Shown piece by piece: positions 1 through 34,476 of a stretch of 34,476 nt of DNA. Source of the stretch: Rhodospirillales bacterium (GTDB lineage: Bacteria; Pseudomonadota; Alphaproteobacteria; BOG-932; Roseiterribacteraceae); NCBI GenBank assembly GCA_003165335.1, contig PLTD01000139.1, positions 1 through 34,476 of the forward strand. Reading direction: 5' to 3'. The notes beneath the pieces were generated by a model. It was given only the letters and a program-made list of their open reading frames with translations. It did no database searches and had not been told where the DNA came from. The first letter of the stretch is position 1, and each line of letters begins with the position of its first letter. Made by a program: the position numbers and the translations under genes.

Positions 1-325
1 CGCTAGACGAAAAGTCGCCGCTTGGGATGACGACTTCTTACAAAGCTTGATCGCAAAGTGAGCCCTTCGCCCGATTCCCCTGCCTCGACCTTACCGCTCC
101 GTGCAGTGAGAGAGCGGTACTGAAAGAAATGGGAGAGAGGAACTGAGGAGCATCGCTACTACTGCAGAACTCTAGCGACTGTCTTTCTTGGATCTTCCCC
201 CTCATGCGACGCGGCGGTCGAGCGCTTCAGCCATCGTGCCGAACGGCGGTTATGCGCCTTTGGTTGCATCCCACCGGATGGCGCGTTAGAGCAAACATGT
301 CTTTGCGCTTCGAGGCCATTCAACC
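1..325. other. Upstream region of glmU, no gene seen
   Basis: No convincing coding region on either strand. An 8-bp-arm hairpin (TACCGCTC at 92-99, GAGCGGTA at 112-119) is visible but has no following T run, so it is not a clear terminator. A purine-rich stretch runs from about 121 to 150. A short hairpin (CATCC/GGATG) lies near 267-280. I see no sigma-70 promoter I would trust; the glmU promoter probably lies here by position only. Confidence 0.4.
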
Positions 326-1666
326 ATGACCGATCGTTCGCTTGCCGTCATCGTGCTTGCCGCAGGGAAGGGCACGCGTATGCGGTCAGCCTTGCCCAAG
401 GTTCTGCACAAGGTCGCGGGCCGGTCGATGATCGGTCATGTCGTTGCTGCGGCCGAGGCGCTTGGCGCCGATCCTGTCGTCGTGGTTGTGGCGCCCGGCA
501 TGGACTCTGTCGCCGCCGCCGTGAAACCTCATCCCGTCGCAGTTCAGACCGAGCAGAACGGCACCGCCGATGCGGTAAAGGCGGCCCGCGAACCGCTGGC
601 CGGCTTTGCGGGCGATGTGCTGATCCTTTATGGCGACTGCCCGTTGATACAGGCCGATACGTTAGCGCGGATGCGTCAGGAGCGGCAGGACGAGGCCGTC
701 ACCGTGCTGGGCATCAGGGTGCGCGGCGTCTCGCCGTATGGCAGGCTGGTGCTGTCCGCAGACGGAACGCTGGAGCGGATCGTCGAGGCGCTGGACGCGA
801 CCGAAGCCGAGCGGCGGATCGACCTGTGCAACAGCGGCGTGATGCTGATCGACGGCGCACGCCTGTTCGTTTTGCTGGATGCCATCGGCAACAGCAATGC
901 CAAGGGAGAATATTACCTGACGGACATCGTCGCGGTCGCACGAAACGCCGGGCTGTCCTGCCGTGTTGTCGAGGCACCGGCGCAGGAGGCGCTGGGCGTC
1001 AATTCCCGTGCGGAGCTTTCGGTGGCCGAGGTGACGATGCAGACGCGGCTTCGCCGCAAGGCGATGGAAAACGGTGCGACCCTGATCGACCCCAAATCGG
1101 TCTGGTTCGCGTTCGATACCGCCTTGGGCAGCGACGTGACGGTTGAGCCCAACGTCGTGTTCGGTCCCGGTGTCACCGTCGGCGACGGGGTCGAGATTCG
1201 CGCCTTCTGCCATATCGAGAAGGCGACGATCGAAACCGGCGCGATCATCGGTCCTTATGCCCGCCTGAGGCCGGGGGCAAGCATCGGCGAGGGGGCCCAT
1301 ATCGGCAATTTCGTGGAGATCAAGAATGCGCGCATCGACAAAGGCGCGAAGGCCAACCATTTGAGCTATATCGGCGATGCCGATGTCGGCGCAGGGGCCA
1401 ATATCGGCGCCGGCACAATCACCTGCAATTACGACGGCTTCAGCAAGTTTCGGACAAAGATTGGCGCCGGGGCTTTCATCGGTTCCGACACGACGCTGGT
1501 CGCGCCGGTTTCGGTCGGCGCAGGCGCGTTTACCGGCGCCGGCAGCACGGTGACGGAAGATGTGCCGGACGATGCGCTGGCGGTCGCGCGCGGGCGTCAG
1601 GCGGTAAAGCCGGGCTGGGCGGCCGAGTTTCGGGCCAAGCAGCGCGCGGCGAAGGATAAGGGATAG
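326..1666 (+). CDS. glmU: Bifunctional UDP-GlcNAc pyrophosphorylase / GlcN-1-P acetyltransferase GlmU
   Basis: Makes UDP-N-acetylglucosamine in the cytoplasm, the precursor of peptidoglycan and lipid A. The N-terminal uridylyltransferase domain (about residues 1-225) carries the nucleotide-binding signature LAAGKGTRMRS and PKVLHKVAGR. The C-terminal half (about 250-435) is a left-handed beta helix of hexapeptide repeats, with the acetyltransferase signatures RPGASIGEGAHIGNFVEIKN and NYDG. At 446 aa it is full length for the family. It starts with ATG at 326 and ends 5 bases before glmS, so the two genes for consecutive steps from fructose-6-P to UDP-GlcNAc are almost certainly co-transcribed. 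No anomaly seen. Confidence 0.97.
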   Translation: MTDRSLAVIVLAAGKGTRMRSALPKVLHKVAGRSMIGHVVAAAEALGADPVVVVVAPGMDSVAAAVKPHPVAVQTEQNGTADAVKAAREPLAGFAGDVLILYGDCPLIQADTLARMRQERQDEAVTVLGIRVRGVSPYGRLVLSADGTLERIVEALDATEAERRIDLCNSGVMLIDGARLFVLLDAIGNSNAKGEYYLTDIVAVARNAGLSCRVVEAPAQEALGVNSRAELSVAEVTMQTRLRRKAMENGATLIDPKSVWFAFDTALGSDVTVEPNVVFGPGVTVGDGVEIRAFCHIEKATIETGAIIGPYARLRPGASIGEGAHIGNFVEIKNARIDKGAKANHLSYIGDADVGAGANIGAGTITCNYDGFSKFRTKIGAGAFIGSDTTLVAPVSVGAGAFTGAGSTVTEDVPDDALAVARGRQAVKPGWAAEFRAKQRAAKDKG

Positions 1667-1671
1667 GCAGC

Positions 1672-3495
1672 ATGTGCGGCATCATCGGCGTGGTCGGACG
1701 GCAGGATGCAGTTCCGCTCATCATGGATGGGCTGAGACGGCTGGAATATCGCGGCTATGACAGCGCCGGGATCGCCACCCTGGTCGACGGTCAGATCCAG
1801 CGCCGCCGCGCCGAGGGTAAATTGCGCAACCTCGATCAACGCTTGGCGCTGGAGCCCTTGGGCGGAACCATCGGCATCGGCCACACGCGCTGGGCTACGC
1901 ATGGCGGACCGACGGAAAAGAATGCCCATCCGCACGCGACCGAACGGGTTGCGGTAGTCCATAACGGCATTATCGAGAATTATCAGGAGCTGAAGGCCGA
2001 GTTGCTGGCAAAGCAGCGGCGTTTCGAAAGCCAGACCGACACCGAGGTGATCGCCCATCTAGTCAGCGACCTTCTGGACCAGGGGCTGTCCCCGACCGAG
2101 GCAGCCGAGGCGGCGCTGAAGCGGCTGGAGGGCGCGTTTGCTTTGCTGATGCTGTTCGGCGGTCCGCACCCGATGCTAATCGCCGCCCGAAAGGGGCCGC
2201 CGCTGGCTATCGGATACGGCAACGGCGAGATGTTCGTCGCCTCGGACGCGGTGGCGCTGGCCAGCCTGACCAGTCGGGTTGCCTATCTGCATGACGGCGA
2301 TTGGGCGGTGGTCACGATCGACCATGCCACGATCTATAATTCCGAAGGGGCGATTATCGACCGGCCGATTCTGCAAAGCTCGGTTTCAGGCATCCTGACG
2401 GGCAAGGGCGAATATCGCCATTACATGCTGAAGGAAATCCACGAGCAGCCGGCGGCGATCGGCGACACGCTGGGTTCCTTTACCAACGAAGAAACCGGCG
2501 ATGTCGATCTCGGGCCGCTTCCGGCGGATTTTGCGACGGTTCCTCGCATTACCATCGTTGCCTGCGGCACTGCCTATTATGCCGGTCTGGTCGGGAAATA
2601 TTGGCTCGAGCAGATCGCGCGCATGCCGGTCGAAATCGACGTGGCGTCAGAGTTCCGTTATCGCGCCGCACCGATGCCGCCGGGCGGCGTGGCGGTGTTC
2701 ATATCGCAGTCAGGCGAAACGGCCGACACTCTGGAGGCTTTGCGCTATTGCCGGGCTCAGGGTCAGACGATCATTTCGATCATCAATGTCGTGGAATCGA
2801 CGATCGCCCGCGAAAGCGATGCGGTACTCTATACTAAGGCCGGACCGGAGATCGGGGTTGCCTCGACCAAGGCCTTTACGACTCAGCTGGTCGTATTGGC
2901 GTGCCTCACCATCGCTGTCGCGCAGGCGCGGGGCGCAATCACGCAGGCGCGGGCATCTGCCCTGGCAGCCGCGCTGCGCGAGGCTCCGGCGCGCGTTTCC
3001 GAGGTGTTGAGCGACGTTCGCGGCATCGAGGCATTGGCCCATCAGATCGCACAGGCACGCGACGTACTCTATTTCGGTCGCGGGACCGCCTATCCGTTGG
3101 CATTGGAAGGGGCGCTGAAGCTTAAGGAAATCTCCTATATCCATGCCGAGGGCTATGCTGCCGGCGAGATGAAGCACGGGCCGATCGCGCTCATCGACGA
3201 GGATGTGCCGGTGATCGTTCTAGTGCCGCGCGATGCCCTGTTCGACAAGACCGCCTCCAACGTCCAGGAGGCACAGGCGCGCGGCGGCCGCATTCTGGTG
3301 ATATCCGACCATGCGGGTATCGAACGGCTTGGACCGCTTTCGGTCGGCACCATCGAGATGCCCGCGGTCGACCCCTTCGTCTCGCCGATCCTCTATGCGA
3401 TCCCGGTTCAACTGCTCGCCTACTACGTCGCCGTCGCCAAAGGCACGGACGTGGATCAGCCAAGGAATTTGGCGAAGAGCGTGACGGTGGAGTAG
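1672..3495 (+). CDS. glmS: Glutamine--fructose-6-phosphate aminotransferase (isomerizing) GlmS
   Basis: Forms glucosamine-6-phosphate from fructose-6-phosphate and glutamine, the entry step to amino sugars. It begins MCGIIGVVG, so Cys2 becomes the N-terminal nucleophile of the class II glutaminase domain; RGYDSAG and HTRWATHG follow. Two SIS sugar-isomerase domains occupy about residues 285-600 (SQSGETADT, then STKAFTTQL), and the protein ends in the conserved PRNLAKSVTVE. Its 607 aa is the normal length. It lies directly behind glmU. No glmS ribozyme-like leader is possible in the 5-bp gap, which fits a Gram-negative. The conserved 3' end is the usual recognition site of Tn7-type TnsD proteins; no insertion is present. 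Confidence 0.97.
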   Translation: MCGIIGVVGRQDAVPLIMDGLRRLEYRGYDSAGIATLVDGQIQRRRAEGKLRNLDQRLALEPLGGTIGIGHTRWATHGGPTEKNAHPHATERVAVVHNGIIENYQELKAELLAKQRRFESQTDTEVIAHLVSDLLDQGLSPTEAAEAALKRLEGAFALLMLFGGPHPMLIAARKGPPLAIGYGNGEMFVASDAVALASLTSRVAYLHDGDWAVVTIDHATIYNSEGAIIDRPILQSSVSGILTGKGEYRHYMLKEIHEQPAAIGDTLGSFTNEETGDVDLGPLPADFATVPRITIVACGTAYYAGLVGKYWLEQIARMPVEIDVASEFRYRAAPMPPGGVAVFISQSGETADTLEALRYCRAQGQTIISIINVVESTIARESDAVLYTKAGPEIGVASTKAFTTQLVVLACLTIAVAQARGAITQARASALAAALREAPARVSEVLSDVRGIEALAHQIAQARDVLYFGRGTAYPLALEGALKLKEISYIHAEGYAAGEMKHGPIALIDEDVPVIVLVPRDALFDKTASNVQEAQARGGRILVISDHAGIERLGPLSVGTIEMPAVDPFVSPILYAIPVQLLAYYVAVAKGTDVDQPRNLAKSVTVE

Positions 3496-3497
3496 TC

Positions 3498-4259
3498 GTG
3501 GCCGCCGATTTCAAAGGCAAGGTTGCGCTCGTTACCGGCGCCGCGACGGGCATCGGGCGGGCGACCGCGATTTTGCTTGGACAACGCGGCGCGTCGGTTG
3601 CGGTCGTTGCGCGCGATCCGGGGAAAGCGGGCGCCGTCGTCGACGAGATTTGCGCGGTCGGCGGCGCGGCTGCTTTTATCGCCGCGGACATGCGTTCGCC
3701 CGACGATATCGCGCGGATGGTACGCCAGACGGTCGAGACATTCGGGGGGCTGGATTGCGCCTTTAACAATGCCGGGGTCAACGGCGTTTCGGCCCCGTTC
3801 CATGAGCAGACGCTGGAGGAATTCGAGCGGGTGGTGCAGATCAACCTGACCTCGGTTTTCCTCTGCATGCAGCATGAAATCCGTCATATGCTTGATGCCG
3901 GCGGTGGGGTGATCGTCAATAACTGCTCAGGCGCCGGCCTGATTCCGGCAGCCGGTTTGCCGCAATATACCGCGGCGAAGCACGGGTTGCTGGGGTTGGC
4001 CAAGGTCGCTGCCAAGGAATATGCCGACCGCAATATCCGGGTAAACTCGATCTGTCCGGGGGTCATCGACACGCCGATGATGCGGGCCCATCTGGGGCAA
4101 GACGCTGCGACGATCGATGCATTGGTGGCGCAGCTTCCGGGCAAACGGATGGGAAGTCCGGAGGATATCGCCCGCGCGGTGGTCTGGCTTTGCTCGGAAG
4201 ATGCGGCCTATGTTTCGGGAGATACGATGGTGGTCGATGGCGGGCTGATGGCCCATTAA
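3498..4259 (+). CDS. SDR-family oxidoreductase
   Basis: A classical short-chain dehydrogenase/reductase of 253 aa acting on an unknown substrate with NAD(P). Visible features are the cofactor glycine motif TGAATGIG (about 14-21), NNAG (about 90-93), and a catalytic Ser upstream of YTAAK (Tyr and Lys of the YxxxK motif). The end DGGLMAH is typical of the family. The start is GTG at 3498, two bases after the glmS stop, with GGAG at 3489-3492 as ribosome binding site inside the end of glmS. This suggests translational coupling to glmS. The sequence does not show what it reduces; a role in amino-sugar metabolism is only a guess from position. Confidence 0.9.
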   Translation: MAADFKGKVALVTGAATGIGRATAILLGQRGASVAVVARDPGKAGAVVDEICAVGGAAAFIAADMRSPDDIARMVRQTVETFGGLDCAFNNAGVNGVSAPFHEQTLEEFERVVQINLTSVFLCMQHEIRHMLDAGGGVIVNNCSGAGLIPAAGLPQYTAAKHGLLGLAKVAAKEYADRNIRVNSICPGVIDTPMMRAHLGQDAATIDALVAQLPGKRMGSPEDIARAVVWLCSEDAAYVSGDTMVVDGGLMAH

Positions 4260-4275
4260 ACCGTGCGAGGTGGCA

Positions 4276-4763
4276 ATGATTTCGCCGCAATATGTCCGGG
4301 CGCTCAGCGGTTATAACGCCGAGATGAACTGTCGGGTCTATGGTGCCGCGGGGCGACTGACCGACGATGATCGAAAATTGGATCGCGGGGCGTTTTTCGG
4401 CTCGATTCACGGCACGCTCAACCATCTGCTGTGGGCCGACCAAACATGGATGTCGCGTCTCGCCGGGTGGTAAAAGCTGGACTTTCCTGGCAGGCAGAGC
4501 GGCACTTTGTACGACGATTTTGCTGAAATGCAGGCAAAACGGGCAAAAATCGATGCCGGAATTTGCGATTGGGCAGCCGGTTTGACCGACGATTGGTTTG
4601 CCGGAGAGTTGTATTGGTTCAGTGGGATAGCCCAGTGCAACATGCCCGCACCCCGGACGATCATCGCGGTCAGGCTCACGCCATGCTGACCGCAGCAGGC
4701 GAGGATACCGGCGACACCGACATCTTTATTATGCCCTGGGCTGCCTGGAACGAATCCGCGTAA
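4276..4763 (+). pseudogene. Broken DinB-family (damage-inducible-like) protein gene
   Basis: The first 65 codons read as the N-terminus of a DinB-family protein, with the helix segment HGTLNHLLWADQTWMSRLAGW. They are cut by an in-frame TAA at 4471-4473. The same frame reopens at once (KLDFPGRQSGTLYDDF...), running through WFSG to about 4650. The family C-terminus (HRGQAHAMLTAAGEDTGDTD) then appears in another frame and ends at 4763. In intact relatives about 15 residues (the ...THFFNHQTHHRGQ stretch) lie between these parts, so a deletion of roughly 40 bases that shifts the frame is inferred. One stop plus one frame-shifting deletion make a functional product unlikely. A GTG at 4270 is an alternative start. 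Confidence 0.85.
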
Positions 4764-4826
4764 GCCAGGTGTTGCGCACGGCGACAAATTGATGGCCAAA
4801 TACCCTCGATGCAGGGGGTCAGAACG

Positions 4827-5300
4827 ATGCGCAAAAGATTCGTTTCGATCGGATTGGCTGCGGTGGTTTATGCGGTCATCTCGGGCGGGCAGGCACTGGC
4901 AGCCTGCGATTGCCCTGACCTTTCACTGGACGAGCGCATAGCCGGTTCGGCTGTGATTTTCTCAGGTAAGCCGTTGATGTTCGCTCAGATTCCGGCAGGC
5001 TCGTCGCCCTTCCATTCTGAACAGTCGATCGAAGCGCCGGGCGGTGTGCAATACGACGTTATCACCTTGTTTCAGGTCGATACGGTCTGGAAAGGTGAAC
5101 CGACCCGTCGGATCAAAGTGCGTCATGACCGCAGCGCCTGCAGCGTTGATTTCAAACCGAATGCTCCGGTGATCGTCTTCGCTGAAGCTGACTCGACCGG
5201 TGTATTGTGGACCAGACTTTGCAGTGGCAACTCGGCATCCGGCGACGCCGGGTATGAAGATCTGAAGCAGGGGCTGACCAATCGCCTTCGATACAACTAA
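4827..5300 (+). CDS. Small exported protein, Cys-rich, NTR/TIMP-like pattern
   Basis: A 157-aa protein with a clear Sec signal peptide (MRKRFVSIGL..., cleavage after QALA) leaving a mature N-terminus ACDCPD. The pattern of an N-terminal CxC, then a VIFSGKP strand, VWKG, a middle Cys (SACSVDF) and a late Cys (LCSGN) resembles bacterial secreted proteins with a TIMP/netrin-like fold. This is a pattern judgement, not a homology search. The ATG at 4827 is preferred over 4809 because AGGGGG at about 4812-4817 is then correctly spaced and the signal peptide begins immediately. It stands alone between the DinB remnant and gor. Function unknown. Confidence 0.7.
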   Translation: MRKRFVSIGLAAVVYAVISGGQALAACDCPDLSLDERIAGSAVIFSGKPLMFAQIPAGSSPFHSEQSIEAPGGVQYDVITLFQVDTVWKGEPTRRIKVRHDRSACSVDFKPNAPVIVFAEADSTGVLWTRLCSGNSASGDAGYEDLKQGLTNRLRYN

Positions 5301-5467
5301 TGGCGATATGAGATTTTCACCGGCTAACCATTCCGATCCAAGGCTTATGGCGGCGAATATCGACGCCCGTGTCGTCTTCTGCCGCGATATCGAAGTCGTG
5401 CGTTAGCGAAATTTCTGCGCGATGGTAATAGTGCTGCGTCGCACAGCAATTCAGCCGGTAGAACCCT

Positions 5468-6832
5468 ATGTCCGATTATGATTTCGACCTGTTCGTCATT
5501 GGCGGCGGCTCCGGCGGTGTGCGCGCCAGCCGTATAGCGGCGGGACACGGAGCACGGGTTGGAGTCGCCGAAGAACGCTATATGGGCGGCACATGCGTTA
5601 ATGTCGGGTGCATTCCGAAAAAGCTGCTCTCTTATTCCTCCGGCTTCGGCCACGGGTTCGAGGATGCGGCCGGCTATGGCTGGGAATGCCGGGAAAATGC
5701 ATTCACCTGGGCGGATTTGATCCGCAACAAGGATGTCGAGATTTCCCGGCTAAACGGCATCTATCGCCGCATTATGGAGCAGGCCGGGGTCAAGGTTTAC
5801 GACGCCCGCGCCACCCTGGCCGATGGACACACGGTTTCTCTGTCGACGGGGGAGCGATTCACGGCCGAGCGCATTCTCATTGCCACCGGCGGCTGGCCCA
5901 AAGTGCCGGATATTTCCGGCAAGGAGCTCGCAATCACCTCAAATGAGGCCTTTCACCTTCCCGACCTGCCAAAGCGGATACTTGTCGTGGGCGGCGGCTA
6001 TATCGCAGTTGAGTTCGCCGGAATTTTCGCCGGACTCGGTTCGGAAGTGACACTGCTCCACCGCGGTATGGCGATTCTGACGGCGTTCGACCATGAGTTG
6101 GGCGAAAATCTGATGCATGAAATGCGCAGGCAAGGCATCAAGACTCATCTTCATTCTGTCATCAGACGTTTGGAAAAGGTCGAGGGCGCGATCAAGGCGA
6201 CTTGCAATGAGGATCAGTCCTTTGACGTCGATTGCGTGCTGTATGCCACCGGCCGCGCGCCCGCCACCGGCGGCATCGGTTTGGAGGCGTTGGGCGTCGT
6301 GCTCAGCCCTAATGGCGCAATAATCGTCGACGAAGAGGATCGGACCAATATTCCGCATATTTATGCGATCGGCGATGTCACCAACGAACTAAACCTGACG
6401 CCGGTCGCAACGGCCAAAGGCCAGGCGCTGGCCGAAAGGCTCTATGCGGGGGGCGCACGCCATATCAGTCTCGAAAACGTCGCCACTGCGATATTCTCTT
6501 CTCCGCCGATCGCGACGGTTGGCCTTTCGGAAGAGCAGGCAGTCGAGCGCGGAGTTATATTCGACGTCTATAAGCAAAATTTCAGGCCGTTGAAGCATCG
6601 ACTATCGATGCGCGAACAGCAGACCTTCATGAAACTGATCGTCGAGCGATCAACCGACCGAGTGTTGGGTTGCCACGTCATCGGGGACGACGCGGCGGAA
6701 ATGATGCAAGGCTTTGCGGTGGCGATCACGGCAGGCGCGACCAAGACCATGTTCGACCGTACAATCGGCATACATCCGACTTCGGCAGAAGAATTTCTGA
6801 CGATGAGGACTGCGGTGCGGGTTCAGCCCTAG
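5468..6832 (+). CDS. gor: Glutathione-disulfide reductase
   Basis: Reduces oxidised glutathione with NADPH in the cytoplasm, keeping the thiol pool reduced. It is a group I pyridine nucleotide-disulfide oxidoreductase. The FAD motif is IGGGSGGVRA (11-20), the redox pair is GGTCVNVGCIPKK (Cys43 and Cys48), the NADPH-binding fold starts VVGGGYIAVEF, and YAIGDVT binds FAD. The C-terminal HPTSAEEF holds the His-Glu pair of the dimer-completed active site. The length of 454 aa is normal. It is followed within 3 bases by a strong two-way terminator. The monothiol glutaredoxin gene near 21.4 kb acts in a related, glutathione-using system. Confidence 0.95.
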   Translation: MSDYDFDLFVIGGGSGGVRASRIAAGHGARVGVAEERYMGGTCVNVGCIPKKLLSYSSGFGHGFEDAAGYGWECRENAFTWADLIRNKDVEISRLNGIYRRIMEQAGVKVYDARATLADGHTVSLSTGERFTAERILIATGGWPKVPDISGKELAITSNEAFHLPDLPKRILVVGGGYIAVEFAGIFAGLGSEVTLLHRGMAILTAFDHELGENLMHEMRRQGIKTHLHSVIRRLEKVEGAIKATCNEDQSFDVDCVLYATGRAPATGGIGLEALGVVLSPNGAIIVDEEDRTNIPHIYAIGDVTNELNLTPVATAKGQALAERLYAGGARHISLENVATAIFSSPPIATVGLSEEQAVERGVIFDVYKQNFRPLKHRLSMREQQTFMKLIVERSTDRVLGCHVIGDDAAEMMQGFAVAITAGATKTMFDRTIGIHPTSAEEFLTMRTAVRVQP

Positions 6833-6834
6833 GC

Positions 6835-6870
6835 AAAAAAAAGGCCCGGCTTCCGTCCGGGCCTTTTTTT
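6835..6870. terminator. Bidirectional intrinsic terminator between gor and the facing gene
   Basis: An A8 run, then GGCCCGG (6843-6849), a 7-base loop, CCGGGCC (6857-6863) and a T7 run. The A and T tracts on both sides make it work for gor on the plus strand and for the convergent small exported-protein gene on the minus strand. Confidence 0.95.
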
Positions 6871-6885
6871 CAGCTTTGTCAGCGT

Positions 6886-7218
6886 TTAGCCGACTTTGGC
6901 TGCTTTGACATGCCGGTGGGTGTTGGTGCTGACCTTTTTGGCGGTAGTGCCCTTTGATTCAGCCGCCGAGCTCTTGGCCTTGGCAGCGCCGTCCGTTTTG
7001 GCTGTCGTATCTGCTTTGGCGACGGTGCCAGTCTTCACGGATGTATCGGCTTTGATTCCGCCGGTGACGGCCGGAGCGGGTGACTTGGTCATGGGCGTGA
7101 CTGCGGCCGGCGGCGTAACGGTAGTCGTCGATCCGGTTGTGGCGCCGACCTGAGCGAAAGCCGGCGTGGCGAGCGCGAGGGCGGCGACGGCTAGCAGGGG
7201 GCGGAAAGCGAAAGACAT
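6886..7218 (-). CDS. Exported Ala/Thr/Lys-rich low-complexity protein
   Basis: A 110-aa protein with a signal peptide (MSFAFRPLLAVAALALATPAFA, cleaved before QVG). The rest is low-complexity Ala, Thr, Lys, Val and Ser, with repeated K-A/T-D-T-like units (KADTSVKTGTVAKADTTAK). It has no recognisable domain and ends HRHVKAAKVG. The ATG at 7218 is chosen over an upstream in-frame start at 7254 because GGAG lies just upstream on the minus strand (+ strand ctcc near 7226-7229) and the signal peptide starts cleanly. It faces gor and shares its terminator. Sphingomonad genomes often carry such basic periplasmic proteins; the function is unknown. Confidence 0.7.
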   Translation of the reverse strand: MSFAFRPLLAVAALALATPAFAQVGATTGSTTTVTPPAAVTPMTKSPAPAVTGGIKADTSVKTGTVAKADTTAKTDGAAKAKSSAAESKGTTAKKVSTNTHRHVKAAKVG

Positions 7219-7429
7219 CTGAGGTCTCCAGTGGTCGAAGAAGTCGACGGACAATCCGCCGTGTCTCGATGTTTAGAATGTGATCCGAGATCATGGCGCA
7301 CTCGCGTATTTTTGAAGGTATTCCTGTGAATTTGTGTGTTCGTTTCGTGGCACCCTTGTCGCGGCGCCCTGATTGGAGCAATACTCCGCCCCTTTATTTT
7401 GCCGTACTAGTCGATCGATGGAGATGATT

Positions 7430-8815
7430 ATGGGCGAGCGTTGGACGCCCGATACGTGGCGGACCAAGCCGGTCGAGCAGCAGCCCGACTATCCGGATAA
7501 GGTTGCCTTGGCTCAAGTCGAGGGGCGACTGGCCGCTATGCCGCCGTTGGTGTTTGCCGGCGAGGCACGCCGGCTGAAGTCGTTGCTTGCCAATGTGGCC
7601 AACGGCAAGGCCTTTTTGCTGCAGGGCGGCGACTGCGCCGAGAGCTTTGCCGAGTTCAGCGCCAACACAATCCGTGACACGTTTCGTGTCTTGCTGCAGA
7701 TGGCCGTCGCACTAACCTTCGCCGGCGGCATGCCCGTTGTAAAGATGTCGCGTTTGGCCGGGCAGTTTACCAAACCCCGCTCAGAGCCGACGGAACGGCA
7801 AGGCGATGTTGAGTTGCCCAGCTATCGCGGCGACATGGTGAACGGTCTTGCGTTCGATCCCGCTGAGCGGCGGCCCGACCCTGAACGGATGATCAGGGCC
7901 TATAACCAATCGGCGGCGACCCTCAACCTACTGCGCGCATTCGCACAAGGTGGGTATGCAGACCTGCATCAAGTACATAGTTGGACTTTGGGCTTTGTCG
8001 CCTCCAGCGCCCAAGGCAAACGGTACGATGCCTTGGCTCAGGAAATCGACCGGGCGCTTGCTTTTATGGCCGCATGCGGCATTACCGGGGAGACGACCCC
8101 GCAAATACGCGAGACCGACCTGTTCACGTCGCACGAAGCGCTATTGCTGCCCTATGAGCAGGCGATGACACGCATCGATTCCACTACCGGCGACTGGTAC
8201 GACGTCTCGGCCCATTTTCTTTGGATCGGCGATCGCACCCGCAAGCCGGAAGGTGCGCATGTCGAATTCTTGCGCGGCATTAAGAACCCGATCGGGCTGA
8301 AATGCGGGCCGAGCATGAATCCGGATGACGTGCTTCGTCTGATCGATATCCTGAATCCGGCGAACGAGCCCGGACGGCTGACATTGATTGCCCGAATGGG
8401 AGCGGAAAAGGTTCTCGATAAGCTGCCGCCGCTGCTGCGCGCCGTAAAGCGAGAGGGAAAATCGGTTGGCTGGGTTTCGGACCCGATGCACGGCAACACG
8501 ATTAAATCCGGTACAGGCTACAAGACCCGGCCGTTCGATCGGATCATGGCCGAGGTGCGGGGCTTTTTTGCCGCTCACGCGGCGGAAGGCACGCATCCTG
8601 GCGGCGTCCATTTCGAGATGACAGGGCAGGATGTTACGGAATGCACAGGCGGTGCACAGGCGATTACCGATTCAGGCCTGTCCCTGCGATATCACACGCA
8701 CTGCGATCCGCGATTGAACGGCGCCCAGTCTCTCGAGCTGGCATTCCTTATCGCCGAAGAATTGCAGCGTCTGCGATCCGCGACTGATGCCAATCGCGTC
8801 GCCGTCGCGTTTTAG
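7430..8815 (+). CDS. aroG: Class II 3-deoxy-7-phosphoheptulonate (DAHP) synthase
   Basis: First step of the shikimate pathway: phosphoenolpyruvate plus erythrose-4-phosphate gives DAHP. This is the plant/actinobacterial class II type, not the E. coli class I type. It begins WTPDTWR and carries [11 protein letters not shown], where the Cys is a metal ligand, [28 protein letters not shown], and [10 protein letters not shown], whose His is also a metal ligand. With the ATG at 7430 it is 461 aa, normal for the class. This start is preferred because GGAG at about 7419-7423 is well placed; ATG at 7418 and TTG at 7373 are less likely. It stands alone. No leader peptide or attenuator was seen upstream. 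Confidence 0.94.
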
Positions 8816-8839
8816 CTCGGCAAACCAATAGGTTGATTG

Positions 8840-9601
8840 TTACTTGGCCGCCGGCGGTTGCGTCGGTGCGTCCGTTGGGGCGGGCGCGGCTGTCGTCGGT
8901 GGCGCGGCGATCGGTGCTGCTGGTTCGGCGACGGGAGCTGGAATATCCGAGGCAGGTGTGGACGAGGGCGCCTTATCGGGTGTGTCGCTGTCGCTTCCGA
9001 CCTGCAGCAAATCCATGCCGGGTGGTACCTCAAACAGGGCTGCGTCCTGAGGACCTCTGATAATATTTTTCAATTCCATACGTGCCGGCGCGTTATCGGC
9101 ATCGATCGACGTCTTGCCGACGACCCGTACGATAATGCCGTCGTCTGTCGCCCAAACAGTTGCGTTGACAGTCAGCTCCGGTCCGCCGTCGATCTTGATG
9201 GCATATTTGGTGGTCAACAGGCCGTCGATTGTCTCAAGCCCTTGCGATTCGGCTTCGGCTCCATAAAACGAATCGACGTCGGTCCCTGGTGCACCAGTTT
9301 TTCCAGCAGCTTCGGCTGCTGCGATCCGCAGCGCGACAGCGAGATGACGGGTCGGCTTTAGATCGTAGACCTTGCCTTGATCACGCCGGATAATAGTGAT
9401 CGAAGGAAGGCCGGCTGCGCTCTTGGCTTCGCGGCGTTCTTTCGGGCCATCGACATAGATGTGGCCTGCGATATCCTTTCCCTTGGCGGTGAAAATGACA
9501 TCGGCGCTGTAAGACGCCTTTGGAAGAGGAAGTTTGTCCGCCAAGGCGGGTGTCGCGACCAGATAAATCGCCGCCAGGGAGGCAGAAACGAACCGCTGCA
9601 T
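8840..9601 (-). CDS. Exported protein with LolA/DUF4412-like pattern and Pro/Ala-rich tail
   Basis: A 253-aa protein with a signal peptide (MQRFVSASLAAIYLVATPALA). The region from about 28 to 190 has the rhythm of a beta-rich periplasmic domain (YSADVIFTAKGKDIAGHIYV, then RREAKSA, ITIIRRDQGKVYDLKP), reminiscent of DUF4412 or LolA-like proteins; I cannot confirm the family. The last 55 residues are almost only Ala, Pro, Thr and Asp, a likely disordered tail. It converges on the DAHP synthase gene with 24 bases between them and no clear terminator. The 5' side holds a hairpin at 9621-9651. Confidence 0.65.
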   Translation of the reverse strand: MQRFVSASLAAIYLVATPALADKLPLPKASYSADVIFTAKGKDIAGHIYVDGPKERREAKSAAGLPSITIIRRDQGKVYDLKPTRHLAVALRIAAAEAAGKTGAPGTDVDSFYGAEAESQGLETIDGLLTTKYAIKIDGGPELTVNATVWATDDGIIVRVVGKTSIDADNAPARMELKNIIRGPQDAALFEVPPGMDLLQVGSDSDTPDKAPSSTPASDIPAPVAEPAAPIAAPPTTAAPAPTDAPTQPPAAK

Positions 9602-9957
9602 TATGACTCCAGTCGCTGATGCGGCGAAACCTTACAATACAATGTCGCCGCGTCCAACGTCGTTTGCGCGGGCGATGTCACGAATAGTAAAGATAAAATT
9701 CGTTCACATAACGGCGTCGAATATCGCGACCGGCTTCTTTAGCGGCTTGGCGTCCGGCCTTTGTCGGGCTATTGGCTTTGCGCTTATGAAATCTCGTCCG
9801 ATAGATTTCTACGGTTTGAACCCTTCGTCCAGCATTTGTGCTACATCGTTCTTCTTTGTCCTATGGGACAACTCGTAAACTGAAATGATTTGCAGTTCCG
9901 CATGGTTGATAATTTGCTTTTGAATATGTTCATGCACGTCGGTCTCGGCGGAAGCTC
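9602..9957. other. Divergent promoter region between the exported-protein gene and gltX
   Basis: About 356 bases with no gene I accept. A hairpin with 7-bp arms (GCGGCGA 9621-9627, TCGCCGC 9645-9651) lies in the probable 5' leader of the minus-strand gene. A perfect 6-bp-arm inverted repeat, TTGTCC-TATG-GGACAA, lies at 9856-9871, about 90 bases before gltX; it could be an operator or part of the gltX promoter. An open frame at 9603-9878 exists but has no supporting ribosome site or family resemblance. Confidence 0.4.
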
Positions 9958-11298
9958 ATGGGCGTAACAGTTCGTTTTGCGCCTAGCCCATCGGGCTATC
10001 TGCATGTCGGAAACATGCGTCTGGCTATCATCAACTGGCTGTTCGCGCGCCGCGAGAGCGGCAAGTTTTGGCTGCGCATGGATGATACCGATCCTGAACG
10101 GTCGAGCCAGGTTTACGCCGACGCGATTCAGCATGACCTAGCCTGGATGGACCTCGATTGGGATCGCTATGAAAGGCAGTCCGAGCGTCTCAGCGCCTAT
10201 GAGGTCGCCGCAGAGAAGCTTAAAGCGTCCGGTCGCCTCTATCCGGCCTATGAAACGCCGGAAGAACTCGGCGCCAAGCGTAAGGCTCAGTTGGCGCGGG
10301 GCGTTCCTCCGCTTTACGACCGCGCTGCGCTTGCCTTGACGATAGAACAGCGGCGCTCGCTTGAGGCTTCCGGTCGCAAGCCCCACTGGCGGTTTAAGCT
10401 GGATAGCGGAAAGGTCGAATGGGACGATCTGATCCATGGGCCGATCGTCTTTGAGGCCGGCCAGTTGGGAGACCCGGTGTTAATCCGCGAAGACGGTCGT
10501 CCGCTTTATGGATTTTCCTCGGTCGTCGACGATATAGCGTTCGGTATCACTCATATCGTGCGGGGTGACGACCACATCACCAATACAGCCGGGCAGATTC
10601 AGCTGTTTCAAGCTTTGGGCGGCGCGTTGCCGGTCTTCGCCCATCTTCCGCTTCTGATCGATTCGGAGGGCACAAAACTATCCAAGCGCCTGGGCACCCT
10701 CTCGATTGCGGCTTTGAGGGATGAGGGAATCGAGCCTCTGACGTTGGCTGTTTATCTCTCGCGGATGGGTACATCGGACCCGATTGAACCGCTGGACGAT
10801 CTGGTCACTCTGATCCATGAGTTTGAGTTCCGCCGTTTCTCGGTTTCATCGCCACGTTTCGACTTGGCGGAATTGCGCCGCCTTAATGCGCGGATGCTGC
10901 ATGCCATGCGATTTGAACAGGTGGAGGCTCGCCTTTCTTCGTTAGGGTTGAGCGGTGTTACGCCTGGGTTTTGGGAGGCTGTGCGTGCCAACCTGGATAG
11001 GCTGAACGACGCAGAATTATGGTGGAAAGTCGTAAATGGCCCTATCAAGCCTTCAATCGAGAACGAAGCCTTGCTTGCTGAGGCAGCGGGTCTTTTGCCC
11101 GGTGGAGAATGGGACACAGGCGTATGGTCTGCCTGGACTTCGGCGGTATCGGTCGCGACCGGCCTTAAGGGCAAGGCACTTTATATGCCGCTCAGAAAGG
11201 CCCTGACGGGTCAGGATCACGGACCGGACATGAAAACGCTGCTGCCTCTGATCGGTCGCGATCGAATTTGCAAACGCCTGGCCGGCGAGGTGGCATGA
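9958..11298 (+). CDS. gltX: Glutamate--tRNA ligase
   Basis: Charges tRNA with glutamate. It is a class Ic synthetase: the HIGH-type signature is PSGYLHVGN (residues 9-17) and the KMSKS-type signature is KLSKR (about residue 240). RMDDTDPERS and HIVRGDDHITNT are core catalytic-domain segments. At 446 aa it is of the shorter alphaproteobacterial kind; many alphaproteobacteria carry two such enzymes, one charging tRNA-Gln for later amidation. Which type this is cannot be settled from the sequence alone. The last codons overlap the start of cysS (ATGA), so the two synthetases are translationally coupled. Confidence 0.95.
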   Translation: MGVTVRFAPSPSGYLHVGNMRLAIINWLFARRESGKFWLRMDDTDPERSSQVYADAIQHDLAWMDLDWDRYERQSERLSAYEVAAEKLKASGRLYPAYETPEELGAKRKAQLARGVPPLYDRAALALTIEQRRSLEASGRKPHWRFKLDSGKVEWDDLIHGPIVFEAGQLGDPVLIREDGRPLYGFSSVVDDIAFGITHIVRGDDHITNTAGQIQLFQALGGALPVFAHLPLLIDSEGTKLSKRLGTLSIAALRDEGIEPLTLAVYLSRMGTSDPIEPLDDLVTLIHEFEFRRFSVSSPRFDLAELRRLNARMLHAMRFEQVEARLSSLGLSGVTPGFWEAVRANLDRLNDAELWWKVVNGPIKPSIENEALLAEAAGLLPGGEWDTGVWSAWTSAVSVATGLKGKALYMPLRKALTGQDHGPDMKTLLPLIGRDRICKRLAGEVA

Positions 11299-12674
11299 TG
11301 GTGTCTTTGGCTTTCTCCGACACGTCGCGGCGCGAAGTCGTTCCGTTTTCTCCGATCGATCCGGCAAATGTGCGGATGTATGTCTGCGGCCCGACGGTTT
11401 ATGATGAAGCCCATATCGGCAACGCCCGGCCGGTCGTGGTTTTCGACGTGCTGTTCCGGTTGCTGCGCGCCGTTTATGGCGCCGGCCATGTCAAATATGT
11501 TCGCAATATCACGGACATCGACGACAAGATCATTGATCGTGCAGCCGAAAGCGGTGAATCGATAGGTCATCTGACCGCGCGCACAACCATCCAATACCAC
11601 GAGGACATGGCCGCGCTAGGCTGCCTTTCGCCCAGCGTGGAGCCGCGTGCCACCGAACATATTGCGCAGATGATCGCGATGATCGAGCGGCTAATCGCCG
11701 GCGGTCATGCCTACGCCGCTGAAGGTCATGTGCTGTTCGATGTCGGCAGTTTCCAAGAGTATGGGAAGTTATCGGGTCGTACAGTCGACGAACAGATTGC
11801 CGGTGCGCGCGTCGAGGTTGCTCCCTATAAGCGCAGCCCGGCCGATTTCGTGCTGTGGAAGCCGTCCAGCGCAGACCAGCCCGGTTGGGACAGCCCTTGG
11901 GGTCGTGGCCGGCCGGGTTGGCACCTCGAATGCTCTGCCATGTCCGCAGAGCATCTGGGTGAGAGTTTCGACATTCACGGCGGCGGTCTCGACCTTATCT
12001 TTCCGCACCACGAAAATGAAATCGCACAAAGCTGCTGCACCTTCGGCGCAGGCAATCCTGATTTTCGTATGGCGCAGTTCTGGATGCACAATGGTTTTCT
12101 GACCGTCGGCGGCGCGAAGATGTCCAAGTCCCTTGGCAATTTTACGACTGTCCGTGCCTTGCGTCAGAAGTGGCATGGCGAGGTCATCCGCCTTGCTTTG
12201 CTGATGACCCATTATGCAGCGCCGCTCGATCTTTCCGAGGACCGCCTCAAGGAGGCCAAGTCTCTACTTGATACCTGGCACCGGGCCTGGCAGAAGCGCG
12301 AAGAAGGCGTCGGCGCGAAGGCTCCAGCCTATATCGCCAAGCTGGAAGAGATTCTTGGCGATGACTTGAACACCACGCGGGCTGTGACACAACTGGGTGA
12401 ATTCTCTCGTTTTGAGAATATCAACTATTTGTATTGGAGCGCACGCTTGCTGGGCTTCTTTACGTCACCATCGCCGGATGCTTGGTTCAAATGGGCGCCA
12501 CCCGAGGCTGAGGCAAGTTCGGACGAAATAGAGATTAAAAAATTGATCGATGCCCGGATTTCTGCGCGTCAGGCACGGAACTTCGCCGAGGCCGACCGCA
12601 TCCGTGACGAGCTCTTGGCCCAGAGCATTGTGCTTGAGGACGGTCCAGGCGGAACCACCTGGCGTCGGGCCTGA
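11295..12674 (+). CDS. cysS: Cysteine--tRNA ligase
   Basis: Charges tRNA-Cys. It has the class I HIGH-type motif in CGPTVYDEAHIGNARP, where the Cys is a zinc ligand, GWHLECSAM with a further zinc-site Cys, HHENEIAQS with His/Glu zinc ligands, and the KMSKS motif in GGAKMSKSLGNF. The C-terminal helical end ADRIRDELLAQ is normal for the family. Two adjacent ATG codons (11295 and 11298) could start it. The first overlaps the gltX stop as ATGA; the second is slightly better spaced from GAGG at about 11287-11290. The product is 459 or 458 aa, the usual size. Confidence 0.96.
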   Translation: MMVSLAFSDTSRREVVPFSPIDPANVRMYVCGPTVYDEAHIGNARPVVVFDVLFRLLRAVYGAGHVKYVRNITDIDDKIIDRAAESGESIGHLTARTTIQYHEDMAALGCLSPSVEPRATEHIAQMIAMIERLIAGGHAYAAEGHVLFDVGSFQEYGKLSGRTVDEQIAGARVEVAPYKRSPADFVLWKPSSADQPGWDSPWGRGRPGWHLECSAMSAEHLGESFDIHGGGLDLIFPHHENEIAQSCCTFGAGNPDFRMAQFWMHNGFLTVGGAKMSKSLGNFTTVRALRQKWHGEVIRLALLMTHYAAPLDLSEDRLKEAKSLLDTWHRAWQKREEGVGAKAPAYIAKLEEILGDDLNTTRAVTQLGEFSRFENINYLYWSARLLGFFTSPSPDAWFKWAPPEAEASSDEIEIKKLIDARISARQARNFAEADRIRDELLAQSIVLEDGPGGTTWRRA

Positions 12675-12685
12675 AACAGGTTGAA

Positions 12686-13447
12686 GTGAGCGATCAATTC
12701 GACCCAGTAATAATTCTTGTCGAGCCGCAGCTGGGCGAGAATATTGGCGCGGCCGCGCGGGCGATGCTCAATTGTGGGTTGAAGCGGATGCGCATCGTGC
12801 GACCGCGCGATGGGTGGCCTAATGCGCGCGCCTTGGCGGCAGCTTCGGGCGCCGACGCGGTTATCGAGGCGGCGGAAATCTTCGAGAGCACTTCAGCTGC
12901 GATTGCCGATCTGAATTACGTGCTGGCAACGACGGCCCGGCAGCGGGACATGGTCAAGACCATACTGACTCCGGAAGTGGCGGCCGAGGAACTTCATGCC
13001 CGCGCTTCGGCTCTGCAACGTACGGGAATTTTGTTCGGACCAGAACGCACAGGCTTGATGAACGACGATATTCCCCTGGCGGATGCGGTCGTCACGATCC
13101 CGGTCAATCCGGCATTTTCATCTTTGAATCTTGCGCAGGGCGTGTTGCTGATCGGCTATTGCTGGTGGCGCATGCAGGTCCAGAGCGAAGGTCGGCATCT
13201 TGAAATCGGTGGCAACCGTCCGGCGACAAAACAGGAGATGGTCAACCTGTTCGTCCGCCTGGAAGAGGCACTGGAGGAGGGCGGGTTCTATACAACAGAT
13301 CAGCAACGCCCGACGATGGTGCGCAATATGCGCAATCTGCTTCAACGTGCGGAAATGACCGAGCAGGAGGTCCGAACATTCCACGGTGTCATTGTGGCGT
13401 TGAACGGAACCTCGGGCAGCGCCAAAGAAAAACGCCGCCCCCGTTAG
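12686..13447 (+). CDS. trmJ: tRNA 2'-O-methyltransferase TrmJ (SpoU/TrmH family)
   Basis: Probably methylates the ribose at position 32 of tRNA anticodon loops using SAM. The SPOUT-fold marks are present: NIGAAARAMLNCG at about residues 15-27, FGPERTGL (motif 2) and NPAFSSLNLAQGVLL (motif 3), which form the knotted SAM site. At 253 aa it fits TrmJ rather than shorter TrmL. The start is GTG at 12686, 11 bases after cysS, so gltX-cysS-trmJ is a translation-related operon. The stop codon lies inside a hairpin (13432-13457) that serves as intrinsic terminator for the opposite strand. Confidence 0.9.
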   Translation: MSDQFDPVIILVEPQLGENIGAAARAMLNCGLKRMRIVRPRDGWPNARALAAASGADAVIEAAEIFESTSAAIADLNYVLATTARQRDMVKTILTPEVAAEELHARASALQRTGILFGPERTGLMNDDIPLADAVVTIPVNPAFSSLNLAQGVLLIGYCWWRMQVQSEGRHLEIGGNRPATKQEMVNLFVRLEEALEEGGFYTTDQQRPTMVRNMRNLLQRAEMTEQEVRTFHGVIVALNGTSGSAKEKRRPR

Positions 13448-13457
13448 GGGACGGCGT
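13424..13457 (-). terminator. Intrinsic terminator for the antisense micro-gene, overlapping the end of trmJ
   Basis: Read on the minus strand: ACGCCG-T-CCCC, loop TAAC, GGGG-G-CGGCGT, then TTTTTCTTT. That is ten GC-rich pairs with one internal mismatch and a real U tract. On the plus strand the same hairpin has no T run, so the structure is made for minus-strand transcription. The only minus-strand gene candidate nearby is the 25-codon ORF at 13524-13601. Confidence 0.85.
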
Positions 13458-13465
13458 CCAGTGTG

Positions 13466-13512
13466 TTCGGTGCCGCTGCGGCTCATCGGCCGTTTGCGGT
13501 CGCGTCACCGAA
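13466..13512 (-). ncRNA. Structured RNA stretch downstream of the micro-ORF (candidate)
   Basis: On the minus strand, TTCGGTG and CACCGAA close a 47-base element containing inner pairs such as GCCGC/GCGGC (13472-13482). It lies between the micro-ORF stop and its terminator. It could be the body of a small RNA or just a stable 3' UTR. The call rests on base pairing only. Confidence 0.35.
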
Positions 13513-13523
13513 TCAGGAATGCC

Positions 13524-13601
13524 TCAGACGCAAGCTCCGAAGATGATCGAGTCGTTGGTAAATTCCCGCGGCGAGACGCGTTCACCAAAACAGTTAGACA
13601 T
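13524..13601 (-). CDS. Micro-ORF (25 aa) with perfect Shine-Dalgarno, antisense between trmJ and rpsD
   Basis: The minus strand carries AAAGGAGGTGG (13606-13616), a near-perfect anti-16S match, seven bases before ATG at 13601. The frame runs 25 codons to TGA. The peptide begins MSNCFGER, ends IIFGACV, has two Cys, and is rich in small and hydrophobic residues at its C-terminus. It has no signal peptide and no membrane helix. About 70 bases after the stop comes an intrinsic terminator, with a structured stretch closed by TTCGGTG/CACCGAA (13466-13512) in between. Upstream, a hairpin with 8-bp arms (13631-13638 and 13657-13664) sits in the leader. No clear -35/-10 was found. I do not recognise the peptide; it could be a functional small protein, a leader peptide or the coding part of a dual-function RNA. 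Confidence 0.65.
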   Translation of the reverse strand: MSNCFGERVSPREFTNDSIIFGACV

Positions 13602-13630
13602 CAGACCACCTCCTTTCGCTGTTGAAACAA

Positions 13631-13664
13631 GAGCCGAGCGAATCGTTCGAATATCTCTCGGCTC
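13631..13664 (-). promoter_or_regulatory. Leader hairpin of the micro-ORF
   Basis: Perfect 8-bp arms (GAGCCGAG at 13631-13638, CTCGGCTC at 13657-13664) around an 18-base loop that itself contains CGAA/TTCG. It lies 30 bases before the micro-ORF start on the minus strand. On the plus strand it lies upstream of the rpsD promoter, so an operator role is also possible. Confidence 0.4.
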
Positions 13665-13704
13665 GCGGAATATAGGGCCAAATTCATATACCGCCACAGC
13701 TTAT

Positions 13705-13732
13705 TTGACAGGCGGTACGCCAGCCGTATAAA
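13705..13732 (+). promoter_or_regulatory. Sigma-70-type promoter of rpsD
   Basis: A consensus -35 TTGACA at 13705-13710, a 16-base spacer and TATAAA at 13727-13732. It is the best promoter match in the window and fits a highly expressed ribosomal protein gene. Transcription would start near 13740, giving a leader of roughly 115 bases. Confidence 0.8.
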
Positions 13733-13792
13733 ACCCGGCTTCCTCCCGAGAATGTGGACAAGGCCAATGTGCCTCGCCCCGTCGCGGTCTCA

Positions 13793-13848
13793 GGTTTTCC
13801 TGGCGACCGACCGAACTATCGGGACAATTCGAAAACCACCTGAAGGTG
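13793..13848 (+). promoter_or_regulatory. rpsD leader with hairpins, one covering the ribosome binding site
   Basis: Arms GGTTTTC (13793-13799) and GAAAACC (13831-13837) can pair across 31 bases. Next to them CACC-TGAA-GGTG (13837-13848) folds over the AAGG that serves as rpsD ribosome binding site. Ribosomal protein S4 is known to repress its own translation by binding its leader in other bacteria; whether this leader does so is inference. Confidence 0.4.
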
Positions 13849-13854
13849 CACATT

Positions 13855-14469
13855 GTGAGCAAGCGTTTAGAGTCCAAGCATAAGATCGACCGCCGCCTAG
13901 GCGTTAATCTTTGGGGTCAGGCAAAGAGCCCGATCAATCGCCGCGAGTATGGTCCCGGCCAGCACGGGCAGCGCCGCAAAAAGCCGTCGGATTACGGTAA
14001 TCAGTTGATGGCCAAGCAGAAGCTGAAGGGCTATTACGGTAACATCGGCGAGCGTCAGTTCCGCCGTTACTACGACGAAGCTTCGCGCCGTAAGGGCGAC
14101 ACGTCCGAAAACATGATCGAGTTGCTGGAGCGCCGCCTCGATACGGTTATCTATCGTATGAAATTCGTGCCGACTGTTTTCGCGGCCCGTCAGTTCGTCA
14201 GCCACGGCCATGTAAAGGTCAACGGTCATCGTGTGACGATCCCTTCATTCTCAGTCAAGGATGGCGACATCATCGAACTACGCGACAAGGTCAAGGAATT
14301 GGCTGTTGTTCTGATCGCGGTCGATTCCGGCGAGCGTGACGTACCTGACTATATCGATGTCGATCACAAAGGCATGAAGGGGACGTTCGTCCGCGGTCCC
14401 AAGCTGCCTGACGTTCCCTATCCGGTTCAGATGGAACCACACCTGGTCGTCGAATTTTATTCCCGCTGA
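13855..14469 (+). CDS. rpsD: 30S ribosomal protein S4
   Basis: A primary rRNA-binding protein that nucleates assembly of the 30S body. The 204-aa product starts [15 protein letters not shown]. It contains [10 protein letters not shown] and an S4 RNA-binding domain ([25 protein letters not shown], about residues 95-155), and ends HLVVEFYSR. The GTG at 13855 is chosen because AAGG at 13843-13846 is correctly spaced and the conserved N-terminus starts there; the GTG at 13846 would overlap the ribosome site. It is monocistronic behind a consensus promoter. Its own terminator, just downstream, has been split by a 3.1-kb transposon. Confidence 0.97.
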
Positions 14470-14491
14470 TCGGGAGACTATCGAGATTGCG

Positions 14492-14514
14492 AAAGGCCGG
14501 GGAAACCCCCAGCC
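14492..14514 (+). terminator. Left half of the original rpsD terminator, rebuilt as a hairpin by the transposon end
   Basis: AAAGGCCGGGG is the original upstream arm. The transposon supplies CCAGCC, so GGC-C-GGGG can still pair with CCCC-A-GCC around a small loop with one C/A mismatch. No T run follows (CCTACAGC comes next), so it should pause or stabilise RNA but terminate poorly. Confidence 0.6.
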
Positions 14515-14532
14515 CCTACAGCAATCTGGTGA
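14500..14532 (+). repeat. Left target duplication and left terminal inverted repeat
   Basis: Target duplication GGGAAACCC at 14500-14508, then the terminal repeat at 14509-14532. Against the right end there is one mismatch, at repeat position 21 (G here, T there). Confidence 0.9.
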
Positions 14533-14575
14533 TAGTTAAAGGGGTGTTCGAAGGCGAGCAGCCATTTAACCTTTC

Positions 14576-14595
14576 GGCCCGGCAAATGCCGGGCC
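14576..14595. terminator. Perfect GC hairpin inside the transposon
   Basis: GGCCCGGC-AAAT-GCCGGGCC, a perfect 8-bp stem with a 4-base loop. It lies downstream of the antitoxin on the minus strand and close to the left transposon end. No T run follows in either direction, so it may terminate weakly or block read-through into the transposon from rpsD. Confidence 0.45.
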
Positions 14596-14692
14596 AAGCA
14601 AGGAATTAAGGTGTTATTGGGTTAAGTTTCGTTCTCGCCACTGCCTGTTGCAGCTGGCGGCGCACATGCGTCGTCTAGTCGGTCCTAGATTA

Positions 14693-14725
14693 GCTGAATC
14701 TGGATTAAGTTAATCCAGATTCAGC
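14693..14725. repeat. 33-bp perfect palindrome between left end and antitoxin
   Basis: Arms of 16 bp (14693-14708 and 14710-14725) around a single central G, starting GCTGAATC and ending GATTCAGC. An outer pair GTCTAG (14673-14678) and CTAGAC (14736-14741) frames it. It is AT-richer than the surroundings and has no T tract. It may be a terminator of the toxin-antitoxin operon, a protein-binding site or a transposition site; the sequence does not decide. Confidence 0.8.
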
Positions 14726-14874
14726 CGCCGATTCCCTAGACAGGTGACGAGAAGGCCTCTCTGCAAAGCTGCGACGGCACATGCTTCAGTTGATCAACAT
14801 ACATCATTCACGATTGACGTCCTGGCCCACCGTCAAGGTGGTGGCCGGCGCACTTCGCTCATGAAACAAACTTA

Positions 14875-15204
14875 TCACGCGTGGATATCAACAGAGAAGT
14901 GACAGCGGTCATCTGTTTCCAATTTAGCCGTAACCGTCAACTTAACGTTATATCCGAGCTTGATTAGCCAAGCCGTTAGGCGTTCAACGCTAACGGCGCC
15001 CATGCGGCCACGCAGAATCTTGGACAGGCTTGGCTGGTCTGTTCCGATAAGGGTTGCGGCTTCGGTTTGCGTCATGCCTCGCTGTTCGATCGCCAGGGAA
15101 ATCTGCGTAATTAGGCTACTCTTAACCTCAAGTTCCTCGGCCTCCTCGCTGGAAAAGCCGATATCACGGAAGACACTTTTGCCGCCTACTACAAAATCAG
15201 CCAT
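14875..15204 (-). CDS. XRE-family antitoxin (HigA-like)
   Basis: A 109-aa protein with a Cro/C1-type helix-turn-helix at about residues 33-75 (LAIEQRGMTQTEAATLIGTDQPSLSKILRGR), the pattern of HigA-type antitoxins that bind their own promoter. It would neutralise the toxin encoded just upstream on the same strand; the two frames overlap by 8 bases (15197-15204), so they are translationally coupled with the toxin first, as in higBA. The pair is cargo inside the transposon and could select against its loss. The C-terminal 30 residues (KLTVTAKLETDDRCHFSVD) are not typical and may form the toxin-binding part. Confidence 0.85.
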   Translation of the reverse strand: MADFVVGGKSVFRDIGFSSEEAEELEVKSSLITQISLAIEQRGMTQTEAATLIGTDQPSLSKILRGRMGAVSVERLTAWLIKLGYNVKLTVTAKLETDDRCHFSVDIHA

Positions 15205-15610
15205 TTTTCCGCTCCGCTTCTCTCTTTTTATCCAGTTCTGCAGCCCGCTTTAGACGAAACCGAATGAGGTCTATGTCCTTTTGGGGCGTCGCTATCCCGC
15301 TCGTGGCCTTCTTCTTGAAGGCATGCAACACATATACGCCGGTCTTCAACTTCACCGTGTAGACAACGCGGTATGTGTCCGTGTCATCATCTTCTAGAAG
15401 CTTCATCGTCCCGGGCACTTCCGCGGGCTTGGCGTTCGAAGGCGTTTCCCCGTTCTGCACCTGACGAAGCTGGAAACCGAATGCTCGCTTCAGATCGAGG
15501 TCAAATTTCGAAATATCCCTCTTGCTGCTGCCCATCCAAACGATGACCTGCGTCACTCGATCTGGTAGATATGACTTTTTTACCATAATGTCAAGGTTCC
15601 GGTTGCACAC
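15197..15610 (-). CDS. RelE/HigB-type toxin (phage Gp49-like)
   Basis: Probable ribosome-dependent mRNA interferase. The family pattern is clear: VIVWMGSSKRDI near the start, QVQNGETPSNAKPA, DTYRVVYTVKLKTGVYVLHAFKKKATSGIATP, then DIDLIRFRLKRA. The length is 137 aa from GTG at 15610, or 129 aa from ATG at 15586; both starts have weak ribosome sites, and the second gives the more usual N-terminus. A 12-bp hairpin immediately upstream (15614-15640) could be the operator of the pair or the terminator of the transposase gene. Activity as a toxin is inferred from family. Confidence 0.85.
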   Translation of the reverse strand: MCNRNLDIMVKKSYLPDRVTQVIVWMGSSKRDISKFDLDLKRAFGFQLRQVQNGETPSNAKPAEVPGTMKLLEDDDTDTYRVVYTVKLKTGVYVLHAFKKKATSGIATPQKDIDLIRFRLKRAAELDKKREAERKNG

Positions 15611-15613
15611 TGA

Positions 15614-15640
15614 GGCGAGGGGCAGGCTGCCAGCCTCGCC
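15614..15640. promoter_or_regulatory. Long hairpin between transposase stop and toxin start
   Basis: GGCGAGG-GGCAG-G-CTGCC-AG-CCTCGCC: twelve pairs with a 2-base bulge. It ends four bases from the possible GTG start of the toxin on the minus strand. It has no T run. Either it ends transposase transcription or it is the binding site through which the antitoxin controls the pair. Confidence 0.5.
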
Positions 15641-15676
15641 GTTTCATCAATCAACATTGCCAAGATACCATCCGAA

Positions 15677-17536
15677 TCACGAAGGTTTCAGATACTCTCG
15701 AACATCAAAATAGACGATGTCCTCGTAGCGGACCTTGCCCTTAGTCAGACCTAAACGTTGGGCTGGTGTCGGTTTTTTGCTCTTCGGAGGGCCAATGAAG
15801 TTATTCCAGACCCTGAATATCTCGAGCACCTTAACCAGGTAGATCGGGTTGTACGGCGCGTTGATATGCCAGGTCAGTGGCTGCCGATGCGACATTATCC
15901 CCCGCTCAGCTATAACGAGCCGGCGCCGAATCTGATTGAATACCGTGTCTATCGGCCACAGCGAGGCGCTGATGAGCATGCGGGCGACCGTCTCATCATC
16001 GTAGTCATCCAGGTCGGTTACGAACCTGACGCGCTTGTCAGGTTCCGCGGGGTTAGGGAAGATCTGGTCTATCCAGAGATCCTGAAGCTTCTTGTGCTCC
16101 ACCGGACTTTCCGCACGCAAATCCCGAACTTTCTCGGTCATGATCGCCACTTTGGCGCCGTAGTCCGACAGCCCTGGAAAGCTCAGCTTCGCAGCCTCAA
16201 ATCTCTTACGAGCGTCCCTGAGCAGCCGGCGCCTGACATCGACCTTCATGTCTTTCAATATGCGAACCGAGAGGATATCGGCTGTCCGATCGCGGACGCG
16301 ATCCGTAAACGCGCCCAGGCAAGCCATCATCAGCGCCGGGTCGTCGTCCATATGAAAGCTCACCTTCTTGGCGCCGCGGAGCAGATGTCGCAGAAGATGG
16401 AAGTGCCCATGGCCTGTGTATTCCGAATGAACGAGCACACCCTTTGCCGGCAGCTGCTCGTTGTCGGCAACCTCGGTATTTCCGTCCAGATCCGAGCGTT
16501 CTGGCGCCGGTGGCGTCTCGCTATCTGGAGCACTCCCCTGGGGCAACTCAACCTGGTCCTTTTTAAGCTTCGCGACCTGGCGCGTGTAGTCGTCCCGCGA
16601 CCAAAGCCTGGCGTACTCCTGGAGGTGAGCGGCCCGGGTCCGGTCCCCGCAGGCCTCACGCGCAGCCTCGAGCTCCTCCAAGTTGATTGATGGATCGTAG
16701 GCGGGCGTGAGCCCGAAGACGTAGCCACTCTTCAATTCGGCCGTTGCGATACCTTGGATCAGAATATGCAGCCGGATCTTTCGATTGGGCCAGTTGACCA
16801 GATAGACCTGCCGATCGGTGCAAAGCCGGAGGTGTTCGAACTCCTTGTATGGTAGCCGGGCTTCACGGGATGCGGCGAAAAGCTGACATTGCCGGTAGAG
16901 GAAATCGATCTTTCCATAGAAAGCTGAAGGTCCGAGGTCGAGAGTTTCCATCAACCTGCTGGGAACGCCCTTGTTCACCAGATGCTTGAAGACATCGACG
17001 TTGCGGAAGCTTTTGCGCTGCCTGAGCGTCGGGCCGCCGACGCTGACGGTCTTACGGCACGCTCGGCACTGCCATCGCATTGAACCGACGTCAGTGGTGC
17101 CGAACCGGCGGAACCTGGCTTCGATTTCGGCGAGGCCGCCGGAAAATTGATGATTGACGCAAGCTGCATTGGGACATTGGACAGGTGACGGCCCGCCAAG
17201 ATATTTGCGTTGCCGCTCAAATTCCTCAATGATCGCCTTATTGCTCTTGATTCGGCCCCTTCCGCCGCAACGGCGGCAGTTGAGCGTGGCGGTGCCTGCG
17301 CCGTCCCCCGTGACCTGATAGCCGTCTGAGCTCAAATTCCCCTTTCCAGGGGGAGGACGGATCATCGAGGGCTCTACGCCGAAGTTTTCGCATCCAGGCG
17401 TTCTACATGCATTTACCTGAAGCCCGGCAAATCGAGGGGCGATATTGCGTGGAGTATTTGCCGGAAATTTCTTCGGCAAATGGCTGGCGGCCGAAGGCGA
17501 TGTATCCAAGTTAGTGGTTTGTTCCGCTTCGCTCAC
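15677..17536 (-). CDS. Zinc-ribbon DDE-type transposase
   Basis: A 619-aa protein, the largest in the element, expected to cut and join the transposon ends. The N-terminal quarter has four Cys clusters: C44/C49, C87/C90 (CRRCG), C121/C126/H129 (CPNAACVNH) and C157/C160 (CRACRKTVSVGG). The last two look like the InsA-type zinc ribbon of IS1 relatives, followed by a helix-turn-helix-like region (FKHLVNKGVPSRLMETLDLG). The catalytic core is inferred: D241 (CTDRQ), D397-D399 (HMDDDP) and a Glu at 543 or 572. The C-terminus (NPIYLVKVLEIFRVWNNF, then KKPTPAQRLGL) is typical of DDE transposase ends. It starts with GTG at 17536. Intact; the family name is not certain. Confidence 0.8.
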   Translation of the reverse strand: MSEAEQTTNLDTSPSAASHLPKKFPANTPRNIAPRFAGLQVNACRTPGCENFGVEPSMIRPPPGKGNLSSDGYQVTGDGAGTATLNCRRCGGRGRIKSNKAIIEEFERQRKYLGGPSPVQCPNAACVNHQFSGGLAEIEARFRRFGTTDVGSMRWQCRACRKTVSVGGPTLRQRKSFRNVDVFKHLVNKGVPSRLMETLDLGPSAFYGKIDFLYRQCQLFAASREARLPYKEFEHLRLCTDRQVYLVNWPNRKIRLHILIQGIATAELKSGYVFGLTPAYDPSINLEELEAAREACGDRTRAAHLQEYARLWSRDDYTRQVAKLKKDQVELPQGSAPDSETPPAPERSDLDGNTEVADNEQLPAKGVLVHSEYTGHGHFHLLRHLLRGAKKVSFHMDDDPALMMACLGAFTDRVRDRTADILSVRILKDMKVDVRRRLLRDARKRFEAAKLSFPGLSDYGAKVAIMTEKVRDLRAESPVEHKKLQDLWIDQIFPNPAEPDKRVRFVTDLDDYDDETVARMLISASLWPIDTVFNQIRRRLVIAERGIMSHRQPLTWHINAPYNPIYLVKVLEIFRVWNNFIGPPKSKKPTPAQRLGLTKGKVRYEDIVYFDVREYLKPS

Positions 17537-17598
17537 AAACCCTACCGGAGAAGATGCCTGCCTAAGTCCGTAATCTTATAGATCGGACCTAGCAGGTG

Positions 17599-17631
17599 TC
17601 AACAGATTGCTGTAGGGGCTGGGGGAAACCC
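17599..17631 (-). repeat. Right terminal inverted repeat and right target duplication
   Basis: Inverted repeat at 17599-17622, with its outermost base at 17622, then the target duplication GGGAAACCC at 17623-17631. Confidence 0.9.
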
Positions 17632-17640
17632 GGCCTTTTT
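17618..17640 (+). terminator. Regenerated terminator at the right transposon junction
   Basis: GGCTGGG, whose GGCTGG is the transposon end, pairs with CCCGGCC from the original rpsD terminator around GGAAA, with one U-G wobble, followed by T5. It is an intact intrinsic terminator on the plus strand, three bases before the stop of the facing glycosyltransferase gene. Before insertion this site ended both convergent genes. Confidence 0.75.
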
Positions 17641-17642
17641 GC

Positions 17643-18734
17643 TTATGGTCCATTGCTCGCGCCCAATGCTGCATGGATTGTGGCGCGACCGTGTTCGAGT
17701 TCTTTAGGTACCGACATCGATAGGGCGAGTTTACGGCCGGCCGCGCCTATTCTTTGCGCCTCGGCGTCATGCTGGATCAGCCAAGTCACCTTTTCGACAA
17801 GGTCTGACATATCAGTGGCCACCGGGACGAAATTCTCCCAGGCCACGAGCCTATCATAATACCACTGACGGTATCCGTAGCGTGAGGCCACCTTCAGCAC
17901 CGGACACCCGGTTAGAAGCTTTTGAAACAGTCCCGGCCAGGAATTGGTATTACCGTCGATGTCGAGTTGGTAGCGGTATCGGCTGAAAAGGGTTTCCGGC
18001 ACGAAATCCCGGACGAGGCCTGATACCCTTATAGCCGCCGCGTCGGCTTCGTTCACTTGCACGATCCCCGCCAGACCGACATCGAATATGGTCGGGTAGG
18101 CAGTTGCGATACGGCAAAGCAGCACGCGATCCATCTTCTGCCATGTGTCGCAATCGATCTCGCCGCCTGTCGTGGAACCACGCCAAAATGCGATTTTGCG
18201 TCGCTGTTCCCAAGCGACATCCTGCTCGAGATAGTGCCGGGCCGTCCTCTGGTAGGCACGTTCGGCAAAGAAAACAGGGTCGGGTATCAACAACCGATCG
18301 GATCGATGGTCAGAAAATGCGAGACCAGGAACGACGCCATAGTCGTCTGTGTTCAAAGCGATAGAGCCGAGGGGGCCTCCGCGGCAATTGACGATGAGTT
18401 GAAGAAGTGCAATCAGCCGGCCGGATGCGAAACTCAACCGTTCGCCGCCCAGATGCGGGTTCAACTCCAGAATGCAATTGTCCTGGCGGAATCTCAGGTG
18501 AATCACCGTATTGTGGTGCCGCTCTCCGACGCCCAAGGCAAATCGGAAATAGCCCATGCATGCATGGCGAGTATTAACCAGCGCGCTCGCGATCCCGTAT
18601 TGCCCGTGGCGCAGCGCCTCGGTCACGGCACGCCTGTAGGCCGATTCCGCGAGCCTGGGCGGCACAAAGCCCTGTTTTGCACTGGTTCTTACGTCTGGTG
18701 AGAAGCTTTCAATATTGGCTTCAGCTTGGGTCAT
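17643..18734 (-). CDS. Glycosyl transferase family 90 (CAP10/LPS-modifying-like)
   Basis: Probably transfers a sugar (often xylose or glucose in this family) to a cell-surface glycan. The 363-aa protein shows the family hallmarks: RRKIAFWRGSTTG at about 188-200, YRYQLDIDGNTNSWPG near 262-276, a core segment TGCPVLKV, then FVPVATDMSDLVEKVTWL. There is no signal peptide or membrane helix, so it is cytoplasmic or peripheral. Its ATG overlaps the stop of the upstream tannase gene (ATGA at 18731-18734), so the two are coupled. The 3' end abuts the old rpsD terminator. The acceptor is unknown. Confidence 0.8.
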   Translation of the reverse strand: MTQAEANIESFSPDVRTSAKQGFVPPRLAESAYRRAVTEALRHGQYGIASALVNTRHACMGYFRFALGVGERHHNTVIHLRFRQDNCILELNPHLGGERLSFASGRLIALLQLIVNCRGGPLGSIALNTDDYGVVPGLAFSDHRSDRLLIPDPVFFAERAYQRTARHYLEQDVAWEQRRKIAFWRGSTTGGEIDCDTWQKMDRVLLCRIATAYPTIFDVGLAGIVQVNEADAAAIRVSGLVRDFVPETLFSRYRYQLDIDGNTNSWPGLFQKLLTGCPVLKVASRYGYRQWYYDRLVAWENFVPVATDMSDLVEKVTWLIQHDAEAQRIGAAGRKLALSMSVPKELEHGRATIHAALGASNGP

Positions 18735-20251
18735 GGCGCGCCGCAGATGAAGTTTTCAGCCTGATCCGTGCTACCGCTTCCTGTCCAATGTGCGACCTGA
18801 GGATAGGGGCAGAGTGGGCGACTGCGATCGACTTTGCCGTCGGTCATATGTGTCGCGATTATTCGGTCTGGGGCTTTGCCGTGCTCAACCCATTCCTCCA
18901 GCGCAGCCAGTGCATCGAAGTGGTCGGGTCCTGGGCCACCGACACAATGCTGCATGCCGGGAACCATGAACAATCGGTAGAAATCGGATGGATCGCCACC
19001 TAACTGCAAGGTCACACGGGCGTAATATTCGACGCTGCTGCGGGGAGAAACACCGGGGTCGCTCCAGCCGTGATACTGAATCATTTTGCCGCCCTGAGCC
19101 CTGAAATCGCTTAAATCAGGGGAGGTCGCGTCGATTGATTTAGACAGTTTGGCGATTGCCACCGGCAAATCGCGATTATAGTCGAAACTCAGCGAGTCGT
19201 AGGCAGGGTTTTCCATGACCATGTCGCGAGCGAAGCCGTCGGCATACAAAAACTGACTGGATTTTTTTGGAGCGGATCCCGAGACGTAGCTGGCCCAGCC
19301 TGCTGGTCCTAATTCGCCGCCAGCCACATACCCTGGAAATATTCTTTCGCCTTTTGAGTTGGTTGCCCCCGCATATATGGCCCTTAATGCGTTGACCTGG
19401 GGTATTGTCAGGCATTCATCGGCGTCACCGGCTTTGCATTGGATCGTTTCCGGGTTGAAACGGCAGCGCCTGGGGTCATCGATAATCCCGTCCTTGATCC
19501 CATCAAGGGCGTCGCAGGCCGCGAGGGTCGCCGCAGCGATTGCCGGAATCTTATTTGCGGGAATATAGGCTGTCGGGACTTTCAGCGTAGAGATTGCCTC
19601 CCATAGCCGCCCGCCGAGAGTCAGACGGGTAAAATCCGCTGTCGGGTCTCCAGCGACGATACCATCGTAATCGGCAGGATAGCGCTGAGCCTCCATCAAT
19701 CCCTGTCGCCCGCCGCCCGAACAGCCGACGAAATAGGATTTCACCGGTGGCGCGCCATAATAGGCTGAGACGATCGCCTTGGCGGCAACGGTCATGACAT
19801 GGGTGGCACGATGCCCCCAATCGGCAACAAGTTCGGGGTGTCCGATCGCGAAGCTGAAGTCGATGGCATTGCCGTCATGGCCGAGGTTGGAGGAAACAGC
19901 CGAATAGCCGTGCGCGAGGGCGGCGGCCAAACTCGCCTCAGCAATGCTTCCCGCGACGCCGCCGTTGCCGACACCCTGAAGCTTGCCGTTCCAATCTATC
20001 TTCGGCGGCAACCAAACCTGGAACTTGATCGCGGGTGCAATAGTGCCGCTGATGCGGCAAAAAGCCGTTTTGACCTCGAAGTGCCCGAACATCGGGTCAT
20101 TCGAAGATAAGGGCCCGGCGATGTTGGCGCTCGTGATTACAGTGTCGGGCAGGTTTAGCTCTTTAATCCCGTCACAGGATGTCGCTCTCGCAGACGGTTC
20201 CGCAAGAGCGATCGCAAACGCCGACATAATGAAAACGTGGATTTGCCTCAC
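18731..20251 (-). CDS. Exported tannase/feruloyl esterase family protein
   Basis: Hydrolyses ester bonds of plant phenolics or similar substrates outside the cytoplasm. From GTG at 20251 the 506-aa product begins with a signal peptide (MRQIHVFIMSAFAIALAEPSARA) and a mature TSC. The serine motif GCSGGG is at about residue 178 with EAQRYPADYDGIVAGDP after it; the acid is in YHGWSDPGVSP and the His in MQHCVGGPGPDHFDAL. Adjacent Cys pairs are expected to hold Ser and His loops together. TTG at 20275 and ATG at 20227 are alternative starts. It is translationally coupled to the glycosyltransferase downstream, an unusual pairing. The substrate is not predictable. Confidence 0.88.
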   Translation of the reverse strand: MRQIHVFIMSAFAIALAEPSARATSCDGIKELNLPDTVITSANIAGPLSSNDPMFGHFEVKTAFCRISGTIAPAIKFQVWLPPKIDWNGKLQGVGNGGVAGSIAEASLAAALAHGYSAVSSNLGHDGNAIDFSFAIGHPELVADWGHRATHVMTVAAKAIVSAYYGAPPVKSYFVGCSGGGRQGLMEAQRYPADYDGIVAGDPTADFTRLTLGGRLWEAISTLKVPTAYIPANKIPAIAAATLAACDALDGIKDGIIDDPRRCRFNPETIQCKAGDADECLTIPQVNALRAIYAGATNSKGERIFPGYVAGGELGPAGWASYVSGSAPKKSSQFLYADGFARDMVMENPAYDSLSFDYNRDLPVAIAKLSKSIDATSPDLSDFRAQGGKMIQYHGWSDPGVSPRSSVEYYARVTLQLGGDPSDFYRLFMVPGMQHCVGGPGPDHFDALAALEEWVEHGKAPDRIIATHMTDGKVDRSRPLCPYPQVAHWTGSGSTDQAENFICGAP

Positions 20252-20339
20252 GCCAATTCCAAACCTAGGTCCCAAGCATCGGTCGATATCTTCGCAGCAT
20301 TTAATACAATTTTACGCTTATTTCATCGCCGGTGCGAGC

Positions 20340-21155
20340 CTATTGTTTTTGGCCCCAAGCGCAGTGGAATGCACCGCTCTGGAACCAAAAATCTGGGTCT
20401 TTTAGCGCACGGATCGTGAGGTCTATCGCGTCATTATAGCCACGTTCGTCATATTCACGCCGCGACCCTTCAGTTGATTGCACATACCATTGCGCGAGCT
20501 TACTGCCTCCGCGTTCGATATAGAGCAAGCCTTCGTGTCGAATGTTGACGAGCCCTGCGCGATGGAAGCGCGGTACCAGAGTGCGGCCGGGTGTGGGATC
20601 GACAGCGCGCGAAGCACGCATTGCCGCCACCGAGCCGGTAATGATCTGGTCATAGCCCTCGCTGAGGGGGTGGTTCGGATCGGCCGCTGCCATAGTGGCT
20701 GCCTCCAGGTCCTCGATCACCAGCCAGCCGCCGGGCTTCAGAAGTTCAACCATCCGTTGGATCGCGAGGTCTTCATGGTCATAGATATGTTGAAGCAGGA
20801 AGCGCGCATGAACCAGGTCGAACGACCCCGGCCCACCGATAGGCGCCAGGGAATCGACCAGAATATTATGTTTGACGAAGGACCCGTTGGCGAGCGCGAC
20901 ACCCGCCGACGGAGCAAGGTCGATGTCGGCGCCGATCACTTCGCCTGATGCGCCTACCTTCTGGGACAGGAAGCGCGCAATCGATCCGCGCCCGGCACCG
21001 GCCTCAAGGCAGCGCCATCCAGGTCGAACCAAGTCCAGCCTGCTCTTGGTCGTCGGGTCGAAAATTTCTTGCAGCAGGTCCAGCCGCGCGAACTCTTGAG
21101 TCTCCCGTCCCCCCGCCGCCAGGACATACTTCGACTCGATCGAAACGCTGCTCAT
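20340..21155 (-). CDS. Class I SAM-dependent methyltransferase
   Basis: A 271-aa cytoplasmic methyltransferase. Motif I is CLEAGAGRGSIARFL (about 49-63), motif II is GADIDLAP, the post-motif acid is in FDLVHARFLLQHI, and PGGWLVIEDLE is motif VI-like. The UbiE/Coq5-like layout says nothing firm about substrate. The start codon ATG at 21155 lies in the 3' arm of a hairpin (21153-21188) that also pairs the GGGG ribosome site, so translation is probably controlled by RNA folding or by a protein binding the palindrome. It lies between the tannase and grxD, all on the minus strand, but with gaps of 88 and 124 bases. Confidence 0.85.
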   Translation of the reverse strand: MSSVSIESKYVLAAGGRETQEFARLDLLQEIFDPTTKSRLDLVRPGWRCLEAGAGRGSIARFLSQKVGASGEVIGADIDLAPSAGVALANGSFVKHNILVDSLAPIGGPGSFDLVHARFLLQHIYDHEDLAIQRMVELLKPGGWLVIEDLEAATMAAADPNHPLSEGYDQIITGSVAAMRASRAVDPTPGRTLVPRFHRAGLVNIRHEGLLYIERGGSKLAQWYVQSTEGSRREYDERGYNDAIDLTIRALKDPDFWFQSGAFHCAWGQKQ

Positions 21156-21188
21156 ACTGCTTCCCCATTATCGTTTGGGGGCAGTATG
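21153..21188 (-). promoter_or_regulatory. Hairpin enclosing the methyltransferase start codon and ribosome site
   Basis: On the minus strand, CATACTGC (21188-21181) pairs perfectly with GCAGTATG (21160-21153), whose ATG is the start codon. Inside, CCCCA pairs with TGGGG, the ribosome binding site, leaving loop AACGATAA. Thirteen pairs in total with a 2-base bulge. It is either an RNA switch or a DNA operator; the exact placement over SD and AUG favours RNA. Confidence 0.65.
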
Positions 21189-21203
21189 GCAAATTCGGCA
21201 CAT

Positions 21204-21248
21204 GTCGCCTATTCCCGCTGATCAAACTTCTTCGCGGAAATAGGCGAC
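21204..21248. repeat. 15-bp-arm hairpin between grxD and the methyltransferase gene
   Basis: GTCGCCTATTCCCGC (21204-21218) and GCGGAAATAGGCGAC (21234-21248) pair in 14 of 15 positions around 15 bases. There is no T run. It follows grxD by about 30 bases and precedes the methyltransferase hairpin by 15, so it may be a factor-dependent terminator, an RNA stabiliser or the first stem of a two-stem leader. Confidence 0.7.
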
Positions 21249-21279
21249 GAAGGCTGATCAAAACGCGAAATATCGGCCC

Positions 21280-21621
21280 TCAGGCTGTTGCAGCGACCGA
21301 AACGCCTTTGGTCTGGAACAGTTCGACCAGCTCGCCCGTGCTAAACATCTCGCGAATGATGTCGCTGCCGCCGATGAACTCACCTTTAACATAAAGCTGA
21401 GGAATCGTAGGCCATTGTGAGAATTCTTTGATACCTTGACGCAAAGCCGGATCGACCAGAATGTCGATGCCTTTGAACGTTACGTCCAGGTGATTGAGGA
21501 CCTGAACAACCGCAGCTGAAAAGCCGCACTGCGGAAAAACGGGTGTGCCCTTCATAAACAGCACGACCTCGTTGCTGCCAATTTCCTGTTCGATCTGCTT
21601 AAAAACCGGACTTTCACTCAT
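21280..21621 (-). CDS. grxD: Monothiol glutaredoxin, Grx4/GrxD family
   Basis: Carries and delivers [2Fe-2S] clusters with glutathione as ligand. The CGFS active site (Cys32 to Ser35, in [10 protein letters not shown]) marks the monothiol class. The cis-Pro segment [19 protein letters not shown] contacts glutathione. It is 113 aa from ATG at 21621; the longer frame to 21678 has no family support. It lies 25 bases downstream of a bolA-family gene in the purL operon. Grx4 and BolA proteins form known cluster-bridged heterodimers, so the neighbours are likely partners. Confidence 0.95.
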
Positions 21622-21646
21622 CCTATGTCTCCTCTTTCGGGCAGGC

Positions 21647-21877
21647 TTATTCGGCTGCAGTCTGCAGCGCCAGCGCATGCAATTCGTTACCCATCCGACC
21701 CTTCAGCGCCGTATAGACGAGCTGGTGCTGTTGGATGCGGGTCAATCCTTTGAATGCCGATGATACTACATAGGCAGCGTAATGGTCGCCGTCACCCCGC
21801 AGGTCGTCGATTCTTACCGTTGCGTCCGGCAGGGCTTCCTTGATCATGCGTTCGATCGATTGCGGGTCCATGGCCAT
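21647..21877 (-). CDS. BolA-family protein
   Basis: A 76-aa protein of the BolA/IbaG fold: [29 protein letters not shown], then the helix-turn region [28 protein letters not shown] with the conserved His that binds a cluster together with Grx4. ATG at 21877 is preferred; ATG at 21871 and TTG at 21883 are possible. It lies 27 bases after purL and 25 bases before grxD on the same strand, an arrangement common in alphaproteobacteria. Likely role: iron-sulfur trafficking or iron sensing with GrxD. Confidence 0.92.
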
Positions 21878-21904
21878 AGCCAAAGCAGCCTTTCTATCTT
21901 TTGT

Positions 21905-24100
21905 TCAGTCCTTACCGGCCATATAGGCAGGCATCCAGCCTTCGTGGGCGTCTTTCAACACTCGGACCGGGATTGTTTCCCCGCCCAAGACCAGGGCTTC
22001 ACCACCCGTGACTCCGACGCGGCGGATCGGAACCGAAGCTGCTCCAGCTCGGTTCTCAACGGATTCCGGTGAGGTCGTGGTTATTATATAGCGCGCCTGG
22101 TCTTCGCCGAACAGGAGACCGGCTTCGATGGGCAGGTCGATCGTTGCCCCGATGCCGCCCGCCATTGCCATCTCGGCCAGCGCTACCAGAAGGCCGCCGT
22201 CCGATACGTCATGGCAAGCGATGACTGCCCCACTGACGACCAGTCCGCGGACGAAGTCGCCGTTTCGGCGCTCGGCTTTGAGATCGACGGTCGGCGGTGC
22301 TCCGGTTTCGGCGCCGTGGATCTCGCGCAGATATATCGATTGTCCGATCTCGCCTTCGGTGTCGCCGATTAGGAGGATCGACTGGCCCGGCGCTGAAAAG
22401 GCGATTCGTGCGATCTTGCCTGCGTCTTCGATCAATCCCACGGCACCGATCGCCGGCGTCGGCAGGATCGGTTCGGCGCCCGTCGCATTGTAAAGGCTGA
22501 CGTTCCCCGACACGACAGGGAATGACAAAGCCAAGCATGCCTCGGACATACCCTCGATGGCATAAGCGAACTGTCCCATGATTCGGGGTTTTTCTGGATT
22601 CCCGAAATTCATATTGTCGGTAACTGCGATCGGCAACGCACCGGTTGCCGTGAGGTTGCGCCAGGCCTCCGCCACTGCCTGCCGTCCGCCCATTTTCGGG
22701 TCTGCCATGACATAGCGCGGGGTGCAGTCAGTGGTGATCGCAATTGCCCGATCGCTGTCGGGCAGGCGAACGATGGCAGCATCCGCCTGGCCCGGTCCAG
22801 CCAGTGTGTCGCCGCGCACCAGGCTGTCATATTGTTCGGCGATCCAGCGCCGCGATGACAGATCGGGACAGCCCACCAGGCGTTTGAGAACCTCAAGAGC
22901 GGGTGCCGGCAGCGGATAATCCAGAGTCGAAACAGCCTTGGGGGCGGGCGTCGGCTCAATCGGCCGGTCATAGCGCGGAGCTTCGTCAACCAGCGGCAAA
23001 ACCGGAAGATCGGCCTCGACCTTGCCGTGTCGAGTCAAAACCAGACGGCCACTGTCGGTCAAATGCCCTATTACGGCAAAATCGAGTTCCCATTTCTTGA
23101 AGATAGCGGCCGCATCACCTTCGCGCCCGGGCTTGAGGATGATGACCATCCGTTCCTGGCTTTCGGAGAGCATAATTTCGTAGGCCGACATGCCTTCTTC
23201 GCGCTGGGGGACGAGATCGAGGTTGATCTCGATGCCCATTTTGCCCTTGGCCGCCATCTCGATCGACGAGGATGTCATGCCGGCCGCACCCATGTCCTGG
23301 ATTGCGACTATGGCGTCGGTTTCCATCAGTTCAAGGCAGGCCTCAAGCAGCAATTTTTCTGCAAAAGGGTCGCCAACCTGGACAGTCGGCCGTTGCGACT
23401 GACTGTCGTCTGTGAAAACGTCGGAGGCCATGACCGCCCCCTTGATTCCGTCACGGCCGGTCTTGGAACCGACATAGACCACCGAATTTCCGATCCCCGC
23501 CGCCGCCGAATAGAAGATCTTATCCGAATCGGCCAATCCTACGGTCATCGCGTTGACCAGGATGTTGCCGTTATAGGCGCGATGGAAATTAGTCTCGCCG
23601 CCAACGGTCGGCACGCCCATGCAGTTGCCGTAATCGCCGATCCCGGCCACGACACCCGCTACCAGATGACGTGTCTTGGGGTGGCTGGGGTCGCCGAAGC
23701 GCAGCGCGTTCATATTGGCGATCGGGCGCGCGCCCATAGTGAATACATCGCGCATGATGCCGCCCACACCGGTCGCTGCCCCCTGATAAGGCTCAATGAA
23801 GGACGGATGGTTGTGGCTTTCCATTTTGAAAACCAGCGCCTGCCCCCGGCCGATGTCGACAACCCCCGCATTCTCGCCGGGGCCGCAGATGACCCGAGGG
23901 CCTTCCGTCGGCAATTTTCTCAGCCAGTTCTTTGACGATTTGTAGGAGCAATGCTCCGACCACATCGCGCCGAATATGCCGATTTCCGTCAGCGTCGGCT
24001 GACGGCCGACGATTGTCAGCATGCGTTCGTATTCGGCCGGCGATAGTCCATGTTCCTTTGCCAGCGCCAATGCTTTTTCGTCTTGGGGAACGGTGCTCAT
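21905..24100 (-). CDS. purL: Phosphoribosylformylglycinamidine synthase subunit PurL
   Basis: The synthetase subunit of FGAM synthase (purine step 4); it uses ATP and ammonia from PurQ. At 731 aa it is the small form that works with PurQ and PurS. Marks are [17 protein letters not shown] near residues 42-58, [32 protein letters not shown], the duplicated AIRS-like second half (MNFGNPEKP), and [18 protein letters not shown]. The start codon overlaps the purQ stop (ATGA at 24097-24100), so the subunits are translationally coupled. Confidence 0.97.
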
Positions 24101-24762
24101 GCCGCCAACGCCTCTGCCAGACCGGCAAACATTTTGACCCCATCAGTTCCGCCATGGGCTGGATCCGTCGCATCTTCAGGATGAGGCATCAGCCCAAGGA
24201 TGCGGCCGGCGGGGTCAGTGACACCGGCGATATTGTTCATGGATCCGTTCACTTCGCCGACATATCGGAAGGCAACTTGCCCCTGACCTTCGACTCGCTT
24301 CAGCGTTTCTGCATCGGCTACATAATTGCCGTCGCCATGCGCGACCGGGACGGTGATCACATCGCCGTTGCGGTACTTTTTGGTGAATATCGTATCGGTG
24401 CGCTCGACCGACAATTCGACGCGCTTGCAGATAAATTTCAGGCTGGCATTGCGCAGCAGCGCACCTGGCAGCAATCCGGTTTCGACGAGAATCTGAAAGC
24501 CGTTGCAGATGCCCAAAATAGGCACGCCCTTGGCGGCACGGGCCTTAACTTCGCGCATTATCGGTGATTGCGCCGCCATGGCGCCACACCGCAGATAATC
24601 ACCATAGGAAAAGCCACCGGGCAGTATGATCAGATCGACGTCGGGAAATTCCGTCTCTCGATGCCAGATGTGGAGCGGTTCGCGGCCTGTGGCGCGCTTC
24701 AAGGCGACGGCCGCGTCGCGCTCGCGATTCGAACCGGGAAAAACGATGATCGCGGATTGCAT
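24097..24762 (-). CDS. purQ: Phosphoribosylformylglycinamidine synthase subunit PurQ (glutaminase)
   Basis: Class I glutamine amidotransferase that supplies ammonia to PurL. From ATG at 24762 it is 221 aa, starting [16 protein letters not shown]. The nucleophile is Cys86 in [19 protein letters not shown] builds the oxyanion region, and MPHPEDA near the C-terminus gives the catalytic His and Glu. A GTG at 24801 would add 13 residues with no family support. No purS lies upstream, where many relatives have it: the next gene is a cupin on the other strand, so PurS must be encoded elsewhere. Head of the purQ-purL-bolA-grxD operon. Confidence 0.96.
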
Positions 24763-24948
24763 CGGCTGTGGTGTTCCGGGCTGCGGGACTCGGGTTCGCA
24801 CGGCTCTGCCGGCATCTGAAAGCTAGTGATGGAGAGGCACAGAGTCTAGGCCAACCGTGAAGATCAGACGTGCGTATAGAGCGCGGCAGTGCGTGACATC
24901 ACAGAGCGGAGTGGTAGCATCTGCGGCCCGAAACACGGTGAGTTCGTT

Positions 24949-25425
24949 ATGACCGACCATGACCATCCGATCGATTGGAAAGCGCACGGTGTCAAAGTGA
25001 TACCCGGTGACAGTCTGGACCCGAATACCGCGCAAACACCGGGAATGGAGCGGGCGGCCGCAATCAATTTCGCACGGGTCGGCGCCCAAAAAATCTGGGC
25101 GGGTACCGTCAAAATACACGCCAACGCGAAAACCGGCGCTCATCACCATGGCGCCTTGGAGAGTGTGATCTATATCTTGCGCGGAAGGGCAAGAATGCGT
25201 TGGGGCGAGCATCTGGAATATACGGCAGAGGCCGGGGCGGGGGATTTCATCTTCGTACCACCCTACGTACCTCATCAGGAAATCAATGCCTCGACCGACG
25301 AACCGCTGGAATGCGTTTTGGTCCGCAGCGACAATGAGGCCGTCGTGGTCAATTTGGATATCGAGGCGGTAGAGCGCCCCGAGGCGGTGGCTTGGGTCGA
25401 TCCGATTCACAAAGCAGGTGCATGA
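24949..25425 (+). CDS. Cupin-domain protein
   Basis: A 158-aa single-domain cupin. Cupin motif 1 is KTGAHHHGALESVIYILRGRARM, giving two His and one Glu as metal ligands, and motif 2 is AGDFIFVPPYVPHQEIN with the last His. ATG at 24949 follows a GGTGAG ribosome site and fits the alignment start; the open frame begins at 24889. It is transcribed away from purQ. The reaction is unknown: such small cupins may be isomerases, dioxygenases or binding proteins. Confidence 0.85.
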   Translation: MTDHDHPIDWKAHGVKVIPGDSLDPNTAQTPGMERAAAINFARVGAQKIWAGTVKIHANAKTGAHHHGALESVIYILRGRARMRWGEHLEYTAEAGAGDFIFVPPYVPHQEINASTDEPLECVLVRSDNEAVVVNLDIEAVERPEAVAWVDPIHKAGA

Positions 25426-25469
25426 CAGAGCGCAATGTCAAAAGGCCGTCTGCCCGCAATCCTTCTCGC

Positions 25470-26780
25470 CTAACGCGCCATTGCAGCCGTCGGTGCGCCA
25501 TTCTGCTTGAAGACTATCCCGTCCTTCATGACGAACTGTACCTTCTCGAATTCCGACACGTCTCTCATGGGGTCTCCGGCGACGGCCACTATGTCTGCAT
25601 ATCGTCCGGGCTGAATAGAGCCGATTCGGTCTGATGCGCCGATCAATTCCGCGGCATTGCGGGTAGCGGCGAATAGAGCGTCGACCGGCGGCATGGTCGC
25701 CTTGGTCAGCAAGATGAACTCACGTGCGTGATCTCCTTCGCCAATATCCGTGCCGAGGGCGATCTTGACCCCGGCCTTAAGCGCATTCGGGAAATTTTGA
25801 ATCGGCTTCAGATCGTTCTCCAGTTCCTTATCTGCAGTTCCAGGGGGCAACCGGTCGGGGTGGTCCTTGGCAGCCTGATAGAAGACGTCATAGACAGTCA
25901 AAGTCGGCACCAGATAGGTGCCGTGCTGTTTCATCAACTGATAGGCTTCGGCGTCGGCGAACGATCCATGTTCCACTGAATCGATTCCAGCCGCGATAGC
26001 ATGTTTGATCGCGTCGGCTGGATATATATGGGCCGCGACTTTCAGCCCGAGAACGTGGGCCGTGTCGACCACAGATTTCATTTCGTCGTCGGTCATCAAC
26101 ATGCGGTGCGGATCGTCGCCCACCGAGGCGATCCCGCCCGACGGCATCATTTTGATCAGGTCCGCGCCGCGTCGCTTATGTTCGCGCACCCGCAGACGTC
26201 CCATCTCCGGCGTATCGACGATACCGTTGTCCCAACCTGGATGGCTGAAGCCGGCATCGAAGCCGTTCGCTTGGTCACCGTGCCCGCCGGTCGGCCCCAA
26301 TGGCTCCAACGATACCCACAAACGCGGCCCGGGCAGAGTATGGGCGGCAAAGGCATTGCGCAGAGATACTGTTTCGTCGCCGCCCCCGACATCGCGTGCA
26401 CTGGTAAAGCCTTGCAGCAGCATTTCTCTGCCGAATTTCGCCCCGTCCAATGCTTTGTCGATCGCGTTGTGGGTCACGCGATATTCAACCTCATTCTCGC
26501 CCCCGGGACTGCGCTGGGAGATGTGAATATGACAGTCGATGAAGCCAGGCAGCACCGTATCATGTGTTAGATCAATGATCTCGGCGCCGGTTGGCGTTAT
26601 ATAACCGCCCTGGATTCCTGTGATTTTGTCGTTCTCGATCAGGATCGACATTTCGTGCTGTGGCGATGCTGTAACGCCGTCGAAAAGCGTGCCGGCTTGC
26701 ACAACAATCGTCTTGGCTGTCACCGTGCCGGCAAGAGCAAAAGCGGACACGGCTACTATGAGCGGAAGTCTTCGCGGCAT
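25470..26780 (-). CDS. Exported amidohydrolase-family metal-dependent hydrolase
   Basis: A 436-aa TIM-barrel hydrolase with a signal peptide (MPRRLPLIVAVSAFALAGTVTA), so periplasmic. The metal motif HxH is in GFIDCHIHIS (His84 and His86). Further ligands are expected in LKVAAHIYP and IDSVEHGS, and the catalytic Asp in ALGTDIGEG. The N- and C-terminal strands form the usual beta sandwich (ILIENDKITGIQ, GRYADIVAVAGDPM). The closest pattern is the imidazolonepropionase-like/Xaa-Pro dipeptidase-type group. Substrate unknown. It stands alone, convergent with the cupin gene and divergent from the lipoprotein gene. Confidence 0.9.
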   Translation of the reverse strand: MPRRLPLIVAVSAFALAGTVTAKTIVVQAGTLFDGVTASPQHEMSILIENDKITGIQGGYITPTGAEIIDLTHDTVLPGFIDCHIHISQRSPGGENEVEYRVTHNAIDKALDGAKFGREMLLQGFTSARDVGGGDETVSLRNAFAAHTLPGPRLWVSLEPLGPTGGHGDQANGFDAGFSHPGWDNGIVDTPEMGRLRVREHKRRGADLIKMMPSGGIASVGDDPHRMLMTDDEMKSVVDTAHVLGLKVAAHIYPADAIKHAIAAGIDSVEHGSFADAEAYQLMKQHGTYLVPTLTVYDVFYQAAKDHPDRLPPGTADKELENDLKPIQNFPNALKAGVKIALGTDIGEGDHAREFILLTKATMPPVDALFAATRNAAELIGASDRIGSIQPGRYADIVAVAGDPMRDVSEFEKVQFVMKDGIVFKQNGAPTAAMAR

Positions 26781-26923
26781 TCCTGCTTTCCTGCGTTGGT
26801 CGAATTTGAGGAGAATGCGCGCATTTTGCTGTCACTTAAACGCATCTTGTGCGTCGTCGATAATTATGTGCCCAGAACCCGGTCGGAATGTGGCAAGGTC
26901 TCTTCGTGCGCTACGGGGACGTT

Positions 26924-27934
26924 ATGACGAGTCTGCGCGAAGCGGAGCATGTGTCGCGGCGATTATTTATGGTTGGAGGCGCCGGTGCGGCTCTGACCAC
27001 CGTAGCGGGCTGTTCTTGGTTCGAGCCGCCGCCACCCGTGATCAGCTATCTGGACCCTTCGTCGATAGACAGCGTCAATAGTGGCACCAATCTCGCTGCC
27101 TTTCGTCGCGGATTGGCTGAGCAGGGCTTTGTTGAAGGCGATAATGTAACAATCGAATATCGCTACGCGAATGGGGACGCCGATCGTCTGTCGGAGTTGG
27201 CCAAGGAGGCGATCGCCGCAAATCCTGCCGTTCTTGTCGTCGACACTTCGGCTGCGGCGCACGTTGTGCAGGCGCTAACGCGAACCATGCCTATCGTATT
27301 TTGCCAAGTAAACGATGCCGTCGAGAGTGGCGAGGTGGCAAATCCGGAACGACCGGAGGCGAATGTAACGGGTATTGCCGACGTAAACGATCTCAGTCCA
27401 AAACGGTTGCGCTTGCTGAATGCCTTGGTACCTCCAACCGCGAAAATTGGCTATTTGAGCAACCCCAACCGCCGCTCGTACGAGCGCGAACTGCACGAGA
27501 TTCAGGATGAAGCGGAGCGGCTGAAGCGCCGGTTGGTCGTATTGCGGGCAGGCAACGACACCGAACTGGCGGGTGCTTATGCAAAACTATCCGGTTCGGG
27601 CGTGGGAGGGGTTGTCGTAGGTTCTATGCGCGGCCTGCGAGGGCACCCCGAAAAGCTCGTCGCTTTGATTGCACGACGGAACATTCCAGCCATTTACTAT
27701 AACCGCGATTTCGTCGGTGTCGGTGGGCTAATGAGTTATGGACCGGCCTTCAGTGAAATCTATCGGATGGCCGGAGTTTACGCGGGCCGCCTATTGAAAG
27801 GCGCTCGACCCGCCGACCTGCCTGTACTGAATCCTCACTCGGTGGAACTGGTCATCAATATGAAGGCTGCTCATGTACTCGGACTGATAATGCCGCCGGA
27901 AATTCTGGCCGAAGCGACCGAGGTGATCGGATAA
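26924..27934 (+). CDS. TrpX-like ABC substrate-binding lipoprotein (orphan)
   Basis: A 336-aa periplasmic binding protein of the PF04392/TrpX kind. From ATG at 26924 (GGGGA ribosome site just upstream) the N-terminus has a twin-arginine-like SRRLF and a lipobox TVAGC with Cys30, so it is probably a lipoprotein. Family marks are FRRGLAEQGFVEGDNVTIEYRYANGD, PIVFCQVNDAVESG, NVTGI, and a late ISRY-type substitute YYNRDFVGVGGLMSYGP. No permease or ATPase gene is adjacent, so either the transporter lies elsewhere or the protein has another sensing role. An in-frame ATG at 26888 would add 12 residues before the signal. Confidence 0.85.
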   Translation: MTSLREAEHVSRRLFMVGGAGAALTTVAGCSWFEPPPPVISYLDPSSIDSVNSGTNLAAFRRGLAEQGFVEGDNVTIEYRYANGDADRLSELAKEAIAANPAVLVVDTSAAAHVVQALTRTMPIVFCQVNDAVESGEVANPERPEANVTGIADVNDLSPKRLRLLNALVPPTAKIGYLSNPNRRSYERELHEIQDEAERLKRRLVVLRAGNDTELAGAYAKLSGSGVGGVVVGSMRGLRGHPEKLVALIARRNIPAIYYNRDFVGVGGLMSYGPAFSEIYRMAGVYAGRLLKGARPADLPVLNPHSVELVINMKAAHVLGLIMPPEILAEATEVIG

Positions 27935-28035
27935 GTCTTCGCCCCGATAGGGACTTTCGATAGAAGTACGGCAAGCGCGGACTTCGATAAGTATCGCAGC
28001 AAGATTATTCCAGTTCGCAACGCATGACAGCCCTA

Positions 28036-28064
28036 AACCTCCCCACGGATAATTCCGGGGGGTT
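28036..28064 (+). terminator. Hairpin after the substrate-binding protein gene
   Basis: AACC-T-CCCC (28036-28044) and GGGGGGTT (28057-28064) form eight pairs with one bulged T. A T5 run follows after about 10 bases (28074-28078). It may be a weak terminator for the lipoprotein gene or a leader structure of the MFS gene. Confidence 0.4.
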
Positions 28065-28122
28065 CTGAAAGGATTTTTGGAGTTTTCCTCCTGACTTTGC
28101 CTGCTCTCTGCGGCTCTCCCGG

Positions 28123-28137
28123 GTGGACACTGTCCAC
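28123..28137. promoter_or_regulatory. 15-bp palindrome upstream of the MFS gene
   Basis: GTGGACA-C-TGTCCAC, perfect 7-bp arms around one base, 67 bases before the start at 28204. It has the size and symmetry of an operator for a MarR- or TetR-type repressor. No regulator gene is adjacent. Confidence 0.5.
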
Positions 28138-28203
28138 AAGTACGCCGTCCGCAGCCTTGCCGACAGCGTCGCGACCTAGCCTGCAAGGACGGAATCGTTC
28201 CGC

Positions 28204-29571
28204 ATGACCTCAGCTCAATCTGCGCAACCGCTCATTTGGATCATCGTCGCCACGAGCTTCGGATTCGTCGTGTCACAGCTCGACGTCACGATCGTCAATG
28301 TCGCCCTGCCCAGCATGGGCCAAAGCTTGAAGGCTTCAGTTGCCGGATTGCAGTGGGTCGTCGATGCCTATGCGCTGATGTTCGCTTCGCTGCTTTTGTC
28401 CGCCGGTGCAGTCGGTGACCGGTTAGGGGCAAAACGAGTTTATCTAGCCGGTTTCGCAGTTTTTGCGATCGCTTCGCTGTGCTGCGGTTTGGCTCCGAAC
28501 GCCATCCTGCTTGTCGTGGCGCGCGGAATGCAGGGGCTTGGGGCTGCAGCATTGGTTCCGCCGTCGCTGGCCCTGTTGTCCCATGCTTGCGGAGACCATG
28601 CGAAAATTCGTGCCCGGGCGATTGGATTGTGGACAGCAGCCGGTGGAATATCGATCGCCGCAGGTCCGGTCGCGGGCGGATTTTTGATCGGTTGGCTCGG
28701 TTGGCGGAGCATTTTCTTGGTCAATCTGCCACTGGTCATGATCGGCATCGCTATGACCGTCCGCTTTGTGCCTGAAACGCCGCGCAATAGTCACGGCAGG
28801 CATTTGGACCTGTCGGGCCAGGCATTGGCTATTGCCGCGTTGATCGGGCTCTCCGGTGCGATCATCGAGGTCGGGCCGCGCGGATTGGGCGACTGGCTCG
28901 TGATAGCAGGCTTTGCGCTTGGCGTTGTAAGCGCCTTGGCGTTCTTGGTGGTCGAGGCAGGCAGCCGCAATCCAATGCTGCCGCTATGGTTTTTCCACAG
29001 TCTGACCTTCAGCGCGACCGTTGCAGTCGGCACGCTGGTTAATCTTTCCTTTTACGGAACGATCTTCGTCCTCAGCCTTTATCTGCAACAGGCGCGGGGT
29101 TATTCGGTCATCGTCGCCGGCTTGGCATTTCTTCCGCTAACAGCGACTTTCATCCTATCCAACATTGCTGCCGGAGCCTTGGTGGGCAAATTTGGTTCGC
29201 GCCTGCCGATGGCGGCCGGCTTTCTTGTCGCCGCTCTGGGCTATTTCCTGCTTCGCGGACTGGATAGCGACACGTCTTATTGGCAGATGGTTCCGGGATT
29301 CTTGCTGATCCCGTTCGGTATGGGAACGGGTGTGCCGGCTATGACTGCGGCGCTGCTCTCAAGTGTCGAACGCCAATATTCCGGAACTGCATCCGGTGTT
29401 CTGAACACCGCCCGGCAGGCCGGGGGCGCTGTCGGTGTCGCGGGATTTGGCGCGATGGTCGGACGCAACCATGAGGCAATCATCTCCGGTCTCCATGGTG
29501 CGGTCTCAATTTCCAGTGCGCTTCTGGTGGCAGCTGCGCTGCTGTCCCTATTGGGTGTAAGGCGGAGCTGA
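28204..29571 (+). CDS. DHA2-type MFS drug/multidrug exporter
   Basis: An inner-membrane proton-driven exporter of 455 aa with about 14 hydrophobic helices. It opens WIIVATSFGFVVSQLDVTIVNVALPSMGQ, with the conserved LDVTIVNVALP of helix 1; motif A-like GDRLGAKR follows helix 2, and the helix 4-5 region holds RGMQGLGAAALVPPSLALL. The late segment SGVLNTARQAGGAVGVAGFG is the antiporter C2-like motif. A perfect palindrome lies upstream. It converges with a DUF3617 gene six bases away. The substrate cannot be read from sequence. Confidence 0.92.
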   Translation: MTSAQSAQPLIWIIVATSFGFVVSQLDVTIVNVALPSMGQSLKASVAGLQWVVDAYALMFASLLLSAGAVGDRLGAKRVYLAGFAVFAIASLCCGLAPNAILLVVARGMQGLGAAALVPPSLALLSHACGDHAKIRARAIGLWTAAGGISIAAGPVAGGFLIGWLGWRSIFLVNLPLVMIGIAMTVRFVPETPRNSHGRHLDLSGQALAIAALIGLSGAIIEVGPRGLGDWLVIAGFALGVVSALAFLVVEAGSRNPMLPLWFFHSLTFSATVAVGTLVNLSFYGTIFVLSLYLQQARGYSVIVAGLAFLPLTATFILSNIAAGALVGKFGSRLPMAAGFLVAALGYFLLRGLDSDTSYWQMVPGFLLIPFGMGTGVPAMTAALLSSVERQYSGTASGVLNTARQAGGAVGVAGFGAMVGRNHEAIISGLHGAVSISSALLVAAALLSLLGVRRS

Positions 29572-29577
29572 GCCGAA

Positions 29578-30027
29578 TTACATCGGCTTGTCGCCCGGTT
29601 GGCATGGTCCGGTCCGGTGGCCATCGACGCTCATGACCATTTCGTTCGGAATGCCGCGAATGGCCGGCATGCCCTCCAAATGTACATGGTTGTCGCTGTG
29701 AAAGGCGGCGTCGCCGGTTGGCGTGATCATCGAGTGTACGGTCACTTGTATGCTCTGCATCTGACAAACGGCATCGACGATGGCCATGCCCGCCGTGATA
29801 TTCACGGATTTTTGGCTGCAATTTTTCATATTCTTATTGGCCAAATCGGCGACCGACTTATCGCCTGCGTAACAGCCGCGTTGTGTGGTCTTTGGCATCA
29901 GACCTCCCGCCATCGTCAATTCCCACTCGCCCGACTGCCGCATCATTGTGCGCAGGTCTCCGGCCCGAGCATCGACGCCGGACAATCCGATCAGACTGGT
30001 ACACAGGAAGGCGAGGGTTCGAAACAT
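29578..30027 (-). CDS. DUF3617-family exported protein
   Basis: A 149-aa protein with a signal peptide (MFRTLAFLCTSLIGLSGVDARA). The pattern MMRQSGEWELTMAGG, a Cys in RGCYAG, NCSQKSVNI, VDAVCQ, then HVHLEGMPAIRG and CQPGD at the end is that of the DUF3617 family of small periplasmic proteins with paired cysteines. Function not known. Its stop is six bases from the convergent MFS gene and no terminator fits between them. Confidence 0.8.
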   Translation of the reverse strand: MFRTLAFLCTSLIGLSGVDARAGDLRTMMRQSGEWELTMAGGLMPKTTQRGCYAGDKSVADLANKNMKNCSQKSVNITAGMAIVDAVCQMQSIQVTVHSMITPTGDAAFHSDNHVHLEGMPAIRGIPNEMVMSVDGHRTGPCQPGDKPM

Positions 30028-30101
30028 TTAGCTTCTCCGGATTGAGCGATCGATCGGATGTGGTCTGAACTTATAAGCCTATAGCGGCAGAAATTCGGCA
30101 C

Positions 30102-30944
30102 TCAGGCTGAGCGCGCATCCAGCGTCAGCGTCAGGCAAAACGCCGAGCCGCCGCTGCGGGCAAAGCTCCCGAGATTCACGCGATGGACTATATAGCCGCG
30201 CTCGTTCAATTGACCTTCGAGCGCGGTGCTGCAACTGCCGAATACGACGTCATTGGGCGTGATCGGAAAGGCGTTGGCGGCGAGCTTCAACGCGTCTGCT
30301 TCCGGCACCTCAATCAAGTCCTTGCCGAAATGCTTTTGCAAGAGAGAACGCCCGTCGGCATCAAAAGCCGCGGGGAAATGAAGAGCTTCGCCGCCTGGCA
30401 GCACGCAAAGACAGGTATCCAGGTGATAGAAGCGAGGATCGACAAGCTTGAGCGGGTGAACAGGCTTACCATAGGTTCGGGCGATCACCGCGCTGGCCTG
30501 GAGGCTCGAGCGCGGGCCGTATCCGGTCCAGAACGACTGGCGCGTCAGGTCCCAGATTGCATCCCCCGCGCCTTCGAAGAAGACGCCTTCGGGCATCGTG
30601 ATGATCCGCTGCACCGCATACTGGCGGCGAAGGCGCTGGAAGAACGCCATGTTTTCCTGCTCTTCCCCCTGCCGTTCGGGGAAGCGAAAGCGGGCGAGCA
30701 ATACGATGCCGTCGAGCACGACCGCGGAGTTTGCGGTGAACACCAGATCGGGTAGGCCGGCCTTGGGCCGTTGCACCTCCACGCTCGCCCCCAGTTTTTC
30801 GTAGAGGGCCTTCATCTCCCGCCAGCCGGCTTTGGCGTCGCCGGCCAGCTGGGCTGCGTCATGCTGCCAGGCGGCGGGGTCCATCCACGGATTGATGACG
30901 TAATCGATAGAGAAGAAATCAGGCGGAGACATGGCAACGCGCAT
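30102..30944 (-). CDS. DDAH/amidinotransferase-family hydrolase
   Basis: A 280-aa enzyme of the guanidine-modifying superfamily, which includes dimethylarginine dimethylaminohydrolase and arginine deiminase. It opens RVAMSPPDFFSIDYVINPWMD. The substrate-site segment is LPDLVFTANSAVVL, the catalytic His is in FYHLDTCLCVLPGGEALHFP, and the nucleophilic Cys is in NDVVFGSCSTALEGQL near the C-terminus. ATG at 30944 is chosen because homology begins there; an upstream in-frame start at 30980 adds 12 unrelated residues. It is on the same strand as emrAB but separated from it by 79 bases. The exact substrate (methylated arginine or another guanidine) is not settled. Confidence 0.85.
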   Translation of the reverse strand: MRVAMSPPDFFSIDYVINPWMDPAAWQHDAAQLAGDAKAGWREMKALYEKLGASVEVQRPKAGLPDLVFTANSAVVLDGIVLLARFRFPERQGEEQENMAFFQRLRRQYAVQRIITMPEGVFFEGAGDAIWDLTRQSFWTGYGPRSSLQASAVIARTYGKPVHPLKLVDPRFYHLDTCLCVLPGGEALHFPAAFDADGRSLLQKHFGKDLIEVPEADALKLAANAFPITPNDVVFGSCSTALEGQLNERGYIVHRVNLGSFARSGGSAFCLTLTLDARSA

Positions 30945-31023
30945 CGGCGAATCATCCCAAAATCGGTATGCTTCGCGCAAGACTGGCTTATGCGGTCGGC
31001 AATGTCACGGCAGGTAGTCCCCG

Positions 31024-32583
31024 TCAGTGCGCTGGTGTCGGTACGCGCGCGGGCGGAATATTGGGCAACAGCAGGATCGACGGCAGGCTGAGCGCCAGAA
31101 GGATGCCCAGCGTCATGAAGGCATCAGAATAAGACATAACCAGGGCTTCCCGATGCATCTGGCCGGCAACCGCCGCAACCGCCTGCATCGGTGCCGTGAC
31201 CGCGTCCCCGGTGCGCGCCGCCAGCATCGCCGCCATTTGCCCGATCTTGTCGGCGGTCGTTACCGAATTGGCGCTGATTCCATCGTTGATCGCTGCGAAA
31301 TGTACCTGTTCGCGGGTCTGCGTAATGGTCGACAGCATTGCGATACCGATCGAGCCGCCGAGATTGCGGCAGATATTGGAGAGGCTTGCCGCATCGGCGG
31401 AATCGCGCAGCGATAGGCCGGCCATTGCGAGCTGGAACAGCGGCATCGCAAACAGCGGAAAGGCGACAGCGCGGATGACCTGAGGCAGGATCAGTTCGCC
31501 TCTCCCGACATCGTGAGTCAGGTCGGCATTGAGGAAACAGGAGAGAGAGAACAGCACGATGCCCGTCCCGACGAGCGTGCGCGGCGGCACGGATTTCAGC
31601 AGGAACGGCATCAGGGGGAATACCGCAAGCTGTGGCAGGCCGCTCCACATGACGACCCCGCCGATCTGCTGGGTGCTGAATCGCGGGACTTCGGCAAGAT
31701 AAACCGGGATGAGGAACAGCGAGCCATAGCTGACCGCGCCAACCATCGTCGACAGTAGGTTTGAAAAGCCCACCGCGGGCTGGGCGAATAGGCGCAGATT
31801 GATAAAAGGTTTCGCGCTGGTAAATTCGATGATCAGGAAAAAGATCAGCGATACCGCCGAAACGACAGCCAGTGTCGAGATCATCGGCGATCCGAACCAT
31901 TCGTGCCGCTGTCCTTCTTCGAGCACCACCGTCATCGCGCCGAGCCCGACCGCCATAGTGCCGATTCCCCACCAGTCGCCCCCGACGAGGTCCGTTAACC
32001 GCATCGGTCCCTTGTCCAGCGCGTAAAGCTGCAGCGCGACTGCGAGCAATCCCGGCACGACATTCAGATAGAAAAGATAATGCCAGGAGAAATTCTCGGT
32101 CAGCCAGCCGCCCAGCGAGGGCCCGATCGCCGGGGCGAAGGTCGCCGATACACCGAACAACGACATGCCTATCGCCTGTTGATGTGGCGGCAGGTGGCGG
32201 CGGATGACCAGAAGTCCGGTCGGGATCAGGACGCCGCCGGTGAAGCCCTGACCGACCCGCGCAAGGATCAGGTCGTTCATGCTGGTCGACTGTGCGCAGC
32301 CGATCGAGAACAGAACGAAAAGGATGGTATTGACGCTGAGATAGCGCCGTAGCCCGAAGACCACGCCCAGCCAGCCGGTCAAGGGGATGACAATGATCTC
32401 TGCGATCAGATAGGCGGTCGATATCCAGCTGCCCTCGTCAACCGAGGCGCCCATGCCGCCTTCGATCGGTGCGAGCGACGAGTTGGTGATCTGGATGTCG
32501 AGGATTGCCATAAAGCATCCAACCATCCCGCCGGCAATCGCGAGCCAATCGCGCAGTCCGGCACTCGGCGCGGCATCTGTCAC
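31024..32583 (-). CDS. emrB: EmrB/QacA-type multidrug efflux MFS permease
   Basis: A 14-helix DHA2 permease of 519 aa from GTG at 32583 (TTG at 32619 would give 531 aa and overlap emrA). It begins MTDAAPSAGLRDWLAIAGG followed by CFMAILDIQITNSSLAPI, the EmrB helix 1. GSWISTAYLIAEII, RVGQGFTGGVLIP and PAIGPSLGGWLTENFSWHYLF match the family in order. It would form a tripartite pump with the adjacent EmrA-type adaptor and an outer-membrane channel not encoded here. The stop of emrA is four bases before the GTG, so the two are co-translated. Substrates unknown. Confidence 0.93.
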   Translation of the reverse strand: MTDAAPSAGLRDWLAIAGGMVGCFMAILDIQITNSSLAPIEGGMGASVDEGSWISTAYLIAEIIVIPLTGWLGVVFGLRRYLSVNTILFVLFSIGCAQSTSMNDLILARVGQGFTGGVLIPTGLLVIRRHLPPHQQAIGMSLFGVSATFAPAIGPSLGGWLTENFSWHYLFYLNVVPGLLAVALQLYALDKGPMRLTDLVGGDWWGIGTMAVGLGAMTVVLEEGQRHEWFGSPMISTLAVVSAVSLIFFLIIEFTSAKPFINLRLFAQPAVGFSNLLSTMVGAVSYGSLFLIPVYLAEVPRFSTQQIGGVVMWSGLPQLAVFPLMPFLLKSVPPRTLVGTGIVLFSLSCFLNADLTHDVGRGELILPQVIRAVAFPLFAMPLFQLAMAGLSLRDSADAASLSNICRNLGGSIGIAMLSTITQTREQVHFAAINDGISANSVTTADKIGQMAAMLAARTGDAVTAPMQAVAAVAGQMHREALVMSYSDAFMTLGILLALSLPSILLLPNIPPARVPTPAH

Positions 32584-32587
32584 GAGA

Positions 32588-33739
32588 TCACGGTTTGGCT
32601 TGTGCCGGCGACGCAACAAGCGTGGTCTTGGCGCCCGGCGGTGCGGAGCGGGTATCGACTGTTGCAGTCGCCGATAGGCCAGGGCGCAGCTCGACGCCGT
32701 TCAAGCTGTTTCGGTCGATCGATATTTTGACTGGAACACGTTGTACGATCTTGGTGAAATTACCTGTTGCGTTTTCAGCGGGCAAAAGTGCGAATTGCGC
32801 ACCGGTACCCGGAGCCAGACTGTCGACCGTTCCGGTCACGTCGAGATCGGGGTAGGTATCCAGTGAAATCCGCACGCGCTCACCGCGATAGATGCCGCGC
32901 AGTTGGGTTTCCTTGAAATTGGCGACCAGATAGATGTCCTCAATAGGCACGATGGTCAGGAGCCGCGTGCCGGGCTGGACATATTGTCCGACGCGCACGG
33001 ACCGATCGCCAACCGCCCCGCCGATCGGCGCAGTCAATTGTGTGTAGGACAAACGCAAGCGCGCCTGCTCAAGACCGGCTTGGGCGCGCTTCATCATGGC
33101 GGTCGCCTTGCCGCGCGCACTTTCCAATACACCGATCTGCTTTTTGGCCTCGTCCAGCATCGCCTCAGATTCCGCAACCGCCGCATTGGCGCGCTTATGC
33201 TCGGATTGGGCCTGCTGCGCCTGCTTGAGGCTGACAGCGCCGGTGCCGACCAGAGTATCGAAGCGGCTTGCTTCCTGTTGGGCGAATTCGGCGGCTGCGC
33301 CGGAGGAGGTGAGGGCAGCTGCGGTCTGCGCCATGCGCGCCTTTTGCTGCTCTATTTGTGCTGCAATATTGTCGAGATCCGCGTTGGCCTGTGCGACATC
33401 GGCCTCGCTCTGTTCCAGCTCTATTCGGTAATCGCGGTCGTCGATCTGGGCCAGGACCTGCCCTGGCGTGACGGATTGATTATCTGAGACGCCGACCGAG
33501 GTCACATAGCCGGCGACTTTCGGTGCGACCACAGCGTTGTCGGCTTGCAGATAGGCGTTATCGGTCGATTCGAGATAGCGCCCGACGAGAATCCAGCGCC
33601 CGCCGTAAGCAGCCCCCGCGAGGAGTATCAGCACTGCAGCCCCGATCAGTAGAGGGCGTCGAAACCTTTCGCGCGCACTGATCTCAGGCGTTGTATTGGT
33701 GTCAACGGGTTGGATTGTGGGACGGGGAGCGGATTGCAT
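32588..33739 (-). CDS. emrA: EmrA/HlyD-type membrane fusion protein
   Basis: A 383-aa periplasmic adaptor anchored by one helix at about residues 29-50 (LLIGAAVLILLAGAAYGG). ESTDNAYLQADNAVVAPKVAGYV is the barrel-sandwich start. Residues about 100-220 form a long Gln/Ala-rich alpha hairpin, and RLSYTQLTAPIGGAVGDRSVRVGQYV closes the lipoyl-like domain. It joins the permease encoded just downstream to an outer-membrane channel. First gene of the operon, divergent from a TetR-family regulator with an operator-like palindrome between them, so likely repressed by it. Confidence 0.93.
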   Translation of the reverse strand: MQSAPRPTIQPVDTNTTPEISARERFRRPLLIGAAVLILLAGAAYGGRWILVGRYLESTDNAYLQADNAVVAPKVAGYVTSVGVSDNQSVTPGQVLAQIDDRDYRIELEQSEADVAQANADLDNIAAQIEQQKARMAQTAAALTSSGAAAEFAQQEASRFDTLVGTGAVSLKQAQQAQSEHKRANAAVAESEAMLDEAKKQIGVLESARGKATAMMKRAQAGLEQARLRLSYTQLTAPIGGAVGDRSVRVGQYVQPGTRLLTIVPIEDIYLVANFKETQLRGIYRGERVRISLDTYPDLDVTGTVDSLAPGTGAQFALLPAENATGNFTKIVQRVPVKISIDRNSLNGVELRPGLSATATVDTRSAPPGAKTTLVASPAQAKP

Positions 33740-33815
33740 GAGCCATCTCTCTGCTGATCCGCCGACGGCGGCAACAAACCGACATTGATCGCCTTAGTGA
33801 CCAGTGACATTTTAT

Positions 33816-33835
33816 ATGTTACAGATCGGTAACAT
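33816..33835. promoter_or_regulatory. Operator-like palindrome between emrA and the TetR-type gene
   Basis: ATGTTAC-AGATCG-GTAACAT, perfect 7-bp arms around six bases. A further degenerate half, GTGACAT at about 33804-33810, can pair with the first arm (one mismatch), suggesting tandem sites. It lies 77 bases before emrA and just before the regulator start, where a TetR-family dimer would control both promoters. Confidence 0.75.
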
Positions 33836-33852
33836 TGAGACGTTATTTGCCG

Positions 33853-34476
33853 ATGAGTTCTATGTCAATAAGGCTGGCTTATACAGCGGCAGGCGCTGGG
33901 CTTCCGGGCGTAAAAGTTGGGCCGCGCGCGCGAATCGTCGCTGTTGCCCGCGATCTATTTTACCGCCACGGAATTCGAGCCGTTGGCGTCGATACAATTG
34001 CCGCGGCGGCAGCCACGAACAAGATGACGCTCTACAGACATTTTCCATCAAAGGACTTGCTGATCGCCGAATGTCTGCGCGAATTCGCATTGGAATGCGA
34101 AGCCGATTGGGAACAGATCAGCGCTGGCCACGCTCAAGATCCCGACGGACAATTGCGGGCCTGGGTCGGCTATGTCAGCGATCTGATGATCAAAGAGGCC
34201 GACCGGGGCTGCGCCTTGGCAAATGCTGCCATCGAGCTGCCCGACAAGGACCATCCGGCTCGCAGGGTAATCGAGGAGTTCAAGACCGCACAGCGAGAAC
34301 AGCTCGTCATATGGTGCCGAGATGCGCGCTATATCGAGCCGGATCAACTGGCCGACGAACTATTTCTACTGCTGGAAGGAGCGAGGGTTAGCATTCAAAG
34401 CGTCGGGATAAACGGCCCCGGTGCACGGCTCAGCCGCATGATGCAAACCATCATCTACCATAACGGCAGACTTTAG
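33853..34476 (+). CDS. TetR/AcrR-family transcriptional regulator
   Basis: A 207-aa one-component regulator. The N-terminal helix-turn-helix is RIVAVARDLFYRHGIRAVGVDTIAAAAATNKMTLYRHFPSKDLLI (about residues 27-71), with the family's LYRHFPSK recognition end. The C-terminal part is a ligand-binding helical domain (GCALANAAIELPDKDHPAR). Starts at TTG 33835 or ATG 33862 are also possible. It is divergent from emrAB and sits over a palindrome, so it probably represses the pump and itself until a ligand binds. It ends exactly at the window edge with TAG. Confidence 0.9.
   Translation: MSSMSIRLAYTAAGAGLPGVKVGPRARIVAVARDLFYRHGIRAVGVDTIAAAAATNKMTLYRHFPSKDLLIAECLREFALECEADWEQISAGHAQDPDGQLRAWVGYVSDLMIKEADRGCALANAAIELPDKDHPARRVIEEFKTAQREQLVIWCRDARYIEPDQLADELFLLLEGARVSIQSVGINGPGARLSRMMQTIIYHNGRL

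Follow-up and report, generated by a model that had tools for sequence, protein, structure and literature searches.

The described family that comes closest to the element analysed here is CC2171 (RF01867), which is filed by Rfam as an sRNA. It reportedly first came out of a 2008 survey of Caulobacter sRNAs by Landt and others, and it is named after an annotated ORF. An RF01867 RNA of Mesorhizobium huakuii has been tabulated with RNA-seq coordinates (PMC5596092), so experimental evidence of transcription exists for a relative. This table and the Rfam 15 paper were the only relevant papers returned by a literature search with sequence strings and with RF01867/CC2171. A parallel of another kind is rnTrpL/peTrpL of S. 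meliloti, which is, like the element, both a small terminated RNA and a translated one (PMC10117765). The two differ in that rnTrpL is leaderless and belongs to trp attenuation, whereas the element has an extended Shine-Dalgarno (SD) and is without a downstream operon or a conserved peptide. SEP1, a non-annotated sORF of 23 aa, has been described in S. meliloti as well. It is conserved in Rhizobiaceae, gave a Western blot signal and has the highest translation efficiency among the novel sORFs (PMC10117765).

The element was encountered in the window, a stretch of 34,476 nucleotides from a Rhodospirillales bacterium (contig PLTD01000139.1), where it forms a unit of about 230 bases on the minus strand (13674-13428) in the intergenic region between trmJ and rpsD. 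Its features, with positions in the window, are as follows.

13669..13674, minus strand: promoter-like -10 box TATATT, 44-45 nt from CAACA, also present in the congeners G002 and G001
13631..13664, minus strand: 5' leader hairpin with an 8-bp stem, GAGCCGAG/CTCGGCTC, lineage-specific
13620..13624, minus strand: CAACA motif 5' of the SD, common throughout the family (column frequencies, 90 sequences)
13604..13617, minus strand: extended SD GAAAGGAGGTGGTC, giving a 15-bp pairing with the 16S tail when the next base is included
13524..13601, minus strand: 25-codon ORF MSNCFGERVSPREFTNDSIIFGACV with stop TGA; start, Ser2 and 25-codon length are the same in G002 and G001
13583..13592, minus strand: 5' arm of the long-range helix P1, TGTTTTGGTG, codons 4-7, partner 13472-13462
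13539..13548, minus strand: anti-SD-like segment GATCATCTTC within the ORF, for which pairing with the SD is possible (-12.8 kcal/mol)
13506..13512, minus strand: TTCGGTG directly after the stop, an alternative partner for the 3' arm of P1
13462..13472, minus strand: 3' arm of P1, CACCGAACACA
13428..13459, minus strand: Rho-independent terminator with a 13-bp GC-rich stem (13459-13430) and a T5 run (13432-13428)

The ORF runs on the minus strand from ATG (13601-13599) to TGA (13526-13524), and its peptide carries Cys4 and Cys24. For the TATATT box, no clear -35 box was found in the window. The leader hairpin also folds in both congeners, with two compensatory pairs, and the fold of the whole transcript beats 199 of 200 shuffles (z -2.9). 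An earlier note on this DNA had proposed a complete minus-strand transcription unit, and this description holds: the well-spaced SD, the 25-codon ORF with two Cys, the structured 3' stretch and the GC-rich hairpin with its T5 run are all present on that strand. Moreover, the -10 box, 5' hairpin, SD, ORF and terminator recur together in both congeners, and elements built in the same way occur across the class. The word antisense, which the earlier note had also used, is apt for the terminator, which overlaps the last codons of trmJ including its stop (13445-13447, plus strand); the rest of the unit is intergenic. Sphingomonadales, the group to which the note had turned for relatives, is unlikely to be the order of this genome, whose own order has five genomes in the collection searched. 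Next to the unit, at 13705-13732 on the plus strand, TTGACA-N16-TATAAA is a likely rpsD promoter, and it points away from the TATATT box of the element.

Among the Rfam families, RF01867 alone matches the whole element. Its gathering threshold is 75 bits, and the window lies below it with 27.4 bits (E 6e-4 in 501 nt), as do G002 (34.5 bits) and G001 (23.4 bits). Six of the scanned loci, from other lineages, reach 76-91 bits, and the remaining loci score 23-70. Under the curated cut-off the window thus falls outside the family, yet it is very probably homologous to it through a chain of intermediate sequences. In the 5' block of RF01867, CAAC..GAAAGGAGGUGAUCC.GUGUCU, the window aligns at high posterior probability (37.6 bits with profile R1), and the GC-rich terminal terminator hairpin is present. 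For the helix that closes before the terminator, the window allows 10 bp with a competing partner, and the wider set supports it well. CC2171 and the element have in common the 5' block (CAACA, the extended SD, the start codon and TCT), the terminator and, in the wider set, the helix from codon 3 to the pre-terminator region. The window departs from CC2171 in the sequence of P1, in its inner hairpins and in the added 5' leader hairpin. The Rfam families Xoo2, BcKCsr2 and suhB were also considered and rejected, as their matches lie far under threshold and overlap mostly with the terminator.

By DNA search, the unit was recovered in both congeners and as fragments in many further genera. These fragments turned out to belong to complete elements with one common layout: CAAC(A), then GAAAGGAGGTG[AG]TC, a start codon two bases on, TCT and a short ORF that a terminator follows. 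Of 385 alphaproteobacterial genomes, 73 contain the motif AAAGGAGGTGRTCYRATGTCT with at most one mismatch, in almost all cases as a single copy; the reversed pattern occurs in none. A 43-nt sequence profile detects the element in 96 of the 385 at 24 bits or more, which is a lower bound because the filters are strict. Profile matches of 16.8 bits that were limited to positions 11-27 were left out, since from the matched positions they were judged to be the 16S-tail complement. At least 120 exact stretches were found in Sphingomonadales, Rhodobacterales, Rhizobiales, Caulobacterales, Rhodospirillales and other orders. The named genomes with the element include Sphingomonas, Novosphingobium, Bosea, Bradyrhizobium, Methylobacterium, Brevundimonas, Paracoccus, Roseovarius and Azospirillum. 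Outside the class, the element was not found in a sample of 299 genomes of the phylum; two profile matches there fall where an ordinary 2-oxoacid oxidoreductase-like gene begins and were rejected. All these counts run over related sequences, whose kinship was treated through redundancy filtering or spanning trees only. The relatedness also bears on the P1 and start/stop counts given below; several unrelated clades nonetheless agree. Taken as a whole, the unit is almost certainly a real, conserved RNA gene.

The gene neighbourhoods differ between lineages and are common only within lineages, so that rpsD and trmJ are to be seen as accidental company; the rpsD setting is confined to the window's own group. 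Some individual occurrences deserve mention. One genome (G016) carries two copies (C1:2922048, minus strand, and C1:805113, plus strand) instead of the usual one. In the genus of another (G169, locus L027), the gene for 4.5S RNA and a dnaX-like frame (DNA polymerase III tau/gamma) follow directly downstream, at +184 to +1525 from the element. No match was obtained in the phage records searched. In a virus contig (L041; IMG/VR IMGVR_UViG_3300047160_002485, 208-227), the 20-mer AAAGGAGGTGGTCTGATGTC is present without mismatch, and a frame of 9 codons comes after it.

The 15-bp hybrid between the SD and the 16S tail reaches -26.6 kcal/mol. Among the 56 long ORFs in the window, the best value is -11.3 kcal/mol, and AAAGGAGGTGRTC has a single exact match in the window, namely the SD of the unit. 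The claim that it is the strongest SD of the window is thereby borne out. The 16S tail used here, GGATCACCTCCTTTCT, was taken from a genome of the same family (G003); assembly G000 gave no match for it. When 58 genomes were searched for any extended SD that stands 0-6 bases before ATG or GTG (AAAGGAGGTGRTCN{0,6}RTG), all 13 places found were the element, including two with an odd spacer base that proved to be members on reading. A functional role of such a long SD is plausible, since start-site choice in Staphylococcus aureus has been reported to be governed by extended SD pairing (PMC13009471).

In Rhizobiaceae (loci L241-L325), the SD takes the variant form AAAGGAAGGTGATCC with an extra A (GGAAGG). 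The exact complement, CCTTCC, is located 4-7 nt past the stop in 19 of 21 non-redundant Rhizobiaceae copies versus 2 of 167 elsewhere, a contrast for which Fisher's p overstates independence because the match is confined to one lineage. Pairing of the SD with an internal anti-SD segment was also compared with shuffled sequences. The enrichment across the class is weak (26% of members with p<=0.05, mean z -1.0), and the window's own sequence has none. Internal anti-SD pairing was therefore dropped as a universal feature.

In the long-range helix P1, the bases from codon 3 onward (codons 3-8) pair throughout the family with those just before the terminator. The mean duplex energy is -25.0 kcal/mol for cognate arms and -19.0 kcal/mol for arms swapped between members, and the complementarity has its maximum at codon 3 (0.56 vs 0.18). 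Compensating pairs are seen, for example, in CAUUGUC/GACAAUG, AUGGUU/GACCAU and GUGAU/AUCAC. The P1 of the window, with 10 bp, a bulge and -8.0 kcal/mol, is weaker than that of other lineages. A consensus fold of the three species favours the post-stop TTCGGTG over codons 4-7 as partner of the P1 3' arm, and two helices may thus compete for this arm in the window. A hairpin with a CA[AG][CT] loop was found in 27 of 157 non-redundant members, at +54..61 from the start and nowhere else, while other hairpin loop classes occur in at most three members each. In Rhizobiales and SAR11-like genomes this hairpin is part of the ORF, and in the Rhodobacter type it comes directly behind the stop codon, which identifies it as a feature of the RNA. 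The window does not contain this loop.

Within the reading frame, the two ends behave differently from the middle. In the one-mismatch search, the first base of the start codon changed 22 times, 18 times to G, four times to T and never to C; the start codon is thus ATG, GTG or TTG and never CTG. All ten changes in codon 2 (TCN, Ser) are at the third base. The stop is at codon 18 in 35 of 37 frames of the Sphingomonad type, where stops in the other two reading frames are scattered, and its position is fixed in 18 of 19 frames of the Rhodobacter type. According to minimum spanning trees for six clades, TAA, TGA and TAG were interchanged 26 times without loss. The same trees count 59 synonymous and 186 non-synonymous changes, and in none of the six clades was a significant synonymous excess over the neutral expectation found that would point to purifying selection on the peptide; a pairwise version was also run. 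With 14-25 codons, such ratios are of limited power, and they are distorted by RNA structure. Between clades, the peptides have nothing in common past Met-Ser. The peptide of the window has no match in Pfam or NCBIfam, and its homology alone extends no further than congener G002; two weak matches (E 0.19 and E 0.29) were discarded as chance. Judging from these substitution patterns, it is quite probable that translation matters and that the peptide sequence does not. By the same comparison, the Rfam family CC2171 is probably translated and not simply non-coding. As far as the searched papers show, the conserved frame and the 16S complement are new for CC2171.

The question is then what the unit does. 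It could be an efficient small mRNA whose 25-aa peptide acts as a protein, as do those of its relatives, which would suit the optimal SD and the conserved start and stop. SEP1 gives this some further weight. The copies of the element in Rhizobiaceae encode 21-26 aa, mostly 23-24, and many of the peptides are acidic, so SEP1 may be the element; its length, range and translation strength are suggestive of the S. meliloti copy, while its reported pI of 4.18 is matched exactly by none of the 23-aa element copies read. A functional small protein is nevertheless improbable in view of the peptides, which have diverged beyond Met-Ser and show no synonymous excess in any of the six clades. Furthermore, the first 20 codons of the window and G002 are identical in DNA even at silent sites, which points to a constraint on the RNA. 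A purely base-pairing sRNA, in which the SD-like segment is a seed for C-rich mRNA sites or 16S rRNA and the ORF is incidental, would account for the unpaired 5' segment being the most conserved stretch. It would also fit a stand-alone transcript with a terminator and the filing of CC2171 as an sRNA. This reading is unlikely as well, because starts change only to other starts, codon 2 varies only at its wobble base and the stops interchange at a fixed codon, all of which argues that the ORF is not incidental.

Two further explanations connect the unit with its neighbours. A short ORF with hairpins and a terminator behind it is what a leader peptide or attenuator of the adjoining gene would look like. 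In the window, however, the next gene downstream is trmJ on the opposite strand, the unit is singly terminated, and across the class the neighbours vary and no conserved downstream gene in the same orientation was found; this explanation is very improbable. A cis-antisense regulator of trmJ or rpsD is hardly credible: the terminator does overlap trmJ at its end, and the promoter regions of the unit and of rpsD face one another, but the rpsD neighbourhood is restricted to the window's own group. Among the functions suggested in the earlier note, a new small protein is consequently not favoured, as there is no synonymous excess past codon 2 in any clade, and a leader peptide is not supported in view of the unit's own terminator, the orientation of the downstream gene and the variable neighbours. 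The third suggestion, a dual-function RNA, comes closest, in that the start, Ser2 and stop are conserved and the RNA structure likewise. The link to translation that the note proposed survives through the 15-nt complement of the 16S tail and not through rpsD or trmJ. The note had regarded a reading frame that is not conserved, or substitutions that do not respect codons, as refuting its proposal; the result is divided, as the ends of the frame are conserved and the internal substitutions ignore codons.

The reading that we favour, with a probability of roughly 0.6, is that of a stand-alone, structured and translated RNA, about 230 nt long and distantly related to CC2171, in which the peptide is not selected and the fold is gated by ribosomes. 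A frame that is kept at both ends and free inside is what would be expected if translation itself is the signal, and a ribosome-gated RNA is favoured for that reason. Gated folding as the actual working principle, for which the basis is geometry and complementarity, is tentative and stands at a little under even odds. A 30S subunit at the start site would cover the 5' arm of P1, which begins at nt +7 in the family and at about +10 in the window. As this arm lies within the footprint of a start-codon ribosome, initiation and P1 should be mutually exclusive. The fixed stop would determine how far the ribosome reaches into the inner structure, and a ribosome running to the stop would open that structure, including the segments that can sequester the SD. 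The RNA would thus be open when loaded with ribosomes and folded when unloaded. Candidate outputs of this switch are RNA stability, pairing with other RNAs and the binding of idle 30S subunits. In the last case, a 30S held by the 15-bp SD pairing could turn the RNA into a sink for idle subunits.

An extension of the ribosome-gated reading, which is speculative and rather doubtful, would make the element an alphaproteobacterial sensor of free ribosomes, in which loading versus fold-back switches the output. With its start maximally complementary to 16S rRNA, the RNA may be loaded before all others or keep its ribosome longest. The act and the extent of translation would then be conserved and the peptide would not.

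The combination of an RNA present in many orders of one class, a ribosome site that matches best in its genome and a frame selected at its ends only is unusual. Even without gating, the CC2171 family is much larger than curated, and GAAAGGAGGTGRTCNNNTGTCN together with a terminator offers a signature for its annotation. If gating is true, regulation by the element would rest on a direct reading of how many ribosomes are available.

Follow-up and report, generated by a model that had tools for sequence, protein, structure and literature searches.

The stretch of DNA analysed here, referred to as the window, is 34,476 nucleotides long and carries a transposon of 3,114 bp at positions 14509–17622, located by scanning for terminal inverted repeats (TIRs) and target site duplications (TSDs). 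The element sits inside the loop of the terminator of the upstream host gene (13846–14469, plus strand), which we take, following the original prediction, to be rpsD, encoding 30S ribosomal protein S4; positions 13858–14469 of this ORF used as the query matched all six genomes searched. The left part of the interrupted terminator (14495–14508, plus strand) comprises the 5' arm GGCCGGG (14495–14501), the loop GAAA (14502–14505) and then CCC, and the leftover 3' arm GGCC with its T5 tract lies at 17632–17640 (plus strand). As originally predicted, the TIRs are 24 bp long with 23 of 24 matches (14509–14532, plus strand, CCAGCCCCTACAGCAATCTGGTGA; 17599–17622, minus strand), a 9-bp direct repeat GGGAAACCC is present on both sides (14500–14508 and 17623–17631), and the flanks join to GGCCGGG-GAAA-CCCGGCC-TTTTT, with a fold of -23.3 kcal/mol. 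The extent first given, 14492–17640, contains the element but takes in also the terminator halves, the element proper being 14509–17622. It is present as a single copy in its assembly (265 contigs, 95.57% complete).

The cargo of the window copy is a toxin-antitoxin pair, formed by an antitoxin-like HTH protein of 109 aa (HTH_37; 14875–15204, minus strand; Pfam PF13744, E 1.2e-17) and a toxin-like Gp49 protein of 137 aa (15197–15610, minus strand; Pfam PF05973, E 3.3e-15), the latter presumably of the RelE/HigB type. In the anti-phage library the HTH_37 protein found nothing beyond weak matches. Downstream of the element lies a convergent host ORF of 363 aa from the ORF list (17643–18734, minus strand); judged by eye, the sequence following the terminator in the related genome G002 resembles this ORF.

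The transposase, 619 aa long (ORF at 15677–17536, minus strand), has conserved cysteines resembling a zinc ribbon and, among 15 members of the family, invariant D241 and D397 and a nearly invariant E544. This residue conservation suggests a transposase of the DDE type; the structure model of the window protein and two Azospirillum proteins had a mean pLDDT of 33.6, too low to be informative, and the fold is proposed from the conserved residues. The best 60 of 129 matches in a profile search of solved structures included zinc-finger proteins and an aspartate carbamoyltransferase regulatory chain, with no transposase among them. The NCBIfam model transpos_IS1 matched 13 of the 15 members at E 0.01 or better, the window copy giving no match at 0.01. 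When six members were scanned singly against the curated model NF033558, they scored 17.4–41.6 bits against a cut-off of 100, the matches being confined to profile positions 7–109 of 199; by this measure they fall below the curated limit for the IS1 family.

The uninterrupted rpsD terminator was found directly after rpsD in two genomes of the same genus, as GCGAAAGGCCGGGGAAACCCGGTCTTTTTGC in G002 and as GCGAAAAGGTCGGGGAAACCCGGCTTTTTTG in G001, in which RpsD is 98 and 89% identical to the window copy, respectively. The original prediction had proposed comparison with an empty site downstream of rpsD in a close relative, and regarded a site lacking the terminator as evidence against itself; in both genomes the terminator is complete. 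Also the terminator of ilvA in G1380, an empty site, is identical to the joined flanks of another member, L140. A simple terminator scan of positions 14300–17800 found one site, the hairpin at the right junction, against a mean of 3.3 in shuffles of the region, and that scan alone is no evidence.

Ends with a TSD were found in 30 of the 57 loci first scanned, some of the remainder being distant or decayed homologues, and the sample therefore leans to intact copies. The final set included 40 distinct sites with an exact TSD from Pseudomonadota and Bacillota. Plasmids were represented by 22 of at least 121 matching records, related members in the site counts are not independent of one another, and in several of the members counted the transposase gene is split (e.g. 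L055, L133 and L150). Loci dropped before this set for lack of defined ends were L012, L014, L016, L018, L058–L069, L134, L141, L144, L147, L148, L149 and L151–L155, L144 having TIRs without a TSD. Only one end was present in L018, L162, L170 and L171, L159 and L169 had both ends without an exact TSD, and L161 and L165 repeated the sites of L160 and L164; all these were likewise dropped. One scan of viral contigs revealed no relative, and an ad hoc search for the junction pattern gave no match.

A hairpin (score 17 or more) was present at 32 of the 40 distinct sites, and in 29 of the 40 the TSD was centred within 1 nt of the dyad, three hairpin sites being off-centre by 1.5, 2.5 and 3.5 nt. 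Among shuffled sites the corresponding proportions were 2.7 and 0.65%, and among 8,711 random intergenic positions 505 had a hairpin and 88 (about 1%) were centred within 1 nt. The TSD was 9 bp long at 32 sites, 10 bp at seven and 8 bp at one. An earlier control for pairing (about 8 of 26 expected) was too lenient, the sites having been aligned on the best dyad and four of 30 omitted; the fair control compares all 40 sites with random positions under the same selection. With the TSD centre fixed and nothing selected, stem positions 2–8 were paired in 143 of 280 cells (51%) at the sites and in 7,489 of 28,000 (27%) at random positions; choosing the best dyad in both raised the counts to 238 of 280 (85%) and 15,159 of 28,000 (54%).

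The stems share almost no sequence, the consensus at stem positions 2–8 amounting to 0.06–0.24 bit per position in those 26 of the first 30 sites that were aligned on a hairpin. In the same 26 sites, A tracts lie to the left and T tracts to the right of the hairpin. Both tracts were present in 24 of 31 hairpin targets against 28 of 61 other terminator-like hairpins nearby (p = 0.004). L015, L017, L019 and L056 were omitted from the hairpin alignment, the junction folding, the tract comparison and the count of inward terminators, and the tract comparison further omits hairpins with a score under 20. The insertion sites, the TSDs and their centring, the missing stem consensus and the empty sites at rpsD and ilvA are direct observations on the sequences.

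When the transposases were clustered at 60% identity, 17 of the 20 clusters included a member at a hairpin site. Base-identical 3,276-bp elements carrying dfrG occupy five different terminator loops (L156, L158, L163, L164 and L167), and a dfrG copy with 122 differences occupies a sixth (L166). Eight of the 40 sites were below the hairpin threshold, namely L015, L017, L019, L052 (a weak hairpin, score 15), L056, L160, L168 and L172. The elements at L160, L168 and L172 do not differ by a single base from the dfrG elements sitting in loops, and pairing is therefore not essential. The family thus prefers terminator loops, and the preference is strong without being absolute. The suggestion that terminators are preferred landing sites is borne out by the 32 hairpins, the 29 centred sites and the two natural empty sites, but copies at non-hairpin sites, which were to count against it, do exist at the remaining eight.

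It had also been claimed that the element rebuilds hairpins at its junctions. In the window copy a terminator-like hairpin is predicted by folding at the right junction (17614–17638, plus strand), where the old 3' arm pairs with the TIR tip, one of the pairs being G–T, and another at the left junction; when the element tips were shuffled, only 2% at the right and 1% at the left (minus strand) folded equally well. A more general reading, that TIR tips evolved for rebuilding the broken terminator, gains something from this copy and from the 26 hairpin-site elements (four of 30 omitted), in which four right and four left junctions folded better than 95% of the shuffled tips, about 1.3 being expected on each side. 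As a family rule, junction rebuilding was nevertheless rejected, 22 of the 26 junctions on each side failing to beat 95% of the shuffled tips, and stability often collapses at the junction (in L050 from -31.7 to -9.3 kcal/mol). Such a general function appears improbable also because inward terminator-like hairpins could supply it in 20 of 27 elements, which have one inside at least one end, 12 of them at both. At the ends, terminator-like hairpins faced inward in 36 of 62 cases and outward in nine of 62, while internal stretches had 12 in 540. These inward-facing hairpins of the relatives may replace the lost function of the host terminator in many members. No inward terminator was present at either end in seven of the 27, including the window copy, L010 and L011, and a by-eye comparison across elements showed no general pattern of junction rebuilding standing in for absent inward terminators.

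Two other explanations of the flanking hairpins were weighed and appear far less probable still. Near-random insertion in intergenic DNA, with survival only of copies at harmless places such as terminators, agrees with the intergenic position of 25 of 30 sites (heuristic ORF test) and is very unlikely: survival at harmless places gives no reason for 29 of 40 insertions to be centred on a dyad to within 1 nt, a precision reached by about 1% of intergenic positions. The outer arms are mutually inverted around the element, as they would be if they were merely longer TIRs without any terminator target; this is hardly credible, since the arms differ between base-identical dfrG elements, and the whole hairpin present in the empty sites of G001, G002 and G1380 refutes the arms as element ends. 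A more serious alternative, to which we give a minor though real chance, is that the transposase recognises a termination event (an RNA hairpin, a paused polymerase or an R-loop at the U tract) and not a DNA cruciform. In its favour, at least four of six A to the left or T to the right are present at terminator distance in 30 of 31 hairpin targets with a score of 20 or more, and many sites are near gene ends (heuristic ORFs); against it, the TSD centre is the dyad and not the U tract, tracts on both sides are commoner in the targets than in other terminator-like hairpins, and L052 lies in a weak hairpin that lacks a T tract.

The reading that we prefer, and consider probable, is that a DDE-type family spanning two phyla selects the dyad of strong, near-symmetric hairpins, cuts across the loop and splits the host terminator. 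Most hairpins picked by the transposase would be flanked by A and T tracts, as in bidirectional intrinsic terminators, and the two strands would be cut across the loop at positions about 9 bp apart, by which the loop and inner stem become duplicated. Either the protein or the intermediate on which it acts would sense self-complementarity, the simplest case being a DNA cruciform or hairpin extruded between A and T tracts; how the pairing is read, from a DNA cruciform or from a termination complex, is something we infer. In many members the inward hairpins just inside the ends would then stop the transcription formerly stopped by the host terminator, in the window member the TIR tips would re-form a hairpin at the junctions, and by landing in terminators the elements would avoid genes. 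For the fuller proposal the chances seem about even: that the family reads the self-complementarity of the DNA itself, strikes extruded bidirectional terminators at their dyad, replaces the one host terminator by its own at the element ends, and carries anti-phage and addiction modules between genomes and plasmids via neutral, universally available sites.

It is unusual for a DDE-type transposase to choose its targets by base-pairing potential, with the duplication centred on the loop and hardly any sequence in common between sites. The family would offer a clean system for comparing cruciforms and termination complexes as targets in living cells. The exchange of a host terminator for those of the element is a testable route to harmlessness. 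Anti-phage or addiction modules (restriction-modification, toxin-antitoxin, Gabija, Septu, retron-like or Tmn) are present in at least nine members, and with such cargo, terminator loops may be an entry route for anti-phage systems that has drawn little notice. The dfrG branch carries the trimethoprim resistance gene and occurs on Staphylococcus, Enterococcus and Listeria plasmids and in two phage records.

Among known systems, IS1 resembles the family in its zinc ribbon and HTH region and in its TSD of about 9 bp, but the present transposases are about three times the length of the IS1 profile. IS1272 is the nearest precedent: in it and in TnSha1/TnSha2 of Staphylococcus (IS1182 family), stem-loops, several of them terminators, are targeted by structure and not by sequence, according to passages of PMC5678879 and PMC4923244. 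The likeness is that targets are chosen by hairpin structure (here 85 against 54% paired, at 0.06–0.24 bit, with eight of 40 sites below the hairpin threshold), whereas IS1272 deletes and replaces the hairpin without target duplication and the present family keeps it, split at the loop, with 8–10 bp duplicated. Insertion of the IS1182/IS1272 type is ruled out by the exact 8–10 bp TSD at 40 sites and the full hairpin in the empty sites; among the models listed as matching the window transposase, none was named IS1182. Group II introns of class C (IIC), according to PMC8919778, also prefer intrinsic terminators and thereby avoid genes. They are ribozyme retroelements inserting just after the terminator, whereas the present elements are DNA transposons with a putative DDE-like transposase, inserting in the loop. 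Identity with such introns was ruled out by the position within the loop, by Rfam, which had nothing at gathering score in 14300–17800, and by the three window proteins scanned, none of which matched a reverse transcriptase.

ISPpu9 inserts at a fixed place in a hairpin-forming REP repeat (a passage of PMC8450116), and IS1397 and ISKpn1 are IS elements in REP palindromes according to a title in the reference list of the same paper. Such elements have a conserved target sequence, in contrast to the present stems, and a conserved palindromic repeat as the target was rejected, the 26 hairpin sites having no stem consensus. Titles and abstract openings among the matches listed in a literature search did not describe insertion into terminator loops, with duplication of the target, for this family, which is little-described. 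One homologue by sequence is the 'insertion element protein' linked to dfrG in Staphylococcus and Enterococcus, which is 24–27% identical to three different queries across more than 90% of their length. It appears always linked to dfrG (part of PMC8638950), and the word 'terminator' is absent from the main text of that paper. The dfrG cargo is this element's own, its target preference is the same as in the rest of the family, and the terminator-loop rule helps to explain where it lands.

The window element, a transposon at positions 14509-17622 and a single copy in its assembly, is bounded by terminal inverted repeats (TIRs) identical in 23 of 24 bases and by a 9-bp direct repeat, GGGAAACCC, on either side as the target site duplication (TSD). 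Its minus strand codes for a 619-aa transposase, and it also encodes a Gp49-like toxin with an HTH antitoxin. The joined flanks give GGCCGGG-GAAA-CCCGGCC-T5, and this terminator, uninterrupted and with a single TSD sequence, was found directly 3' of rpsD in two genomes of the same genus. Since these terminators are intact and hold one TSD copy, the element truly entered the terminator loop, and the original observation of a transposon at this place was borne out by TIRs, TSD and empty sites. The left, noncoding stretch of the element includes a 16-bp inverted repeat without mismatches and a hairpin rich in GC (14693-14725 and 14578-14597), with no T tract at these positions and no match in an Rfam search. 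A promoter-like TTGACA-18-TAAGAT was present ahead of the transposase gene (17573-17602, minus strand), its -35 box overlapping the inner right TIR; the promoter scan was no richer than shuffles (2 sites vs 1.9).

Element ends were sought by TIR and TSD alone, blind to hairpins. TSD-flanked ends were detected in 30 of 57 loci, and 10 further distinct sites from Bacillota records brought the total to 40. A hairpin scoring 17 or more was present at 32 of the 40 sites, and a hairpin centre lay within 1 nt of the TSD centre at 29. Shuffled-site controls gave 2.7% hairpin and 0.65% centred, and random intergenic positions (first 30 loci) 505 and 88 of 8,711, respectively. The stricter criterion (score 20 or more and centred) included 28/40 sites vs 35/8,711 random intergenic positions. 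Eight sites fell under the hairpin threshold (loci L015, L017, L019, L052, L056, L160, L168 and L172), L052 among them having a weak hairpin.

Base-identical copies of the 3,276-bp dfrG element occupied distinct terminator loops of Staphylococcus aureus (L156), Listeria innocua (L158), Enterococcus raffinosus (L163) and E. casseliflavus (L167), as well as one loop shared by E. hirae (L164) and E. faecium (L165); a sixth loop, again in E. faecium (L166), contained a version with 122 differences. These records were picked for host variety with their flanks unseen beforehand. The terminators of L163, L164 and L167 are alike and possibly form a hot spot for this element. An SOS response-associated peptidase gene adjoins the element in E. 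hirae (L164) and E. casseliflavus (L167). Base-identical copies were also found off hairpins (L160 and L161, one site; L168; L172), as was a copy with one difference (L019), and another identical copy had no exact TSD (L169). The predicted preference for terminators is strong but not absolute: hairpins were present at 32 of the 40 sites, with eight under the threshold, base-identical dfrG copies included. A second natural empty site was found for locus L140, the joined flanks of which are identical to the ilvA terminator in genome G1380; the remaining seven genomes of that genus, G1399 aside, have a different sequence behind ilvA, with no such match to the joined flanks.

Pairing about the TSD centre at stem positions 2-8, unselected, covered 143/280 cells of all 40 sites vs 7,489/28,000 at random flank positions, and pairing about the best dyad 238/280 vs 15,159/28,000 random with the same selection. 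Among the first 30 sites, the 26 with hairpins had these positions paired in 22-25 cases at only 0.06-0.24 bit each; to the left of the stem runs an A tract, to its right a T tract. Because the stems pair without a common sequence, we strongly infer that the transposase recognises structure. It would act at the dyad of a target able to pair with itself, probably a cruciform or hairpin whose extrusion the A/T tracts favour, and would cut the strands about 9 bp apart in a staggered manner. The main rival explanation is that the termination complex itself is the target.

Both tracts were present in 24/31 hairpin targets (score 20 or more) vs 28/61 other terminator-like hairpins nearby (p = 0.004), and the stems of the targets outscored those of the others. 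Convergent ORFs, assigned heuristically, flanked 15 of the 27 sites with both neighbours assigned, and these tract and ORF data fit bidirectional terminators.

Both junctions of the window copy regain a hairpin through the TIR tips, which beat 98-99% of shuffled ones. Such rebuilding, also proposed originally, held there but was rare in the family: among the 26 hairpin-site elements tested, four junctions on the right and four on the left outdid 95% of shuffled tips. An inward-facing terminator-like hairpin was found no more than 220 nt from the left end in 16/27 elements and from the right end in 16/27 (both ends 12, at least one 20, none 7, the last including the window copy, L010 and L011), vs 12/540 in the internal-stretch control. 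Among 62 ends, 36 had inward and nine outward hairpins. These counts are not independent, the hairpins being common to several related members. The inward hairpins would presumably stop transcription.

The window transposase matched no Pfam or NCBIfam family above cut-off. Relatives were found in plasmids, two phage records, three genome contigs and whole genomes. D241 and D397 never vary among the 15 members compared and E544 hardly does, which suggests a DDE-type transposase, and conserved cysteines lie close to the N-terminus. The zinc and HTH region is IS1-like in 13/15 (E 0.01 or better); six members scanned singly against the IS1 profile fell far under cut-off. In L057 (4449-7001) the transposase is fused with a DnaQ-like 3'-5' exonuclease domain (from a Pfam scan of this locus only), and a similar N-terminal motif is present in L055, L135, L136, L139, L142, L143, L145 and L150, some with a split gene. 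Distant homologues of about 500 aa (L058-L065), from one genus (g241), in eight of the genomes searched, showed no detectable TIR and TSD; they are possibly a domesticated or separate branch.

Addiction or anti-phage modules were carried by at least 9 of 31 elements with defined ends, counting the dfrG element once. Besides the toxin-antitoxin of the window element, differing restriction-modification (RM) or anti-phage modules lay inside the same kind of ends: a type IIG RM with specificity subunit (L050), NotI-like RM (L051), BsuBI/PstI-like RM (L052), a methylase with a weakly matched nuclease (L053), Tmn (L133), Septu (L139), Gabija (L140) and a retron type IV-like reverse transcriptase (L142). 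Unrelated cargo included a PEP-CTERM protein (L057), a histidine kinase with LytTR regulator and an esterase-like protein (L138), a beta-lactamase-fold protein (L137) and dfrG. The anti-phage library covered the cargo of 11 elements, and the cargo scans left out L055, L131, L135, L143 and L157. An ORF within L132 (9413-10162) has a sub-threshold integrase-core (rve) match and is perhaps a second, nested insertion sequence.

Among the literature matches listed, none gave an account of terminator-loop behaviour for this transposase family. One publication, whose main text does not contain the word 'terminator', notes that the dfrG-linked protein seems to be linked to dfrG in every case (PMC8638950). 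Group IIC introns insert after terminators (PMC8919778), and REP-targeting IS use conserved repeats as targets (PMC8450116), whereas the stems here have almost no sequence in common. The nearest known behaviour is that of IS1272, which replaces the hairpin with no TSD (PMC5678879, PMC4923244), whereas this family makes a TSD.
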